In this document: positions 1-64,000 of the stretch, piece by piece
How positions within the stretch are numbered: the first letter of the stretch is position 1
Layout of the letters: each line of letters opens with the position of its first letter
From: Flavihumibacter rivuli
GTDB lineage: Bacteria; Bacteroidota; Bacteroidia; Chitinophagales; Chitinophagaceae
Direction: 5' to 3'
Assembly (NCBI RefSeq): GCF_018595685.2
Contig: NZ_CP092334.1
Coordinates: forward strand, 3,314,001 to 3,378,000
DNA: 64,000 nucleotides
The notes under the pieces: model-generated
What the model saw: the letters and a program-made list of their open reading frames with translations, nothing else
Told to the model about the DNA's origin: nothing
The model's database searches: none
Made by a program: the position numbers and the translations under genes

Positions 1-2451
1 GTTGCGGATCAGTTCGTTCTTGTCATTATAGATCTTCACGCCTACGCTATCGGCCTTCTTTTTAGAAAGGCTGTCCAACTTTGAAGGATCAACAAAGAAG
101 GAAACAGGTGCGCCGGGTTTGCGGTTCTCTGCATCCCAGATCCCCCAGGTGCTCCATTCATAGCCGGGGGCGTTGCGGTAAGAAGCCTGGTAGGCTTTGG
201 GCGATTCGAAGACCTTAATCGCCTTGCCGGGTGCCACGCCTTTGTTGGCGGCCAGATCGCGCAAGGGGCGGATATCATCCAGGATCCAGATGGCGCGGCC
301 AAAAGTGGCGATCGCCAGGTCGGCTTCGCGCTCCTGGATGGCCATATCGTAAGTAGAAACGGATGGATAGCCGTTCTTCCACTGCTGGAAGCTAACGCCA
401 TTGTCCATGCTTACCCAAAGTCCTTGTTCGGTACCTACAAAGATCAGGTTGGGCTGTGTGGGGTCCTGGATCATGCAGAGCGCATAACCCACCACCTTCT
501 TCTCATCCACCATCCTGGTCCAGGTCTTGCCATAATCAGTAGTGCGGAAGATATAAGGCTTGAAATCACCCCTGCGGTAATCGTTCACGGTAACGAAGGC
601 TTCGCCGGCATTATGGCGGGATGCCTGGATCTGCGGTATCCAGGCGCCAATTGGCATACCGGGGATCTTGCCACGGAAATTGGTCCAGGTCTTTCCGCCG
701 TCGCGGGTCAGCTGTACATTGCCATCATCGGTACCAACCCAGATCACCCCTTTCTCTTTGGCAGAAGGCGCGATGGTAAGGATGGTACAATGGTTCTCGG
801 CACCGGTGATATCGAGGCTAAGGCCACCATTCTTGCTCTGGTCGATCTTGGAAGAATCGTTGGTGGTGAGGTCGCCGGAGATCAGTTCCCAGCTCACCCC
901 TTTATTGGTGCTCTTGTGCAGGTACTGGCTGCCGTAGTAAATGGTGTTCTTGTCAAAAGGATCCTGGGCCATGGCTGCGTTCCAGTTGAAACGGAACTGA
1001 ACATTCAGGTCGGCGGGTGCAGGACGGATGAACCACTGCTCGCCGGTCTTGATATTGTAGCGGCCTACGAAGCCACCCTGGCTTTCGGCATATACCCAGT
1101 TGGCGTCATCGGGATCGGGCATGGCATCGAAGCCATCACCACCCCAGAGGCTCTCCCAGTAATAGTTCTTGATGCCGCCGCTGATCCAGGTATAAGCGGG
1201 TCCGCGCCAGCTACCATTATCCTGCATGCCTCCCATTACGTTGTAAGGCATTTCATTATCTACATTGATATGGTAGAACTGGCCCACCGGCAGCTTCTCA
1301 TCGAACATCCAGTTCTTGCCCATATCGCGGGTGATACCGATACCGCCATCATTACCGTCGATGATGAACTTGTTATCCTTTGGATGGATCCAGAAGGCGT
1401 GGTGGTCGGGGTGGATACCATTATAGGGGATCACTACCCTGAAATCCTTGCCACCATCCTCGCTCACGGCGATCATCTGGTAGATCAGCCATAGCCTGTT
1501 TTCGTTCTGCGGGTCCACTGCGATCTCCTGGAAGTAGAAGGGGCGGTTGGTCACCCATTCCGGCTTATCGTTCACGAGTTTCCAGTTGTAACCGCCGTCT
1601 TCGCTCTTGTAGAGGCCGTTCTTGGTGGCTTCCACCAGTGCGTATACCACATTGGGGTTGCTGCGGGAAATGGCCAGGCCGATACGGCCGTAGTCGCCAG
1701 AAGGCAGACCGTTCTCCTTGCCCAGTTTCTTCCAGTTCTTACCACCGTCGATGGTCATGTACAGGCCGCTGCCCTTACCTCCGGAGCTGAAACTCCAGGG
1801 GGTACGGCGGTGCTGCCACATGCCGGCGAAGAGCTTATTGGGGTTGGAGGGGTCCATGATCATGTCCGCCACACCGGAAGTGTCGTTGGTGTAGAGGATC
1901 TTGTTCCAGGTCTGGCCGCCGTCTGTTGTTTTGAACACACCGCGTTCGGGATGTTCGGCGTAAGGGTTACCGATGGCCCCGGCATATACCGTATTGGGGT
2001 TAGTGGGGTCGATGATCACGCGATGGATATTGCGGGTCTTTTCGAGTCCCATGCGTTGCCAGGTCTTGCCGGCATCCAGGCTTTTGTAGATACCCTCGCC
2101 GATATTGATGGAGTTGCGGGGGTTGCCCTCACCGGTACCCACCCAAACGATGTTGGGGTTGCTTTGCTGGATGGCGATGGAACCGATGTTCAGGATGGGC
2201 TGGTCATCGAAGAGGGATTTCCATTCGGTGCCACCATTTTCGGTCTTCCATACGCCACCGGAGGCGGCGCCTAAATAGATGATGTTGGGATTGTCGACCA
2301 CCGCGTCGATGGCGGTGATGCGGCCGCTCATACCGGCGGGGCCGATATTACGGGGCTTCCAGTTTTTGAACTGATCGAGCTTAACCTGCTGGGCCTCTAC
2401 GGCAATAGCCGATAAGGCCAGCAACGAGCCTGCCAGGAGAGTGGTTCTCAT
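1..2451 (-). CDS. Secreted VPS10/sortilin-like BNR-repeat protein ('glycosyl hydrolase'), partial
   Basis: The minus-strand frame is open from about 2460 to the window edge, so the C-terminus is missing and roughly 817 residues are visible. The ATG at 2451 starts a clear signal peptide (MRTTLLAGSLLALSAIA, cleavage after VEAQ); an in-frame ATG at 2458-2460 adds three residues. The mature part begins with the NWKPRNIGPAGMSGRI motif and repeats S/T-x-D-x-G-x-T-W BNR boxes (KTENGGTEW, KSLDAGKTW, KTTDGGQTW, MTIDGGKNW). That pattern is typical of Bacteroidota VPS10-domain beta-propellers often annotated as glycosyl hydrolases. The visible end lies in the region that normally leads into the C-terminal domain. 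The protein is probably periplasmic or exported. Its substrate is unknown, and I see no evidence of a real hydrolase site. Confidence 0.88.
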   Translation of the reverse strand, partial: MRTTLLAGSLLALSAIAVEAQQVKLDQFKNWKPRNIGPAGMSGRITAIDAVVDNPNIIYLGAASGGVWKTENGGTEWKSLFDDQPILNIGSIAIQQSNPNIVWVGTGEGNPRNSINIGEGIYKSLDAGKTWQRMGLEKTRNIHRVIIDPTNPNTVYAGAIGNPYAEHPERGVFKTTDGGQTWNKILYTNDTSGVADMIMDPSNPNKLFAGMWQHRRTPWSFSSGGKGSGLYMTIDGGKNWKKLGKENGLPSGDYGRIGLAISRSNPNVVYALVEATKNGLYKSEDGGYNWKLVNDKPEWVTNRPFYFQEIAVDPQNENRLWLIYQMIAVSEDGGKDFRVVIPYNGIHPDHHAFWIHPKDNKFIIDGNDGGIGITRDMGKNWMFDEKLPVGQFYHINVDNEMPYNVMGGMQDNGSWRGPAYTWISGGIKNYYWESLWGGDGFDAMPDPDDANWVYAESQGGFVGRYNIKTGEQWFIRPAPADLNVQFRFNWNAAMAQDPFDKNTIYYGSQYLHKSTNKGVSWELISGDLTTNDSSKIDQSKNGGLSLDITGAENHCTILTIAPSAKEKGVIWVGTDDGNVQLTRDGGKTWTNFRGKIPGMPIGAWIPQIQASRHNAGEAFVTVNDYRRGDFKPYIFRTTDYGKTWTRMVDEKKVVGYALCMIQDPTQPNLIFVGTEQGLWVSMDNGVSFQQWKNGYPSVSTYDMAIQEREADLAIATFGRAIWILDDIRPLRDLAANKGVAPGKAIKVFESPKAYQASYRNAPGYEWSTWGIWDAENRKPGAPVSFFVDPSKLDSLSKKKADSVGVKIYNDKNELIRN

Positions 2452-2619
2452 GAGTGTCATGTTCAGGAAAGTTTTAAGAAGGGAAATTAAGCCATTCGGC
2501 GCATAGCCATTGGGGTTTGTGATGAGAGGCGGAAAAGTAAGCTGGTTTGGGGGAAGGGGCTGAATTGAGTGTAAGAGTTGGCTTCGCCAATCCAATTTTT
2601 CATTTCTAACGCACCTCGC

Positions 2620-2697
2620 CCGCCGAAGCAAAGCGAAGGAGGGAACACATCACCACATCCCTACACCTCGCCCGCCGCAGCCTTAGCGTAGGCGGGT
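2620..2697. repeat. GC-rich 26-nt hairpin repeats (two copies)
   Basis: The 2452-2779 gap holds two copies of a small stem-loop repeat. The copy at 2672-2697 has a perfect CCCGCC/GGCGGG stem around GCAGCCTTAGCGTA. The copy at 2620-2644 is decayed (CCCGCC/GGAGGG). The same element recurs at 12118-12229. Nothing else is apparent in the gap beyond the divergent promoters it must contain. Confidence 0.7.
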
Positions 2698-2779
2698 CTT
2701 CCCCACCAGCGTCAGCTGTTAAAGGATCCTGCTGCCTTCTTCAAACAAAATCCCCTACCTTAGTGTTGAAACAACAAAA

Positions 2780-3376
2780 ATGAAAATTATGAGAAAACTG
2801 AACACCATCCTGGCTGCTGCGGGATTATTCCTGGCCACGGCTGCATCTGCCCAAACCAAATGGAAGCTGGACAAGGCCCACTCCAATGTACGTTTTTCCG
2901 TTACACACATGGTAGTTTCCGAGACCGAGGGAACCTTCAAGATCTGGGACGGAACGGTAGAGCATACCAAGCCCGACTTCTCCGATGCCAAGGTTGTGTT
3001 CTCCGTTGACGTGAACTCCATTAACACAGAAAACGAAAACCGTGACAAGCACCTGAAGAGCGATGATTTCTTCAATGCCGAGAAATTCCCTACCATTAAG
3101 TTTGAAAGCACTTCCATGCAGCCCCTCGGCAATAACAAATACAAACTGAACGGTAACCTCACCATCCGCGACGTTACCAAGCCTGTTTCCTTTGATGTTA
3201 CCTATGGCGGTACCATCAATGGCCAACGCGGTAAGAAAGCCGGCTTCAAGGCCACCACTACCATCAACCGCTTTGACTACAACCTGAAGTGGGATCGCGC
3301 CACCGAGACCGGTAGCCTGGTAGTAAGCAAAGAAGTGGAAGTGACCATCAAGGTGGAACTGGACGAAGTGAAATAA
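2780..3376 (+). CDS. YceI-family periplasmic protein
   Basis: This is a 198-residue secreted protein with signal peptide MRKLNTILAAAGLFLATAASAQ; the ATG at 2789 is an equally good start. The mature part matches the YceI lipocalin-like fold: W-x-L-D-x-x-H-S-x-V-x-F near the N-terminus, then FPTIKFEST, GNLTIRDVTKPVSFDV and a C-terminal EVEVTIKVEL strand. YceI proteins bind isoprenoid-type lipids in a beta-barrel; their physiological role in Bacteroidota is not settled. The gene is monocistronic. It faces away from the VPS10-like gene and ends at a strong intrinsic terminator. Confidence 0.93.
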   Translation: MKIMRKLNTILAAAGLFLATAASAQTKWKLDKAHSNVRFSVTHMVVSETEGTFKIWDGTVEHTKPDFSDAKVVFSVDVNSINTENENRDKHLKSDDFFNAEKFPTIKFESTSMQPLGNNKYKLNGNLTIRDVTKPVSFDVTYGGTINGQRGKKAGFKATTTINRFDYNLKWDRATETGSLVVSKEVEVTIKVELDEVK

Positions 3377-3404
3377 TGCCCTCCCAATAGTGTGAAATTT
3401 TTCC

Positions 3405-3436
3405 AATAGCCGCTCCAACGGGAGTGGCTATTTTTT
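3405..3436 (+). terminator. Intrinsic terminator of the YceI gene
   Basis: The stem AATAGCCGCTCC / GGAGTGGCTATT (one G-T wobble) closes a four-base AACG loop and runs straight into TTTTTT. It begins 28 nt after the YceI stop codon. Its presence argues against the in-frame GTG at 3424 as the start of the downstream helicase, since that codon lies inside the hairpin. Confidence 0.9.
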
Positions 3437-3534
3437 ACCCGGAAAACCCTGTAAGATGCCTACAGGTCCTGCTGCTCCAGAATTTTCCATCTGCCCCTTT
3501 CCGCTATTCCCGCCTCCTTATCTTTGCTGCCCTT

Positions 3535-6402
3535 ATGGCAGTATCCAACGTCCAGACCAAAATAGCCTTGTTCCTTAAGCCTGCCCGGATCGACCAGCGC
3601 TGGTCGCCCCTGCAGGTCTTCCATATCATCAAATCGAACCGGGGGATCGAGTATGCGCAGGAGCCGATGACCGAGGAGTCGGTGGACAAACATTTCCGCC
3701 AGCAACCGAAGGAATGGAGGGAATTGCTCATTCGCCTGGGCGACCCTGCCCTGGCCTTGCTGGTTCAGGAGATCACCCGGACCCATGCCAAACAGAAGGC
3801 CGGCACTTCCTTACATGCCTATATCGAAAGGTCCTTTGTCCGTCAACTGCAGCAACTGTTGCAACAGGCGCTGCCCCTTGCCCGGGAACTGCCGATCTAC
3901 CATCGTTCCGTCAATCCCAAAACGGGTAACCACCTTACAGAACCCTGTGTCCTCTCACCTAATCAGCCGAAGCTATCTTTTAAAGTGGGAAGGAATGAGG
4001 AAGGGTCCCTTGGGTTAGAAACCTTTGTGCAACTGGATGGTGAAACCACTCCTTTGGAAGCTTTCATCCTTCATACCCTATTCCTGCAGCGGGGGAAGGA
4101 ATATTACCTTTTGAGCTACCTGGACCACCAGACCCTAAGGTGGCTGGAGGCGAATAACCCGGATGATTATGCGAAAGACCCGGTGGCCTTCTCCGAACAT
4201 GTGGTCAGTAAACTGCAGACCGATTACCCGGTTGAAGTGTCCGGTCTCCTTAATAAGCAGGAAGTGAAGGTGCCGCCGGTGAACGCGGTATACCTGAGTG
4301 AGATCAGCGGCAACTTCCTGATGCTGACACCTCGTTACAACTACGACGGCTTCTGGGTGGAAGGCCCCTGGCAAATGATCCAGGAGTTCAACCGCAATGG
4401 CGAAACCTATGTGGTGTATCGCGATAAGGAAGCTGAGCAAGGCTTCCATGACTTTTTGCAAGGGCTGCACCCGACTTTCGGAAGGCAGTTGAATGGGTAT
4501 TTCTACCTGCCCTTTTCCGAGGCCAAGAAGAAGCATTGGTTCCTGAAAGTATACCACCAATTGCTGGCGGATAATGTGGAGCTGATCGGCATGGAAATGC
4601 TGCAGCAGTTCCGTTATTCCCCCTATCCGGTACAAACCGAATTGCGCATAAGCAAGACCGTTGACAGCATCATGCACCTGCACATGAAGGTGGGTTTTGG
4701 CAAAGAGGAAGTGCAGTTGAATGAACTGCAGAAGCTGTTATTGGCCGGCCAGCGTAGCCTCTTGCTGAAGGACCATTCCATTGCCATCCTCGATGATAAA
4801 TGGATGGCCCAATACAGTGCCATCCTCAAGCACGGTAAGATCAGCAAGAACGAGGTGGTGATCCCCCAGTGGATCCTGTTGGGCATCGACCTTGAGGAGA
4901 ATGAAGCGAGTACCCGTCCGGCCATCAGCCAGGAATGGTGGAACCGCTGGACCAAATGGCAGGAAGAAGATCACACTGTAATCAGTTTGCCTGCTACTAT
5001 CAAAGCTACCCTTCGTCCCTACCAGCAAAAAGGGTTTGAGTGGATGTGCCTGTTGGCGGAGATCGATGCGGGCGCCTGCCTCGCAGATGATATGGGTTTG
5101 GGTAAGACCCTGCAGACCATTTGCTTCCTGGCCTACCTGAATGAAAGGGAGGCCAATGGCAAGTATATGATCGTGTGCCCGGCGAGCCTGATCCATAACT
5201 GGCGGAAAGAACTGGAAAAATTCGCGCCCCATCTGAAAGCGTCTGTTTACCATAGTACCCAGCGCAATATGGAGCAGTTCTTCAAGGAAGATGCCCAGGT
5301 GCTGATCACCAGCTATGGAACCATGCGCAGTGATATTGAACAACTGCAATTGGTGCAATGGGCTGCCGTAGTGCTGGATGAGAGCCATACGATCAAGAAC
5401 CCATCGGCGCAGATCACCCGGGCGGTTTACCAATTGAAAGCAAAAGCAAGGGTTGCCCTGAGCGGAACGCCCGTGATGAACAATACTTTTGATCTCTATG
5501 CCCAGCTGCAGTTCCTGGTGCCGGGGCTGTTCGGCGGACAGGAGTTCTTCCGGAAAGTATATGCCCACCCGATCGACCGGGAACACGATGAGGAAAAGAT
5601 CAGGGCATTGCAGAAGATGACCGCACCCTTCATCCTGCGGCGTACCAAGAAACAGGTGGCTACAGACCTGCCGCCCAAGACAGAATCCGTGCTCTGGTGT
5701 GAGATGGGGGTTGAGCAGAAAGCATTATATGAAGAGGTAAAAGGCCAGATCCGCGACAGCCTGTTCCTGAATATCAAGAATGACGGACTGGGCAAGAGCA
5801 AACTGTCTATCCTCCAGGGGATGCAGAAGCTGCGCCAGATCTGTGCCGCGCCGCAATTACTGGGTGAGGCGGGCTACCAGCAATCACCGGCCGTGAAGAT
5901 CGAAGTATTGCTGGATGAACTGCAACATAACCTCCGCAACAATAAGGTGCTGGTATTTTCGCAGTTCAAAGGCATGTTGCAAATGATCGGGGACGCTTGT
6001 AAGCGTTCAGGCATCAAATTTTACCATTTCGATGGGGATACACCACCGGCGAAGCGTTCGGAGATGGTGGCGCAATTCCAGGAAGAAGGCAATGAGGTAA
6101 TGGTCTTCCTGATCAGCCTGAAAGCAGGCAATACGGGTCTAACGCTCACGGCTGCCGATTATGTATTCCTGGTGGATCCCTGGTGGAATACCGCAGTGCA
6201 GCAGCAGGCCATTGACCGGGCTTACCGTATCGGACAAACGAAGAATGTATTTGCTTACCAGATGATCTGTAAGGATAGTATAGAAGAGAAGATCATTGAA
6301 CTGCAACAGCGCAAGCGGATGTTGTCGGATGCTTTGGTGACGGAGGATGATTCCTTCGTGAAGGAACTGAGTGAAGAGGATCTGAGGTATTTGTTCGAGT
6401 AA
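3535..6402 (+). CDS. SNF2-family DEAD/DEAH-box helicase
   Basis: The protein has 955 residues from the ATG at 3535 (MAVSNVQTK). The frame is open back to a GTG at 3424, but that lies in the upstream terminator. The N-terminal half (about 1-480) is a poorly conserved region typical of bacterial SNF2 proteins. The C-terminal half carries the Swi2/Snf2 motor: motif I DDMGLGKT (about D518), Ia CPASLIHNW, II DESH (about D615), III LSGTPVMNN, V SLKAGNTGLTLTAAD and VI QAIDRAYRIGQ (about 890-900). Such proteins are dsDNA translocases that remodel nucleoprotein or RNA polymerase complexes. It appears monocistronic, so its partner process cannot be read from context. Confidence 0.92.
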   Translation: MAVSNVQTKIALFLKPARIDQRWSPLQVFHIIKSNRGIEYAQEPMTEESVDKHFRQQPKEWRELLIRLGDPALALLVQEITRTHAKQKAGTSLHAYIERSFVRQLQQLLQQALPLARELPIYHRSVNPKTGNHLTEPCVLSPNQPKLSFKVGRNEEGSLGLETFVQLDGETTPLEAFILHTLFLQRGKEYYLLSYLDHQTLRWLEANNPDDYAKDPVAFSEHVVSKLQTDYPVEVSGLLNKQEVKVPPVNAVYLSEISGNFLMLTPRYNYDGFWVEGPWQMIQEFNRNGETYVVYRDKEAEQGFHDFLQGLHPTFGRQLNGYFYLPFSEAKKKHWFLKVYHQLLADNVELIGMEMLQQFRYSPYPVQTELRISKTVDSIMHLHMKVGFGKEEVQLNELQKLLLAGQRSLLLKDHSIAILDDKWMAQYSAILKHGKISKNEVVIPQWILLGIDLEENEASTRPAISQEWWNRWTKWQEEDHTVISLPATIKATLRPYQQKGFEWMCLLAEIDAGACLADDMGLGKTLQTICFLAYLNEREANGKYMIVCPASLIHNWRKELEKFAPHLKASVYHSTQRNMEQFFKEDAQVLITSYGTMRSDIEQLQLVQWAAVVLDESHTIKNPSAQITRAVYQLKAKARVALSGTPVMNNTFDLYAQLQFLVPGLFGGQEFFRKVYAHPIDREHDEEKIRALQKMTAPFILRRTKKQVATDLPPKTESVLWCEMGVEQKALYEEVKGQIRDSLFLNIKNDGLGKSKLSILQGMQKLRQICAAPQLLGEAGYQQSPAVKIEVLLDELQHNLRNNKVLVFSQFKGMLQMIGDACKRSGIKFYHFDGDTPPAKRSEMVAQFQEEGNEVMVFLISLKAGNTGLTLTAADYVFLVDPWWNTAVQQQAIDRAYRIGQTKNVFAYQMICKDSIEEKIIELQQRKRMLSDALVTEDDSFVKELSEEDLRYLFE

Positions 6403-6417
6403 GGATTTATTCATCGG

Positions 6418-6690
6418 GGTCCCTTTCGTGAGCTACCGTGTACCCACATCTTCACCTCATCAGGGTCCCCTGCGGGAGACCCTGCTGGGGTGAAGAAATA
6501 TCATCACTACCACTTCAGCGGGGTCTCCTGAAAGGGGCCCCGATGCATTCGATGTAACCTCAGCGTGGTCTCCTGAAAGGGACCTTGATGCATTCGATGT
6601 AACCTCAGCGGGGTCTCCTGAAAGGGACCTTGATGCATTCGATGTAACCTCAGCGGGGTCTCCCGAAGGGGACCCCGATGCATAAGTCAA
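6418..6690. repeat. 45-bp tandem repeat plus palindromic modules between convergent genes
   Basis: The gap between the helicase and the convergent GNAT gene starts with the CCGTGTACCCACATCTTCACC module and a hairpin (6458-6490). It continues with a 45-bp tandem repeat: units at 6516-6560, 6561-6605, 6606-6650 and a partial unit to about 6680. Each unit carries half-sites of the main hairpin (CAGCGGGGTCTCC...GATG) plus GCATTCGATGTAACCT. Because 45 is a multiple of three, the minus strand is open and would give a 15-residue repeat peptide, which I take as spurious. Confidence 0.8.
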
Positions 6691-6696
6691 AATGAT

Positions 6697-7188
6697 CTAT
6701 CCCTCCAACCAACTCATCAGGTATTCATCAATGAACCTTTCCTCACTTTTCAGCCAGGTATAGTTGCGCAGCCGGCCTTCGATCTGAAAACCTGAACGTT
6801 CATACAGGCGGATGGCTCTTTCATTGTCAACAGCTGTACTCAATTCTATCCGCTTAATACCATTTGCTTTCGCTTTTTGGATGATGGCTTCCATCAGGGA
6901 TTTGCCATAGCCCTTGCCGCCATGGTCGGGATGGATGGCCACACCACCCAGGTATACCATATGGCTATTGCGATGGTATTGGGGTACCAGTTTGCACATG
7001 CCCACCGGTTCGCTACCTGCCTCCAGCACATACAAGACCTGCTTGTCCATCAGCTCCTGCCAGACGGGACGGAACTCCTCTTCGCCCATCCATTCATAGA
7101 GCAGGTAGGGATTGACATCGGGATGCATGTATAGCTCATAGAAAAAGTTGAAGTCGGTTGCTTCGGCCGGCCTTAGTTGTGGGTCCAT
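6697..7188 (-). CDS. GNAT-family N-acetyltransferase
   Basis: This 163-residue single-domain GNAT carries the acetyl-CoA-binding motif A as VAIHPDHGGKGYGKSLMEA (about residues 88-106), followed by ELSTAVDNERAIRLYERSGF, the usual motif B. The fold suggests transfer of an acetyl group to an amine. The substrate cannot be named; the N-terminus (LRPAEATDFNFFYELYMHPD) resembles uncharacterised members. It is the last gene of an xseA-xseB-GNAT cluster, starting 1 nt after the xseB stop codon, so co-transcription is likely. Confidence 0.9.
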   Translation of the reverse strand: MDPQLRPAEATDFNFFYELYMHPDVNPYLLYEWMGEEEFRPVWQELMDKQVLYVLEAGSEPVGMCKLVPQYHRNSHMVYLGGVAIHPDHGGKGYGKSLMEAIIQKAKANGIKRIELSTAVDNERAIRLYERSGFQIEGRLRNYTWLKSEERFIDEYLMSWLEG

Positions 7189-7189
7189 A

Positions 7190-7399
7190 TTATTCCTCCG
7201 GTTTGTTTTCCATCTGGCTGATGATCTTGTTCAACTCTGTTTCTGTGGAGCGCAGCCTCGATTGGCAAAAGGCGATCAGTTCGGATGCACGCTTTACCTT
7301 TTCTGCCAGCAGGTCGATGGATATGGTTTCATTCTCGATCTCCTGCGCGATCTGCATCAATTCTTCATAAGCCGATTCATAGGTCAATTGCTGGTCCAT
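7190..7399 (-). CDS. xseB: Exodeoxyribonuclease VII small subunit
   Basis: This 69-residue acidic helical protein has the XseB pattern: YEELMQIAQEIENETISIDLL, then ASELIAFCQSRL and TETELNKI. XseB binds XseA to form exonuclease VII, which degrades single-stranded DNA to oligonucleotides in both directions. The start codon lies inside the 3' end of xseA (23-nt overlap), consistent with translational coupling and stoichiometric assembly. Length is normal for the family. Confidence 0.93.
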   Translation of the reverse strand: MDQQLTYESAYEELMQIAQEIENETISIDLLAEKVKRASELIAFCQSRLRSTETELNKIISQMENKPEE

Positions 7400-8816
7400 C
7401 GTACAATTTTTTTGATTCTACAATTGCTTTGATCTCCGTTGCCGACAGGATCACGCTGATGGTTTGTCCCGGCTCGATCTGGTCGGGGTTGGCCGTGATC
7501 TTGCCGTCCACCTTCACCAGGGCAAAACCCCTCTTCATGATCTGTTCCGGTGAAGCCATCCTGAACAAACTGATCCGGTGCTCCAGGTCCTGTTTCCTGT
7601 TGCGGAGATATTGTTTCATGAGCAGTTTTAACCGCTCCTTATAGTGAATGATCTGTTGTTGTTCTACCGCCAGCATCGACAACGGTTTCCTGCTTACCAG
7701 TGAGGCTGCGTTATTCAATGCTGATCTGTTATCAAACAGCAGTTGTCGCGCTTGCGTGCCCAGGTCCTGTTGTAGTCTGCCCAGTGAATACCGTTGATTG
7801 TCGAGCAGGTCGCGTGAAAGGTTGATCACATTGTGGTGAATGGTGTTGACCGCCCTTGCTTCGCGATGCAGCAATTGCTGGCATTTGATGATGATATCCC
7901 GCTGGGCCGTAACCAGTTCTGCCTCAAAACTGGCATTGTGCTGGATAATGAGTTCCGCCGCTTTGGTGGGGGTTTTGGTGGCGGTATGTGCCATCAGGTC
8001 CACAATGGTCTCATTCTTTTGGTGACCGATACCGGTGATCACGGGAATGGGGAATTGCGCCACTGTCTTGGCCAGGGGGAACTGGTCGAATACCAGGAAG
8101 TCGGTTTGTGCACCGCCGCCCCTGATGATCACCACGGCATCATAGTGGCGCCCGCTTTTCCTGATCTGCTGCAGTTTCATATTGATCGCCTCCGCATTGA
8201 ACTCGCCCTGCACCACCGTATGAAAAAGCTCCGCATGGAAGGTATAACCATAAGGGTTATGCGAAAGTGTGTGGATGAAATCCTGGTAGCCGGCTGAAGA
8301 GCTGGAACTCAGTACGGCAATGTACTGGATCACCTTGTTCAATTGCAGCGACTGGTTGCTGGTATGGTATTGTTCCCCGATCCTTCGAACGTCCTGGGGG
8401 CATTCTTTCAACAAGCGTTCCAGTGTGGCCTGTCTTTGCTGTTCGATAGCACCCAAGGTAAACCGGGCATCGATATCCAGCAGGTTAAGCTTCAGGCCAT
8501 AAACCGGGTGGTATTCCACAGCCACTTTTACCAATACCTGGATATCATTGGTGAATCGCTGTCCTGTTTCCTGTTCAAAGGCCTTGATCCTTTGGGAGCC
8601 AGTGCCCCATGCCGTAGTGGAGAGTTTGGCGAGGATCTGGTTGGATCGCTTGTCCTTCTCCACCAGGTCAAAATAGTGATAGCCTTTCTGGTAATAGAAA
8701 TTATGGCTGGTCACATCGGCCACCACCCAGAAGCTTTGGCGCGCAAAAGCATCTTCCAGGGTCAGTTTGATCATGGAAGCGAGTTGCGAAAGGCTTATGG
8801 TCGGCACAGTTGACAT
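7377..8816 (-). CDS. xseA: Exodeoxyribonuclease VII large subunit
   Basis: The protein has 479 residues. An N-terminal OB-fold (about 1-110: SQLASMIKLTLEDAF, FWVVADVTSH, YHYFDLVEKD) precedes the Exonuc_VII_L catalytic region with VVIIRGGGAQTDFLVFD and FPIPVITGIGHQKNETIVDLMAH (about 230-290). These are the family's conserved glycine-rich and GIGHxxD-like segments. A long helical arm (about 300-430) and a C-terminal RGFALVKVDGK segment complete it. With XseB it forms the ssDNA-specific exonuclease VII used in repair. It is first in the xseA-xseB-GNAT cluster. Confidence 0.95.
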   Translation of the reverse strand: MSTVPTISLSQLASMIKLTLEDAFARQSFWVVADVTSHNFYYQKGYHYFDLVEKDKRSNQILAKLSTTAWGTGSQRIKAFEQETGQRFTNDIQVLVKVAVEYHPVYGLKLNLLDIDARFTLGAIEQQRQATLERLLKECPQDVRRIGEQYHTSNQSLQLNKVIQYIAVLSSSSSAGYQDFIHTLSHNPYGYTFHAELFHTVVQGEFNAEAINMKLQQIRKSGRHYDAVVIIRGGGAQTDFLVFDQFPLAKTVAQFPIPVITGIGHQKNETIVDLMAHTATKTPTKAAELIIQHNASFEAELVTAQRDIIIKCQQLLHREARAVNTIHHNVINLSRDLLDNQRYSLGRLQQDLGTQARQLLFDNRSALNNAASLVSRKPLSMLAVEQQQIIHYKERLKLLMKQYLRNRKQDLEHRISLFRMASPEQIMKRGFALVKVDGKITANPDQIEPGQTISVILSATEIKAIVESKKLYDGPAIDL

Positions 8817-8902
8817 GGCATCAATAATAAGAAGATTTCAGCAGCAATAAGAGCAGTATGGATAAATGGAAGGGGTTAAGCCAGTAACTTCAATACATGC
8901 TT

Positions 8903-9382
8903 TTAGTTAGGGGACTTGATCTTCCTGGCCAGGTCATTGACCGCTTTGGCCATGCGCTCGATCCGCTTTTCTTCCAAACTTACCGCTCCGATCCATTTGA
9001 TCCATTGGAGTTGTTCAGTTTCCGGGAGGCTTTGGAAGAAGGCGAGTGCGGCTGGTTCATCTTGCAGGCATTCGAGGAAATCAGGGGGAACATCAATGCT
9101 GTTGGTGTCGGCATACAGGATAACCTCGATCCAATCGCCTGCTTCTTTTTTGATCTTCTTGCGTATTGCTGATTTCACGGGCAGGAAGAGTTGACCATTG
9201 CCCATGGGCATCAGGTGGTAATGTTGCAGTTCCACCCCATCGATACTGCCATTGACCCTTACCCAACCGAAGGGGCTATGGGGATCCTGCAGTATTTCAG
9301 GTATACGGGCATAGGTCCAACCTCCCTTCCCGGGGAATTTTTCGAGTTGGACCTTTTTATGCAGAATGGGCTTTTGTTGCAT
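8903..9382 (-). CDS. DUF1905 / YdeI-OmdA-like protein
   Basis: The protein has 159 residues from the ATG at 9382 (MQQKPILHKKVQLEKFPGKG). The open frame extends 28 codons further upstream, but that part looks non-coding. The N-terminal half matches DUF1905 (GGWTYARIPEI, FGWVRVNGSIDGVE, LFLPVKSAIRKKIKKEAGD). The C-terminal half matches the OmdA/YdeI bacteriocin-protection-type segment (VPPDFLECLQDEPAALAFFQSLPETEQLQWIKWI, EKRIERMAKAV). These domains often occur fused; the biochemical role is unknown. The gene stands alone, with a repeat-filled gap upstream. Confidence 0.85.
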   Translation of the reverse strand: MQQKPILHKKVQLEKFPGKGGWTYARIPEILQDPHSPFGWVRVNGSIDGVELQHYHLMPMGNGQLFLPVKSAIRKKIKKEAGDWIEVILYADTNSIDVPPDFLECLQDEPAALAFFQSLPETEQLQWIKWIGAVSLEEKRIERMAKAVNDLARKIKSPN

Positions 9383-9479
9383 GGATAGAATAGAATAAGG
9401 GGAGGGCAAAGTTAGCGGAATAGTTTTTTGGAGTTGTAACAGAAAGAAATTCCAATGAATCATCATCCTGATGAATAGT

Positions 9480-9960
9480 AGGAGAGAAATTCATCGGGAG
9501 TCCTTTTCGACTACGCCCGCTGGCGTGATGAGATGTACTATCCCCCGTCGCCCCCGTTGTGTCTTATGACCAACGGGTAATAACAACGAAAACTATTTCT
9601 AACCCCATCAGGGTCTCCCGGAGGGGACCCTGATGAATGGTTGGATGAAAATTCATCGGGGAATCTTGAAGAGTACCACTATGGATTGAAATGATTTGGC
9701 TCCCCGTCGCCCCAGTTATGTCTTATGACCAACGGGTAGTTGGAAGATTAGCTTGACTGTTGGATGCATAAATATTTCGCCTTCTATACATCGGGGTCTC
9801 CCGAAGGGGACCCCGATGGGGTAAAAATAAATGTGGGTACACGGTAGCCCCTTCGGGAGACCCCGATGGGGCTAAAACAGAAAGATATCCCGATGAACCA
9901 TTATCGTGCTATTCATCAGGCTCCCCTTCGGCAGACGCTGCTGGGGTGAATGGTCGGGTA
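9480..9960. repeat. Composite palindromic repeat cluster
   Basis: The 622-nt gap between 9383 and 10004 contains no gene. It holds several modules of the window-wide repeat family. The CCCGTTG-type hairpin occurs in CCGTTGTGTCTTATGACCAA form at about 9560 and 9717. CATCAGGGTCTCCCGGAGGG lies at about 9605, and CATCGGGGTCTCCCGAAGGG with partner arms near 9790 and 9850. The GTGGGTACACGGTAG segment is the reverse complement of the GTGTACCCAC module. Diverged TTCATCGGGGA(A/G) arms lie between them. Confidence 0.85.
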
Positions 9961-10004
9961 GAAATGGTTGGTGTACAATCACATCTTCACATCTCATGAT
10001 TTTA

Positions 10005-10829
10005 TCACAATGCATGCCCGCAATATTTGCAAAAACTGGCATCCGGATCATGTCCTTCGCGGGAACAGTTGGGACAAGCCTGCGCCTTGGGTTCCTGGTG
10101 ACGGGCGGCTTTCGACAGTTCTACTGTGACAATACCAGTGGGTACGGCCAGGATGGCATAACCCAGCAACATGATTAAAGAAGCAACTACTTTACCCATT
10201 GGGGTGATCGGAGAGATATCACCATAACCAACCGTGGTGATGGTCACTATGGCCCAGTAGATACTTTGGGGTATGCTGGTGAATTTTTCATTTTGGCCGC
10301 TTTCCACCACATAGATGATGGCACCCAGGATGATGCTCAGCAGCAACACGAACGACAGGAAGATAAAGATCCTTTGGGCGCTGGCTTTAAGCGCCAGGAT
10401 GATGGTGGTGCCCTCGCGCACAAACTGGCTGAGCTTGAGGATGCGGAAGATGCGCATCAGTCGCAATGCCCTGATGGCCATCAGGAAATGGGTACCCGGC
10501 AGGAAAAGGCTGAGGTAGGTAGGGAGGATGGACAAGAGGTCGATCCATCCATAGAAACTGGTGATATAATGAATGGGCTGCTTTACCGAGAGTATGCGAA
10601 GAATATATTCCACCGTGAAGATGATGGTCAGTATCCATTCCAGGTCGTACAACAGGTCGCCATACTGTTCATGAACGGAGGGGATACTTTGTGCCATCAC
10701 CAGGACCACACTTAAGGTGATCAGCAAAAGCAAAGCCAGGTCGAATTGCCTGCCTGCACGGGTATCTGATTCAAAGATGACGGTAAAGAGTTTCTCCCGC
10801 CAAGATTTGCTGGGGCTAGCTTCATTCAT
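10005..10829 (-). CDS. Voltage-gated-type potassium channel with C-terminal zinc ribbon
   Basis: The 274-residue inner-membrane protein has six predicted helices. S1-S3 lie at about 29-105, and an S4-like helix RALRLMRIFRILKLSQFVR (120-138) carries regularly spaced arginines. The pore helix and selectivity filter TTVGYGD are at 198-204, and S6 at about 213-236 ends in AVPTGIVTVEL. These mark a Kv-like K+ channel subunit (tetrameric). Unusually for a minimal KvAP-type channel, the tail (250-274) contains CPNC...CKYCG with cysteines 252, 255, 267 and 270, a zinc-ribbon pair. The gene appears monocistronic. Confidence 0.93.
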   Translation of the reverse strand: MNEASPSKSWREKLFTVIFESDTRAGRQFDLALLLLITLSVVLVMAQSIPSVHEQYGDLLYDLEWILTIIFTVEYILRILSVKQPIHYITSFYGWIDLLSILPTYLSLFLPGTHFLMAIRALRLMRIFRILKLSQFVREGTTIILALKASAQRIFIFLSFVLLLSIILGAIIYVVESGQNEKFTSIPQSIYWAIVTITTVGYGDISPITPMGKVVASLIMLLGYAILAVPTGIVTVELSKAARHQEPKAQACPNCSREGHDPDASFCKYCGHAL

Positions 10830-10874
10830 ACCATAAGTTACAAAAGAGCGTCCAACACCGGAAGGTTTTGCGTT

Positions 10875-11456
10875 TTAATCACGCTTGATGCGGTAAATGG
10901 GAACAGGAGGGTCGAAATACTGGTCGCTTTCAGATTGCTTAAAGATCTTCCTGGCCACATCCATACCCTGTATCACCTTGCCAAAAGCTGCATAACCCTG
11001 GCCATCGGGATTATTGGGTCCGCCATGATCGAGTCCGGGCTGGGTGTCCATGCAAATGAAGAATTCAGTGGTTGCCGTTCCGGGTTCGAGGCGGGCAAAG
11101 GATACCGTCCCGGTTACATGTTTCAGCCCGGTTTGTTGGGTGCTTTCGTGCGGGATGCCCGGCACTTTGGGTCGGTTCTTGCTTCCCCAGCAACCGCCTT
11201 GTATGAGCTCTGCCTTAGGGGCATTGGAAGGTTGGTTGTCGTTGTTGAGGACACGGTAAAAGGAGATGTCCTTGTAATAACCTTTATCTATATACGAAAG
11301 GAAGGCTGCCACACTTTTCGGTGCCTGCTTAGGGTAGAGCTCAACGGAGATATCGCCCTCTGCTGTTTCAATGACCACCACGGGCTTGTCAGTCGGGCGG
11401 CTGCTGCAGCCCGCGAACAGGATCAACATTACCAGGATTGGTAGCATCGTTTTCAT
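10875..11456 (-). CDS. Cyclophilin-type peptidyl-prolyl isomerase lipoprotein
   Basis: The protein has 193 residues from the ATG at 11456 (MKTMLPILVMLILFAGCSS); the frame is open further upstream without coding character. The start gives a lipoprotein signal with lipobox LFAGC. The cyclophilin core follows: VIETAEGDISVELYPKQAP, SFYRVLNND, IQGGCWGSKN, GTVSFARLEPGTATTEFFI and YAAFGKVIQGMDVARKI. It would catalyse proline cis-trans isomerisation in the periplasm as an anchored folding helper. It is followed by the K+ channel gene on the same strand after about 45 nt, with no evident functional link. Confidence 0.93.
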   Translation of the reverse strand: MKTMLPILVMLILFAGCSSRPTDKPVVVIETAEGDISVELYPKQAPKSVAAFLSYIDKGYYKDISFYRVLNNDNQPSNAPKAELIQGGCWGSKNRPKVPGIPHESTQQTGLKHVTGTVSFARLEPGTATTEFFICMDTQPGLDHGGPNNPDGQGYAAFGKVIQGMDVARKIFKQSESDQYFDPPVPIYRIKRD

Positions 11457-11569
11457 TGGGTGAAGGTAATGAAGTCGTGTAAATGGTGGAGTAACGCGTG
11501 GGCTGCTTTGAGGGGTTGTTACGTAAGCGGCATGAAACGGCTGCGCCAATTTTAATTTTCATTTGTTTC

Positions 11570-12058
11570 ACCTCAGCAGGGTCTCCCGCAGGGGACCCTG
11601 ATGAATTTCAGCAGAGTCAGGTATTTTTTTAGCCCCAGCGGGGTCTCCCGAAGGGGACCCCGATGTATAAAAGGGGAAATATTTATACATCCACCAGCTA
11701 AGTTCATCTTCCAACTACCCGTTGGTCATAAGACACAACGGGGGCAACGGGGGATAGTACATCTCATCACACCAGCGGGTGTGGTTGCAAAGGACTCCCG
11801 ATGAATTTCTCTCCTATTATTCATCAGGGTCCCCTGCGGGAGACCCTGCTGAGGTGAAATGTATAAAGGCAAAATATTTATACATCCACCAGCTAAGCTC
11901 ATCTTCCAACTACCCGTTGGTCATAAGACACAACGGGAGCAACGGGGGATAGTACATCTCATCACGCCAGCGGGCATGGTTGCAAATGACTCCCGATGAA
12001 TTTCTCTCCTACTTTCATCAGGGTCCCCTGCGGGAGACCCTGCTGAGGTGAAAAATGC
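11570..12058. repeat. Composite palindromic repeats with a 195-bp tandem unit
   Basis: The region between the divergent cyclophilin and GntP genes carries two nearly identical 195-bp composite units; the ACCCGTTGGTCATAAGACAC module recurs at about 11720 and 11915. Each unit contains a main hairpin (TTCATCAGGGTCCCCTGCGG with GAGACCCTGCTGAGGTG), a TTTATACATCCACCAGCTAAG arm, the CCCGTTG hairpin, a GGGATAGTACATCTCATCAC segment and an ACTCCCGATGAATTTCTCTCC arm. Further single hairpins lie at 11572-11602 and 11635-11666. Confidence 0.87.
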
Positions 12059-12069
12059 ATGAACCTCTC

Positions 12070-12232
12070 CACACCTCGCCCGCCGTAGCTACAGCAGACG
12101 TAGGTCTTCACACAGTGCCCGTCGCAGCTTTAGCGGAGGCGGGTCTCCACACTTCGCCGGCCATAGCTTCAGCGGAGGCCGGTCTCCACATTTTCTCACA
12201 CTGCCCACCGAAACTTTAGGGGAGGTGGGTCA
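12070..12232. repeat. GC-rich 26-nt hairpin repeats with compensatory stem changes
   Basis: Four degenerate copies lie about 40-45 bp apart. Copies at 12118-12143 (CCCGTC/GGCGGG), 12157-12182 (CCGGCC/GGCCGG) and 12204-12229 (CCCACC/GGTGGG) all span exactly 26 nt with a loop resembling GCAGCTTTAGCGGA. The first copy (about 12077-12112) has lost its stem. The element is the same as at 2620-2697. Confidence 0.75.
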
Positions 12233-12265
12233 TTTAATCCTTCTTCCTCTTCCTAACTTCCCTGT

Positions 12266-13600
12266 ATGGAAACTTCTTTTTTGCAGGTGATGCTTTCCTT
12301 ATTAGCAGGGGTGCTGCTGATCGTTTGGCTTACGGCCAGGATCCGGCTGCATCCCTTCTTCGCCTTGTTCCTCGCTGCCTTGCTGGTAGGATGGGGCGTG
12401 GGCATACCCACCCTCCAGGTGCTCGATACCATGAGATCCGGCTTTGGTCATATCATGCAGTCCCTGGGCTTCATCATTGTCCTGGGGACGGCATTAGGTA
12501 TTTTGTTGGAGAAGACCGGCAGTGCCACCGTGATGGCCACCCATATCCTTCAATGGATCGGGCCGAAGTTCGCGACACTGGCCATGGCCATCACCGGTTA
12601 TGTGGTGGGATTGCCCATCTTCTGTGATTCCGGCTTCATCGTACTCAGCGGCCTTAACAAGTCTGTCGCCATCCGCACTGCCCAACCCATTGCCGTAATG
12701 TCGGTTGCCATGGCAGCGGGATTGTATTCCGTCCATTGCCTCATCCCTCCCCACCCTGGTGCCGCAGCCGCCGCGGGGATCATTGGGGCCGACTATGGCA
12801 AGCTCGTGATCGTTGGCATGTTGCTAGCCATCCCGGCCATGTATGTCGGTTATAGATGGGCGTTATATGCGGGAAAGGGTACTGAACTTTTGGAAGACCG
12901 GGAAGAAAAGGCAGGCACTGCTTCCACAGGCATCCTGCCACCTGCCTGGAAGGCCTTCCTTCCTGTGTTATTGCCCATCCTGCTCCTGACCCTTCGTTCT
13001 ATCCTGTATCCGGTAAAGCCTGCATCACCGGGGTGGAAGGATATCCTGTATTTCACCGGTGAGCCGGTGATCGCCCTGGCCATTGCCCTTCTGCTTACCA
13101 TTGGCCTGAACAGGGGATGGCGGGATAGCCATTTTAATTACTGGCTGCAGGAGTCGGCAGAGAAAGCAGGGGGCATACTGGTGATCATTGGCGCGGGTGG
13201 GGCATTTGGTGCCGTGCTGGCGGCTACCCATTTGGGTGAGCACCTGGGTGCTCGCCTGCCCCTCGAAAGCCTGGGCATTTTCTTCCCTTTCCTGGTTACC
13301 TCATTGCTAAAGACGGCACAGGGTTCTTCCACTGTGGCCATCATCACCGCCGCTTCACTGGTTCAGCCCCTGTTGCCGCAACTGGGATTAGAATCCCCCG
13401 ATGGCAGGTTGTATACGGTGCTGGCCATGGGTGCGGGTTCCATGATGGTATCCCATGCCAATGATGCTTATTTCTGGGTGATCGCGAAATTCCAGCAGGT
13501 ACCGGTACATGTGTTGCTGAAGGTATACACGATCGCCTCCATCCTGATGGGATTGGTGAGCTTCCTGCTGGTTTGGCTGGTCAGCAGCATCTGGCCCTGA
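12266..13600 (+). CDS. GntP-family gluconate/sugar-acid:H+ symporter
   Basis: This 444-residue polytopic inner-membrane protein begins METSFLQVMLSLLAGVLLIVWLT. Family hallmarks include GFGHIMQSLGFIIVLGTALG, GLPIFCDSGFIVL (about 117-129), HCLIPPHPGAAAAAG (about 157-171) and SLLKTAQGSSTVAIITAASL (about 347-366). GntP permeases import gluconate and related hydroxy acids with protons; glycerate is also plausible given the neighbouring glycerate kinase. The gene precedes pckG, a type-2 glycerate kinase and an AspT-type antiporter on the same strand, which suggests an organic-acid block, although the 110-nt gap to pckG may separate transcripts. Confidence 0.93.
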   Translation: METSFLQVMLSLLAGVLLIVWLTARIRLHPFFALFLAALLVGWGVGIPTLQVLDTMRSGFGHIMQSLGFIIVLGTALGILLEKTGSATVMATHILQWIGPKFATLAMAITGYVVGLPIFCDSGFIVLSGLNKSVAIRTAQPIAVMSVAMAAGLYSVHCLIPPHPGAAAAAGIIGADYGKLVIVGMLLAIPAMYVGYRWALYAGKGTELLEDREEKAGTASTGILPPAWKAFLPVLLPILLLTLRSILYPVKPASPGWKDILYFTGEPVIALAIALLLTIGLNRGWRDSHFNYWLQESAEKAGGILVIIGAGGAFGAVLAATHLGEHLGARLPLESLGIFFPFLVTSLLKTAQGSSTVAIITAASLVQPLLPQLGLESPDGRLYTVLAMGAGSMMVSHANDAYFWVIAKFQQVPVHVLLKVYTIASILMGLVSFLLVWLVSSIWP

Positions 13601-13654
13601 GGTAACCAACCAGTACCCCGACCTAATTAAAATCAGTCCTTTAACTGTTCAATA

Positions 13655-13688
13655 TTTGTTGCCGTTAGAAAAAGGCTGGGTAAATTCG
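13655..13688 (+). promoter_or_regulatory. Candidate Bacteroidota-type promoter of pckG
   Basis: A TTTG box at 13655-13658 is followed after 22 nt by TAAATTCG at 13681-13688. This resembles the Bacteroidota housekeeping pattern TTTG...TAnnTTTG, with imperfect -7 match and slightly long spacing. It lies 22 nt before the pckG ATG. Confidence 0.3.
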
Positions 13689-13710
13689 AATTCACCATTA
13701 ACCTTTCTCT

Positions 13711-15576
13711 ATGGCCATAAGGACCAATTTCTCCCATTTCAAATCGAGCCCTGTACTCAGCGAAATTGAAGGATGGGCCAGGCAGATCGCTGCCCAATGT
13801 GCTGCGGACCATATCCACTTATGCGATGGGTCGCAGGAAGAATATGATAACCTCTGTAAGCTGCTGGTAAAGAAGGGCACCTTCATTCCCCTGAATCCGG
13901 AAAAGCGCCCCAATAGCTTTGCCTGTTTCAGTGATCCCAGCGATGTGGCAAGGGTGGAAGACAAGACTTTCATTTGTAGTCGTTTGCAATCAGATGCTGG
14001 TCCCACCAATAACTGGATGGAACCCGCACAGATGAAGAAGACCCTCAATTATCTTTTAGAAGGAGCCATGAAGGGAAGGACACTCTACGTTATCCCCTTC
14101 TGTATGGGTCCGCTTGGTTCGCCCTATGCCAGGTATGGCGTGGAGCTGACCGATTCCGAATACGTGGTGGTGAGTATGCGCATCATGACGCGCATAGGTG
14201 AGCAGGTATTGCCCCATATGACCCGTCATTTTGTGAAATGCCTTCATACTGTCGGGGCGCCGCTGGAGCCGGGGCAGAAGGATGTACCCTGGCCCTGCAA
14301 TCCGGATGTGAAATATATTTCCCATTTCCCTGAAGAGCGGTTGATCATTTCCTATGGAAGTGGTTACGGTGGCAATGCCCTGATGGGAAAGAAATGCTTT
14401 GCCCTGAGGATCGCTTCAGTGATGGGAAAGGAAGAAGGCTGGCTGGCCGAACATATGCTGATCCTTGGGGTGAGATCTCCTGAAGGTAAAAAGACCTATG
14501 TGGCAGCTGCCTTCCCCAGTGCCTGCGGCAAGACCAATTTCGCCATGATGATCCCGCCGAATACCTTCGATGGCTGGAAGATCACCACGGTGGGCGATGA
14601 TATTGCCTGGATCCATAAAGGCAAGGATGGAAGGTTGTATGCGATCAACCCGGAAGCCGGCTATTTTGGTGTGGCACCGGGTACCAATGCCAAGACCAAT
14701 CCCAATGCCATGGAGTCGATCCGGGCCAATACCATCTTCACCAATGTGGCGTTGACCCCGGACAAGGATGTATGGTGGGAAGGCATGACCAGGGAAATCC
14801 CGGAAGGACTTACCGACTGGCATGGAAAGCCATGGGATCCATCAAGTGGAAAGCCAGCTGCCCATCCCAACTCCAGGTTCACCGCACCTGCCCACCAGAA
14901 CCCAGCGATCGATGAGGGTTGGGATAACGTGAATGGCGTGCCCATAGATGGCTTCATTTTTGGTGGACGGCGCAGCACAACTGTACCCTTGGTTTACCAG
15001 TCCTTCAACTGGAATTTCGGGGTTTACCTCGCCACTACAATGGGTAGTGAAATGACGGCCGCTGCCTTTGGTGAACTGGGAAAGGTTAGGCATGATCCCT
15101 TTGCCATGTTGCCCTTTATCGGTTACCATATTGGCGACTATGTAAACCATTGGCTGCAGTTCGGAAGAAACCTGCCCAATGCCCCGCGCATATTCGGGGT
15201 GAACTGGTTCAGGAAGGACGAGAACGGGCAGTTCATCTGGCCGGGATTTGGACAAAACATGCGTGTACTGCAATGGATCGTGAAAAGGATCAATGGCCAG
15301 GCTTCCGCAGTGGAAAGTCCAATCGGCTGGATGCCCAGGCATGAGGACCTCGACTGGGCGGATATGGAGTCATTCGATGCGGTAGATTTTGATAAGATCA
15401 TGGCCGTAGACCGGGAACCATGGAAGAAGGAATTATTGTCGCACGAAGAATTGTTTTCGCGGATGTATGATAAGCTGCCCAAGGAATTCTTCTTTATGCG
15501 CGAACTGTTGCTGTCCTCACTATGGCGTTCACCCGAACACTGGGGGCTTCAACCAGAGTGGGTAGAGCATCATTAA
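13711..15576 (+). CDS. pckG: Phosphoenolpyruvate carboxykinase (GTP)
   Basis: The 621-residue length fits the GTP-dependent class. The nucleotide-binding P-loop is [17 protein letters not shown], with the class-specific reactive cysteine at about 272. Metal and substrate segments [20 protein letters not shown] and [20 protein letters not shown] are present, together with [20 protein letters not shown], typical of the guanine-binding region. The enzyme interconverts oxaloacetate and GTP with PEP, GDP and CO2, controlling gluconeogenesis and anaplerosis. A glycerate kinase gene follows 45 nt downstream and also feeds the lower glycolytic or gluconeogenic pool. Confidence 0.97.
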
Positions 15577-15621
15577 TCAGTTTATCAAGTATTCATTATT
15601 TGCAAGGATTCTATCAGTTAC

Positions 15622-16959
15622 ATGAAGGATAGCACCGCTACCAATGATCCCAAATCAAGCCTGAGGGAACTATTCCTTGCTGGTATTGCAGCCGTTGATC
15701 CCGAGAGGTTACTACTGGCCAATGTTAAGCGAATAGAAGGGCAAATTCATGTTTGTGACCAGGTATATAACTTAAATGCTTATACGAATATCATTGTAAT
15801 GGGAGCAGGTAAGGCCAGTGGACAAATGGCTGCTGCTCTCGAATCGGTCCTGGGTGAAAGGATCAGCAAAGGATTGGTGATCGTCAAACATGGGCATGCT
15901 TCGCCTTCCCAATTCATTACGATAAGGGAGGCTGGCCACCCGGTCCCGGATGCAGCTGCCTTCAGCGCCACCCGGGAATTATTGCATTTGGTGGAAGGGG
16001 TCAGTCCGACTGATCTGGTGATCGGATTATGGTCGGGTGGCGGGTCATCTTTACTTGCGGATGGTCCGGGTGGCGTTCCAGATGAAGCCATGGTTGGCCT
16101 AAACGCATTGCTGGTAAGCAGCGGGGCGGGTATTGACGAGATCAATGCCGTTCGCAAACATTTATCGGGGATCAAGGGTGGGCAGCTGGCCAGGAAGGTA
16201 TACCCGGCCACCATGGTCAATTTACTTCTCTCGGATGTGCCGGGCGATTCGCCAGCTGTGATCGCTTCGGGTCCCACCTGCCCTGATCCTTCAGGCTTCG
16301 TTGATGCATGGGAGGTAGTGCATAAGTATAAGCTTGCTTCTGCCATCTATCCTGACCTGTTAAGGGTATTGGCAGCCGGGGTAGCCGGACAGTTACCCGA
16401 AACCCCCAAGCCGGGTGATCCCGTTTTTGACCGGGTAAGCAACCATATCATCGGGAGTAACCGGATAGCATTGAAAGCCATTGCTGCTGCTGCCGGGAAA
16501 GCCGGTTTATTGGTTGTGAAAGATGACCTGGATTTGCATGGTGACACCGTGGCAATGGCGGAAGCGATTGTACCGGAAGCTAAACGCTTACAAACGGATC
16601 CTTCGGTTCGCAAACCATGTTGCTGGATTATGGGCGGGGAAACCACTTTGAGAGTAGGGGGACCCGGACGGGGTGGAAGGAACCAGCACATGGCACTGGT
16701 AATGGCCAAACTGCTTGCGGGAACCTCAGGCATCACCGTCCTGTCGGCAGGTTCTGATGGCACGGATGGTCCAACTGATGCGGCAGGTGCTGTAGCAGAT
16801 GGAAGGACTTTCCCGGATGCCCATGCGAAAGGGATCGATGGAGAGGCAGCAATAGGGGATTTTGATGCGTATCATTTTTTCAGCAATGCGGGTGGTCATA
16901 TTATTACTGGTCCAACCAGGACCAACGTGATGGATATTGTGATTATTCTGGTTGAATGA
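15622..16959 (+). CDS. Glycerate 2-kinase (DUF4147 / MOFRL family)
   Basis: This 445-residue protein belongs to the type-2 glycerate kinases. The N-terminal DUF4147 domain shows IVMGAGKASGQMAAALE, EAGHPVPD, GLWSGGGSSLLADGPGG and INAVRKHLSGIKGGQLA. The C-terminal MOFRL domain shows MGGETTLRVGGPGRGGRNQ and LSAGSDGTDGPTDAAGA. Such enzymes phosphorylate D-glycerate with ATP to 2-phosphoglycerate, which enolase converts to PEP. Together with the upstream GntP permease and pckG this suggests use of a sugar or hydroxy acid that enters through glycerate (inference). Confidence 0.94.
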   Translation: MKDSTATNDPKSSLRELFLAGIAAVDPERLLLANVKRIEGQIHVCDQVYNLNAYTNIIVMGAGKASGQMAAALESVLGERISKGLVIVKHGHASPSQFITIREAGHPVPDAAAFSATRELLHLVEGVSPTDLVIGLWSGGGSSLLADGPGGVPDEAMVGLNALLVSSGAGIDEINAVRKHLSGIKGGQLARKVYPATMVNLLLSDVPGDSPAVIASGPTCPDPSGFVDAWEVVHKYKLASAIYPDLLRVLAAGVAGQLPETPKPGDPVFDRVSNHIIGSNRIALKAIAAAAGKAGLLVVKDDLDLHGDTVAMAEAIVPEAKRLQTDPSVRKPCCWIMGGETTLRVGGPGRGGRNQHMALVMAKLLAGTSGITVLSAGSDGTDGPTDAAGAVADGRTFPDAHAKGIDGEAAIGDFDAYHFFSNAGGHIITGPTRTNVMDIVIILVE

Positions 16960-16995
16960 CTTTGAGCCGAGCATTGAATAACGTAACTTACTACT

Positions 16996-17895
16996 ATGTC
17001 TCTCCAGGGAAAGATCCACCAATACAAGATCATCATCGATAGTTTGCTCCATTCCAAGGGACGCAGCAGGAAGCAACTGATGTCGGCCCTGGAGACTGCA
17101 GGATTTCAATTGAGTCCCCGCACTTTTGAACGCTTATTGGAAGGCCTTCGTTACGAATACAAGATCAGTATCCCCTATGATGCCGCGAAGAACTGCTACA
17201 GGATCGATGAGGATACACTGCCACAGGTAGCTGACTTCATGCGATTTTGTAAAACAGGTGAGGTGGCTGCATTTGGACAGACCCTGATGGCGGAGCCTGC
17301 GCAGGCACTGAAGCATATTTCCTTCGGCAATAGCAGTGAACTGAAAGGTATCCATTGGCTCGACCCACTTTTCAGGGCCATCACCAGCCAGCAACAGGTG
17401 AGCTTTCGCCATGAGAATTACCACAAGGGGACCTTTAAGGAGTTTGTGGTGGAACCCTACCTCCTGCGTGAATACCTCTACCGCTGGTACCTGGTAGGCT
17501 ATACACCTGATGGTGAACTGCGGACATTTGGGGTGGACAGGATCCATGACCTGAAATTGCTGGAGCAGACCTTTGAGCCGAAGAAAAAGTTTCCCTATGC
17601 CGATCTCTTCAACCATGTGGTAGGGGTAACCTATGATGTAGATAACCCCTCTGAAGTGATCCTGAGGGTTTATCCGAAACAGGATAAATACCTCCTGAGC
17701 TTTCCGCTGCATGCCTCACAGGAAGTGGTGAAGCAGACAGAAGACTATACCGATTTCAGGTATTTTGTCGTACCCAACTATGAACTCATCCAGCGCCTGC
17801 TGGCGATGGGGACCGAGGTAGAGGTCCTGGAACCCAAGTCCTTGCGCAAATCAGTAAGGGCTATCCTGAAAGAAGCCTACCAGCGGTATAAGTGA
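16996..17895 (+). CDS. WYL-domain transcriptional regulator
   Basis: This 299-residue protein has an N-terminal winged-helix-like region (about 1-60: YKIIIDSLLHSKGRSRKQLMSAL, SPRTFERLLEGLRYEYKI). The WYL domain (about 120-210) contains FRAITSQQQVSFRHENY and YLLREYLYRWYLVGYTPDGE, with the diagnostic R-W-Y-L-V-G. The WCX-like C-terminal extension is VILRVYPKQDKYLLSFPLH. WYL domains sense nucleic acids or nucleotide ligands and regulate metabolism or defence genes. Here the gene sits between glycerate kinase and AspT genes on the same strand, 36 nt after the kinase, so local metabolic regulation is plausible but unproven. Confidence 0.93.
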   Translation: MSLQGKIHQYKIIIDSLLHSKGRSRKQLMSALETAGFQLSPRTFERLLEGLRYEYKISIPYDAAKNCYRIDEDTLPQVADFMRFCKTGEVAAFGQTLMAEPAQALKHISFGNSSELKGIHWLDPLFRAITSQQQVSFRHENYHKGTFKEFVVEPYLLREYLYRWYLVGYTPDGELRTFGVDRIHDLKLLEQTFEPKKKFPYADLFNHVVGVTYDVDNPSEVILRVYPKQDKYLLSFPLHASQEVVKQTEDYTDFRYFVVPNYELIQRLLAMGTEVEVLEPKSLRKSVRAILKEAYQRYK

Positions 17896-17970
17896 TGAAT
17901 GATTTTCGGTTAAGCATTTGTGTTAGTAGCGATCCGTCCCTGCGTTTATTTACCCCACAACTATTGCTTT

Positions 17971-19656
17971 ATGGATACTATTGCAACCATTTTAAGGGAA
18001 CATCCTGAATTGGCAGTTTTCCTGACCCTGGGATTTGGCTTCCTGATCGGCAGGATCAGGATCGGCAGTTTCCAGGTAGGGGCCATGTTAGGGACCTTAT
18101 TTGCCGGGATGGTAGTTGGACAGCTTACCATAGAGATACCCGAGGTGGTGAAGATCATTTTCTTCGACCTTTTCCTATTTGCAACTGGCTACAAGGTTGG
18201 TCCCCAGTTTTTTTATGGGTTGAGGAAGGATGCCTTGCCCATGTTCCTTCTCACGATCGTGGTGTGCGTAGGATGCCTGGTCACGGCGATCCTGGTCTCC
18301 AAATTCCTGGGGTATGATGTGGGTACTGCTGCCGGCATCCTGGCTGGGGCCTTTAGTGAATCCACCGTAATTGGTACGGCCAGTGAAAGCATCAAGAAAC
18401 TGGCCATCTCCCCGGAAGAACAGAAACAGCTGATCAATAATATCCCCATTGCTTATGCGGTTGCTTACCTGGTGGGTACTACTTCACTGGTTTGGTTCCT
18501 TTCCAATATGGCACCTAAGTTATTGGGCATTGACCTGAAGAAGGAATGCGCCGTACATGAATCGACCATGATCTCAGCAGGGACGCAGGAGAGTGATGAG
18601 CAAACTGCTTTAAAGGAATGGTCTATCCGATCCATTCAACTGGATAAGGACCATTGGGTAGGCAAAAGCATTGGTGAGGCTGAAAGGAGTTTCCCAGGTA
18701 AGCGGATCGTGATCCACCGGTTGCGTAGATTGGGGGCTATATTGGAGCCCGGTCCCGAATTGGTTTTACAGGAAGGCGATATATTGGCGATCGCTGCCCG
18801 GCAGGGTGTTATCCTTGACATCATGAATGGCATTGGTAAGGAAGTAATGGATCGCAAACTGCTTGATTATCCCATGAGGGAATTTGAACTCGTTGTAAAG
18901 GGAGACAGGATCGTCGATAAGACCTTAAAGGAGATTGCTACCACCTATGGGGAAGGGGTATTACTTGAAAAGATCACCAGGGCAGGTCAGGAATTACCTT
19001 TTCAGGCAGACACTGTGGTGCATGCCGGGGATGTCCTTACCATCTATGGCCGTAAGGAGGATGTGGACCGGTTGACCACCACCCTTGGTGTACAGCAATT
19101 GAAAGGGGTGAACACCGATATCAGTTTTGTGAGCCTGGGTATTGTGCTGGGTGGACTGGTTGGCTTACTGGCTACCAGTTGGAACGGGATCACGATCACC
19201 CTTAGTACCAGCGGCGGTGCATTGGTTATGGGTTTGGTATTTGGCTGGATCCATTCCCGGACACCGAAATATGGTAATATTCCCGAGGCCGCACTTTGGA
19301 TATTTGATAACCTGGGCTTAGCTACTTTCCTTGGTATCGTTGGTTTGTCTGCGGGACCTTCATTCATTTCCGGCCTGCAGCATACGGGCTGGCAGATCCT
19401 TCCTGCAGGGCTGGTTGTTGCGCTGGTGCCACATATCATTGGATTGTATTTTGGCCGCTATGTGTTGAAGATGAATCCTGCTATCCTGCTTGGTGCCCAG
19501 TCGGGTGCCGGGACCACCACTATTGGTCTTAAAGCCATCCAGGATGCAGCCGGTAGTAAGGTGCCAGTTCTCGGTTATACCATACCGTATGCATTGGGAA
19601 ATATTCTCCTGACTGCATGGGGTCCGGTGATCGTGTCCATTATGACGAGACCTTAG
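17971..19656 (+). CDS. AspT/YidE-type aspartate:alanine antiporter-like transporter
   Basis: The protein has 561 residues from the ATG at 17971 (MDTIATILREHPELAVFLTLG); upstream in-frame codons look non-coding. Two YidE/YbjL duplication membrane halves (about 5-170 and 385-560) flank two TrkA-C domains (about 205-375: RSIQLDKDHWVGKSI, GDILAIAARQGVI, VVHAGDVLTIYGRKEDVDRL). Characteristic segments are GAFSESTVIGTASE and GAQSGAGTTTIGLKAIQ, each near the end of a half. Family members exchange aspartate for alanine or transport other acidic amino or carboxylic acids. The stop codon lies in a perfect 14-bp palindrome TTAGTGGCCACTAA (19653-19666), just before a convergent gene. Confidence 0.92.
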   Translation: MDTIATILREHPELAVFLTLGFGFLIGRIRIGSFQVGAMLGTLFAGMVVGQLTIEIPEVVKIIFFDLFLFATGYKVGPQFFYGLRKDALPMFLLTIVVCVGCLVTAILVSKFLGYDVGTAAGILAGAFSESTVIGTASESIKKLAISPEEQKQLINNIPIAYAVAYLVGTTSLVWFLSNMAPKLLGIDLKKECAVHESTMISAGTQESDEQTALKEWSIRSIQLDKDHWVGKSIGEAERSFPGKRIVIHRLRRLGAILEPGPELVLQEGDILAIAARQGVILDIMNGIGKEVMDRKLLDYPMREFELVVKGDRIVDKTLKEIATTYGEGVLLEKITRAGQELPFQADTVVHAGDVLTIYGRKEDVDRLTTTLGVQQLKGVNTDISFVSLGIVLGGLVGLLATSWNGITITLSTSGGALVMGLVFGWIHSRTPKYGNIPEAALWIFDNLGLATFLGIVGLSAGPSFISGLQHTGWQILPAGLVVALVPHIIGLYFGRYVLKMNPAILLGAQSGAGTTTIGLKAIQDAAGSKVPVLGYTIPYALGNILLTAWGPVIVSIMTRP

Positions 19657-19703
19657 TGGCCACTAAAACCAGTTACCTTAAATATCGTTGATCAGGCCTT
19701 TGG

Positions 19704-21278
19704 TTATAGTAGTGCAGCCTTGATGTGGGCAACCAGTTCCTTATCCTGCAGGAATGCTCCAACAAGAAGATCAGGATTTGTTAAAGCAAAGGGGAAGTCT
19801 TTTCTTATTCTTTCAAGGATTAGTGCAGCATCTTTTTCGTTGCCCAGGCCTTTGTGACAAACCAATTTCAGTAAATCCTCCCATGGTGTTTCAGGACGGT
19901 TCATTTTCTCCGCCCAATACAAGGCATTACTATAATCACGATGGTGAATGAAGTAAAAAGAAAGCCCGGCATTCAACCACCATTGGTAGAAAGGGTTGAG
20001 GTTGATGGATTCATCGAGCATCTTGAAACCCCGTTCGTATTCCCCACAACAGATAAGGATAAAGCCCATGGCACCCTGTACTCCTGCAGCGACAGGTTTG
20101 ATCCTGGACCATTCTTCTATGGCCTTCAGGCTTTCGGTTTTGTTTTGCAGGAAGAGTGAAGCCAGTGCAATGGTTTGGTAGGCATGCTGACAGGTAGGAT
20201 CAATCCGTATGGCTGTTTTGCCATAGGTTACTGCCTTCTCCAATTGGTCGGTGACCAGTTTACTTTTATGCCCCATGAAAAATCCACCGATCAACACTTC
20301 ACCCAGGATCGCCCATCCAAGGGCATAGTTCCTGTCTTCTTCCACTGCCCTGGATAAAGCGGCTTCTGCCTTGTCAAAGGTTTCCTCCGACAGGTCACTA
20401 ACAAAATAGTAGTACCAGTTGATGGCATTGAAATTATCGAGGTCAGCAGGCTGGTGGTTGGGTGGAAGCTTGGCAATGTGCCTGGAAATAGCACCATGGG
20501 AACCTGCTGTCTGGCTAACTACCTGCCAGACGATCTCATCCTGGATATCAAACAAATTGGTTTCATTGCCAGACCGTTCATAAGTATTGGCCCAAACCTG
20601 CTCACTGGTGTCACTCCTGGTCAATTGGACCGTAATGCGGATCCTGTTGGTACTAACCTGGATGCTACCTGTAAGGATATACCTGGCATCGAGGACCAGG
20701 CCTGCTTCCCTGACATCCGCAACTTTATCTTTGATCTTCCTGCAGGAGAAATAGGAAATGACCGATAGATCAGCATACTTGGTGAGCTCGGTGCTCAGGT
20801 GGTCACAAAACCCATCCGCATAAGAAAGGGAGTCGGTTTGTTTGTTGTCGTAATACCTGAATGGTAATACCGCTACCGTGATCCTCCTTGACCTTGCCTC
20901 AATTTTCGCAAGGGGCCTTGCTTCAGGAACAACGCTTTGCTTATTAGAGAATTGTGGCACATAGGAACCTTTGGGAATGCTGATCAGGATCTCATCCTCA
21001 CTGCCTTCTGTTTCATAGTATTCGCTTAATGCACGTCTTAGCCTGCCAGCGTGGATGCGGACGATCGGGCTTTTTTGGGGATTAAAGTCCGGCTCCCTGG
21101 AGAGCACTTTAACGGCAATGGTATATTCCTTCAGTTTAGCATCTTCCCCTGCCAGAGTTTCCTTCACAATGAAACTCAGGAACCTTGACAAGGCAGCTGA
21201 GTGTTGAAAATTTTCTGTTGCCAGTATTTTCCCCAATTGTTGGTGGATGCGTTCAGGACTAATAGTGTTAGTGGTCAC
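19704..21278 (-). CDS. TPR-repeat regulator with N-terminal DNA-binding-like and TolB/FlgO-like domains
   Basis: The protein has 524 residues. The N-terminal 110 residues match a widespread module (ERIHQQLGKILATENFQ, LSRFLSFIVKETLAGE, LKEYTIAVKVLSREPDF, IVRIHAGRLRRALSEYYE, IPKGSYVPQF) found in front of TPR and adenylate-cyclase-like proteins and thought to act like a winged-helix regulator. The middle (about 130-255: VAVLPFRYYDNKQTDSLSYADGF, DARYILTGSIQVSTNRIRITVQL) is the TolB/FlgO-like domain. The C-terminal half is TPR-like helices. No membrane helix is seen. It is divergent from the small gene and sulfatase locus, so it may control them (inference). Confidence 0.88.
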   Translation of the reverse strand: MTTNTISPERIHQQLGKILATENFQHSAALSRFLSFIVKETLAGEDAKLKEYTIAVKVLSREPDFNPQKSPIVRIHAGRLRRALSEYYETEGSEDEILISIPKGSYVPQFSNKQSVVPEARPLAKIEARSRRITVAVLPFRYYDNKQTDSLSYADGFCDHLSTELTKYADLSVISYFSCRKIKDKVADVREAGLVLDARYILTGSIQVSTNRIRITVQLTRSDTSEQVWANTYERSGNETNLFDIQDEIVWQVVSQTAGSHGAISRHIAKLPPNHQPADLDNFNAINWYYYFVSDLSEETFDKAEAALSRAVEEDRNYALGWAILGEVLIGGFFMGHKSKLVTDQLEKAVTYGKTAIRIDPTCQHAYQTIALASLFLQNKTESLKAIEEWSRIKPVAAGVQGAMGFILICCGEYERGFKMLDESINLNPFYQWWLNAGLSFYFIHHRDYSNALYWAEKMNRPETPWEDLLKLVCHKGLGNEKDAALILERIRKDFPFALTNPDLLVGAFLQDKELVAHIKAALL

Positions 21279-21300
21279 GTTTTACCTTTTGCTTTACTGT

Positions 21301-21353
21301 AAACCGGTTTTTCAAGGCAGGATGCGTTGTAAGGAAAGGTAATATTGTAAGGA
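21301..21353. promoter_or_regulatory. Palindrome and direct repeat in the TPR-regulator / sulfatase divergent region
   Basis: The 114-nt divergent gap contains a perfect palindrome AAACCGGTTT (21301-21310) and a 9-bp direct repeat TTGTAAGGA at 21327-21335 and 21345-21353, starts 18 bp apart. Both are plausible protein-binding sites. The assignment to the adjacent regulator is inference. Confidence 0.3.
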
Positions 21354-21392
21354 GAACGGGCACAATATAGAGAAATAAAACAATCAACAAAT

Positions 21393-21632
21393 ATGACCCG
21401 TGAATTGGATTATATGATCAGCAGGTATCCCGAACACCGGGGACAATTGATTGAGCTGTATGAGAATAGTGCGAACTTCAGGTCCTTATGCGATGATTTC
21501 TGGCAGTGTCATGATACCCTTAAGCGCCTGGTGGTAATGGAGGAAAAGGATGAGCGATTGGAAAACTCCTGCCGCATGCTCTGCATCAACCTTGAGGAAG
21601 AAGTGATGAAGTCTTTACAATCCCAGTCCTGA
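21393..21632 (+). CDS. Small conserved-type protein of unknown function
   Basis: The 79-residue soluble, acidic, mostly helical protein begins MTRELDYMISRYPEHRGQL. It has the core LYENSANFRSLCDDFWQCHDTLKRL and ends in LEEEVMKSLQSQS. It has three cysteines, no signal peptide and no membrane segment. Small proteins of this composition are found next to metabolic operons in Proteobacteria and Bacteroidota, but I cannot name a function. It lies 37 nt before the sulfatase start and probably shares its transcript. Confidence 0.75.
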   Translation: MTRELDYMISRYPEHRGQLIELYENSANFRSLCDDFWQCHDTLKRLVVMEEKDERLENSCRMLCINLEEEVMKSLQSQS

Positions 21633-21669
21633 ATCCCTGCCCCAGTATTAACCAGATAAAAGCATTACA

Positions 21670-23367
21670 ATGAAACCAGCCTTTCCCCTGATGGCTTTTG
21701 GTTTGATGGCCATCTTTTCTTCCTGTAATAACCAGCCATCCACCAAACAGGAATCCACAGCCAGGCCCAATGTACTGATCATCCTGGCAGATGATATGGG
21801 CTTCAGCGACATCGGTTGTTATGGGGGAAATATCTCAACCCCCGTAATAGATGGACTGGCAAAGGAGGGAATGAAGTTCTCCAACTTCCATGTGCTGCCC
21901 ACCTGTTCCCCAACAAGGTCAGCGCTATTGACAGGAAACGATAACCATGTGGCCGGCCTGGGCATTATGGGTGAATTGGATTACCCTGCCTTGCATGAGT
22001 TGAACCTCCCGGGCTATGCTGCAGAATTGAGCCAGCAGGTAGCTACGATACCAGAACTATTGGCCGGGAATGGTTACCATACCTATATGACCGGTAAATG
22101 GCACCTGGGTGAAGGACCGGGCAAGGATCCGCACGACAGGGGATTTGAGGAATCCTTTATCCTGGGAACCGGCGGTGGCAGCCATTTTAATGACAGGAAG
22201 GCATTGGCCCCTCCGCAGCACATGGAATATACCCGCAATGGTGTAGTAGTTGAGCCACCGCAAGACTTTTATTCCACCCGTAACTACACCGATTCCATGA
22301 TCCGCTTCATCAATATGCACAAGGAGGATGGCAAACCTTTCTTCGGCTACCTTTCCTATACTGCTGTGCATGATCCACTGCATGCTCCAAAGGAGTATAT
22401 CGATAAGTACAAGGGAAAGTTTGACATGGGATGGGATTCCCTCTGGACCATGCGCCTCAGCAACCTGAAGGCATTAGGTTTAGTGGATCAGGGGATCAAT
22501 AAGTTCGTGAAGAACCCCTCTATTCCTACATGGAAAAGCCTTAGCAAGAAGGAACAGCAGGATTATGCCCGTGATATGGAAGTGTATGCGGCTATGCTCG
22601 AGTACATGGATATGAGCATTGGAAGGGTGATCGATTACCTGAAGAAGGAAGGGCTTTATGAGAATACCATGATCCTGTTCTTATCCGATAATGGCCCCAA
22701 TGGCGCCATGGCAACCGCTTACCCAGGAAATGAAGACCATAAGTACCTGGACAGCTTCAATAATCAACTCGATAACCGTGGCCTAAAAGGATCATATATA
22801 GAAATGGGGCCGGGATGGGCGCAAGCTTCAGCAGCTCCCTACCGCCTTTTCAAGGGATTTGTCGGCGAGGGCGGCATCAAAGCTCCTTTATTGGTTAAAA
22901 TGCCCGGACAGGCCAAATCCAACGGACAATGGAACCATGGGATGCTCCATGTTACCGATATCATGCCTACTATTCTTGAATTGACGGGCACAACCTATCC
23001 CGCGGAATATAGGGGCAGGAAGATCCACCAGTTGATCGGCAAGTCAATGCTGCCTGTATTGAAAGGGGATTCTGCCACCATCCACAGTTCTGATGGTATG
23101 GGCTGGGAATTATTCGAAATGAAAGCTTATATCAGGGGCAACTGGAAACTGATGCGGTTGCCCAAACCATTCGGTTCAGGCCAATGGGAGTTGTATGACC
23201 TGTCAAAGGATCCGGGTGAAACGACTGACCTCTCCATCCAGTTCCCTACTGTTAAGCAAGAATTGATCGAGGCATGGGGAAAATATGCAAAGGAGAATGA
23301 GGTGTTCGACCACAAGGGGCATTTTGATTCACTTTATCGCAAGAGCTATGGATTGGATGATGAGTAG
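21670..23367 (+). CDS. Sulfatase (CSPTR-type) lipoprotein
   Basis: The 565-residue protein starts with a lipoprotein signal (lipobox IFSSC, cysteine 19). The alkaline-phosphatase-superfamily sulfatase core begins RPNVLIILADDMGFSDIGCYGG (metal-binding D41/D42). The catalytic motif CSPTRSALLTG has the formylglycine-precursor cysteine at 79. Later metal and substrate segments are TGKWHLGEGPGKDPHDRGF and LFLSDNGPNGAM. It would hydrolyse sulfate esters in the periplasm after conversion of C79 to formylglycine; the maturation enzyme is not in this window. The substrate (aryl or carbohydrate sulfate) cannot be determined. Confidence 0.94.
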   Translation: MKPAFPLMAFGLMAIFSSCNNQPSTKQESTARPNVLIILADDMGFSDIGCYGGNISTPVIDGLAKEGMKFSNFHVLPTCSPTRSALLTGNDNHVAGLGIMGELDYPALHELNLPGYAAELSQQVATIPELLAGNGYHTYMTGKWHLGEGPGKDPHDRGFEESFILGTGGGSHFNDRKALAPPQHMEYTRNGVVVEPPQDFYSTRNYTDSMIRFINMHKEDGKPFFGYLSYTAVHDPLHAPKEYIDKYKGKFDMGWDSLWTMRLSNLKALGLVDQGINKFVKNPSIPTWKSLSKKEQQDYARDMEVYAAMLEYMDMSIGRVIDYLKKEGLYENTMILFLSDNGPNGAMATAYPGNEDHKYLDSFNNQLDNRGLKGSYIEMGPGWAQASAAPYRLFKGFVGEGGIKAPLLVKMPGQAKSNGQWNHGMLHVTDIMPTILELTGTTYPAEYRGRKIHQLIGKSMLPVLKGDSATIHSSDGMGWELFEMKAYIRGNWKLMRLPKPFGSGQWELYDLSKDPGETTDLSIQFPTVKQELIEAWGKYAKENEVFDHKGHFDSLYRKSYGLDDE

Positions 23368-23484
23368 TGGGGACTGTTCAGAATTACCCAGACAGGGTTT
23401 CGAATAGAGCCACAGTATACTTCATAAGGGATAGGGAAATTACAGATGAATGCCCGTGGTGGGTAGAAGAATAAATTTATGATA

Positions 23485-24081
23485 ATGCAAGAAGTCATCA
23501 AATCCCTAAGGCGTGCAGCAGTCCTGTTCTTGCTGGTTAAGGCTTCCGCAGAGGTTGAAGCACAGCAAACAAAAGAACAAGAGAAAGCCGGCTTATTCCA
23601 CCATCACCGGTTTACCATCATGATGGCCAATGCCCATATTCCCAATATGGATGGCATAGAAGGCCAGAATAAGTTTACGGTGGTGCCTGCATGGGGGTTT
23701 GATTATGATGCATGGTTCAATGAAAAATGGGCCATAGGCCTGCACAATGAGCTGATCCTGCAACAGTATAAGGTAGAAAAGGAAGAAGACAAGACGATCA
23801 TCGAAAGAAGCTACCCGGTAGCTTCCACGCTGGTAGGTCTCTTTAAGCCGGGCAGGCATCTTACCATCATTTCAGGTATTGGTGTTGAGTTGGAAAAAAG
23901 TGAAAGCCTTGGATTGTGGAAGATAGGTATCGATTATGGTTGGGAGCTGCCAAAGCAATTTGAACTAAGCATTTGCCTGCAGTATGACAACAAGTTCAAG
24001 ACCTATGACAGTTGGTTATTTGGGATCGCTGTCAGCAAGATCTCCAGCCGTAAAAAACATCCTGAGCCTTCCAGTCAATAG
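23485..24081 (+). CDS. Predicted outer-membrane beta-barrel-like protein
   Basis: The protein has about 198 residues with an N-terminal signal (MQEVIKSLRRAAVLFLLVKASAEVEAQQ); an ATG two codons upstream (23479) is possible. The rest consists of alternating amphipathic strands (FTIMMANAHIPN, FTVVPAWGFDYDAWFNEKWAIGLHNELILQQYKVEKE, HLTIISGIGVELEKSE, FELSICLQYDNKFKTYDSWLFGIAVSK). That pattern suggests a small outer-membrane barrel. No family name can be given from sequence alone. It lies 117 nt after the sulfatase on the same strand. Confidence 0.75.
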   Translation: MQEVIKSLRRAAVLFLLVKASAEVEAQQTKEQEKAGLFHHHRFTIMMANAHIPNMDGIEGQNKFTVVPAWGFDYDAWFNEKWAIGLHNELILQQYKVEKEEDKTIIERSYPVASTLVGLFKPGRHLTIISGIGVELEKSESLGLWKIGIDYGWELPKQFELSICLQYDNKFKTYDSWLFGIAVSKISSRKKHPEPSSQ

Positions 24082-24113
24082 AAAAATAGCGGGGACTAGC
24101 TTAAACGAATATC

Positions 24114-24866
24114 ATGGATAAGGGGAGCATACAATGTAAGAACTGTGGCCATCATTTTGACTCGAATTTCTGCAACCAATGTGGCCAGAAAGCCGACACC
24201 TACCGGATCACCTGGACGGAGGTGCTTCACCATCTCCCCCATGCCCTTTTCCATATTGACAGTGGCTTCTTCTTCACGCTAAAGGAACTTGCCACGAGAC
24301 CGGGTCATACCATCAGGGAATACCTGGAAGGGAGAAGAAAACCCCATTTCAGCCCCTTTCTCATGCTGGTGCTGCTGGGTGGATTGACCACTATTCTTTT
24401 TGTCCATTTTCACTTACCAACCATTTTTGCTTCCATCCGGCTGGACCAACTCGAACAGGAACATTCGACCATTGCCCATAAGTATTTTGCCTTAAGGATG
24501 CTGGTATTTGTAACGGTATGCAGTTTGGGTGACAGCTTATTCTTTCGCAGGCAGGACTATACTTTCCCGGAAATGTTTGTTGCCAACACCTTCATTTTCT
24601 GCGGTGTTTCCGCCATACAGTTATTGTCTATTCCTGTAATGGTTATGGCAAAACAAAGTACTGCCCATATGGCCATCAGCATGGGGATAATCGGATTGGT
24701 CATGGTCTATCTGGTATGGTCAAGGGTTCAATTCTTCAACTTGAATAGTGGTATGTATCTCCTGCGCATCATCCTGGCAGTATTGCTTTACCTGGCGGCA
24801 GTAATCGCCATAGGACATTTTATTATCCGGCCATTATTCGCTGTTTCAACCAACTTACACTCATGA
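24114..24866 (+). CDS. DUF3667 membrane protein with N-terminal zinc ribbon
   Basis: The protein has 250 residues. The N-terminus is a zinc ribbon (C-K-N-C-G-H-x7-C-x2-C-G-Q), followed by the DUF3667 signature ITWTEVLHHLPHALFHIDSG and LATRPGHTIREYLEGRRKPHFSPF, and then at least four membrane helices. The function of DUF3667 is unknown; members are common in Bacteroidota. The 3' end overlaps the next gene by ATGA, indicating translational coupling. Confidence 0.9.
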   Translation: MDKGSIQCKNCGHHFDSNFCNQCGQKADTYRITWTEVLHHLPHALFHIDSGFFFTLKELATRPGHTIREYLEGRRKPHFSPFLMLVLLGGLTTILFVHFHLPTIFASIRLDQLEQEHSTIAHKYFALRMLVFVTVCSLGDSLFFRRQDYTFPEMFVANTFIFCGVSAIQLLSIPVMVMAKQSTAHMAISMGIIGLVMVYLVWSRVQFFNLNSGMYLLRIILAVLLYLAAVIAIGHFIIRPLFAVSTNLHS

Positions 24867-25684
24867 GAGCGTACCTGGGCATATTCAATTGGCATAGCCT
24901 GCTGATCCTTTTCCTGGCCCTGGCCAGTTCATTGGCAGCCTTGCAGTGGCAACTCAGCATCCACCTTGATTTCCTTGTACTGGGGTTGTTGGTGGTCTTC
25001 CCCCTGACCCTAACCATCAAGGAGGCGTTCAAGCGCCGGGAGCGGGCCATCCAATATCTTTCTGCAATGGAAGCTTCCTTGCGCTCCTTCTACTATTGCT
25101 TCTCCAACAGCAAGCTGGATCCAAGCGGGAAACAGTTGGCCAATGAACTTCTTTACAAGGCATCGTCAGCATTACATGCTTTCCTGACGGGGCAACACCA
25201 GGATATCAAAAGGGTAAGTGAGGGGACAGACCAGATTGCCAGTTTTATTACGGAGAACCGAAAGGTGTTGAAAGGTGCCCTGTCCCAGAAATTGATGTTA
25301 TCGCTGTTCCGGGCAAGGGAATGCACCAATTTCCTTGTGGCGACCAAGCGGCACCATACCCCTTTAGGTATCCGGACCATTGCCCTCATCGCCATCTATA
25401 GTTTTGTGATCTTTTACCCCGCTTCAGTACTCGATCAACAAGGTTTCCAGGTTCCCCTTTGGTATCTATTCGCTATGACTGCATTTAAGGCCATCTTACT
25501 AATCTCCCTCTTCAATGTCCAGGTACAATTGGAGGACCCTTTCAGGATGGGTGGTCCCGATTCTATCAAACTGATGGATTTTGAATTGATTGATTTGCGG
25601 CTAGCGGTGGAAAGTAATGGGTCTAAAATGGTGGGTTCGGCTAAGAACGATGATGAAGACGAAGAAGGTGAAGTTTTTCTATGA
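24863..25684 (+). CDS. Membrane protein of unknown function
   Basis: This 273-residue protein has two N-terminal membrane helices (about 10-55), a soluble helical region (about 60-165) and two further helices (about 175-222: TIALIAIYSFVIFYPASVL, WYLFAMTAFKAILLISLF). It ends in an acidic tail (NDDEDEEGEVFL). The architecture resembles bestrophin-like or other small membrane proteins of unknown role, but no diagnostic motif is visible. It is coupled to the DUF3667 gene by a 4-nt overlap, and the porin gene follows directly. Confidence 0.75.
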   Translation: MRAYLGIFNWHSLLILFLALASSLAALQWQLSIHLDFLVLGLLVVFPLTLTIKEAFKRRERAIQYLSAMEASLRSFYYCFSNSKLDPSGKQLANELLYKASSALHAFLTGQHQDIKRVSEGTDQIASFITENRKVLKGALSQKLMLSLFRARECTNFLVATKRHHTPLGIRTIALIAIYSFVIFYPASVLDQQGFQVPLWYLFAMTAFKAILLISLFNVQVQLEDPFRMGGPDSIKLMDFELIDLRLAVESNGSKMVGSAKNDDEDEEGEVFL

Positions 25685-25716
25685 ATGCATTCAGTCAAGT
25701 TGAGTATTTTCATTAT

Positions 25717-26940
25717 ATGAAGAAGTTAGGTCTGGCATTGGTGTTTTGCCTTTCAGGATTTGTCCAGGTATTTGGGCAAACTGAGTTCGACTCCCTCAAA
25801 CGTAACAGTATGCTGGATACCATGTACCAGCCTTCCAATAAGCCGACCATCCGGACCGAGTTTGCGGAACTCAAGATATCGGGGTTTGTCCAGCCAGCAT
25901 TCTATTTTGATTATAACAATGTGCTGAGCAGTGATCTTTTTATTACTTCAGAAATCCCAACTACTGGTCAGACCGACATTAAGTTCAACAGGGTCCATTT
26001 CTCCGCCAACCAGAGCCGGATGGGGTTTGCCTTCAAGTTCCCGACAGCTGGAAAGAACACTACTGCATTTATTGAAGCAGATTTTTTTTCCAGTGCAAAA
26101 GGTGCCAATTCGAATTTCAGGCTGAGACATGCTTACCTGACCTATGGTGAATTCCTGATTGGTCAATCCTGGACCAATTTTGGCGATGTATCTAATTCCC
26201 CGAATACCCTTGACCTGGAAGGGCCCAATTCAATGCCGGCATCAAGGGTGGCCCAGGTAAGATGGAAACGGCAATACACCAAGAAGTTCAGCCTGCTGTT
26301 GGCAGCAGAGGAGCCGCGGGCTGATTATACGCCATTGGATAGCGCCCAGAGTGTAAAAGCGGCATTTCCCGAAGTGGTGGTTAAGCCTGCCATGAATTTT
26401 AAGCAAGGTAAATGGATCAGTTCAGTGATCTATAAACCCATTGTGTATACCGATAAGGACTATAGTTTCAAGAAAAGGATCAGGGCCTGGGGGGTGACCA
26501 GTTCCCTGACCCTTAATATCCCGGACCAGCCTAAGGCTATACTGAAAGGGATCAGGAAAAAGGTAGTGAATGTTTTTGTCATCCTTGGTAACGGTACGCA
26601 AGGTGCTGTCAATGATTTTGGCGGCCTGGGCTTTGAAGCATTGCCTTCAGATAGCGTTACCCTGAAAAGCCTGATGTATTATGGTGGTTATGTATCCTTC
26701 AGTTTTGTATTCAAAAAGCGGTGGTCCTCTACCTATGTAATGAGTTACCTCCACCAGGAAAAGCCGGAAGGCGTAGAAGATTTTTTCAAGAAGAGCAATT
26801 ACTTGTCAGCCAATGCCATTTATGCCATCAATAAATATTTTACTGCTGGTGGCGAATTCCTTTTTGGTTCAAGGGAGAACTATGACAATACAAAGGGCAG
26901 GGCATTCCGGGTCATGGCCTTGATGAGGCTCATCTTTTAA
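25717..26940 (+). CDS. DcaP-like outer-membrane porin
   Basis: The protein has 407 residues from the ATG at 25717, which gives signal peptide MKKLGLALVFCLSGFVQVFG. An in-frame ATG at 25681 overlaps the previous stop codon. The mature chain matches DcaP-type trimeric porins: ISGFVQPAFYFDYNN, FNRVHFSANQSRMGFAF, FIEADFFSS, FRLRHAYLTYGEFLIGQSW, and NTLDLEGPNSMPASRVAQVR before further beta-strands. The terminal residue is a phenylalanine, usual for outer-membrane proteins. DcaP-type porins take up dicarboxylates or other negatively charged solutes. Location after DUF3667 and a membrane protein suggests one transcript. Confidence 0.88.
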   Translation: MKKLGLALVFCLSGFVQVFGQTEFDSLKRNSMLDTMYQPSNKPTIRTEFAELKISGFVQPAFYFDYNNVLSSDLFITSEIPTTGQTDIKFNRVHFSANQSRMGFAFKFPTAGKNTTAFIEADFFSSAKGANSNFRLRHAYLTYGEFLIGQSWTNFGDVSNSPNTLDLEGPNSMPASRVAQVRWKRQYTKKFSLLLAAEEPRADYTPLDSAQSVKAAFPEVVVKPAMNFKQGKWISSVIYKPIVYTDKDYSFKKRIRAWGVTSSLTLNIPDQPKAILKGIRKKVVNVFVILGNGTQGAVNDFGGLGFEALPSDSVTLKSLMYYGGYVSFSFVFKKRWSSTYVMSYLHQEKPEGVEDFFKKSNYLSANAIYAINKYFTAGGEFLFGSRENYDNTKGRAFRVMALMRLIF

Positions 26941-27129
26941 ACTGGTTAACCAACTACCATTATTCCGGTTTCCTTTGCTTTGATCCTTTCTCCAACAAGA
27001 CCTGGCCTTTACTATGCCTGAGTTCTTTCGGAACATGTAGCCTTATCAAAGTATAGTATAGATTGTTTATTTTTAATATATCCTGGTGATCCCGGATGGT
27101 GGATCAATAAGGATGATTGAAAAACAACA

Positions 27130-28071
27130 ATGCTGACATTTTCCCGGGCCAAATCATACCTGTTCCTATTCCTGGCATTCATACCGGGATATTGCCAGAT
27201 GGTAATGGCACAACAGAGCCTGATAGAAGATGCAGGAGTCAATAGCTTATTGACCGGAAAGCAAAGAAAAGCCCTCAGCATCCTAAAGGGCCTGGATACT
27301 ACCAGTCCTTCTCTCCTTTGGCCTAACCTTAGCCCGGATCTCTTCTTTTCCAACATCAGGAAGAATATTGAACACCCGGAATCCATCAACCAGGGACAAC
27401 AAACCAATTTTTGCGGCTATGCTGCCCTTACCCACCTGCTGTTAAAGTACCAGCCGGATGTATATGTGCAATCCATATATACCTTGTACCGGGAGGGGGC
27501 GCTGGTGGTCAACCGGAAATCCATTAAGCCATCTGAAGCAGTGCGGAATGCTGCCGGTACCCTCAGGCGCAAGGGTGAACTAGACATGCTGCATGCCAAC
27601 CAAATGTGGTTCTTATCGCTGGCTGATGCCTTTAAAGGTTACATGAATATTGTAGACCACCATTACCAGCCGGGAGATGAGAATAAGATATGGGCAGGCA
27701 CCAACCTGGCCAAGTTCAACAAGATGGTGAAGGTGTTCACGCAAAGAAAGCTTGAATTGACCGGCTCAGATTTTATCCGTCCCTGGAAGGATGATTATTA
27801 TGCCTACCTCAAACAACAGTTGCAGGAAGGTGTGGTGATGTTGTTTGTCAACAGCAAATACCTATACCCCCATAAGCACAATGTGCTGAAGTTAAGGGCC
27901 CCCACCCATTTCATTGTATTGTACGACCTTAATAAGATCAATGATGTCCTGGACTTTAAGTACTGGGATTATGGCTTGAAAACCGAACAGTTTATCACCA
28001 GGAAAAGATTGAAGCGATTGATTTTTGGGATCACTACCATTACCAAATATAATGAGGAGGAAAAACTTTAA
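27130..28071 (+). CDS. Secreted papain-like/C39-like cysteine-protease-fold protein (predicted)
   Basis: The 313-residue protein has a signal peptide (MLTFSRAKSYLFLFLAFIPGY...MAQQ). A possible catalytic cysteine lies in GQQTNFCGYAALTHLL (C95, with upstream Q90/Q91 as an oxyanion candidate). The His candidate is in RAPTHFIVLYD (H260), followed by an acidic residue in KYWDYG (D280). Order and spacing match papain-like C39/BtrH-type folds, so I predict a periplasmic peptidase or transferase; no family was recognised by name. It is followed by a lipoprotein gene with a 20-nt overlap, suggesting a pair that works together in the envelope. Confidence 0.7.
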   Translation: MLTFSRAKSYLFLFLAFIPGYCQMVMAQQSLIEDAGVNSLLTGKQRKALSILKGLDTTSPSLLWPNLSPDLFFSNIRKNIEHPESINQGQQTNFCGYAALTHLLLKYQPDVYVQSIYTLYREGALVVNRKSIKPSEAVRNAAGTLRRKGELDMLHANQMWFLSLADAFKGYMNIVDHHYQPGDENKIWAGTNLAKFNKMVKVFTQRKLELTGSDFIRPWKDDYYAYLKQQLQEGVVMLFVNSKYLYPHKHNVLKLRAPTHFIVLYDLNKINDVLDFKYWDYGLKTEQFITRKRLKRLIFGITTITKYNEEEKL

Positions 28072-28633
28072 TACCTACTGCTGGTTCCTGGCATATGTTT
28101 GCCTGGCATTGTCATGCGCTTCTGCCTCCAAGCGAAAGTCTGACCAATACTATTTTGCCAACAAAGAGGCCCTGCATGACCTCAAGTCGGCTTATGACCT
28201 GTTGTATGACCAACAGGCTTTTTCAGCAGGGTTTACCGATAAGTCATTCCGGTATTACCTGATGGAAGTGAATACCGACACCATCAGGTATATCTATGAT
28301 ACCGAAAGGAGTGAGGCACAACTCATCTCAAGTATTGCAAGGTTTGGCTATGATACTGCACTGATAAGAAAGTTTTCCCGCCAGTTACTGGAATTGAAAT
28401 GCCTCTGGATATCGAAGGCAAGCTTTTATGAGAATGGAAGAAAGGAAACGGTTACCTATTTGTCCTTCCGGTCTGCCAGTTCGGGAAATGTTTTTGTCGA
28501 GAACAAATACTTCATCCTGGTCTTCCTTCCCAAGGCCATACTCTCAGAGGAATTCAAGAAGAGGATAAAGAAAGGGGACCTGGTAAGGATCGAAGAAGAT
28601 GTTTACTTCACAATTGGGAATAAATTCAGGTAG
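28052..28633 (+). CDS. Lipoprotein of unknown function, paired with the papain-like protein
   Basis: The protein has 193 residues from the ATG at 28052 (MRRKNFNTYCWFLAYVCLALSCASAS), a typical lipoprotein signal with lipobox ALSC. The mature part mixes charged helices (KEALHDLKSAYDLLYDQQ) and strands (VTYLSFRSASSGNVFVENKYFILVFLPK). No domain is recognised. The start lies 20 nt inside the preceding gene. It may act as a membrane-anchored partner or inhibitor of the papain-like protein (inference from overlap only). Confidence 0.75.
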   Translation: MRRKNFNTYCWFLAYVCLALSCASASKRKSDQYYFANKEALHDLKSAYDLLYDQQAFSAGFTDKSFRYYLMEVNTDTIRYIYDTERSEAQLISSIARFGYDTALIRKFSRQLLELKCLWISKASFYENGRKETVTYLSFRSASSGNVFVENKYFILVFLPKAILSEEFKKRIKKGDLVRIEEDVYFTIGNKFR

Positions 28634-28750
28634 TAGTTAGGCAGCCAGGATAGCATCCCAACGAGGGTCAAAAGGCTGTTCAATAGCAGCTTACAAGTTT
28701 ACCATGCTGGATTTTATGGAAGATGGAACCAATAGGTCATACAGATAGAA

Positions 28751-28783
28751 AAGCGGCTTATGGACGATAGCCACAAGCCGCTT
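28751..28783. terminator. Hairpin between convergent genes
   Basis: A 13-bp stem with one mismatch, AAGCGGCTTATGG / CCACAAGCCGCTT, closes a 7-nt loop. It lies between the plus-strand lipoprotein and the minus-strand DUF3179 gene. No T-run follows on either strand, so bidirectional termination is plausible rather than shown. Confidence 0.45.
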
Positions 28784-28797
28784 GACTAAGGTATTCT

Positions 28798-29976
28798 TCA
28801 GTACTTCCCTGAGTGGGGATGAAATGTTTGCCAGGAATGCCAGAATTCCTGGTAGGCCTGGATCCGCGCTAACTGTTTTCCCTTCAAGAAACCATCAACA
28901 CATTTTCCATCGGCATTCCAGACAGAGCCTGTTTGGGTATCACTCATCTGGTTGGTGCCGGCCGGTTGGAACCGAAGATAGAGGCTGTCTATTTTTCTGT
29001 CCCATGCATGAAAGGAGGCTGAATCCGTTTCCATCAGCAGTACTGTTGCCAGGCCAGGAAGGGAGTCGTTCACCACCTTCTCCCTTATCAAACGGTTCCA
29101 GTCATATGCTTTTGCAGCTGAAGGGGTAGAGATACCAACCACCCATGATTTGAATTGCCAGGATGATGTATCCCTGCGCGTCAGGTCGCTCTTTCCCTGC
29201 CCCTTATCGTATTTGTCAAGATGTGCATAGTCTTCCTTAAAGTTATCATCAGGTTGCATGACCAGCGAAGTCGGGTAGGCTTCCAGCCACCTGTCTAGAC
29301 GGACCTGCTGTGATGGGATCTCCTTTAACGAAGTTCCCTTTAATGGTCCGGCGATGGCCATTCCAGTTGCCTGCTGCCACCAACTCTTGGTACTTGCATC
29401 TTCGAACATGGCATTGAAATGATCCATCCCTACCAACCTGAAGTCTTCGGTTTTGCCCTTTACGTCCGGACTGAATACACGTCCCGTGCGGCAAACAGTA
29501 CAATAAGTTACCATTACAGGGATCCCGCCAACTGTATCCCTAACCTGGTGGTGATAGCCGATCAACTGGATGGGATAGGCTTTGGCTTCCCCATTGATGC
29601 TTACACCTATTACCAGCTTCTCTCCTTTGATACTGTTCTTGTCACCTGTAGCAAACATCTTCTGCTTCGGTTGGTAGAACATTTTATCGGCCAGGAACCT
29701 GAAGTTGAAGAGATAGCCTACTACTGCATATAGAACCAGCCCAAGCAGTAATGCATAGCGCTTCCAGGAGGAGGGTTGGCGAAGGAAATAAAATAGCGGG
29801 TAGGCGATGATCGCCCAGCCTATCAGTCTTAACCAAAGGATATTGTTATGTAACCAATAAGCAATGCCGATGGTGTTGGCCGACTGGCTACCGGGAAAGG
29901 GCATGATGAAATATACCCTCAGGACCTCGAGCAGGATGAGCAGGATCAGTCCAATGATTAGTGTAACGGCTTTCAT
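28798..29976 (-). CDS. DUF3179-domain membrane-anchored protein
   Basis: The 392-residue protein has several N-terminal membrane helices (about 1-95). The DUF3179 region follows with VIGVSINGEAKAYPIQLIGYHHQVRD, VMVTYCTVCRTGRVFSP (CxxC at about 158-161), FRLVGMDHFNAMFEDASTKSWWQQATGMAIAGPL and LDRWLEAYPTSLVM. DUF3179 proteins are extracytoplasmic and of unknown activity; the conserved CxxC suggests redox or metal chemistry. It is the last gene of the operon running from 35685, 4 nt after the third CxxC AhpD-like protein, which fits a shared thiol or redox theme (inference). Confidence 0.9.
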   Translation of the reverse strand: MKAVTLIIGLILLILLEVLRVYFIMPFPGSQSANTIGIAYWLHNNILWLRLIGWAIIAYPLFYFLRQPSSWKRYALLLGLVLYAVVGYLFNFRFLADKMFYQPKQKMFATGDKNSIKGEKLVIGVSINGEAKAYPIQLIGYHHQVRDTVGGIPVMVTYCTVCRTGRVFSPDVKGKTEDFRLVGMDHFNAMFEDASTKSWWQQATGMAIAGPLKGTSLKEIPSQQVRLDRWLEAYPTSLVMQPDDNFKEDYAHLDKYDKGQGKSDLTRRDTSSWQFKSWVVGISTPSAAKAYDWNRLIREKVVNDSLPGLATVLLMETDSASFHAWDRKIDSLYLRFQPAGTNQMSDTQTGSVWNADGKCVDGFLKGKQLARIQAYQEFWHSWQTFHPHSGKY

Positions 29977-29980
29977 TCGA

Positions 29981-30553
29981 TTATTTATTTAAGTCTGTGT
30001 TTACATATCCTTCAGCTGCACGTCTTGGCGCCCTTTCAATATAGACCTGCCGGTCTTGTGGTGCCCAGGTGCCCAGTCCATCAACATAGCGGTTGAACAT
30101 ACAGAATGCCGCTGCGATCAGTACCGTGTCATGGATCTCCCGATCAGTAGCTCCTTGTTCTTTTGCTGTGATCACCTGTGCTTCGGTCACTGCTTTGCCA
30201 CTTATTTGCACACTACCAGCGATGGACAGTAAGGCTTTCATTTTTTCAGTCAGTTCAGGGTATTCCCTGTTCGCCTTGACTGCATCAATTTCGGCCATTG
30301 ACCATCCCAGGTAATGTCCAGCCAATGCGCCATGAACGTTCTGGCAGAAGAAACAATCATTCAGCGAGGAAACATAGGTGGCGATCAGTTCCCGCTCACC
30401 CCTGCTTAGGGTATTGTCATCATCACGGAGCAATACCTCCGCCAATGCATTCAGGTGTTGGGCAGTTTCAGGGCGAAAGGCCATCAGTCCCCTGATACCG
30501 GGAAGGTCATTTCCCAGGTCAATATAGGCTTTTGAAGTAGTTGTGGTGGTCAT
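29981..30553 (-). CDS. AhpD-like (carboxymuconolactone decarboxylase family) protein, paralogue 3
   Basis: The protein has 190 residues. The alkylhydroperoxidase AhpD-like core is LIATYVSSLNDCFFCQNVHGA with the redox C-x-x-C-x-x-x-H motif, followed by EIHDTVLIAAAFCMFNRYVDGLGT, the signature of the 'peroxidase-related enzyme' subgroup. Members reduce peroxides or act as decarboxylases with the CxxC pair and adjacent His. Two close paralogues occur in the same operon. The start overlaps the stop of the upstream paralogue by ATGA. Confidence 0.92.
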   Translation of the reverse strand: MTTTTTSKAYIDLGNDLPGIRGLMAFRPETAQHLNALAEVLLRDDDNTLSRGERELIATYVSSLNDCFFCQNVHGALAGHYLGWSMAEIDAVKANREYPELTEKMKALLSIAGSVQISGKAVTEAQVITAKEQGATDREIHDTVLIAAAFCMFNRYVDGLGTWAPQDRQVYIERAPRRAAEGYVNTDLNK

Positions 30554-31101
30554 GGTTGTGCTTTTTGTGGTAATACATAGCCAATGCTGGTCATCCGTTC
30601 ACCCATCGCGCGATAGGCTTCCGGGTCTGTTGGGGTTAGGGTGGCCAGCCCATCCACATACCGGTTGAACATACAGAAGGTGGCTGCGATCAGTACAGTA
30701 TCATGGATCTCGCGGTCATTGGCTCCCAGAGCCCTGGCCTTGGCGATATCATCTTCCTTCACCTCCTTGCCCAGCACCTGCACCTTGCCGGCGATCTGCA
30801 ACAATGCTTTCAGTTTTTCGCTTACTCCCGCTGCCTGCAGGTCTGTTAGTACCTCATCCACCAGTTGTGCTGATGGGCCATAGAGGCAACGTGCCGCTGC
30901 AGCATGACTGTTTTGGCAGAAGTAACATTGATTGAGATGGGAAACATAAGTGGCGATCAGTTCGCGGTCTGCTTCGGACAAGGGTGATTCTCCCCTGAGC
31001 AGTACCTGGGCGAGATCATACAAGTGTTGCCCTGTTTCAGGCCGGTAGAGGACAAGGCTCCTGATACCGGGGACATTTTCGGGAAGTGCTATATGTGGCA
31101 T
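30550..31101 (-). CDS. AhpD-like (carboxymuconolactone decarboxylase family) protein, paralogue 2
   Basis: The protein has 183 residues from the ATG at 31101 (MPHIALPENVPGIRSLVLYRP); the open frame extends into the MFS gene but that part is not coding here. It shares with its paralogues LIATYVSHLNQCYFCQNSHAAA (CxxCxxxH) and EIHDTVLIAATFCMFNRYVDGLAT. The predicted activity is thiol-dependent peroxidase-like redox chemistry in the cytoplasm. It lies 1 nt from the MFS transporter stop, within a continuous minus-strand operon. Confidence 0.92.
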   Translation of the reverse strand: MPHIALPENVPGIRSLVLYRPETGQHLYDLAQVLLRGESPLSEADRELIATYVSHLNQCYFCQNSHAAAARCLYGPSAQLVDEVLTDLQAAGVSEKLKALLQIAGKVQVLGKEVKEDDIAKARALGANDREIHDTVLIAATFCMFNRYVDGLATLTPTDPEAYRAMGERMTSIGYVLPQKAQP

Positions 31102-31102
31102 G

Positions 31103-32338
31103 TTATTTTGTTTTAAGTAGTGAATAGGATTCGGTTTGCGACCTGTCAAGTAACAGGGCCATTGCCCCGATGACAAAACTCAATGTGAATAGGGTGAGGG
31201 TATTGCCATAACCACCCAGACTGGATACCAGGAGGCCAACAAACATGACCCCAATGGCCGTCAGGATCCTTCCAATATTGAAGCAGAATCCTGTAGCGGT
31301 TCCCCTGATGACAGAGGGGAACAATTGTGGGATATAGGCGGAAAGCACTCCCTGGCTGATGCCAAAGAAGAATGCCAACACGCCTATTTCAAGGTAAAGC
31401 ACAGGCCGAACCTGGCTATTGGTCAGGAGAAGGATAAGGGTAAGCGCTGTACAGGCGGTGAAACAGAGTAGCATGCAGCGCCTCAATCCTAATGCATTGG
31501 CTATCCATCCACTGAGGAATCCACCGGTTAGGCCACCAAAGCCAAGCAACATCATGCTCATGCCCCTTTCCTGGTGGGCATCATGGCCGGGACTAATGCT
31601 CTGTATCCAGGTTGGCAACCAGGAGAAAATAGCCCATAATCCAATCAGCATGGAGCCGAAGATGACAGAGCCCTTGATCAGGTTACGACCATGGACACCC
31701 GAAAAAGCTGTTGCCTCTGTTTCCTTTGATGTAGTGGTTTCGATTGGTACGGTGGGGATCTTCAACCAAATCCAGGCGATCAGCGAAATGGCAACGGGTA
31801 TGATACCTACCAGGAATCCTTGCCGCCAGGAAGTAACCAGGTAGTTGATGAGTCCAGCAGAAAAAATACCTGTCGGAATACCAATGGATAGTATCCCAAT
31901 AAAGATGGACCTGCTTTTGGCGGGCCATACTTCACTCAGCAGGGTGAAGGATAGTACAAGCGTACCGCCTACCCCAAAGCCACTGATAAAGCGACAGATG
32001 ACCAGTCCTTCCCAAAGCTGCATGGAACCTGTAGCAATAGTAGCTAAGCCATAACTGCCAATGGCCAGCAATAATGCTTTCTTCCTGCCGATCCTGTCCC
32101 CGATCAGGCCCCAGGTGAATCCACCCAGGGCCCATCCGAGGATAAAGATGGCATTAACGTAAGCGCTTATCTGGTCCAGGTTCCCGAGATTTTCTGGTCC
32201 CAGCAATTCCCTGATCGCAACGGGCAGGTAAACTGACATGAGGGTCGAAACCGTTCCACCTACCACACTACTCAGGAAGCAGGTAATGAACAAACCAATA
32301 TGTGTTATTCTAATTTGGCCAGATTTCATGGTGATCAT
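31103..32338 (-). CDS. MFS transporter
   Basis: This 411-residue protein has twelve predicted helices. The signature between helices 2 and 3 is GLIGDRIGRKKALLLAIGSYG and a related motif FLSGWIANALGLRRCMLL occurs in the second half. The sequence ISGFGVGGTLVLSFTLLSEVWP resembles the sugar/acid or aromatic-acid MFS branches. It moves a small solute across the inner membrane; the direction cannot be assigned. The ATG overlaps the TonB-receptor stop by ATGA, coupling outer- and inner-membrane transport in one operon. A start at 32329 (MKSGQIRIT) is also possible. Confidence 0.93.
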   Translation of the reverse strand: MITMKSGQIRITHIGLFITCFLSSVVGGTVSTLMSVYLPVAIRELLGPENLGNLDQISAYVNAIFILGWALGGFTWGLIGDRIGRKKALLLAIGSYGLATIATGSMQLWEGLVICRFISGFGVGGTLVLSFTLLSEVWPAKSRSIFIGILSIGIPTGIFSAGLINYLVTSWRQGFLVGIIPVAISLIAWIWLKIPTVPIETTTSKETEATAFSGVHGRNLIKGSVIFGSMLIGLWAIFSWLPTWIQSISPGHDAHQERGMSMMLLGFGGLTGGFLSGWIANALGLRRCMLLCFTACTALTLILLLTNSQVRPVLYLEIGVLAFFFGISQGVLSAYIPQLFPSVIRGTATGFCFNIGRILTAIGVMFVGLLVSSLGGYGNTLTLFTLSFVIGAMALLLDRSQTESYSLLKTK

Positions 32339-35100
32339 TTTAAGAGTCCTTCAAAAGTGATGGCCACATAATAGATCGCACCAATAGCAGGTGAACCGTA
32401 GGCCTGGTAGATCCTGTTGTTGAGGAGATTGCTGGATCCCAATTTCAACATCGCGTTATGCTTAGGAAGCTTTTTGTTGAACTGCAGGTCCACCAGCGAA
32501 TAGGCTCCGATACGGCCCGGACGCATACCATTGAAACTGCCATACCAGTCAAAGGAGTCCTGCCAATGCCAGGCCAGGTTGAAGCCGAAATTCCGGTACA
32601 AGTTGCTGTTGCCAATGGTCAGGTTGCTGCTGTACTCAGGGGTATTGAATGCAGGTACATTGTTTGGATTGGCATCCCTGATATCGAACTTCGCCCAGGT
32701 AATGTTTCCTCCCAGGCTGTAACCTGACCTGGTGGTATAGGTCAATCCTGCTGACAAGCTTTGAGCTGATACCTTATCGGCTGCATTGGTATACAACTGG
32801 TATGCATGGGCCTTACCGCTTAAGAGGTCATTGGCAGCATCAAAGTTCACGTCCCCATTTTCATCATATACGTCACTTTGTGGTTCCAATACCACTGTGG
32901 TAAGGATGAAGTTCGTGTATACGCTATAGTTGTAGTTGATGTCAACCAATAGTTGGTTACCGAACAATCCTTTATAACCCAGTTCCAGCGCCTGCTGTTT
33001 TTCGGGCTTGATGTAGGCTACCTCAGACTTTTGCAGCAGGTGCTTGTTTTCATTGACAGCAACGGGATAGGGTTTGCCATTGGCCATGGCCTGTCCGAAT
33101 GCCGCCCCGAAGGCGCCTACTGAAGCAGCAGTGAAGGAGTTCTGGTAAACATTCAGGTCCTTGCTGTTCTTGGGTGCGCCTCCCAGGATAGTGATGGGAC
33201 CTACATTCAGGTGGATGAATTGGTCAACAGGGGTTGGGTTCCTGAAGCCGGTCTGGTAGGATGCCCTGACATTATGGTTCCTGGCCACCTCATAAACTGC
33301 GGCTACCCTGGGCGTGAAATAGCCATCAAAGTTCTCATTCTTGTCATAGCGAAGGGATGCGGTAAGCTTCAGGCGCTCATTCAACAATGATTTGTTTGCC
33401 TGGATAAATGCGCCGTATTCCTTGATGGTGATCTCCTGGTCCTTATCATCAAATAAGCTACCGTTGGTGAACATGTCATAATACCTGAAGTTGGCACCTG
33501 CCTGCAGGCCGAAGATCTTGATGGCTTTCGAAAAATCATATTGGCCTTCCGTATTGTAGAACTTGCTGTTGGAGAAGACACCTGCCCCGCTTAATCCATA
33601 GTTATGTATGGAAGTTTCCTTTGCAGCCTCGTATGCAGCTGTACCCGGCAACAACCTTCCCTGGTCGGCAAAGCCCCTTGCTGCCGCATAATCGTTTGCG
33701 GCAACACCACTGATATTTCCTTTGAAGGCAGACTCAAAACGGGTAAACCACATATTGTCCGCCTTGTCAGCGCTTACGGTATTGCCATTGAGGTCTTTTA
33801 CCCAAGTGCGGTTGATGAACTGCGCCAGCGAGCGGGTATTGTAGGAATCATTGGAGTTTTCAACAACAGAGTAGGTGCGGATAAAGAACTGGCTGCCTTT
33901 CAACTCCAGGCGATGGGTTTGCAGTTCAAAATTATTCAGGTCGAACCTGCTGCTGCCGGTATAGCTGGCAGTACCCCTGCCGTAGTTGTACTGGTAGATT
34001 GCTTCAAGATTGTTGGTGATCCGGTAATGCAGTGCCCCATTAAGTTTGAGGCTGTACACATCGTAGTTCATCAGGTCCTTTTCTTCATAGCCCGTGCGCG
34101 ATACGAGGCCAACGCCCGGAATGGTCCTGGATACTTCATCGCCATAGATGTTCAGGGCATCGCGACCGGGATTATTGGGTCCGCGCTTGTCCGGGGGTGT
34201 TTGTGCACTGATATCAGTATAGTTGGTGGCGTACCAGTCGAGTCCGCTCAGGTAAGAAGCATTAAGCTTGAAGGCAAAGCGGTTATTGAATGCCTTGGCA
34301 TATCGCAGTCCCACATCGTACAATCCATGCGGCTTAACAGCGTCCTCACCAATATGGTTAACACCGGCTTTGGCCTGTAAACTTAGTCCCTGGTATTTGA
34401 AGGGATCCTTTGTATGCATGAGCAGGGCACCATTAAAAGCCATCGGTCCATAAAGGGCAGAGGCAGAGCCGGGGATCAATTCCACACTTTCCATGTCAAG
34501 GTCTGAACTGCCGAAGAGGTTGCCCACTGCGAAGTTCAGCCCTGGTGTCTGGTTGTCCACCCCATCCACCAGCTGTAGGAAACGTGAGTTACCGGTGCTA
34601 TTGAATCCACGGGTATTGACCTGTTTGTAGGTGAGGCTGCTGGTCACCACTTCCATTCCTTTGAGATGCTGAAGGCCATCGTAGAAAGTAAGGGAGGCAT
34701 TTTCACGAATGGACTTAAGCGTCATTTTTTCAATGGTCACGGGTGAGCGCAGGATGTTTTCCGGCATCCGGGTGGCAGCGGTTACCACTTCCCCCAGTGC
34801 TGCCGGCTTGGCTTGTAATTGTATATTGATGGTAGTGGTAGTGCTGTCGATCTGCACTTCCATCTCTGTAAATCCTACTGAACTTACCACCAGGGTGAAG
34901 GGAGGTTTGAGTTTGGTAATAGCAAGGTTGAATTGGCCTTTGTTATTTGTAACGGTTCCCAGTAGTTTGTCCTTCACCGTTAGGCTGGCATTGCTGATGG
35001 GTTCGTTTTGTTCTGTAGTGATCTGTCCGGACAGGTTGAAGACCTGCGCCTGTACTTGAACAGTAATGAGGAAGGCGAATAAGGTGAATAGTCTTTTCAT
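32335..35100 (-). CDS. TonB-dependent outer-membrane receptor with carboxypeptidase-like N-terminal domain
   Basis: The 921-residue protein has signal MKRLFTLFAFLITVQVQAQ. A CarboxypepD_reg-like domain (about 20-105: FNLSGQITTEQNEPISNASLTV, TNNKGQFNLAI, SVGFTEMEVQ) is followed by a plug domain (about 110-235: RMPENILRSPVTIEKM, RFLQLVDGVDNQTPG, VELIPGSASALYGPMAFNGALLMHTK) and a 22-strand-type barrel ending in VAITFEGLLK. It has no SusD partner nearby, so it is more like a small-solute or metal-complex receptor than a glycan SusC. It lies between an AhpD-like gene (24 nt upstream) and the MFS transporter (4-nt overlap). Confidence 0.95.
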   Translation of the reverse strand: MKRLFTLFAFLITVQVQAQVFNLSGQITTEQNEPISNASLTVKDKLLGTVTNNKGQFNLAITKLKPPFTLVVSSVGFTEMEVQIDSTTTTINIQLQAKPAALGEVVTAATRMPENILRSPVTIEKMTLKSIRENASLTFYDGLQHLKGMEVVTSSLTYKQVNTRGFNSTGNSRFLQLVDGVDNQTPGLNFAVGNLFGSSDLDMESVELIPGSASALYGPMAFNGALLMHTKDPFKYQGLSLQAKAGVNHIGEDAVKPHGLYDVGLRYAKAFNNRFAFKLNASYLSGLDWYATNYTDISAQTPPDKRGPNNPGRDALNIYGDEVSRTIPGVGLVSRTGYEEKDLMNYDVYSLKLNGALHYRITNNLEAIYQYNYGRGTASYTGSSRFDLNNFELQTHRLELKGSQFFIRTYSVVENSNDSYNTRSLAQFINRTWVKDLNGNTVSADKADNMWFTRFESAFKGNISGVAANDYAAARGFADQGRLLPGTAAYEAAKETSIHNYGLSGAGVFSNSKFYNTEGQYDFSKAIKIFGLQAGANFRYYDMFTNGSLFDDKDQEITIKEYGAFIQANKSLLNERLKLTASLRYDKNENFDGYFTPRVAAVYEVARNHNVRASYQTGFRNPTPVDQFIHLNVGPITILGGAPKNSKDLNVYQNSFTAASVGAFGAAFGQAMANGKPYPVAVNENKHLLQKSEVAYIKPEKQQALELGYKGLFGNQLLVDINYNYSVYTNFILTTVVLEPQSDVYDENGDVNFDAANDLLSGKAHAYQLYTNAADKVSAQSLSAGLTYTTRSGYSLGGNITWAKFDIRDANPNNVPAFNTPEYSSNLTIGNSNLYRNFGFNLAWHWQDSFDWYGSFNGMRPGRIGAYSLVDLQFNKKLPKHNAMLKLGSSNLLNNRIYQAYGSPAIGAIYYVAITFEGLLK

Positions 35101-35124
35101 GATAGCTTGCTAAGTTTTGGTTGT

Positions 35125-35685
35125 TTACTTTTTGAGGTGATCATAGCCTTGGGGCAGCCTGGTATAGCCGTGGTTGACCAGTCGGTCTGCCAGGGTGGAA
35201 TAATAGTTTTCATCTTCAGGAAGGGCTGTCGCCAGTCCATCCACATAGCGGTTGTAGAGGCAGAACAGTGCCGCGATCAGCACTGTGTCGTGGATCTCCA
35301 GGTCAGTTGCCCCAGCCTGCCTTGCCTGCTGGATGGCTTCTTCAGTAACCGCCTTACCGCTTTCCCTTACCATGGAGGCAATGGTCAGCAGGGTTTTCAT
35401 TTTGGGGGAAACGGGAGCGGCGTTAATGTCCTGTTTGACCTGTGCTGTGGTAGCCTGTTCCCCCAACAGCAGGTCGGCAGCTGCAGTATGGGCAGTGGTG
35501 CAAAACCTGCATTGGTTACCATGGGAAACAATAGTGGCGATGAGTTCCCTTTCTGCTTCGGTCAGACTATTGGGTCCGCGCAGGAGGAATTGGGTCAACT
35601 CACGAATAGGGGCAGCCGAATCCTTGCGGTATTCCAGCAGCCCAGTGATGCCAGGTAAATGGCGCTCAACCGGAATGTAAGGCAT
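35125..35685 (-). CDS. AhpD-like (carboxymuconolactone decarboxylase family) protein, paralogue 1
   Basis: The 186-residue protein is the first gene of the operon. The core is LIATIVSHGNQCRFCTTAHTAA (CxxCxxxH), and EIHDTVLIAALFCLYNRYVDGLAT is nearly identical to the other two paralogues. N-terminal HLPGITGLLEYRKDSA parallels their PGIRGLMAFRPETA. Three diverged copies around a receptor and transporter suggest sequential or alternative redox reactions on an imported compound, or protection against it (inference). Confidence 0.92.
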   Translation of the reverse strand: MPYIPVERHLPGITGLLEYRKDSAAPIRELTQFLLRGPNSLTEAERELIATIVSHGNQCRFCTTAHTAAADLLLGEQATTAQVKQDINAAPVSPKMKTLLTIASMVRESGKAVTEEAIQQARQAGATDLEIHDTVLIAALFCLYNRYVDGLATALPEDENYYSTLADRLVNHGYTRLPQGYDHLKK

Positions 35686-35814
35686 GTTGATAGGTATGGT
35701 TATGTGAAATGATGTATAATCCCATCGGGGGTTATACCGGGTTAATGCAGAATGGTCATAATAGCATAGTACCCCTGGAAATGGGATCCACGGGTGAATT
35801 ACGCAAGGGGAATT

Positions 35815-36327
35815 TTAGGCAATAGGGGGACGTAAGATCTCATCAGTGCTGGCTGTGCAGGGATGATTCGAGAATAGGGCATACTCCCTGCAGACCAGGA
35901 TTACCGGTGTGGTAAGGTCAAAAGAAGTCAACTGTAAGGAATAGGAGAATAGACCGGTAGCTTTTTTTAGCAAACTACCGCCAGCTTCGCCAGTTGGAAG
36001 ATCGTTGGCTTTGCGGTTATAGTCGTGCCTGGCCAGTGTTAACTGGTCCTTGGCTGTATTTGGAAGGCATTTGAGGTAAACGGTATCGTTACTGATCTTC
36101 TTCTTTACGAAGGAAAAGATTTTGCCATCAATTTCCACTTCCCCGTCTTCCCGTCGATAGTCGGGCCAGTCAGTACCATAAGGAAGGGAGAGGGGTATTT
36201 TGATCTCGATCAGCTGGTCTTCGCTGTACCGGTTTTCATCGAGCTTTTGAACCAACTGCCTGTCCGACCGCTCCTCGATATATTCGAAGAGCAGGGTATA
36301 CCCCAAAAGATTGAAGAGGTATACCAC
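35815..36327 (-). CDS. Membrane-anchored protein of unknown function with a non-ATG start
   Basis: There is no ATG at the 5' end. GTG at 36327 is the first listed start, and the coding pattern continues upstream through CTG codons (...KTQLLKKLFALFLLVVYLFNL) to a TGA near 36380, so an upstream TTG/CTG/ATT start is possible. The protein is about 170-185 residues with an N-terminal signal anchor and motifs DENRYSEDQLIEIKIPLSLPY, REDGEVEIDGKIFSFVKKKI, NDTVYLKCLPN. I recall similar proteins beside TonB-dependent receptors in many Bacteroidota (from memory), which fits the operon ending 130 nt downstream. The function is unknown. Confidence 0.7.
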   Translation of the reverse strand: MVYLFNLLGYTLLFEYIEERSDRQLVQKLDENRYSEDQLIEIKIPLSLPYGTDWPDYRREDGEVEIDGKIFSFVKKKISNDTVYLKCLPNTAKDQLTLARHDYNRKANDLPTGEAGGSLLKKATGLFSYSLQLTSFDLTTPVILVCREYALFSNHPCTASTDEILRPPIA

Positions 36328-36518
36328 CAGCAGGAATAAGGCGAACAGTTTTTTCAGCAGTTGCGTTTTGGTGAAACTAATTCAAAATAGGTGATTGGAC
36401 AAACAAGGCCATTGAAAATTCCTTGCTTGATCGGTAATTGGCTAGAATATGATAAAATATTGCTTAAATTATGTAGGGCATTTCGACCTCTTTCAATCTA
36501 ACAAAATAATACCTGACC

Positions 36519-37094
36519 ATGAGTATCGTTTCCCGGGCACTTGTCTTTGCAGCAGAGCATCACCAGCACCAGTTGCGGAAAGGCACGCGGGTGCCTTATA
36601 TGTACCACCTGTTGAATGTTTGTAAGATCCTCGTTGACCACGATTGTGATGATGAAGTGCTGGCGGCCGGCTTGCTGCATGATGTGGTGGAGGATACACC
36701 GGTTACCATTGAAGAAGTGGAACTGCATTTTGGAACGAGGGTAGCATCACTGGTTAGGGCAGCAACGGAACTGGACAAACTGGAGAAGCGTTCCATTGAT
36801 AAGAAAGGCAGCTGGGCTGAACGCAAGCAGGAGACCATCAATTTCCTGGAGCATGATGCCAGTTTGCTGGAGTTGAAAGTGCCGGCAGCGGATAAGCTGG
36901 ATAACCTGCGTTCAATGGCGGCGGACCATGCGCGTTTGGGAGATGTTATCTGGGAGCGGTTCAGTGCCAGCAAGGAGCAGCAGGCATGGTATTTTGGGGA
37001 GATCACCAGGATCTTCAATGAAAGGGGGAAGGATGAGCCCATGCTGCAGGCCATTGCAGAAGAGCTGGCTTTGTTGCATAAGAGGGTATTTTAA
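36519..37094 (+). CDS. HD-domain (p)ppGpp hydrolase-like protein (small alarmone hydrolase type)
   Basis: The 191-residue single-domain protein matches the HD part of RelA/SpoT and the small hydrolases (MESH1-like): ALVFAAEHHQHQLRKGTRVPYMYHLLNV (metal-binding His), AAGLLHDVVEDT (HD motif), FGTRVASLVRAATE and VPAADKLDNLRSM (final Asp). All expected HD ligands are present and no synthetase domain follows. The predicted reaction is removal of pyrophosphate from (p)ppGpp or another nucleotide. It is monocistronic. Confidence 0.9.
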   Translation: MSIVSRALVFAAEHHQHQLRKGTRVPYMYHLLNVCKILVDHDCDDEVLAAGLLHDVVEDTPVTIEEVELHFGTRVASLVRAATELDKLEKRSIDKKGSWAERKQETINFLEHDASLLELKVPAADKLDNLRSMAADHARLGDVIWERFSASKEQQAWYFGEITRIFNERGKDEPMLQAIAEELALLHKRVF

Positions 37095-37095
37095 G

Positions 37096-37153
37096 TATAA
37101 AAAGTATATACTTTTTTTGCCACAAAGGCTCGAAGGCACGAAGGGGCACGAAG
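37096..37153. other. Short A/T hairpin and GGCACGAAG-type repeat
   Basis: Just after the HD gene, AAAAAGTATATACTTTTT (about 37099-37117) is a self-complementary run ending in seven T residues and could act as a weak terminator. It is followed by GCCACAAAGGCTCGAAGGCACGAAG-like sequence, a degenerate short direct repeat (CGAAGGCACGAAGGGGCACGAAG). No gene is seen. Confidence 0.4.
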
Positions 37154-37201
37154 ACGTAAATGGTTTAGTAATATAATAATTCATCAAGCAGGGATGTATC
37201 C

Positions 37202-37879
37202 CTATGCTTTTTCTGAGTCGGAAATTGAGGAGACATAGGGTACCATGGCGGCATCATAGGCCTTTTTCCCTTCCCGGGTAAGATAGGGGATATAAAGGTT
37301 CATGGCTCCCAGGATATAGACAGGCTTCATCTTTTTATAGGCCTTCTTGCTATGGTACATTTCCTGGCTGATCACCCAGGTGGTAAGCAGGTTGGTATAT
37401 TGGAAGCAATACACTTCCCAGTTTTCTTTTTCCAGGATCTGCGGGTGCAATAGTTTTTTTTCCACCATATAGCTGGTGCGCATCCTGATGCCATCAATGC
37501 GGTTATAATAGGAGCCTTCAATATGCTGGTGCAACTCAGGTTGGTTCTTGGTGGTAATGGCAAGAAAGGCAATGGCACAGCGGTATTCATATTGCAGGTC
37601 GAGGACCCTGTCCATAATGTCCACCGAATTGGCAAAATCAGGCCCTTTCCCCCAGTCGAACTGGTGGATCAGCTCACTTAACTCATGTTCATAATCCCTC
37701 ATGATCCCTACCATAAGGCTATCCTTGGTGGGGAAGAAATGGGTGATCCTTCCCCTGGTAAGCCCCAGTTCCGAGGCGATCATATCAACAGTGATGGAGA
37801 GCCCCTTTTCATTCAACAAATGCCGGGCTTCCGTTAGGATAGTACTGCGTGAGGCAATCCCTTTATTTGTTTTTGCCAT
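37202..37879 (-). CDS. TetR-family transcriptional regulator
   Basis: The protein has 225 residues from the ATG at 37879; an upstream in-frame codon at 37888 would overlap an operator-like palindrome. The N-terminal TetR helix-turn-helix is ASRSTILTEARHLLNEKGLS...VDMIASELGLTRGRITHFFPTKDSLMVGI, followed by an all-helical ligand-binding domain. The gene is divergent from the sulfatase and outer-membrane protein pair with a 218-nt shared promoter region. The likely role is a repressor of itself and that pair; the ligand is unknown. Confidence 0.92.
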   Translation of the reverse strand: MAKTNKGIASRSTILTEARHLLNEKGLSITVDMIASELGLTRGRITHFFPTKDSLMVGIMRDYEHELSELIHQFDWGKGPDFANSVDIMDRVLDLQYEYRCAIAFLAITTKNQPELHQHIEGSYYNRIDGIRMRTSYMVEKKLLHPQILEKENWEVYCFQYTNLLTTWVISQEMYHSKKAYKKMKPVYILGAMNLYIPYLTREGKKAYDAAMVPYVSSISDSEKA

Positions 37880-37883
37880 TAAA

Positions 37884-37898
37884 AACAAATATTTTGTT
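37884..37898. promoter_or_regulatory. Candidate TetR operator
   Basis: The perfect inverted repeat AACAAA-TAT-TTTGTT lies 5 nt upstream of the TetR ATG, within a longer AT-rich run with a second TTTGTT half-site at 37897-37902. Size and position fit an autoregulatory TetR operator. Confidence 0.45.
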
Positions 37899-38097
37899 TG
37901 TTATTTTAAATTAAATAAATTCGTTATGCTTGCTGGTAGCTTCCTGGCATATTCGTCAAATCTAACCAAAGGCCGCATAATCATAGGATCTAAAGTTAGT
38001 AATAGTTATTGTTGCGATGCAGGACTGACAATTGTCTCTAAGCCACTTTGCTAAGGCCTGTGCCCCTTCTTATTTGTCAATGCTTACTTTTTATTGT

Positions 38098-39666
38098 ATG
38101 AAAAATGTGCTTCTTGCGGCATCCTTGTTGACTGTCTGCCCCATTTTCGCCCAGAATCCCAAAACGGCTAAGAAGCCGGCAGCAGGTAAAACGAAAGTGG
38201 TTGCTGCACCGGCCAGTGAAAAACCCAATATCCTGGTCATCATGCCGGATGATGTGGGTTATTGGAATGTTGGCGCTTACAATAATGGCATGATGGTGCC
38301 TACGCCCAGTATTGACCGGATCGGGCAGGAGGGCATGCTGTTCACGGATCATTATGCAGCCCCTTCCTGTACAGCCGGCAGGGCTATGTTCATTACCGGC
38401 CAGTTGCCTATCAGGACCGGTCTGACCACCGTGGGTATGGCCGGTTCACCCATTGGCCTAAGCGAAAAGGATCCGACACTGGCAGAACTCCTGAAACCGC
38501 TTGGCTACAGAACAGGTCAATTCGGGAAGAACCATTTGGGTGATCGAAACGAACATTTGCCTACTGTACACGGGTTTGATGAGTTCTACGGGAACCTCTA
38601 CCACCTTAACACAGAAGAAGAGCCATCGCTTGAGATGTGGCCAAAGGATTCCGGATTCAATAAGCGCTACAAACCAAGGGGTGTCCTTGATTGCATTGCC
38701 ACCAATGTGGATGATGCAACAGTAGATCCCCGATTCGGTAAAGTTGGAAAGCAAAAGATCAAGGATACCGGTCCGCTGGATCCTAAACGAATGGAAACGG
38801 TTGATGAGGAGTTCTTGTCCCGGACCATGGATTTTATGGAGAGAAGTACAAAAGAGGGCAAGCCCTTTTTTGCCTGGTTCAATCCATCCCGTATGCATAT
38901 TTATACCCACCTCAAGCCCGAAAGCAAGAACCTGGCTACTCCGTATTCTTCAGAGTTCGATATCTATGGCAGTGGACTGATGGAATTGGATGATATGGTA
39001 AGAAGGTTATTGAAGAAGCTGGAAGACCTGGGTGTTGCCAATAACACCATTGTTGTCTTTACCACCGATAATGGTGCGATGGCCGATTGGTTCCCCGATG
39101 GTGGCACCACGCCATTCAGGGGTGAAAAGGCCACCACCTGGGAAGGCGGTGTTCGGGTACCCATGCTGGTGAGATGGCCTGCAAGGATCCCTGCCGGTAA
39201 GAAGTCGAATGGGATCCAGGACCATTGCGATATGTTTACCACATTGGCAGCAGCAGCTGGCGTAAACAATGTTCAGGAGAACCTGAAAGCTTCTCACAAA
39301 GTATATATTGATGGCGTGAATAACCTGAACCACTGGACCTCCAATGCTCCCTCTGCACGCCAGTTTGAGATCTATTACAATGAGAGTGACCTTACAGCTA
39401 TCCGGATCGGCCATTGGAAATCCCATATTCAAACCCGGGAAGGCTTCTTTGATTACAACAAGCCAAGTGCCTTACTGGTTAACCTGCGTATGGACCCCTT
39501 CGAGCGACATACCGATTGGAAATCAAGGGAAGTGGCGATGCGCTTGGGAATTGCCTGGGGCGGACAGGTCCAGGACATCATTGGGGCGCATTTGAAAACA
39601 TTGAGCGATTTTCCACCACGGCAGAAAGGGGGTAGCCTCACTGTGAAGCCTGGAGACCTGAAATGA
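38098..39666 (+). CDS. Arylsulfatase (CTAGR-type), secreted
   Basis: The protein has 522 residues from the ATG at 38098, giving signal peptide MKNVLLAASLLTVCPIFAQ; the frame upstream of it is non-coding. The sulfatase core is KPNILVIMPDDVGYWNVGAYN, with the metal-binding DD pair. Its catalytic motif is SCTAGRAMFITGQ with C91 (C-x-A-x-R subtype rather than C-x-P-x-R). GKNHLGDRNEHLPT and VFTTDNGAM carry further active-site residues. It hydrolyses a sulfate ester in the periplasm after formylglycine formation. The stop overlaps the next gene by ATGA, so the two are an operon, probably under the divergent TetR. Confidence 0.93.
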   Translation: MKNVLLAASLLTVCPIFAQNPKTAKKPAAGKTKVVAAPASEKPNILVIMPDDVGYWNVGAYNNGMMVPTPSIDRIGQEGMLFTDHYAAPSCTAGRAMFITGQLPIRTGLTTVGMAGSPIGLSEKDPTLAELLKPLGYRTGQFGKNHLGDRNEHLPTVHGFDEFYGNLYHLNTEEEPSLEMWPKDSGFNKRYKPRGVLDCIATNVDDATVDPRFGKVGKQKIKDTGPLDPKRMETVDEEFLSRTMDFMERSTKEGKPFFAWFNPSRMHIYTHLKPESKNLATPYSSEFDIYGSGLMELDDMVRRLLKKLEDLGVANNTIVVFTTDNGAMADWFPDGGTTPFRGEKATTWEGGVRVPMLVRWPARIPAGKKSNGIQDHCDMFTTLAAAAGVNNVQENLKASHKVYIDGVNNLNHWTSNAPSARQFEIYYNESDLTAIRIGHWKSHIQTREGFFDYNKPSALLVNLRMDPFERHTDWKSREVAMRLGIAWGGQVQDIIGAHLKTLSDFPPRQKGGSLTVKPGDLK

Positions 39667-40679
39667 TCCTGGTGAACCTATCTGCCACCCTAAAACCGGG
39701 TTTCATGTTTGTTAGAAAATATTGTTCCGGCCAAAGCCTGCTACTCACCCTGGCCCTGCTGTTGTCATTGGCAAGGGCAAATGCCCAGGGGCATTTTGTA
39801 GGGGGTAGCTTTAATCCCAATGATTATTTCATCCCACCTGCCACAGGATGGGTAGTGTCCTTCTATTACAGTTATACCAATTTGGATTATTTCAACCAGA
39901 GCGGAAATAAGACCGATGTGATCGAAGTAAGCCAGGAACCGCCACTGTATGTTACCATTGGCCAAAAGGTCAAGACCCATTCGATAATCCCTATGGCCCT
40001 CTATTTTGGAAAAGGCAAGATCCTCAATGCCCGTTGGGGTATGATGGCCTTGCCGATCATCAATAGTCCCAGTGCCAACATCGCCCTTGATTTTTACACA
40101 GGCCCTACCCCTCCCGCCAACGAGGATATCAATATCAATATCTTTGGTTTGGGTGATTGTTACCTACAACCCATATGGCTGACCTGGGAAAAGAACAAGC
40201 TCACTACTTCTGTTTCCTATGGGCTATGGTTGCCCACCGGTAAATACGAGGCGGGTAGTGCAGAGAACATGGGTCTGGGTTATCTCTCCCATAACCTACG
40301 CGGGGCTATCCGCTACAAACCCAAACCACAATATACCTTGATGGCTGCCACTACCTTTGAATTCAATACCAATCAAAAGGATGTAGACTTCAAGGAAGCA
40401 CCCCACCTGACCCTTGATTATGGTGTATCCTATAGCTTTACCAAGGGCCATGAATTGGGTTTGATGGGTTGTGGGATGTGGCAGTTGGGCGATGACAAAG
40501 GCGAAAAGGCCGTTGCCGGTAATGACCGTATGTATGGATTGGGCTTGTATGGTTCTTATTGGTTCAAGCCGGGCAAGTTCGGTGTACTGGGCAGGGCACT
40601 GCAAAATTTTGGCACCCGCAATAGGTTCGGTGGATTTTCCTTCCAGGTGGGATTGAATTTCCTGTTCTTGAAATATTGA
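39663..40679 (+). CDS. Outer-membrane transporter of the phenol MetA-pathway type (predicted)
   Basis: The 338-residue protein has a start overlapping the sulfatase stop (ATGA). The ATG at 39705 (MFVRKYCSGQSLLLTLALLLSLARANAQ) gives a cleaner signal peptide. The mature part is beta-rich: GWVVSFYYSYTNLDYF, MMALPIINSPS, GDCYLQPIWLTWE, TTSVSYGLWLPTGKYEAGS, LDYGVSYSFTKGHELGLMG, GGFSFQVGLNFLFLKY. This matches the Phenol_MetA_deg outer-membrane family. Pairing with a sulfatase suggests uptake or sensing of the sulfate ester or its aromatic product (inference). Confidence 0.82.
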   Translation: MILVNLSATLKPGFMFVRKYCSGQSLLLTLALLLSLARANAQGHFVGGSFNPNDYFIPPATGWVVSFYYSYTNLDYFNQSGNKTDVIEVSQEPPLYVTIGQKVKTHSIIPMALYFGKGKILNARWGMMALPIINSPSANIALDFYTGPTPPANEDININIFGLGDCYLQPIWLTWEKNKLTTSVSYGLWLPTGKYEAGSAENMGLGYLSHNLRGAIRYKPKPQYTLMAATTFEFNTNQKDVDFKEAPHLTLDYGVSYSFTKGHELGLMGCGMWQLGDDKGEKAVAGNDRMYGLGLYGSYWFKPGKFGVLGRALQNFGTRNRFGGFSFQVGLNFLFLKY

Positions 40680-40709
40680 AATGCACGGCCAGGGGATAGA
40701 ACTATGTTA

Positions 40710-41219
40710 TTATAGTTTTTCTCTCCGTGACTTCAATTTTGACAGGTCTTTTTCTGATTTGCTGATCCGCTTGTTCATTTTTTTTACTCGTTTCTCCATG
40801 GCATTGGCCTTGCTGGCTTCCTTACGTGCCGTTTTGCTGGCTTTCCTGGAAGCTTTGGCATTTTTGTAGGCTACATTGCTTTTCTTTTTACTCAGGCTGT
40901 TCTCCTTGAGCGATTTTGCGGCAGAAAGATTCTTGCTCATCAATGATTCAGCTGATAGCTGTGCCTGCGTTGCCACCTCTTTTTGTTTGATGAAATTCTT
41001 ATCCAGTTCATCCTTTTCCTTCTTCAGTTTTTCGACTTCTGCCTGCCGGCTTTCGATACGGTTATCGAGGGCTTTGATCTTTTCCTTATTATCCCCATTT
41101 ACCTGCCCCATTGCTATGCTGCTGAAAACTAATAACCCAGTGGTTAAGAACAATCGAGAAAAGTAAAGAGGAAATGGAAAGATATATGTTGTACGGTCTT
41201 TGTTGTTTTCAAAAAGCAT
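40710..41219 (-). CDS. Exported lysine-rich coiled-coil protein
   Basis: The 169-residue protein has a long N-region and a hydrophobic signal (LFLTTGLLVFSSIAMGQ). The mature part is one continuous charged helix with heptad-like pattern (IESRQAEVEKLKKEKDELDKN, AMEKRVKKMNKRISKSEKDL), very rich in Lys, Ser and Ala. No enzyme motif is seen. It may bind surface polymers or act as a periplasmic spacer. It faces the upstream outer-membrane gene. Confidence 0.75.
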   Translation of the reverse strand: MLFENNKDRTTYIFPFPLYFSRLFLTTGLLVFSSIAMGQVNGDNKEKIKALDNRIESRQAEVEKLKKEKDELDKNFIKQKEVATQAQLSAESLMSKNLSAAKSLKENSLSKKKSNVAYKNAKASRKASKTARKEASKANAMEKRVKKMNKRISKSEKDLSKLKSRREKL

Positions 41220-41249
41220 CTATATTGTTTTATGATAAAGTTTAATTTA

Positions 41250-41263
41250 TCGATGACCATCGA
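41250..41263. promoter_or_regulatory. Inverted repeat upstream of the coiled-coil gene
   Basis: TCGATG-AC-CATCGA lies 31 nt before the minus-strand start at 41219 and may be an operator. The remainder of the gap up to about 41630 shows nothing else that I can interpret. Confidence 0.25.
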
Positions 41264-41638
41264 CATTATAGAAAAGGAAGGAATATCATCCTCCATTGAA
41301 GTCTGATTATTGGCTGCTATTGACCAGGGATTGGAATCCTGCCGTTACAAAAATCAAAGGGGATGGGTGATTAATAAACCTTAAAATGCCCATGTTGGTT
41401 GGGTTACCCAAAAAAATAACCCGGGTGCTGGGGAGGCCCAGATGACCAGGTTGTTATGTTTATTGTCTTCAAATAGGGTGACCGGACATGCTCCGCCGCC
41501 AGTTTGGTGAAGATATTGTATTTATGGCTAATCTATCGGAAATCCTATAGCTATTGGGTGTATTTGGGGGCCTTCTTGTTGAAAGTTCATTTGAAATAAG
41601 CAAAAGGAAATTTACATGGTTCTGGTTATGAGTACATT

Positions 41639-41665
41639 AAAGCCTGCCATATAATGGCAGGCTTT
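41639..41665. terminator. Perfect 12-bp hairpin
   Basis: AAAGCCTGCCAT and ATGGCAGGCTTT form a perfect stem around a 3-nt loop. It has terminator-like arms (A-run in, T-run out) in both directions but only a short T tail. There is no annotated gene immediately upstream on the plus strand, so it may close an unseen transcript in 41264-41640 or serve as a bidirectional insulator. Confidence 0.5.
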
Positions 41666-41761
41666 ACGACTTCGGGGTATATATAAAGCCTTGACCTGAA
41701 AGCAAGATAGGTAAATTGTTCAATAATTTTTTCAAAAAATACCCAAAACCTTTAAACATTT

Positions 41762-41880
41762 ATAGGTAGGTTACCCACATAATTAAGGTAAGTACGTTGG
41801 TTGCCCGACAAGGAAACTGTAGCCAACACCTATTAGACGAACTTTAACAGGCCTGATACTTAAAGGCCTGTACATTTTTT
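41762..41880 (+). ncRNA. Candidate structured RNA: three-way junction plus intrinsic terminator
   Basis: P1 pairs ATAGGT (41762-41767) with ACCTAT (41828-41833). Inside it, P2 pairs TTACC (41771-41775) with GGTAA (41787-41791). P3 is a 9-bp helix, GTTGGTTGC (41796-41804) with GTAGCCAAC (41819-41827), with three G-T wobbles at most and a possible CC/GG inner pair. Then ACAGGCCT (41847-41854) pairs with AGGCCTGT (41864-41871), and a T-run follows (41875-41880). The DUF4256 ATG lies 22 nt further. This is the layout of a terminating riboswitch or of a small RNA gene. It does not match any riboswitch consensus I could recall. Confidence 0.5.
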
Positions 41881-41902
41881 AACTACAACATTATCCATTC
41901 CA

Positions 41903-42472
41903 ATGGCAAAGCAAGATCAACTAAAACTTAATGCAAGCCAGCGCCAACAGCTGATTGAAACCCTTCAGCAAAGGTTTGAAAGGAACCCTGGTCGGCACAA
42001 AGGGATTGACTGGACTACCGTATTGGGTCGTTTAACGGTCCGGCCGGATAAGCTATGGTCCTTACAGGAGATGGAGCGAACTGGCGGTGAACCCGATGTG
42101 GTGGGAATGGATTCTTCCAGTGGAGAACTGGTCTTTATGGACTGTGCCCCTGAAAGTCCGAAGGATCGCCGTAGCCTTTGCTATGACCGCGAGGCATTGG
42201 ATGCGCGCAAGGAGTTCAAGCCGGAGTCAACGGTGATGGATCTGGCGGCCAGTATGGGTATTTCCGTTCTCACAGAAGCCGAATACCGCTATTTGCAGAC
42301 CCTGGGCCATTTTGATACCAAGACCTCCAGTTGGCTACGGACCCCTGAGCCCATCAGGAAATTGGGTGGCGCCATCTTCGGTGACCGCCGCTATGACCAT
42401 GTATTCATCTACCATAACGGGGCCGGCTCCTACTATGCGGCAAGGGGATTCCGTGGGGTGTTGAAGGTGTAG
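41903..42472 (+). CDS. DUF4256 family protein
   Basis: The 189-residue soluble protein matches DUF4256: RFERNPGRHKGIDWTTVLGRL, SLQEMERTGGEPDVVG, ELVFMDCAPESPKDRRSLCYD, KFDTKTSSWLRTPEPIRK-like segments and RRYDHVFIYHNGAGSYYAARGFRG. It has no signal peptide. The function is unknown; family members are small conserved proteins in Firmicutes and Bacteroidota. It stands alone after the structured RNA candidate with its terminator and before a repeat array. Confidence 0.9.
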   Translation: MAKQDQLKLNASQRQQLIETLQQRFERNPGRHKGIDWTTVLGRLTVRPDKLWSLQEMERTGGEPDVVGMDSSSGELVFMDCAPESPKDRRSLCYDREALDARKEFKPESTVMDLAASMGISVLTEAEYRYLQTLGHFDTKTSSWLRTPEPIRKLGGAIFGDRRYDHVFIYHNGAGSYYAARGFRGVLKV

Positions 42473-42553
42473 GGTCTTCTTCATTTTAGCCAGATGAATA
42501 GTAGGATAGAAATTTTCAACTCAGAATGGTCTCCCGTGTACCCACATCTTCAC

Positions 42554-43332
42554 CCCAGCAGGGTCTCCCAAAGGGGACCCTGATGAATAGTAGGAGAGAA
42601 ATTCATCGGGGACTTTCGAAGAGAATCCCTATGGAGTGATAGGATTCAAACCCCAGCAGGGTCTCCCAAAGGGGACCCTGATGAATAGTAGGAGAGAAAT
42701 TCATCGGGGACTTTCGAAGAGAATCCCTATGGAGTGATAGGATTCAAACCCCAGCAGGGTCTCCCGAAGGGGACCCTGATGAATAGTAGGAGAGAAATTC
42801 ATCGGGGACTTTCGAAGAGAATCCCTATGGAGTGATAGGATTCAAACCCCAGCAGGGTCTCCCAAAGGGGACCCTGATGAATAGTAGGAGAGAAATTCAT
42901 CGGGGACTTTCGAAGAGAATCCCTATGGAGTGATAGGATTCAAACCCCAGCAGGGTCTCCCGAAGGGGACCCTGATGAATAGTAGGAGAGAAATTCATCG
43001 GGGACTTTCGAAGAGAATCCCTATGGAGTGATAGGATTCAAACCCCATCAGGGTCTCCCGAAGGGGACCCTGATGAATAGTAGGAGAGAAATTCATCGGG
43101 GACTTTCGAAGAGAATCCCTATGGAGTGATAGGATTCAAACCCCAGCAGGGTCTCCCAAAGGGGACCCTGATGAATAGTAAGAGAGAAATTCATCGGGGA
43201 CTTTCGAAGAGAATCCCTATGGAGTGATAGGATTCAAACCCCAGCAGGGTCTCCCGCAGGGGACCCTGATGAATAGTAAGAGAGAAATTCATCGGGGACT
43301 TTCGAAGAGAATCCCTATGGAGTGATAGGATT
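42554..43332. repeat. 98-bp tandem repeat array, eight copies
   Basis: Eight nearly identical 98-bp units follow each other: the marker GACTTTCGAAGAGAATCCC starts at 42609/42611, 42709, 42807, 42905, 43003, 43101, 43199 and 43297. Each unit joins a main hairpin (CAGCAGGGTCTCCC / GGGGACCCTGATG, loop sequence varying as CAAA, CGAA, CGCA) to GAATAGTAGGAGAGAAATTCATCGGGGACTT-type arm and a GGAGTGATAGGATTCAAACC tail. Substitutions between units are few and concentrate in the hairpin loop. There are no unique spacers, so it is not a CRISPR array. Confidence 0.93.
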
Positions 43333-43342
43333 TAATATCTCT

Positions 43343-43960
43343 CATAGCCCCCGTTGTGTCTTATGACCAACGGGCAGTTGGAAGATGAGCTTAGCTGGTG
43401 GATGCATAAATATTTCGTCTTTGATACATCGGGGTCCCCTTCGGGAGACCCCGCTGGGGTTAAATAAAAGAGCTGTTGGTGATAACACACAACAGCGGCG
43501 CAGGATATAATTACTCCGCACCAAACAACAATAGAGATACCCCCCCGCCGCCCCCGTTGTGTCTTATGACCAACGGGCAGTTGGAAGATGAGCTTAGCTG
43601 GTGGATGCATAAATATTTCGTCTTTTATACATCGGGGTCCCCTTCGGGAGACCCCGCTGGGGTTAAATAAAAGAGCTGTTGGTGATAACACACAACAGCG
43701 GCGCAGGATATAATTACTCCGCACCAAACAACAATAGAGATAACCCCCCGCCGCCTCCGTTGTGTCTTATGGCCAACGGGCAGTTGGAAGATGGGATTAG
43801 CTGGTGGATGTATAAATATCTCGCCTTTTATACATCAGGGTCCTCTGCGAGAGACCCTGCTGAGGATAGAATTGCAACGAAGGATAAGTTGTTGGATGTA
43901 GAAATGATCTCGCCTTTTACACATCAGGGTCCCCTTCGGGAGACCCTGCTGAGGTATAGA
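43343..43960. repeat. 203-bp composite repeat, three copies
   Basis: The GTTGTGTCTTATG(A/G)CCAACGG marker recurs at 43353, 43556 and 43759, so the period is 203 bp. Each unit contains the CCCGTTG hairpin, a GTTGGAAGATGAGCTTAGCTG segment, TATACATCGGGGTCCCC with GAGACCCCGCTGGGG (main hairpin, reverse orientation) and GCTGTTG/CAACAGC. A final set of arms ends at 43960 with GAGACCCTGCTGAGG. Confidence 0.9.
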
Positions 43961-44043
43961 TAAATGCAACTAATCAACTATATCGTGAGCGGAGACTGTT
44001 CCAATTTTTTTACCTTTTGCTTACAGCATTGAAAAAACAATCC

Positions 44044-45222
44044 ATGACAAGAGCACTCTTCATTTGGTTAGGCCTTGGTTTATCGCTCACCCAACAGGGT
44101 TGGGCTCAATCAGAAAAACGCGGTCGCGCCCGCGATTTCGGCATCACCATCGGCATCCTGCCCACCGGTACCAATAATGCCATTACCGATGTGGAAGGGG
44201 TGAAAGTAGGCCATACCACCCTGGTGAAAGGCGATGCCATCCGCACAGGGGTAACGGCCATCCTGCCGCATGAGGGAAATATCTTCCAGGAGAAAGTGCC
44301 GGCCGCTATTTATGTGGGCAATGGCTTCGGAAAGTTGATGGGCTTGTCGCAAGTGGAAGAACTCGGCAATATGGAAACCCCGATCCTGTTGACCAATACG
44401 CTAAACACACCAATCGTGGCCAATGCCCTGCTGGACCATATGCTCTCGCTGCCGGGCAATGAACAAGTGCGATCCGTGAATGCCGTGGTAGGTGAAACCA
44501 ACGACGGCGGCCTGAATGATATCCGCGGCCGACATGTTACGGCAGCCGATGTCATGAATGCCATTCGATCAGCCCAAGGCGGTAAAGTGGCAGAAGGCAA
44601 TGTGGGCGCAGGCACCGGTACAGAATGCCTGGGTTTCAAGGGCGGGATCGGAACAGCATCAAGAAAGCTGCCGGCTTCCAGGGGAGGATATACGGTGGGT
44701 GTATTGGTGCAGTCGAATTTTGGCGGCATCCTCAGCATCAACGGGGCGCCGGTGGGAAGGGAATTGAATAATTTTTACCTGCAGGACCCTGCCAACAAGT
44801 ATAAGGCCGATGGCTCCTGCATGATCATCATTGCCATTGATGCACCGCTGTCGGACCGCAACCTGAAACGACTGGCCAAGCGGGCCTACCTGGCCTTCGG
44901 GAATGTGGGTTCCTTCTCTTCCAATGGCAGTGGCGATTATGCGATCGCTTTTTCCACGTATAAGGCTAACCGAATTCCCTATGATGCGAAGCAGCCAGTA
45001 GTGCAGAAGGCAGATGTTCCCAATGACCATCTATCTCCCTTGTTCCTCGCGGTATGGGAAGCTACAGAAGAAGCCATCATCAATTCGCTCTTCATGGCCG
45101 AGGAAATGAAAGGAAATAATGGCCGTTTTGTACCGGCCTTGCCGATCGGTAAAACCATCGAGATCCTGAGGAAGTACAATGCCTTAAACCATCACCTGCT
45201 GCCAAAGGCGATAGCAGAATAA
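44044..45222 (+). CDS. P1-family (S58, DmpA-type) self-processing aminopeptidase
   Basis: The protein has 392 residues from the ATG at 44044, giving signal peptide MTRALFIWLGLGLSLTQQGWAQ; upstream TTG codons are less likely. The DmpA/BapA fold shows NAITDVEGVKVGHTTL, NGFGKLMGLSQVEELG, TPILLTNTLN, VVGETNDGGLNDIRG and NVGAGTGTECLGFKGGIGT. The conserved cleavage site DG-S-CMIIIAIDAPL places autoproteolysis between G257 and S258, freeing the catalytic serine as the N-terminus of the beta chain. It would release N-terminal (including D- or beta-) amino acids from peptides in the periplasm. It is monocistronic. Confidence 0.93.
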   Translation: MTRALFIWLGLGLSLTQQGWAQSEKRGRARDFGITIGILPTGTNNAITDVEGVKVGHTTLVKGDAIRTGVTAILPHEGNIFQEKVPAAIYVGNGFGKLMGLSQVEELGNMETPILLTNTLNTPIVANALLDHMLSLPGNEQVRSVNAVVGETNDGGLNDIRGRHVTAADVMNAIRSAQGGKVAEGNVGAGTGTECLGFKGGIGTASRKLPASRGGYTVGVLVQSNFGGILSINGAPVGRELNNFYLQDPANKYKADGSCMIIIAIDAPLSDRNLKRLAKRAYLAFGNVGSFSSNGSGDYAIAFSTYKANRIPYDAKQPVVQKADVPNDHLSPLFLAVWEATEEAIINSLFMAEEMKGNNGRFVPALPIGKTIEILRKYNALNHHLLPKAIAE

Positions 45223-45375
45223 AGTCACCTGTACATTAAGCACCAATATCATTCCCATCGCAATTTCATGGTTCAATAGTCATGATCTTCAGGTACAATA
45301 ATGATGCCTTGAAGGTGAAACCAATAGCCAGCGCTATAATGTTGGTATGAAACAAACTGTGCTAAGGCATATCCA

Positions 45376-46803
45376 TCAGGGTGAAATTTTTTCCACTACC
45401 GGTTGCTTCCAGGATCCGTTAAGTGCCGCTTCCTTGGGCCAATACAAGCGCATCACCAAACGGAATATGCCTTCAGGCGCAGGCAACCAATTGCTTTCTT
45501 TTGCTTTGCCTGGTGAGTCGTGCTGTATGTAAAGGGTAATGCCTCCCTTATCGTCCTTCTTGAACTGCGAGAGCATGGTTGAGTTAAGCAAATAGCGATT
45601 GATCGGGTTGTCCACCAAAAGATCCGAAGCATCGTACATGGTCAGGGACCAGAAGGAATTGACCGGCGGAAGCTGGCCTGGTGGGAAATACATGATGTAA
45701 CGGTTTTTGCCATCCAGCTTTTCCCCATTCTTATCGAGGTAATAATTTGGATACATGGCTTCTTCCTTACTGTTGCCGTAAATGCCGGCTACCGCGGCGG
45801 CCATGCGAAACAAATAATTGTTCTTGAGAAATTCGCGGGTGCCAAACCCATCACCGGGGGAAACCTTTCCTTCGTTCATCTGCTGCATCACCCCCGCAAA
45901 ATCCTTCCAGGCATCATTGATCCCTTCATGCATGGCTTGCCGTATTTCCGGCGAGAACCTGGTCGTGTCGAATGGTTTCCCACTTTCAATGCCCATTTTG
46001 CTGAACTTTTTCAGGAGCTCCGTCTCGGAGGGATGGGTGGGACAGTATTGCAATGCAAAATTGAGGATATCAAAGACCTGCAGGGAATGGCGTTGCTCCT
46101 GTGGAGAAAGGGGCTGCGGGAAGGCGATAGGTGCTGCTGGTGCAGGTCTTGGTGTTCCCAGGAAAACCGATAAAGGAACCAGTTGATATTGGGACTGGAT
46201 CTTCTTTACATTGGAAAGGTCGCCAGGATTGAACAATTGTGTCCTGAATTGTGCCGAGGCAATGGCTGTTTCGCAACGGTACACTTTGGTAATGCCTTTG
46301 GGAGTTTCGCCTTGCCAGCCTGGCCCAGCTATCATATATGCCCCGCCATTATTGCCGGTTGTCCTGCTGCCCAGGTAATCAAAATTATGCGTGTAGAGGT
46401 CGATCAATTGCAAACTCCAATACCGGTTCTTTTCGATCGGCGGTACGATGAATACCATGGGTTCGGTCCTGAGGTCAAGACCCGCCCATGAATAAGGGGT
46501 ATCGGAATTGGGTGTCTGGATCACCCTGTCTTTTGGCGTGAATACCCGGGGGATATTGAACAGGGTATTGTAAGGTGCTTTGTATTCTGCATTGGTGCTG
46601 TCAACAAAGAAGGAGTGCTGGACCCTTAAGTTGTCCACTATGGGGAAGGCATAGATATAGGCTTCCCGGGCAATGCTTCGGGCATCCTCTACCGTTAGGC
46701 TATCCGTTTCTTTCTCGGTGGTGCGGGTGTTTCCCTGGCAACCGGATAACAATACCGCAATACCCAATAAAGCCATAGGGAGGAGTCTGGAAATATTTTT
46801 CAT
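45376..46803 (-). CDS. DUF1254/DUF1214 lipoprotein, copy 1
   Basis: The 475-residue protein has lipobox LLSGC. DUF1254 (about 40-170: AREAYIYAFPIVDNLRVQ, VFTPKDRVIQTPNSDTPYSWAGLDLR, NRYWSLQLIDLYTHNFDYLGSRTTG) is followed by DUF1214 at the C-terminus (about 365-470: YIMYFPPGQLPPVNSFWSLTMYDASDLLVDNPINRYLL, GITLYIQHDSPGKAKESNWLPAPEG). The activity is unknown; homologues occur throughout bacteria as envelope proteins. A second gene of the same type lies 68 nt upstream on the same strand, so the pair arose by duplication or is a functional pair. Confidence 0.93.
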   Translation of the reverse strand: MKNISRLLPMALLGIAVLLSGCQGNTRTTEKETDSLTVEDARSIAREAYIYAFPIVDNLRVQHSFFVDSTNAEYKAPYNTLFNIPRVFTPKDRVIQTPNSDTPYSWAGLDLRTEPMVFIVPPIEKNRYWSLQLIDLYTHNFDYLGSRTTGNNGGAYMIAGPGWQGETPKGITKVYRCETAIASAQFRTQLFNPGDLSNVKKIQSQYQLVPLSVFLGTPRPAPAAPIAFPQPLSPQEQRHSLQVFDILNFALQYCPTHPSETELLKKFSKMGIESGKPFDTTRFSPEIRQAMHEGINDAWKDFAGVMQQMNEGKVSPGDGFGTREFLKNNYLFRMAAAVAGIYGNSKEEAMYPNYYLDKNGEKLDGKNRYIMYFPPGQLPPVNSFWSLTMYDASDLLVDNPINRYLLNSTMLSQFKKDDKGGITLYIQHDSPGKAKESNWLPAPEGIFRLVMRLYWPKEAALNGSWKQPVVEKISP

Positions 46804-46871
46804 TTTGATGGGTTATGTTTTTTATAGATGCAGCAAGTGCAGGTCGCACTTTTATTTTGACCTTCCTGTAT

Positions 46872-48266
46872 TTATTTTCCTGTTAGCCTGACAATGGGAG
46901 GTGGTGTCCACTGGCCATTCAATACCATATCTTTCGGGCCGTACATGCGCATCATGACATTGAAGTCGCCGTTAGGGGCAGGCAGCCAGTTGCTGGTTTG
47001 GTCCATTGGGGGATTGGCACCGAAGTAGATGGTCAGGGAACTATCCTTGCCATATACCATCCCCTTGGTCCGATCACCGATAGAATACCTTTTGATCTTG
47101 TTCTCTACCAGTAGCTGGGTTTTGGAATCATACATGGTGATGGACCAGAAATATTTTACCGGCGGCAGTTGTCCAGCTTTGAAGGTGATGGCATAGCTGT
47201 TGTTCCCATTGAGGGGATTGCCTTCCTGGTCAACAAAAGCCAAAGGATAATAGGCTTCGAATGGACTGTTCGCATAGATGCCCATCTTGGCCACATTGGT
47301 CCGTGCGATGTAGTTCTTGCCGAAATATTCTCCCAATGGAAACATGGTCCAGCCATTGATGATCTCGCCCATCTTCCTGGCAGAAGAGTCCACCATTTGC
47401 ATGCCTTTGTTGATGCCGTTCTGGATGGCGGGCTGCAGCTTTGGGTGGTCATCAAAATAGGTATAAGGCTTGCCTGCTTCAATCCCACTGGCCTTAAATC
47501 CATCCATGATCTTCTTTTCATCATCACTGAGACGGATGAATTGGAGCAGGAAATTCAGCAGGCTGAAAAACTTTGGGGTCGCCTTGTCTTCTTCCTTGTA
47601 GGTAGGGAAATTGATGGGCTTCACCTCCGCAGGCGGGAATTCCGGGTAGAATTTGTGCATGACCCCGATCTGGTATTTGTCCTGGACAGCCTGTGCCTGC
47701 TTTACATCTTTCGGGTCCGACACATTCACCTGGGTGCGTCCCATCAACCCGAGGAATTCGCTGGGCGATTTGATCTCTTTTACACCGGGAGGCAGGGGGC
47801 CTGAATAGTTGGGGCCTGTGACGGCATAAATGCCAGCATCCGTCCCTGTGGTATTGGTGCCGATATAGCCGAAATTATCGGTCACCATGCTGTTGAGCTG
47901 GAAGGAATAATACCTGTCCTTCACTGCCGGCACCTTGATGATCAATGGCTCGGCCCTGAGGTCGGCGGTAACAGTGGTATAATAAGTGTCGTTGTTTGGA
48001 CTCACTACATATTTATCCGCGGGGGTATACAAATTCCTTGTATTGTACAGGGTGTTCATGGGTAGGTATTTGGGGGAGCTGGTGTCCACGCCATAGGCAT
48101 ACAAGGCCTTGTAGTTTTCAACGATGGGGAAGCAATGGAAATAGGCATCCGCCACCATTTGTTCTATTGCTGAGTTGTCAGGGTTGTCAGCGGATTGTTT
48201 CTCAGGCTGGTTGTTACAGCCACTGCAGAGTAATCCAAAAAGGAGGACCTTCGCGAAAATTTTCAT
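46872..48266 (-). CDS. DUF1254/DUF1214 lipoprotein, copy 2
   Basis: The protein has 464 residues from the ATG at 48266 (MKIFAKVLLFGLLCSGCNN, lipobox LCSGC); 12 upstream in-frame codons look non-coding. It has the same architecture as the neighbour: AYFHCFPIVENYKALYAYG, VVSPNNDTYYTTVTADLRAEPLIIKV, YYSFQLNSMVTDNFGYIGTNTTG, then YAITFKAGQLPPVKYFWSITMYDS and TSNWLPAPNGDFNVMMRMYGP. The two copies are clearly diverged outside these blocks. It is the promoter-proximal gene of the pair. Confidence 0.93.
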   Translation of the reverse strand: MKIFAKVLLFGLLCSGCNNQPEKQSADNPDNSAIEQMVADAYFHCFPIVENYKALYAYGVDTSSPKYLPMNTLYNTRNLYTPADKYVVSPNNDTYYTTVTADLRAEPLIIKVPAVKDRYYSFQLNSMVTDNFGYIGTNTTGTDAGIYAVTGPNYSGPLPPGVKEIKSPSEFLGLMGRTQVNVSDPKDVKQAQAVQDKYQIGVMHKFYPEFPPAEVKPINFPTYKEEDKATPKFFSLLNFLLQFIRLSDDEKKIMDGFKASGIEAGKPYTYFDDHPKLQPAIQNGINKGMQMVDSSARKMGEIINGWTMFPLGEYFGKNYIARTNVAKMGIYANSPFEAYYPLAFVDQEGNPLNGNNSYAITFKAGQLPPVKYFWSITMYDSKTQLLVENKIKRYSIGDRTKGMVYGKDSSLTIYFGANPPMDQTSNWLPAPNGDFNVMMRMYGPKDMVLNGQWTPPPIVRLTGK

Positions 48267-48689
48267 TCGGTAATAGTTTAAAGCGTTAGAGACTGCTTGC
48301 AAGGGTGGATAAGTAAATTGATGGGCTACTAATGAGACTTACAGTGAACTATCAAAAGCTATAAAGCCAGGGTCAGGAATTACATGAAAGCTTAGGGCAG
48401 GCCAGGAAACAAATCGTAAAGGGTTGTTTGCATGATTGGCCTTCTACGTATGCAAATGAAATTAGATATAAATTGTAGGCCTGAGTATTATAAAATGAAT
48501 AATAGATAGTAAAAACGAATCATAGTGAGGGATAGGTCATTGCTTCTTGGTTAGGTGAACCAATAATCAAAACACGACCATGGTATTTAGTATCAGGTAG
48601 TGGAATGCTAAATTTTTGGGGGTATTAAGGATATCAGGATGATGCTTTTTGAACCAAATTGAAGCTCAATACCCAAGGCAGTAGAGAAA
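48267..48689. other. Intergenic gap without recognised gene
   Basis: This 423-nt gap lies between the DUF1254 pair's start and the end of the UPF0158 gene. I see only a 6-bp hairpin TTGGTT/AACCAA (48547-48563) and no repeat-family module. It probably holds the promoter of the DUF1254 pair at its left end. Confidence 0.5.
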
Positions 48690-49130
48690 TTACTGTCCGG
48701 GCTTGAAGGCCAGTGCTTCCAACTGCTGCGCCACATACTCCATCATACGCTGGTGTTTGAAGTCGAACCATTGCTGGCGGTAGGGACCGGAATTATCAAT
48801 AACGTATTTAAACCTGCTGAAAGGCTTCTTACCTTCCAGGGCATCCAGCAGCCGGATCTGAAGTCTACGGTCACCGGATACCTCATTCACAAAAGCTTCC
48901 ATCACCCTAAAGGCTTCCCATGATTCCCATTTGCAAATCTCCTCAAAGTCTGATGGATGCTTTTCCAGCAGTGCTGTCTCTTCTTTCCATGCCTCAATTT
49001 CAATGTCTGGGTAATTCATGAGGTCAGGAATGAAAACAAGTTGTCCTGTTTCTTTATGGATGAATGCCCGGAAGCCTAGGTCCAACTCCTGGGCTATTTC
49101 ATTGAGGATGGCTGGTGTGGCAAAGGACAT
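48690..49130 (-). CDS. UPF0158 family protein
   Basis: The protein has 146 residues from the ATG at 49130 (MSFATPAILNEIAQELDLGF); 24 upstream codons in the same frame are unlikely to be coding. It matches UPF0158: RAFIHKETGQLVFIPD, VMEAFVNEVSGDRRLQIRLLDALEGKKPFSRFKYVID and WFDFKHQRMMEYVAQQLEAL. It is cytoplasmic and of unknown function. It is followed upstream on the same strand by an acetyltransferase gene (103-nt gap). Confidence 0.88.
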   Translation of the reverse strand: MSFATPAILNEIAQELDLGFRAFIHKETGQLVFIPDLMNYPDIEIEAWKEETALLEKHPSDFEEICKWESWEAFRVMEAFVNEVSGDRRLQIRLLDALEGKKPFSRFKYVIDNSGPYRQQWFDFKHQRMMEYVAQQLEALAFKPGQ

Positions 49131-49232
49131 GGTCAGCAAATGTGGTACAAATTTAAAGCAATTCGTCAATATGAGTGGTTGGCCAGCCGGGACAGGCGCC
49201 ATTCATTATGGGTTCAGCCATTACCTGCCCAG

Positions 49233-49670
49233 TCATAGTGATTTGATGAAGCAGACGATCCTTCCCGCTTCATGGAACCCGATCTGTTGGTGAAAGGCAA
49301 TGCTGCTGGTGTTGTTCCATTCCGTATCCGATGCGAGCTGCTTCAGGCCCATTTGTCTTGCCCATTCTTCCCCGGCGCTTACCAGTCTTCTGGCAATACC
49401 CTTGTGTTGATGGTGGGGTTGTACATAAATGCCTTCTATATACGCGATAGGTAATTCATCTGCGCCTTCCACATAATCCTTGCGGGTGGATAAATGCAAG
49501 AATCCTACATAATGATCCCCTTCCTTCGCCAGGAGACATAGTTCATCGGGCGCATTCATCAATGCGGTATAGTAAGGAGTCTCTTCTTCTAAGGAACAAT
49601 CGGTCCATAGCTCCAGTACAAGGGTAAGTAACTGTTGCAGATTATGCGGGGAAAGTTTTTCGATCGTCAT
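49233..49670 (-). CDS. AAC(6')-like GNAT acetyltransferase
   Basis: The 145-residue protein resembles the AAC(6')-I group of aminoglycoside 6'-N-acetyltransferases: LELWTDCSLEEETPYY, YVEGADELPIAYIEGIYV, QHKGIARRLVSAGEEWARQMG (acetyl-CoA site, about 87-107) and LASDTEWNNTSSIAFHQQIGFHEAGRIVCFIKSL. It would transfer acetyl groups to an amine; whether aminoglycosides are the natural substrates cannot be told. It has no mobile context apart from flanking repeats, so it looks chromosomal and intrinsic. Confidence 0.85.
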   Translation of the reverse strand: MTIEKLSPHNLQQLLTLVLELWTDCSLEEETPYYTALMNAPDELCLLAKEGDHYVGFLHLSTRKDYVEGADELPIAYIEGIYVQPHHQHKGIARRLVSAGEEWARQMGLKQLASDTEWNNTSSIAFHQQIGFHEAGRIVCFIKSL

Positions 49671-49724
49671 GACAAAAGGAATAGTTTGCTGGATGATAAT
49701 GCAAATTTGAAGGATTGTTTGTAT

Positions 49725-50620
49725 ACCCCAGCAGGGTCTCCCGGAGGGGACCCTGATGAATGGTAGGATAGATATTCATTTTACCTCAGCAGGGTCTCCC
49801 GGAGGGGACCCTGATGAATAGTAGGATGGAGTTCCATCGGGGAACCTCGAAGGGTAGAACTATGGGGTGAAAAGATATAATACACCCCCGCACGCCCCCG
49901 TTGTGTTTGATGACCAACGGGTAGTTGGAAGATTAGATCAACTGGTTGACGAAAACAATATTTCACCTATAATACATCGGGGTCCCCTCCGGCCGCGCCC
50001 GCTGAGGTTAAAAGAATCACTTCATGCTGTTCTTCGTTACCTCAGCAGGGTCTCCCGGAGGGGACCCTGATGAATAGTAGGATGGATATCCATCGGGGAA
50101 CCTCGAAGGGTAGAACTATGGGGTGAAAAGATATAATACACCCCCGCACGCCCCCGTTGTGTTTGATGACCAACGGGTAGTTGGAAGATTAGATCAACTG
50201 GTTGACGAAAACAATTTTTTACACCCCATCAGGGTCTCCCGCAGGGGACCCTGATGAATAGTTGGATGAAAATTCATTGGGGACTATTGAAGAGTACCAC
50301 TTTAGGGTGAAAAAATTTAACACTCCCCGTCGCCCCCGTTGTGTCTTATGACCAACGGGTAGTTGGAAGATGAGCTTAGCTATTGGATGTATAAACTATT
50401 TTGCCTTTTATACATCGGGGTCCCCTCCGGCCGCGCCCGCTGAGGTTAAAAGAATCACTTCATGCTGTTCTTCGTTACCCCATCAGGGTCTCCCGCAGGG
50501 GACCCTGATGAATAGTAGGATGGAGTTCCATCGGGGACACTCGAAGAAACCCCCTATGTGGTGAAAATATGTCATAGCCCCCGTTGTGTCTTATGACCAA
50601 CGGGTAGTTGGAACATGGGA
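49725..50620. repeat. Composite palindromic repeat cluster with a 256-bp duplication
   Basis: The gap upstream of the acetyltransferase gene is filled with repeat modules: main hairpins at about 49727-49757, 49783-49813, 50041-50071, 50226-50256 and 50480-50510. A 256-bp segment is duplicated (GTTGTGTTTGATGACCAACG near 49900 and 50156). CCGGCCGCGCCCGCTGAGG-type variants (49991 and 50425), also followed by identical flanks, show recent duplication or gene conversion. Confidence 0.87.
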
Positions 50621-51033
50621 GTGGGCCTGCTTGTTGGCACCACATGATAGCGGCAGGAGTCAGCCCTTTAGGGTGCTATATGTTTGTATTGCCGATTTGT
50701 AATTAGTTTACAAATGATGAGCTTCTACAGGTCTCTGCATCCTCCAACCATGATGCATTCAGATACAGGTAAAGCATACGTTTCAAGGGATGTTAATGAG
50801 TGGTAAAGGACAGCAGCAAATAATCCATTGCCTGAGGATTGGTGTAAATTAGAGGAGAGGATTCGCTAATCATTACCATTATATGATTCTGGTAAGCACG
50901 GATTCCGGGATCACTACACCGATTCCATTCTTCAACTTAACTGCTTGTTAATAGGATCCTTCCACTGGGAAGCCGTTTTGACCTGCTCTTGTATGGGAAC
51001 AAGCTTCGGAATATTCAACTTAAAAACTATATC
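50621..51033. other. Intergenic gap, no gene recognised
   Basis: This 413-nt stretch lies between the repeat cluster and the His-rich gene. It contains no repeat-family module and no convincing open frame. The promoter of the His-rich gene should lie near 50940-51030. Confidence 0.4.
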
Positions 51034-51621
51034 ATGAAAAAGATGTCAATGCTTTTTTCCTGCCTTTACCTGGCAGGTTCAGTGGTCAGCGCACAGGAGC
51101 CATCCACTCATAAAAAGGATATGGACACCCATCATCATCACCATCATCATCATGAAATGGATTCCATGATGATGGGGCATAAGGAAATGGCCAGGCTAAA
51201 GGGTAATGAGGTCAGCTACCTGGCAAGGGAGAATTTCAAAAAGGATTTCGGTGAAGTGAATGGGGTAAACTGGGAAAGGACCGACTACCTGGATAAAGCC
51301 ACATTTGTCCGTGACGGTAAACAAGAAGCGGCCTATTATGATATCGATGGCAGCCTCGTAGGCACTGTGGTGAAGAAAGAATACAGTGCCCTTCCCGCCA
51401 ATGCGCAGAAAATGATCGAGAAAAGGTTTGCGGGCTATAGCAAGGGCGATGTGATCTTATTCAACGATAATGAGATCAATGAAACTGATATGGTCCTTTA
51501 TGGTGAACAGTTCGATGACCAGGATAACTATTTCATTGAATTGTTCCAACCGGGAAAGCGGGTGATCCTAAAAGTGGACAAGAGCGGTAATGTCTATACC
51601 TTCAAGACTATGAATAATTGA
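51034..51621 (+). CDS. Exported His-rich protein with PepSY-like C-terminus
   Basis: The protein has 195 residues from the ATG at 51034 (MKKMSMLFSCLYLAGSVVSAQ signal); the upstream frame from 50989 is unlikely coding. The mature N-terminus has eight consecutive histidines (residues about 33-40) with nearby Met and Asp residues (EMDSMMMGHKEM), a natural metal-binding stretch. The rest (VSYLARENFKKDFGEVNGVNWERTD, AYYDIDGSLVGTV, NYFIELFQPGKRVILKV) resembles Bacteroidota PepSY-like (DUF2874) periplasmic proteins. It may buffer or sense copper, nickel or zinc (inference). Confidence 0.8.
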   Translation: MKKMSMLFSCLYLAGSVVSAQEPSTHKKDMDTHHHHHHHHEMDSMMMGHKEMARLKGNEVSYLARENFKKDFGEVNGVNWERTDYLDKATFVRDGKQEAAYYDIDGSLVGTVVKKEYSALPANAQKMIEKRFAGYSKGDVILFNDNEINETDMVLYGEQFDDQDNYFIELFQPGKRVILKVDKSGNVYTFKTMNN

Positions 51622-51689
51622 ATGCATGCGTCCTGTTTACAGGTAACAGGACGCTTTCTTATGGTTTTCGGTTAGTTTGGTCTTTGTAC

Positions 51690-52215
51690 TCAAGTGGGGT
51701 CCCCTTCGGGAGGCTCCGAGGAGGTATTTTACTTTCCTATCTGCTACCAAGGTTGATAATGGATGGTGTCTACAAGCTGTTGGTGATAACACGCAACAGC
51801 GGCGCAGCATAAAACTTGCACCCATCAGGGGCTACAATGTACCCACATTCCCTACCCCAGCAGGGTCTCCCGCAGGGGACCCTGATGAATAATAGAATAG
51901 GTATTCTACGCGGTCCACTTCAACTGCTCCCACTGAGGTGGTCCCTGCCCCCTCCCTTTGTGTCTTATGACCAACGGGTAATTGGAAGATGGGATTAGTT
52001 GTTGGATCCATAAATATTTCGCCATTTATACATCGGGGTCCCCTTCGGGAGACCCCGCTGAGGTTTAGTGGTTTGGTACAAAATATGCCCCATCAGGGTC
52101 TCCCGCAGGGGCTACCGTGTACCCACATCTTCACCCCATCAGGGTCTCCCGCAGGGGACCCTGATGAATAGAAAGACTTATTTCATCGAGGTCCTCAATA
52201 AGAGACCCCAATGGG
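51690..52215. repeat. Composite palindromic repeats between convergent genes
   Basis: Modules here: TGGGGTCCCCTTCGGGAGGC (about 51696), AGCTGTTGGTGATAACACGC with CAACAGC (51774-51801), AATGTACCCACATTCCC (51837), main hairpins at 51859-51889, 52029-52060, 52092 and 52137-52167, GTGTCTTATGACCAACGGG (51960) with a decayed left arm, and TGTACCCACATCTTCACCC (52119). The region separates the His-rich gene and the FMN reductase, which are convergent. Confidence 0.87.
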
Positions 52216-52228
52216 GAAACAATATGGT

Positions 52229-52777
52229 TCAATGCCCTGTTTCTTCCCCTACGATGGACCTGAATGCCTCAATGAACTGTCTGAGCGCTTCAATGGTAGA
52301 CTGGTCAGACAGCTTACCATCCCTGCCTACCTTGCCTTTGATACCTGGTATCAATAGCGTTGTCTGTTCTGTGAACCTGGCCATCAGGGTTTGCATGATG
52401 CGTTTTAATTCCTCATGGCCTTTCTGCCCATGCGCGGAAGCGGTGATGATCCCTACCGGTTTTTCATTGAAAATGGTGGTAGCTACACACCATTCCAGTA
52501 AATTTTTCAGTCCACTGGGGACGCTGAAAATGTATTCCGGGGTACAGATGATCACGCCATCAGCTTTGGCTATCGAGGCGCGAATGGCCTCAATTTCCGC
52601 AGGGGAATTGGCAACCGATCTTTCCGGGTCGAAATGGGGTAGGGTCTTCAGCGCATTAAATACGGTGAGCTGGAAGATGCCGCTGGTTTCATTTTGGATG
52701 AAATCGATGAGTCTTTCATTGGAGGAATTGCTGCTGGCGCTTCCTATGATCGCCAATATTTGCTTTGTTCCGGTCAT
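52229..52777 (-). CDS. NADPH-dependent FMN reductase-family protein
   Basis: This 182-residue flavodoxin-like protein has the FMN phosphate-binding loop IIGSASSNSSNERLIDFI (about 9-27) and the isoalloxazine-contacting segment IICTPEYIFSVPSGLKNLLEWC (about 75-96), followed by GIITASAHGQKGHEEL. It would reduce FMN or use bound FMN to reduce quinones or azo compounds with NAD(P)H. It is monocistronic, convergent with the His-rich protein across a repeat cluster. Confidence 0.92.
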   Translation of the reverse strand: MTGTKQILAIIGSASSNSSNERLIDFIQNETSGIFQLTVFNALKTLPHFDPERSVANSPAEIEAIRASIAKADGVIICTPEYIFSVPSGLKNLLEWCVATTIFNEKPVGIITASAHGQKGHEELKRIMQTLMARFTEQTTLLIPGIKGKVGRDGKLSDQSTIEALRQFIEAFRSIVGEETGH

Positions 52778-52912
52778 TATGTATACGGGAAAGTGGTAAA
52801 ATTAGAGGCTTTTAGGTGGTTAAATGGGTAAAGGGCAGGAATATGACTTTCCCTGATCATAGGCAGCACCATGAATTGCCAGGATCGGGATACTTATAAT
52901 TCAAATGGTTCC

Positions 52913-53443
52913 TTAAACCCCTTTTCCTTTATGCTTTCTGAATTCAGCCATGGAAGAAAATGGCAGTTTGCTACCCTTGCTGGTCACCTCTTTGATAAAT
53001 TGATCACATTCGCTTTGGTTCATAATTCCTTTTGTAATGGCGAATTCCAAAATGTCCATGGTCGTGTAATAAACTATCTGGTTTTCCTGGCAATAAGATT
53101 TAATATCTTTTAGGTTACTGCTCGCAATATAATCCCGTCGAAACCTTGCAACAGCCATACAGGCACTTTCGCCTTCACCTCTTAATTTTTTAAGAGCTGC
53201 ATATTCCCTCAATATATGTACATCTTTTGGCATGGGGATAACTGGGATTTTAGTCCAGTGCAGGAAATTTTCAATGCTTATTGATGCTGATTTATGTTTG
53301 ATTAATTCCTGCTTAACCTTATCCAGCATTACCAGCCTGCCCGGGAAAATGGAAGCCAGTTTCAGATGACTACCCCCTTTTATAAAGTGAATGACGACAT
53401 CTGCATCCAGTAATATCTTTGGTTCATCCTGCTGCCTTGTCAT
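52913..53443 (-). CDS. PIN-domain-like putative nuclease of the Xre/ImmA operon
   Basis: The 176-residue protein starts with a PIN-type strand and acidic pair KILLDADVVIHFI (D13, D15). VMLDKVKQEL supplies E46, RGEGESACMAVAR supplies E90/E92 and YIASSNLKDIKSYCQE has N110/D113 at the usual third acidic site, followed by QIVYYTTMDILEFA. This order fits the PIN fold of Mg2+-dependent ribonucleases (VapC-like), with the last site altered. It overlaps the ImmA/IrrE gene by 20 nt and is last in the operon. Likely the effector of a three-gene toxin-antitoxin or defence unit (inference). Confidence 0.8.
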   Translation of the reverse strand: MTRQQDEPKILLDADVVIHFIKGGSHLKLASIFPGRLVMLDKVKQELIKHKSASISIENFLHWTKIPVIPMPKDVHILREYAALKKLRGEGESACMAVARFRRDYIASSNLKDIKSYCQENQIVYYTTMDILEFAITKGIMNQSECDQFIKEVTSKGSKLPFSSMAEFRKHKGKGV

Positions 53444-54167
53444 CCTCCACCAGGTTTTTATCCGGGTCTATCCCTATATCTGACATCATACTGTAAAAGT
53501 CAGATTCTGATATCAGGTCTTTGTCCAGGAGTTGCTTTGCCTTCAGGCCATAATCGCCGATGAATCTGTTTTTGTTGCCTGGTTCATAGAGTTCTGTGCT
53601 GTAACCCATTTGAAGGGCATTGCGCTTAATATTACCGGGATCCTTTAATTGTTCCAGATAGGATGAACTGATCAGGTCCAGGAATTTGAGCCGGTTGAGC
53701 AAGGCAGACCTTGACACGCCAAAGTATTGTTCCAATTTGGTGACTGTACTGATGGTGATACTATCTTTCTTTAATTCCTTTTCGGGGGATTGTTCAATTA
53801 TGCCGTCTTCCGGAATCAAAAAATAGGAAGAGAACCAATCTGCATTATATTCCTCTTTATCTTTCTTATCGAAACTGCCTACGAAACAGATTCGGTTTTG
53901 GAATTCTTCCTGGATGAACAGATGGTAGAGTTCGTGCCCAATGGTAAATCTTTGCCTGGCAATGATATCATTGGCATTGATCATCATGAAATGACCATAA
54001 CCATTTTTAACGGCCATACCGGAAAAGTTATCCCCCATTTCTTTAAAAAGGGTGATCACATTCAGCCTGGTCAACAGGTGACCAAGATTGACGGGTTCTG
54101 TCGGGGATAAGCCATGCTCCTCCCTGAATTTATTGGCCTTATATTCAATTAATCTTTCCTTACGCAT
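53424..54167 (-). CDS. ImmA/IrrE-family metallopeptidase
   Basis: The 247-residue protein has the zinc motif RFTIGHELYHLFIQEEF (HELYH at 78-82) and the downstream EEYNADWFSSYFLIPEDGI (E105/E106 third-ligand candidates and the typical N/A-D-x-F-x-LIP segment). N-terminal LIEYKANKFREEHGL...VNLGHLLTRLNV and a C-terminal winged-helix-like region (VTKLEQYFGVSRSALLNRLKFLDLI) complete the family architecture. ImmA/IrrE peptidases cleave repressor proteins upon a signal. The gene overlaps Xre by 8 nt and the PIN gene by 20 nt, so the peptidase probably acts on the co-encoded Xre protein. Confidence 0.92.
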   Translation of the reverse strand: MRKERLIEYKANKFREEHGLSPTEPVNLGHLLTRLNVITLFKEMGDNFSGMAVKNGYGHFMMINANDIIARQRFTIGHELYHLFIQEEFQNRICFVGSFDKKDKEEYNADWFSSYFLIPEDGIIEQSPEKELKKDSITISTVTKLEQYFGVSRSALLNRLKFLDLISSSYLEQLKDPGNIKRNALQMGYSTELYEPGNKNRFIGDYGLKAKQLLDKDLISESDFYSMMSDIGIDPDKNLVEDDKAAG

Positions 54168-54498
54168 GACGCTGCCCTAATTGAACGATACGGTGGTAAT
54201 TCCTGATGACCCTTCTGAATGTGGCAATGTTTTCCATGTCCTTTGCGGTGAGGTGATCTGCCCTGAAGGCAAATGCCATTTCAGCGGCCACTTCATCAGG
54301 GTTATCTGAGAAAAAGATATCCAGCGCTACGCCAAATAGATCAGCTAATTTTTCCAATGCTTCCAAAGAAGGCTCCCTTGTGCCATTTTCGTAATAGCTG
54401 ATCATTTCCCTTTTTACGCCCAGGTAATCTGCTACGGTTTCCTGTTTATAGCCGTATTGCTGCCGTAACTTTTTTATGATAGGTCCGCAATGCTCCAT
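54160..54498 (-). CDS. Xre-family HTH regulator of the ImmA/PIN operon
   Basis: The 112-residue protein carries a HTH_3 domain (about 8-62: IIKKLRQQYGYKQETVADYLGVKREMISYYENGTREPSLEALEKLADLFGVALDIFF). The C-terminal part (RADHLTAKDMENIATFRRVIRNYHRIVQL) is helical and may be the peptidase recognition or dimerisation tail. It is the first gene of the operon, as is usual for the antitoxin or repressor. An inverted repeat lies just upstream. Confidence 0.93.
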   Translation of the reverse strand: MEHCGPIIKKLRQQYGYKQETVADYLGVKREMISYYENGTREPSLEALEKLADLFGVALDIFFSDNPDEVAAEMAFAFRADHLTAKDMENIATFRRVIRNYHRIVQLGQRHA

Positions 54499-54523
54499 AC
54501 CGACTGGTTTGAAAATAAAAATA

Positions 54524-54570
54524 TGTTACAAAATTACTGATTTCTTGGAGCAAGCTTTCAAAATGTAACA
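54524..54570. promoter_or_regulatory. Inverted repeat upstream of the Xre operon
   Basis: TGTTACA (54524-54530) and TGTAACA (54564-54570) form an inverted repeat with a 40-bp centre distance, about four helical turns, 26-72 nt upstream of the xre start. Position and spacing fit an Xre operator with cooperative binding. Confidence 0.4.
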
Positions 54571-54751
54571 GGCCCTGAAGTTGGAAAAGCAGATAGGAAG
54601 GCCAGTTGATTATTATAAATAATTGATAGTCAAAGCTTATTAGAAGTTTGTGCGATCCGGGATAAAGCGTTTAAAAATGAAAATAAATGAATGAAGGTAT
54701 TCGCCTTGGTCCAGGATTAAGGTAGTTAATAACAGATCAATGGTCCGTAGT

Positions 54752-55183
54752 TTATTCCACCCGCTCATAAACGGTCATGCCACCACCATCCAGGGGGAAG
54801 AAGCCGGATAATAGGTTGAGCCGGTTATCCCTGACGTCAATAAAAGTTTTTCCCTGCCCTCCTGCGCCGAATACGATCCTGTGGTTGAATTGGCCGTCCT
54901 GGATGCGCAAGCCCAGTGTTTCGGCTGCGGTATTGTCTTTCACCAGCCAGTAATGGCCGGATTGAACGACTGCGCCGTTGCTGATCCTTTCAAAGCGCCA
55001 TCCTGAAAATTGGAGATAATTCCCGTTGCCCGGGGCATAATTGACCGGGAAGCCTGAGCCGCCTTGCTGCAGCCGCAGTTCCCATTTTCCCTGTATGGCC
55101 AACGGCTCCCCGCTGTCCTTGTTGCAGCTGGTAGCGGCTGCCAGCAGGATGCCCCCCAAGGTTATAGCAATTAGTTTTCTCAT
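54752..55183 (-). CDS. Lipoprotein of unknown function, lipocalin-like
   Basis: The protein has 143 residues from the ATG at 55183 (MRKLIAITLGGILLAAATSCNK, lipobox AATSC); 19 upstream codons are unlikely coding. The mature part is beta-rich (IQGKWELRLQQGGSG, NYLQFSGWRFERISNG, TAAETLGLRIQDGQFNHRIVFG, TFIDVRDNRLNLLSGFFP) and ends in VYERVE. The W-E-L-x-x start after 'GKW' is common in lipocalin-like Bacteroidota lipoproteins; no function is known. Confidence 0.8.
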   Translation of the reverse strand: MRKLIAITLGGILLAAATSCNKDSGEPLAIQGKWELRLQQGGSGFPVNYAPGNGNYLQFSGWRFERISNGAVVQSGHYWLVKDNTAAETLGLRIQDGQFNHRIVFGAGGQGKTFIDVRDNRLNLLSGFFPLDGGGMTVYERVE

Positions 55184-55424
55184 GTGTGTTTTTTTAGGTT
55201 GACTGCCTGATGCCGTCAATCGTTGCACTTTCAATGGCAATATCCCTGCTTCCCCCGATGCCCCACCCTATTCCTTAAAAACAAGGTGGTTGTTGCGCCG
55301 GGTTTCAATTCCGGCTTCTCTATACTAGATTGAATGGTAGCCGAAATGACCAACAACTCCCCAACCCCTGCAATTCCCTTGCAAAGGTCCCTAATAATTT
55401 GCCCGCTCACCCAAAATCCTGGCG

Positions 55425-55601
55425 ATGCAACTGCGCACTGTTGGCTTCTCCACCGAAAAGGAGGCTTTCGTTTATTTCCTCGGGTTGATGGCTACCAAGG
55501 CCATTGACTTGCTGTTGCGGGATGAGCTCACCAACCAAAGAATGCCGAAGCGGGTCTTTATGGAGAAACTGGAAAGGGCCTTTTCAATTTTCCGTGATTA
55601 G
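55425..55601 (+). CDS. Small hypothetical protein (58 aa)
   Basis: The short open frame starts at ATG 55425 (MQLRTVGFSTEKEAFVYFLG) and ends at TAG 55599-55601. It is helical, without signal or membrane segment, and includes MATKAIDLLLRDELTNQRMPKR. Codon use looks real (GC-rich third positions unlike the AT-rich flank). There is no known family. It lies 120 nt before the exonuclease-RecQ-UvrD gene on the same strand. Confidence 0.45.
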   Translation: MQLRTVGFSTEKEAFVYFLGLMATKAIDLLLRDELTNQRMPKRVFMEKLERAFSIFRD

Positions 55602-55721
55602 GGTAATACAGAATTGGTGTAATATTTCGTTAACCCCTTGTGTTTAAATAAATTAAATAATATATTGGAGTTGTAGAAGTATCTTAAATGTTCTCTGTTT
55701 TAAGATGGAACCTTATACCTG

Positions 55722-58700
55722 ATGAACCATGTTGTGACATTTTTCGACCTGGAGGTCGATCCTAAATCAAAAAAGATTGCCGATCTGGGTTATATCTCCT
55801 CAGACCATTCCCAATACCATGGCACTTCTATTGAAAAACTATTGGCACAATTTAACAGGTCGCAGTTCATAGCTGGACATAATATCCTGCTTCATGATCT
55901 GCCTTATATGGCCAGATTGTATCCTGATATAGAATTCGATCAATGGAAGCATATTGATACGCTTTTTCTTTCCCCCATTCTATTCCCTTCCAAACCCTAC
56001 CACCGACTGCTGAAGGATGATAAGATTTCTGATGATGCACCTAACAATCCATTGAACGATTCAATCAAGGCAAGAGACCTTTTTTTCGATGAGCTGGCCA
56101 CTTTTCAAAGATTGAATCCAAATGTGCAACAAATATTTTACCACCTCCTTACGCCGGACCATCGGTTTAAACATTTTTTTGAATACATAGCCTTTCGACC
56201 AACCTCCAATAGCAATCTTTTAAACCTCATTCGGGACAGCTACCAAGGTAAATTTTGCTTTAATAGTCCCTTAGAATCAATCATTGAAACTGAGCCGGTT
56301 GAGCTCGCCTATGCGTTAGCGCTTATTGGGGCTCAAGACCGTCAATCCATTCTGCCGCGCTGGTTGCTTTTCACCTTTCCCAGGTTGGAATATGTACTCA
56401 AGCTCCTGAGAGGTACGCCTTGCCCGGAATCCTGCCAGTATTGCTCAGAATCCTTGGATGCCAGGCGTGCCTTGAAAAAGTATTTTGGCTACGATGCTTA
56501 CCGGGTTTATGATGGTGAGCCTTTACAGGAAAAGGCTGTTACCGCTGCCATCAATAATAAATCCCTGCTGGCTATATTTCCTACCGGCGGTGGTAAGTCC
56601 ATTACTTTCCAGGTTCCGGCTTTGATCAGTGCTGATACAGAAAAAGGACTCACAGTGGTTATCTCTCCGCTGCAGTCATTGATGAAAGATCAGGTGGATA
56701 ATCTTTTGGAAAAGCAAATTACCGCTGCTGTTACCATTAATGGGTTGCTCGACCCGATCGAAAGGAGCATGGTGCTGGAACAGGTTGCTGACGGATCTGC
56801 TGGTATTCTATATATTTCTCCTGAATCACTCCGATCGGCTACCATTGAAAAGGTTTTACTGGGTAGGCATATCAGTCGTTTTGTGATTGATGAGGCGCAC
56901 TGTTTTTCTTCATGGGGGCATGATTTTAGGGTAGATTATCTCTATATCGCTGAGTTTATTAAAACAATACAACAAAAAAAGAACCTGGAATTTCCTATCC
57001 CGGTTTCCTGTTTTTCTGCAACTGCCAAGCCCCAGGTTGTAGATGATATCCGCAATTATTTTAAAAGCCGATTGAACCTAGAACTTGAACTTTTTCAGGC
57101 CAGTGTAAGAAGAAAGAATCTCCATTATAAGGTTATTAGACTGGATTCCGACGAATCCAAATATGATACGCTACGCAATTTGTTGGCTCAAAAAGACTGC
57201 CCTACGATTATCTATGTTTCCCGGACAAAGAAGGCGGAAAAGATCGCGGAAAAACTAAGTGCGGATGGGTATGAGGCGCTCGCTTTTCACGGCAAAATGG
57301 ACAGACAGGATAAAACGAGCAATCAGAATGATTTTATCGCCGGTTCTACCAGGATCATTGTTGCTACCGCTGCTTTTGGGATGGGCGTGGATAAAAAGGA
57401 TGTGGGCATGGTTATTCATTATGATATTTCTGACTCATTGGAAAATTATGTCCAGGAGGCAGGAAGGGCCGGGAGGGACGAAGCTTTGCAGGCTGATTGT
57501 TATGTATTGTTCAATCCGGATGATCTGGACCGGCATTTCAGCAGGCTGAACCAAACTAAAATGAGCCAGGCTGAGATCAACCAAATCTGGAAGGCTATCA
57601 AGGATCTTACCAGGAAGCGAGTAAATATTTCGAATTCTGTGCTTGAAATCGCCAGGAAAGGTGGTTGGGAGGAAGGTATTGAAGATCTGGAAACACGAGT
57701 TAAAACGGCTATAGCAGCATTGGAAAATGCCAGCTATCTAAGACGTAAACAGAATATGCCCCGGGTTTTTGCTACCAGTATTGAAGTGTTCAATGCTGAT
57801 GAAGCAATTTCGAGGGTTAACAACTCAGCTAGAATATTGCCTGATCAGAAAGTAAATGCCATTAGAATTATCAAGTCGCTTATCTCTTCCAACCGTAAAT
57901 CTATCGGCCGGGATGAAGCAGTTGAGTCCAGGGTCGATTATATCGCTGATCGGTTAGGTATTACCGTTTATGAGACGATTGAGCTCATTAACCTGCTGAG
58001 AGAAGAAAAGATACTTGCTGATGCTAAGGATATTCAGATCAGTATTGACAAAGGGGAAGATTTAAAAGCACAGAGGCTGTTACTGGAACATGTTGCCATG
58101 GAAAGGGCTTTATCCCAAAAACTGAGTCTCGAAGCAACTATATTCAATATCAAGGAACTACTTGATGATATTAATAATGATCTTGGTAAGGAATATTCCC
58201 CCACATTTATAAAGAATATCCTGAATTTTTGGGTGGTCAAAAAATGGTGTAAAAGACAGCTTCAGGAATATTCCAGGAACCATTTGCAACTTCAGCTTAC
58301 CCTTGACAATGAAAAGCTACTGGAGCGTATTGAGAAGAGGGCTGCTATATGCAATTTCATAATTGAGTTTGTCGGGCAATTAATTAATAAAAGTTCCTCA
58401 ACTAATACAAAGGAGGGGATTGTTAATGTTTCTGTTATTGGACTGCGGGATAGTTTTATTCAATCCAACTCCTTATTTAAACAATCGGCTACAATTGAAG
58501 AAATTGAGGATGCGCTATTTTATTTGTCCAGAATTGGTGCCATGAATATTGAAGGGGGTTTTATTGTTACCTATAATAAAATACAAATAGAAAGAATTGA
58601 AAAGAATAATAAGGTCCAGTATAAAAAAGAAGATTATGCCCAATTGGAGGAATATTATAAGCAGAAAGCGGAACAGATTCATATTGTAGGGGAATACGCA

Positions 58701-60530
58701 AAGCGGATGGCTAATAACTATGAGGATGCTATTAATTTCACCGAGGATTATTTCAGTTTGCCCTATGACCGATTTATTCGAAAATATTTTCCTGGTGAAA
58801 AGGCACGTGATCTAAAGATGAGAATCAGTCCTGAAAAGTTTAAACGCATTTTTGGTTCCCTCGATCCCCGGCAATTGAGCATCATTAATGATAAGGACCA
58901 TCAGCATATCATTGTGGCTGCGGGTCCGGGTAGTGGCAAAACCCGAATCCTTGTAAGTAAAATGGCCTCACTGCTGTTAATGGAAGATATAAAACATGAG
59001 CAATTGCTGATGTTAACTTTTTCGCGGGCTGCTGCTATGGAGTTTAAAAAAAGGTTACTTGAACTTATTGGACCAGTGGCCCATTATGTAGAGATCAAAA
59101 CTTTTCATGCATATTGTTTTGATTTGTTAGGCAGGCAGGGTAATCTCGAAAAATCAAATGATATTTTAAAGATTACGGTTAATAAAATACGTAATGGCGA
59201 GATTGAGCCTAATAGAATCACCAAGCAAGTCCTGGTGGTAGATGAAGCGCAAGATATCAATGACGATGAGTTTGAATTGATTAAAGCCCTTTTAGAGCAA
59301 AATGAGAATATGAGAACCCTGCTGGTTGGGGATGATGATCAGAATATTTTTGATTTCAGGGGTGCGAGCAACCGAGCACTTAATGAAATGGCCCGATTGG
59401 ATGGGTCAGTATTGTATCACCTGGTAACCAATTATAGATCTGTTCAGAATATTGTGGCTTTCAGTAATCAATGGGCTCGTTACTTACAGAATAGAATGAA
59501 GCGGGAAGAAATTTCCGCAAAAACAATTGAAAATGGCCTGGTAGAGTTGGTTCAATATGCGGGTAAGCAATTCAACATTGGTGTTGCAGAGGAGATAACC
59601 AGGCAAAGACCTGAGGGAACAATAGCGGTACTCACCTATAGGAATGAAGAAGTACTTCAAATGCAATGCCTATTGCAGAGAGCTGGTATTCCAAACAGGA
59701 TAATGCAGCATACTGAAGGGTTTTATTTGTACAATCTCCTGGAGTTAAAGGAGTTTACGGATTGGGTTTGCCTAAAAACGGATAGTCCGGTTATTACAAA
59801 AGAGGACTGGGAGTCAGCTAAAAAGGGTTTAAAAGCTCAGTATGGTAAGAGCACCCAATTGCCCTCCTGTCTGGGGATCATTGATGCATTTGAACAGTCA
59901 AGTCCTGGGATAATGTACAAATCTGACTGGAAGACCTTGCTCGCAGAGTCGGGCATGGATGATTTTACCGGGATTGGCAGCGAATTGGTTTACTTGAGTA
60001 CGATTCATAAAGCAAAAGGAAGGGAATTCGATAATGTTTATTTGATGCTAAATGGATTGGATCCCAAGTTGGAGGAAACAAAACGCCTCATTTATGTTGC
60101 GTTGACCAGGGCTAAAAAGCGCCTTTTCATTCATTATAATGGTACTTATTTTGATCGGGTAAAAGTAAATGGACAAACAAATAGATTTGATGCCACTAAT
60201 TATGATCTGCCGCCCGAGATAAAGCTGCAGCTCACGCACAAAGATGTTCAGCTTGGCTATTTTGAATATGTACAAAACAGGGTGCGTTCCTTGCTGCCGG
60301 GATCGGAGTTGAACATTCTCAATGATGCTGAATTGGGTTATAAGGAGAATAGGGTCGTCAAATATTCCAGTTCATTCAGGGAAAAACTGGAAGTCTTTTA
60401 CCAAAATGGGTATCGTCAAAAAAGGGCAGAGGTGAATTATGTGGTCTACTGGAAGAATCCTAATAACGGCTCTGTATGCAGGATACTTCTTCCTGTAGTT
60501 TATCTGAATAAATATAATGATAATCATTGA
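55722..60530 (+). CDS. DEDD-exonuclease / RecQ helicase / UvrD helicase fusion protein
   Basis: The 1602-residue protein has three parts. (1) The N-terminal DEDD/DnaQ-like exonuclease (1-130) has FFDLEVD (D9, E11), AGHNILLHDLPYM (D59) and YHRLLKDD...LNDS (H94, D113). (2) The RecQ-type SF2 helicase is preceded by a Cys cluster C-P-E-S-C-x-x-C (about 235): motif I IFPTGGGKSITFQV (about 285), DEAH (about 390), FSATAKPQV and FGMGVDKKDVGMVIHYDIS...QEAGRAGRDEA. (3) A UvrD/Rep-type SF1 helicase near the C-terminus has AGPGSGKTRIL (about 1067), VVDEAQDIND (about 1174), GDDDQNIFDFRGA, TIHKAKGREFDN and LIYVALTRAKKRLF (about 1460). All catalytic motifs look intact. It is AT-rich and alone on its strand. 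Confidence 0.93.
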   Translation: MNHVVTFFDLEVDPKSKKIADLGYISSDHSQYHGTSIEKLLAQFNRSQFIAGHNILLHDLPYMARLYPDIEFDQWKHIDTLFLSPILFPSKPYHRLLKDDKISDDAPNNPLNDSIKARDLFFDELATFQRLNPNVQQIFYHLLTPDHRFKHFFEYIAFRPTSNSNLLNLIRDSYQGKFCFNSPLESIIETEPVELAYALALIGAQDRQSILPRWLLFTFPRLEYVLKLLRGTPCPESCQYCSESLDARRALKKYFGYDAYRVYDGEPLQEKAVTAAINNKSLLAIFPTGGGKSITFQVPALISADTEKGLTVVISPLQSLMKDQVDNLLEKQITAAVTINGLLDPIERSMVLEQVADGSAGILYISPESLRSATIEKVLLGRHISRFVIDEAHCFSSWGHDFRVDYLYIAEFIKTIQQKKNLEFPIPVSCFSATAKPQVVDDIRNYFKSRLNLELELFQASVRRKNLHYKVIRLDSDESKYDTLRNLLAQKDCPTIIYVSRTKKAEKIAEKLSADGYEALAFHGKMDRQDKTSNQNDFIAGSTRIIVATAAFGMGVDKKDVGMVIHYDISDSLENYVQEAGRAGRDEALQADCYVLFNPDDLDRHFSRLNQTKMSQAEINQIWKAIKDLTRKRVNISNSVLEIARKGGWEEGIEDLETRVKTAIAALENASYLRRKQNMPRVFATSIEVFNADEAISRVNNSARILPDQKVNAIRIIKSLISSNRKSIGRDEAVESRVDYIADRLGITVYETIELINLLREEKILADAKDIQISIDKGEDLKAQRLLLEHVAMERALSQKLSLEATIFNIKELLDDINNDLGKEYSPTFIKNILNFWVVKKWCKRQLQEYSRNHLQLQLTLDNEKLLERIEKRAAICNFIIEFVGQLINKSSSTNTKEGIVNVSVIGLRDSFIQSNSLFKQSATIEEIEDALFYLSRIGAMNIEGGFIVTYNKIQIERIEKNNKVQYKKEDYAQLEEYYKQKAEQIHIVGEYAKRMANNYEDAINFTEDYFSLPYDRFIRKYFPGEKARDLKMRISPEKFKRIFGSLDPRQLSIINDKDHQHIIVAAGPGSGKTRILVSKMASLLLMEDIKHEQLLMLTFSRAAAMEFKKRLLELIGPVAHYVEIKTFHAYCFDLLGRQGNLEKSNDILKITVNKIRNGEIEPNRITKQVLVVDEAQDINDDEFELIKALLEQNENMRTLLVGDDDQNIFDFRGASNRALNEMARLDGSVLYHLVTNYRSVQNIVAFSNQWARYLQNRMKREEISAKTIENGLVELVQYAGKQFNIGVAEEITRQRPEGTIAVLTYRNEEVLQMQCLLQRAGIPNRIMQHTEGFYLYNLLELKEFTDWVCLKTDSPVITKEDWESAKKGLKAQYGKSTQLPSCLGIIDAFEQSSPGIMYKSDWKTLLAESGMDDFTGIGSELVYLSTIHKAKGREFDNVYLMLNGLDPKLEETKRLIYVALTRAKKRLFIHYNGTYFDRVKVNGQTNRFDATNYDLPPEIKLQLTHKDVQLGYFEYVQNRVRSLLPGSELNILNDAELGYKENRVVKYSSSFREKLEVFYQNGYRQKRAEVNYVVYWKNPNNGSVCRILLPVVYLNKYNDNH

Positions 60531-60563
60531 TCGCCTTCAATTAATAAATCCAAAACGAGACAA

Positions 60564-61280
60564 ATGAAGATCACCAAGCAATTTTTGATTTGTACACTTT
60601 GCCTTTTAAATTCCCTGTCTGCATTTTGTCAGGAGACGACTGCTAACCTCGATGCAAGAACGATCATTCTAAAATGCATTGATAGAATGGGAGGAATGGA
60701 GAAATTAAGATCCGTTAAAACCCTTTATACCGAATTGACTACAGAGATGGACGGCAGAAAGGTAACTTGGGTTACAAAGGAGATGCTTCCCAATAAGGGG
60801 GCCTTCCAGATTGTATACAATGGCTCAATTGTCTACCAGGATTGGTTTGATGGACAAAAAGGGTTCGAGACAAGGAGGGGTGAGGTAGTAGAAACAGCTG
60901 CTGAACAATTGACTAATAAATTCCCAAGGAAGAATATTTTCAATGAGCTCGATTACCTTGATTCTTCGGTTTATGCCATTGAGAGAATGGAAGATGTAAA
61001 AGTGAAAAGATCTGATTGTTATAAGGTGAAAGCTCGTTTTATAACCGGAAGGATTAAACTGGTCTATATAGAGAAGAAGACCTTTAATATCATCAGGGAA
61101 GATGTGACCGATGCCGGCTCTCCCGAAACTTCAATTACCTATTTTTCCGATTTTAAAAGATTCGGCGATATTTATTTCTATGGCAAGATGGTCCTGGGTG
61201 ATACCCCAGATGCTCAGGTCGCAACGGTGACAAGGCTGGTTGCGAATGAACTTATAACAGAAAGAGATTTTACGAAATAA
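60564..61280 (+). CDS. LolA-like exported protein of unknown function
   Basis: The 238-residue protein has signal peptide MKITKQFLICTLCLLNSLSAFCQ. The mature part has the outer-membrane lipoprotein-sorting (LolA/LolB-like) beta pattern: ARTIILKCIDRMGGMEKLRSVKTLYTELTTEMDGRKVTWVTKEM, FQIVYNGSIVYQDWFDGQKGFETR, KVKRSDCYKVKARFITGRIKLVYIEKKTFNIIRED, PETSITYFSDFKRFGDIYF. The role is not assignable. It begins 33 nt after the helicase fusion on the same strand and could be read through from it. Confidence 0.8.
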   Translation: MKITKQFLICTLCLLNSLSAFCQETTANLDARTIILKCIDRMGGMEKLRSVKTLYTELTTEMDGRKVTWVTKEMLPNKGAFQIVYNGSIVYQDWFDGQKGFETRRGEVVETAAEQLTNKFPRKNIFNELDYLDSSVYAIERMEDVKVKRSDCYKVKARFITGRIKLVYIEKKTFNIIREDVTDAGSPETSITYFSDFKRFGDIYFYGKMVLGDTPDAQVATVTRLVANELITERDFTK

Positions 61281-61358
61281 GGGAGTGTAGAATTCTCTGT
61301 TTTAGTGAATTTGATTAAATAATTGCTTATCATAGCTTACTTCAGTCGCACTTTGTCT

Positions 61359-61679
61359 ATGATCCCTAAATGGAGAATGATTCTAATCACTACGGCTGTA
61401 TTACATCATTCCTGTCTGAATACGGGAAATGCCAAGTCTGGTAAAGACCTGGTTAATGATAAATGTGTCTCCTGTCATAATTATTCGGAGTCAAAGACAG
61501 TGCATTTACGTGCTCTTTTTAAAATATAGGAATCAGAGGTCTCTTTGGATCGATACATGCAAGTTTTGAACGATTCAAATCACATATTCTATTCTAGGCA
61601 ATTAACTGAGAAAGATCAAGATAGTATTTATCGGTACTTAATGTCTTTAGATTGGGCGATTAATGAGTTAATGACTTGA
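61359..61679 (+). pseudogene. Cytochrome c-like protein interrupted by an in-frame TAG
   Basis: From ATG 61359 the frame encodes a lipoprotein-like start (MIPKWRMILITTAVLHHSC), then DLVNDKCVSCHN, a CxxCH haem site. It stops at TAG 61527-61529. Without any shift the same frame continues for 49 codons: ...SLDRYMQVLNDSNHIFYSRQ, LTEKDQDSIYRYLMSLDW to TGA at 61677. The continuation has the LT-E-x-D-x-x-x-I-x-x-YL ending usual for small cytochromes c. The simplest reading is a gene broken by one nonsense mutation. If the TAG is wrong or recoded it would be an intact protein of about 106 residues. Confidence 0.7.
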
Positions 61680-61787
61680 CCAATATTCCATTGGCGCGAT
61701 TTGCTTTCTCACAATGATCTTCCTTATTCCCATTCAATCAACACTGCTATTTACAACTATCTTTATCCCCCATACCAAAAGACCAGG

Positions 61788-62018
61788 ATGAAGCAAGTAT
61801 TGGTGGCTACCACCATCCTTTTTGCGATAGCTGCTTCCGTTGCCTTTACGGAACAGGCCGATAACCTGCGCCAGTTATACAGCAGGCCGATCAGCTAATG
61901 GCCTGCACCCGCTATTGATCCTGGCATAGCATGGATAGAATGGGAAGCCCTACCAAAGCCTACTGTCTATACATATTTTCAATTGGGGTCCTCTTCGATC
62001 GCACCCGTGGAGGCGTAA
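61788..62018 (+). pseudogene. 5' remnant of a cytochrome-c-peroxidase-like gene with an in-frame TAA
   Basis: ATG 61788 gives MKQVLVATTILFAIAASVAF, an export signal, then NLRQLYSRPIS and TAA at 61896-61898. In frame after the stop follows WPAPAIDPGIAWIEWEALPK. In MauG/cytochrome c peroxidase proteins of Bacteroidota the same place reads ...YSRPxxQWPAPxxDxGVxW..., so the TAA most likely replaced CAA (Gln). The frame then runs into TTCAATTGGGGTCCTCTTCG, a decayed repeat-type sequence, and stops at 62016-62018 without the haem motifs. The gene is therefore truncated as well as interrupted. Confidence 0.6.
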
Positions 62019-62229
62019 CGCGGGTGAGGACGGGAATGTTGATTAGTAATAGCCTATAGCTAATAGGTGATCATAGTGATATTGTTTTTTGGCGTTTTTA
62101 ATGACAACCTCTTACTGTAATAACTGATTAGGTACACTGCGATTTGCTTGTCATATTGAGTCGTATGGCTAAAAGTATGATAAAGATCGGATAGGTTGTA
62201 GTTGGTAATTGTATCTGGGATGTATGAAT

Positions 62230-62667
62230 TTAATCCTGTAATATTTTAATCATGTTTCGGAGGTTATCTGAGCTTTCCTTGATGATCTTTAATTTGCTTT
62301 GTAGGTCAGTTAGTTTAATATAGGTATTGATCCAGGCCACTATGCCAATTGGTAGAATGACGAGTATCAATATTGTAGGTAGCCCCCAATGGTAGTATTG
62401 AAAATCACGGTGATCAATTGCAGGAAGATCTATTGCCTTTTGCTTCAAGATCGCTGTATCTGCATTTAGAGGCAGTTGATCTGTGTATTGTTTGATAGCT
62501 TTACAATGCTTGCAATAGGTTGTGTAGTCAATATCTGCCTCAATGATACTCGGAAAGAAGATCAATTCAGAGAATCTAGACTGGATGAAATTGGCAATTC
62601 GGTCTGTTTCATTGGCAAGGTTAGAAAGGCTGGTTTGGAGGCTATTCAATTTCTGTGATATTTCCAT
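62230..62667 (-). CDS. Single-pass membrane coiled-coil protein of unknown function
   Basis: The 145-residue protein has a helical N-terminal half (SQKLNSLQTSLSNLANETDRI), a CKHC pair (about 51-54) and one membrane helix (about 95-117: GLPTILILVILPIGIVAWINTYI). A second coiled coil follows (TDLQSKLKIIKESSDNLRNMIKIL). The AT-rich composition fits the surrounding accessory stretch. No family was recognised. 211 nt of sequence without recognised features (62019-62229) separate it from the cytochrome remnants. Confidence 0.65.
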   Translation of the reverse strand: MEISQKLNSLQTSLSNLANETDRIANFIQSRFSELIFFPSIIEADIDYTTYCKHCKAIKQYTDQLPLNADTAILKQKAIDLPAIDHRDFQYYHWGLPTILILVILPIGIVAWINTYIKLTDLQSKLKIIKESSDNLRNMIKILQD

Positions 62668-62716
62668 ATAGGGATTTTCTGGTTGGAAAGATAATCATGG
62701 AGGACATGTAGAATTA

Positions 62717-63445
62717 CTAAGGTTTCTTCTTCCAGTTCTCAGTAACCTGATTTTTCCATAAGCCTTTGGCATATTCCCTGAATACTGAAGGCCCATTTTT
62801 GAATGCGGTATCAAATGTATATTCTCCTCCTTCATAATTATTTTCGGAGAGCCTAACCCTTGTTGATCCACGTACCGCAAATTTTTGACCGTCTTCGTAC
62901 ATGATGATCTTCATGGTAACTGGACTTACATCTCCCTGGCAGGAAACTTTGTACATAATCCAGACCTCAGCTTTACCGTTCTTATCAAGGTCGGTTATGG
63001 CAATGCCCTGGTCTATAAAGTAGAGGAACATATCAACCGGGCAATTCCTGACATAATCATGAATGCGCCAGGTTCGGGAGAGATCTGATCCAGTTTCCTG
63101 AAAATGGGCAACATATAGATCCCCTTCATCTACTGCCTCGTCCGACTCTTTTTCATTCCATGGATGATAGCTGTTGCTGAGAATCAGCAGATGGTTGCCG
63201 GTTCTGTCCTTCCACTTATAGCCCTTGTAAAAGTTGCCTTGAAAGGGGATGCTTTTAGGGAGATCAGATCTGCCAAGGTTGTCTGCCTTGATTTGTGTAT
63301 ATCCCTGTTTATTAAAATAAAGCATCAATATAGACAGTGTGATGATAGTCTTACAATGCTTTTGAGCGAATAGGCAGAAAACTTTGTCGAAGGTTTGATC
63401 CAATTGATATTTTAGTCCTATCGTAGTTACCAATACGTGCCTCAT
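62717..63445 (-). CDS. M949_RS01915-type protein of unknown function, exported
   Basis: The protein has up to 242 residues from ATG 63445. A hydrophobic stretch TIITLSILMLYF (about 34-45) followed by QGYTQI suggests a signal, so the true start may be internal (for example ATG 63325) or the long N-region may be real. The conserved part shows FQGNFYKGYKWKDRTGNHLLIL, DLYVAHFQETGSDLSRTWRIHDYVRNCPVDM, AITDLDKNGKAEVWIMYKVSCQGDVSPVTMKIIMYE and FREYAKGLWKNQV, as in the Bacteroidota family annotated as M949_RS01915-type surface polysaccharide proteins. That name rests on weak context; the function is unknown. Confidence 0.75.
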   Translation of the reverse strand: MRHVLVTTIGLKYQLDQTFDKVFCLFAQKHCKTIITLSILMLYFNKQGYTQIKADNLGRSDLPKSIPFQGNFYKGYKWKDRTGNHLLILSNSYHPWNEKESDEAVDEGDLYVAHFQETGSDLSRTWRIHDYVRNCPVDMFLYFIDQGIAITDLDKNGKAEVWIMYKVSCQGDVSPVTMKIIMYEDGQKFAVRGSTRVRLSENNYEGGEYTFDTAFKNGPSVFREYAKGLWKNQVTENWKKKP

Positions 63446-63509
63446 TGATCGCTGAAAATTTGAAGATAATGCTTAGCCTTTAAGAATCGAATAATTGAGT
63501 ACTAAATCT

Positions 63510-64000
63510 TTAAACCTCATCGGGGTCCCCCGAGGGGGACCCCGATGCCCAATCAACATTAGCTTCCCCCCCCAGCAGGGTCTGCTATGTAAAAAGCCCT
63601 AACCCCATCAGGGTCTCCCGAAGGGGACCCTGATGACCCCCTCCCATACCCCAGCAGGGGCTCCCGAAGGGGACCCTGATGGAAAGCAGGACGAAAGTCC
63701 ATCGGGATCCTCTACTACCGCACAATCTGAAATAATAGGCAGAAGCATCGGGGTCCCCTACGGGAGACCCCGCTGAGGTTAATTAACCCACCCCACATCA
63801 TACTCCAGCAGGGTCTCCCGAAGGGGACCCTGCTGGAAAGCAGGACGAAAGTCCATCGGGGTCCTCTACCACCGCACAATCTGAAATAATAGGCAGAAGC
63901 ATCGGGGTCCCCTACGGGAGACCCCGCTGAGGTTAAATAACCCACCCCAATATCATACCCCATCAGGGTCTCCCGAAGGGGACCCTGATGGAAAGCAGGA
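63510..64000. repeat. 154-bp composite palindromic repeat array reaching the window edge
   Basis: The unit boundaries are marked by GGAAAGCAGGACGAAAGTCC at 63681, 63835 and 63990 (period 154-155 bp). Each unit contains two main hairpins in opposite orientation (CAGGGTCTCCCGAAGGGGAC and TCGGGGTCCCCTACGGGAGA) separated by CGCACAATCTGAAATAATAG. Preceding single hairpins lie at about 63519-63548, 63606-63636 and 63652-63681. The array continues beyond 64000. Confidence 0.9.

Follow-up and report, generated by a model that had tools for sequence, protein, structure and literature searches.

A patchily distributed exonuclease-RecQ-UvrD protein that may act on the ends and forks of invading DNA

Introduction

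Does a single protein that unites a nuclease with two helicase motors repair the DNA of its host, or does it attack the DNA of invaders? The question is raised by an open reading frame of 1602 amino acids (positions 55722..60530, + strand) in the window, as the whole 64,000-nucleotide stretch of the Flavihumibacter rivuli genome analysed here is called. Were its role defence, it would parallel RecBCD or Gabija in a compact form, with an unusual motor pair built into a single gene. Were its role repair, it would be a bacterial enzyme of the WRN or DinG kind, fitted with an additional motor. The reading that we favour, with a probability of roughly 0.48, is a helicase-nuclease encoded by one gene and exchanged horizontally, which would work on the ends or forks of DNA, most likely that of invading phages or plasmids.

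Architecture of the protein and its family

The protein consists of an exonuclease, a four-cysteine (Cys4) site, a RecQ core, a winged-helix array, a UvrD core and a beta-rich tail, all encoded on the + strand. The N-terminal DEDD-fold exonuclease domain (residues 1-230 approximately, 55722..56411) carries the acids D9, E11, D59 and D113. The four cysteines, C179, C234, C238 and C241 (56256..56444), lie between it and the RecQ core, and they probably bind zinc. Profile matches and motifs placed the RecQ helicase core, of superfamily 2 (SF2), at about residues 246-628 (56457..57605) and the UvrD-type core, of superfamily 1 (SF1), at about residues 1036-1490 (58827..60191). Between both motors, four winged-helix-like modules are predicted (about residues 616-958, 57567..58595), as judged by eye, and not by a fold search, from the order of helices and strands in an AlphaFold model of residues 604-1602. 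The secondary structure of the same model indicates a C-terminal beta-rich domain (about residues 1499-1602, 60216..60527).

Conservation was read from an alignment of the query with 91 homologue rows, each spanning more than 1200 query residues and taken from 120 BLAST hits; one pair of rows (L004 and L091) is identical in sequence, and six rows are gapped at residues 9-59. RecQ motifs I, II and VI, as well as UvrD motifs I and III, were intact in 88-91 of the 91 rows, and UvrD motifs II, V and VI kept their catalytic letters in 90-91 of 91, their remaining positions being variable. The complete UvrD motifs that had been predicted toward the C-terminus were thereby confirmed. The predicted RecQ motifs with a cysteine cluster were found as well, except that the cluster (C179 conserved in 88/89 rows, C234 and C238 in 89/89, C241 in 90/91) stands ahead of the RecQ core. 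Classical RecQ proteins carry a four-cysteine zinc subdomain C-terminal to the helicase core. Here, C593 is the sole conserved cysteine past motif VI, so that the usual zinc subdomain is missing and the protein departs from a classical RecQ.

Profile scores gave the same picture of family membership without identity to a known member. The RecQ part reached 281.8 bits with the RecQ family model TIGR00614 (cut-off 219.8) and, with its conserved motifs, belongs to the RecQ family helicases, but it scored only 320.5 bits against the curated cut-off of 640.2 of the bacterial RecQ equivalog TIGR01389, over residues 248-618 only. Likewise, the second motor has an SF1A core with its motifs and is of the UvrD/PcrA/Rep type, whereas the UvrD, PcrA and Rep equivalogs gave at most 119.9 bits versus curated NCBIfam cut-offs of 911-1168. 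The helicase core of DinG is XPD/Rad3-like; the SF2 core found here is RecQ-type, and the protein is therefore not a DinG. The two motors had been described as belonging to opposite superfamilies, which holds for the superfamily (SF2 versus SF1) but not for polarity, both being of 3'-to-5' families.

A search with residues 1-245 retrieved 1655 proteins at E≤1e-6 among 2401 candidates, in a database clustered at 90% identity. A survey for the same domain order, proposed with the original prediction, found it at full length (1577-1644 aa, both motors present) in 117 of the best 120 of these 1655 relatives; the remaining three were shorter (895, 1144 and 1154 aa). Homologues of equal length and domain order rule out a chance open reading frame. 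At least 8000 candidates were scored with the full-length query, and a genome scan gave at least 588 encoding stretches, possibly including ordinary RecQ relatives, the best 80 of which were retained. Where the sources give a name, it is mostly RecQ helicase, and in one case 'ATP-binding protein'; the RecQ naming hides the constant three-module architecture of a large family. Three homologues have the exonuclease half severed by in-frame stops (L003, L038) or a frameshift (L071), the remainder being mostly open. To judge from these sequences, this may be either genuine loss or an error of draft assembly.

The nuclease centre

The exonuclease fold was closest to Staphylococcus aureus DinG and DnaQ among the matches listed in a structure comparison. 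Among homologues reaching them, D9, E11 and D59 were invariant (85/85 each), as was D113 (87/87), so that the four acids of the DEDDh class (D, E, D, D) are present. The DEDD exonuclease with intact acids put forward in the original prediction is thus borne out by both fold and conservation.

The position of the DEDDh histidine depends on which aspartate is the last one. According to the part of the S. aureus DinG report available, the active site of that enzyme consists of D10, E12, D95, H149 and D154, the histidine standing five residues ahead of the last aspartate (PMC12345164). If D113 is the last aspartate, the place of the histidine is held by N108 (83 Asn, 4 Ser, n=87). If it is D99 (82 Asp, 4 Asn, n=86), then H94 (85/85) fits with the exact H-x4-D spacing. 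A very weak alignment (probability 1.4%) with a DnaQ-type protein that this genome also encodes, stopping at residue 96, matched the segment preceding H94 to one well upstream of the DnaQ-type histidine; when this register was extended by eye past residue 96, D113 fell on the place of the last aspartate and N108 on that of the expected histidine. The confidence of the structure model is lowest here (pLDDT 68 for residues 91-100 and 74 for residues 101-110). D113 is tentatively preferred as the last aspartate because it is invariant and stands at the start of a long helix. The canonical general-base histidine is, by this reading of the alignment, probably replaced by Asn or Ser, which makes nuclease activity uncertain. 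What a near-invariant asparagine does in a nuclease centre is a well-defined question for biochemistry, whether the gene serves defence or repair.

Comparison with known systems

WRN carries a DEDD-type 3'-5' exonuclease N-terminal to its RecQ core, without a UvrD motor. The present protein likewise has its exonuclease ahead of the RecQ core, and RecQ chains of WRN match its residues 250-610. It differs from WRN in the added UvrD motor, in the Cys4 site placed before the RecQ core instead of after it, and in an exonuclease fold whose best listed matches are DinG and DnaQ. AddAB and RecBCD use a RecB-type nuclease and a RecC/AddB partner, whereas here a single chain combines a DEDD nuclease with RecQ as its second motor and has no such partner. 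Among defence models, PADLOC matched DpdF of Dpd to residues 244-626 (4.5e-99), PsyrT to residues 246-629 and GajB of Gabija within the UvrD part, each covering one module only. The best 25 of 71 model families in the PADLOC-DB of 2023 held such single-module matches only and no whole-protein model, and neither GajA nor any other dpd model was matched among six neighbouring proteins.

Staphylococcus aureus DinG, which is described in the accessible part of its report as having 3'-5' exonuclease and 5'-3' helicase activity (PMC12345164), differs in that the helicase of our protein is RecQ-type and followed by a second, UvrD motor, and in that the counterpart of H149 is probably an asparagine. 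In a 2014 survey of RNase H-like proteins, cluster F.14 groups PF13482 exonuclease members with 'RecQ ATP-dependent DNA helicases' (PMC3985635), as far as the consulted text of the survey goes; exonuclease-RecQ proteins are therefore already in print. That same portion of the survey makes no mention of a UvrD module, of the distribution of the family or of a defence context (PMC3985635). In the open-licence literature, partly judged from titles and abstract starts, no description of an exonuclease-RecQ-UvrD protein was found. It would extend the known helicase-nuclease fusions. Gabija, according to the portion of a preprint at hand, is a nuclease-helicase system proposed to block the circularisation of phage DNA (PMC12407980); our protein shares the pairing of nuclease and helicase, and for it we infer the defence role.

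Distribution and descent

A conserved core gene in all relatives, with normal repair neighbours, had been named as the finding that would argue against defence. The gene proved instead to be scattered. Full-length copies were present in two of 14 congeners (G009, and G010, where the copy is split across two contigs), in 3/21 genomes from other genera of the family and in 0/23 of the order; incomplete genomes are among those searched. At E≤1e-100, 15 of 392 genomes and 12 of 178 genera of the phylum carried it, its own included. Such patchy presence at the levels of genus, family, order and phylum rules out a core repair gene.

Among 72,556 plasmid records, seven matched the query over 80% or more of its length. 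By the same measure none of 50,697 phage records did, and exact-pattern scans of 2.9 million viral contigs, which can miss relatives, yielded eight loci, to which a further scan added at least one. These counts rule out a phage gene. Two contigs of the viral collection (L187 and L188) have serine-recombinase-like open reading frames near the homologue, as read from protein starts, which suggests possible carriage on integrative elements.

A tree of 89 rows was built with FastTree, which gave long-branch warnings; the closer relatives P0002-P0005 were left out. Its rows came from genomes of Bacteroidota, Bacillota, Thermodesulfobacteriota, Lentisphaerota and Balneolota and from plasmids of Bacteroidota, Campylobacterota, Pseudomonadota and Cyanobacteriota. 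The window gene paired with G009, apart from the other Chitinophagaceae. With family labels on 53 rows (those of the window and G009 assigned by hand), the label Chitinophagaceae required eight changes for 13 rows, at least five of them forced by starred branches, and the labels Bacteroidaceae and Sphingobacteriaceae six changes for six rows and four for four. Upon shuffling, the Chitinophagaceae label took 11.8 changes on average and as few as eight in 1/500 shuffles, and phylum labels needed 10 changes versus a shuffled mean of 20.4. A vertical signal is therefore also present, since both labels cluster beyond shuffles. On this tree, the gene moves among members of the phylum and at times crosses to another phylum, with vertical descent as the background.

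Gene neighbourhoods

Across 100 loci, 20 duplicates having been dropped, no cluster of neighbours at most six genes away was shared by more than five. This rules out a fixed operon and fits the proposal that the protein stands alone; one cluster of three was the gene's own split N-terminus. The comparison of defence islands with core genome, also proposed at the outset, gave a divided answer: restriction methylases were enriched, but the commonest neighbour families were ordinary. Ordinary Pfam families came top in both the 140 neighbours and 139 control genes, with integrase and conjugation genes among the controls. PADLOC returned 256 matched models for the neighbours versus 22 for the controls, with 25 of them listed, in redundant models and not protein counts, and this difference is not used as a test.

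Methylase proximity was measured as the distance of N6_Mtase and Eco57I matches from the gene in 37 carrier genomes. With distance windows not set in advance, related genomes included and contig ends ignored, a methylase lay within 30 kb in nine (1.7 expected, P 7e-5), within 15 kb in five (0.84 expected, P 0.002) and within 10 kb in three (0.56 expected, P 0.02). For a metabolic control family, a generous one, none of 147 merged Aldedh matches listed was within 30 kb of the gene (1.9 expected). The enrichment is one of a shared accessory address, not of a shared function.

Six loci picked for their defence-looking neighbours, each a single case in a profile search, illustrate such addresses. 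The copy in L035 is flanked by hsdR, hsdM and hsdS, with hsdR on the same strand at about 130 bp, and that in L168 by hsdM and hsdS, with hsdM on the same strand at about 160 bp. McrBC adjoins the copy in L026 and L020, AbiEii stands beside that of L023 and HNH_2 beside that of L006. On plasmids, annotated hsdRMS genes are near the copy of Allochromatium, type I-D CRISPR genes are about 4 kb from that of Thiothrix, HipA is annotated on the Aliarcobacter and Rhizobium plasmids carrying the gene, and the sole defence-type neighbour on the Sulfitobacter plasmid is a VapC pair at a distance of about 5 kb.

Possible roles

If the protein works on DNA ends and forks, the winged-helix array and the Cys4 site would hold the duplex/single-strand junction at an end, a gap or a stalled fork. 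The RecQ motor would unwind in the 3'-to-5' direction, and the UvrD motor would walk 3'-to-5' along a single strand, either the partner strand or ahead, where it would strip proteins. RecQ and UvrD helicase families both move 3'-to-5', so the motors would either take one strand each or follow one another along a single strand. The exonuclease would trim exposed 3' ends. Loss of 3' ends would block annealing, circularisation, recombination and priming, which makes linear or replicating phage or plasmid DNA the likeliest target, to be attacked by the protein alone or after cutting by a restriction enzyme. Invading DNA is the likelier substrate because of the accessory, mobile distribution of the gene and the restriction-rich addresses of some copies. 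A bolder version, which we regard as doubtful, is a large undescribed family of one-protein defence systems in which two 3'-to-5' motors of different superfamilies thread both strands of an invader's DNA end or fork and the 3' ends are destroyed by a variant DEDD nuclease that has Asn where the catalytic His would stand; circularisation and recombination would then fail without any partner protein.

The main rival to an action on invading DNA, and one with a sizeable minority of the probability, is an accessory repair enzyme that would act on crosslinks, stalled forks or breaks of the host, like WRN, the exonuclease-DinG proteins or MrfA/MrfB, and would spread through a benefit under stress. 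RecQ and UvrD are families of repair enzymes, and so are many DEDD exonucleases, which counts for it. So does the likeness of the fold to S. aureus DinG, whose deletion, like that of MrfA/MrfB, causes sensitivity to mitomycin C only, as stated in the part of the source consulted (PMC12345164). Yet most congeners do without the gene, it has no recurrent neighbour of any kind, restriction genes are enriched nearby, and the genome of F. rivuli retains two other RecQ-type proteins.

Two plasmid copies bring to mind a helper of the carrying plasmid or island, one that would serve its replication, maintenance or recombination. The Aliarcobacter copy is directly beside parA/parB, with replication genes beyond, and downstream of the Bacteroides copy, near which no obvious defence neighbour was seen, come genes for single-stranded DNA-binding proteins (at about 2.5 and 6 kb) and one for ParA, likewise at about 6 kb. 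This is nevertheless improbable, given how few plasmid records and viral contigs carry the gene, its absence from the phage records at 80% cover and the lack of a conserved replication partner. Still less probable is a companion of restriction systems that would finish off restricted DNA, as RecBCD degrades DNA after restriction, and have no effect alone: the same-strand adjacency to hsdR and hsdM and the two McrBC neighbours speak for it, but 28 of the 37 carriers have no N6_Mtase or Eco57I match within 30 kb, some contigs ending sooner.

The locus in Flavihumibacter rivuli

The gene was described as lying in an AT-rich stretch near an Xre/ImmA/PIN operon, and this was verified: the stretch has 40.9% GC against 49.4%, and the divergent operon is upstream. 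On the - strand, it comprises an Xre-type repressor (HTH_3 by profile matches, 54160..54498), an ImmA/IrrE (M78) protein (53424..54167; PF06114 at 2.9e-15) and a third gene (52913..53443), PIN-like by its earlier label and without a Pfam match. The Xre protein matches PADLOC capH (2.1e-10) and the ImmA protein capP (4.5e-24). CapH and CapP are DNA-damage-linked regulators of CBASS; in this operon the PIN-like gene comes next, in the place of CBASS.

The ImmA-PIN pair also precedes the homologue in L189, a contig of the viral collection, where the pair occupies 1-1228 at 41% identity each; this is its one recurrence near the fusion gene. The PIN protein is rare, being found in three of 392 phylum genomes, and the other two are not among the 15 that carry the fusion gene. 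It had two plasmid matches and no relative in the viral scan, and some of its relatives are named 'predicted nucleic acid-binding protein' in the sources. In the genus search, the gene of the left flank had a close orthologue (65-66% identity) in G012 and G013 only.

About 0.5-8 kb past the window's right-hand edge, in a stretch of 38% GC, there are a PIN_3 gene preceded by a partner (L183:459-1338) and an IS21-like pair, as read from protein starts (L183:5735-8066). Farther out, beyond the window and about 25 kb downstream of the gene, L184:1221-4961 encodes an Eco57I/TaqI_C restriction-modification protein of 1246 aa; a large gene that overlaps this coding region comes after it, and an HNH-like open reading frame lies at L184:6015-6692.
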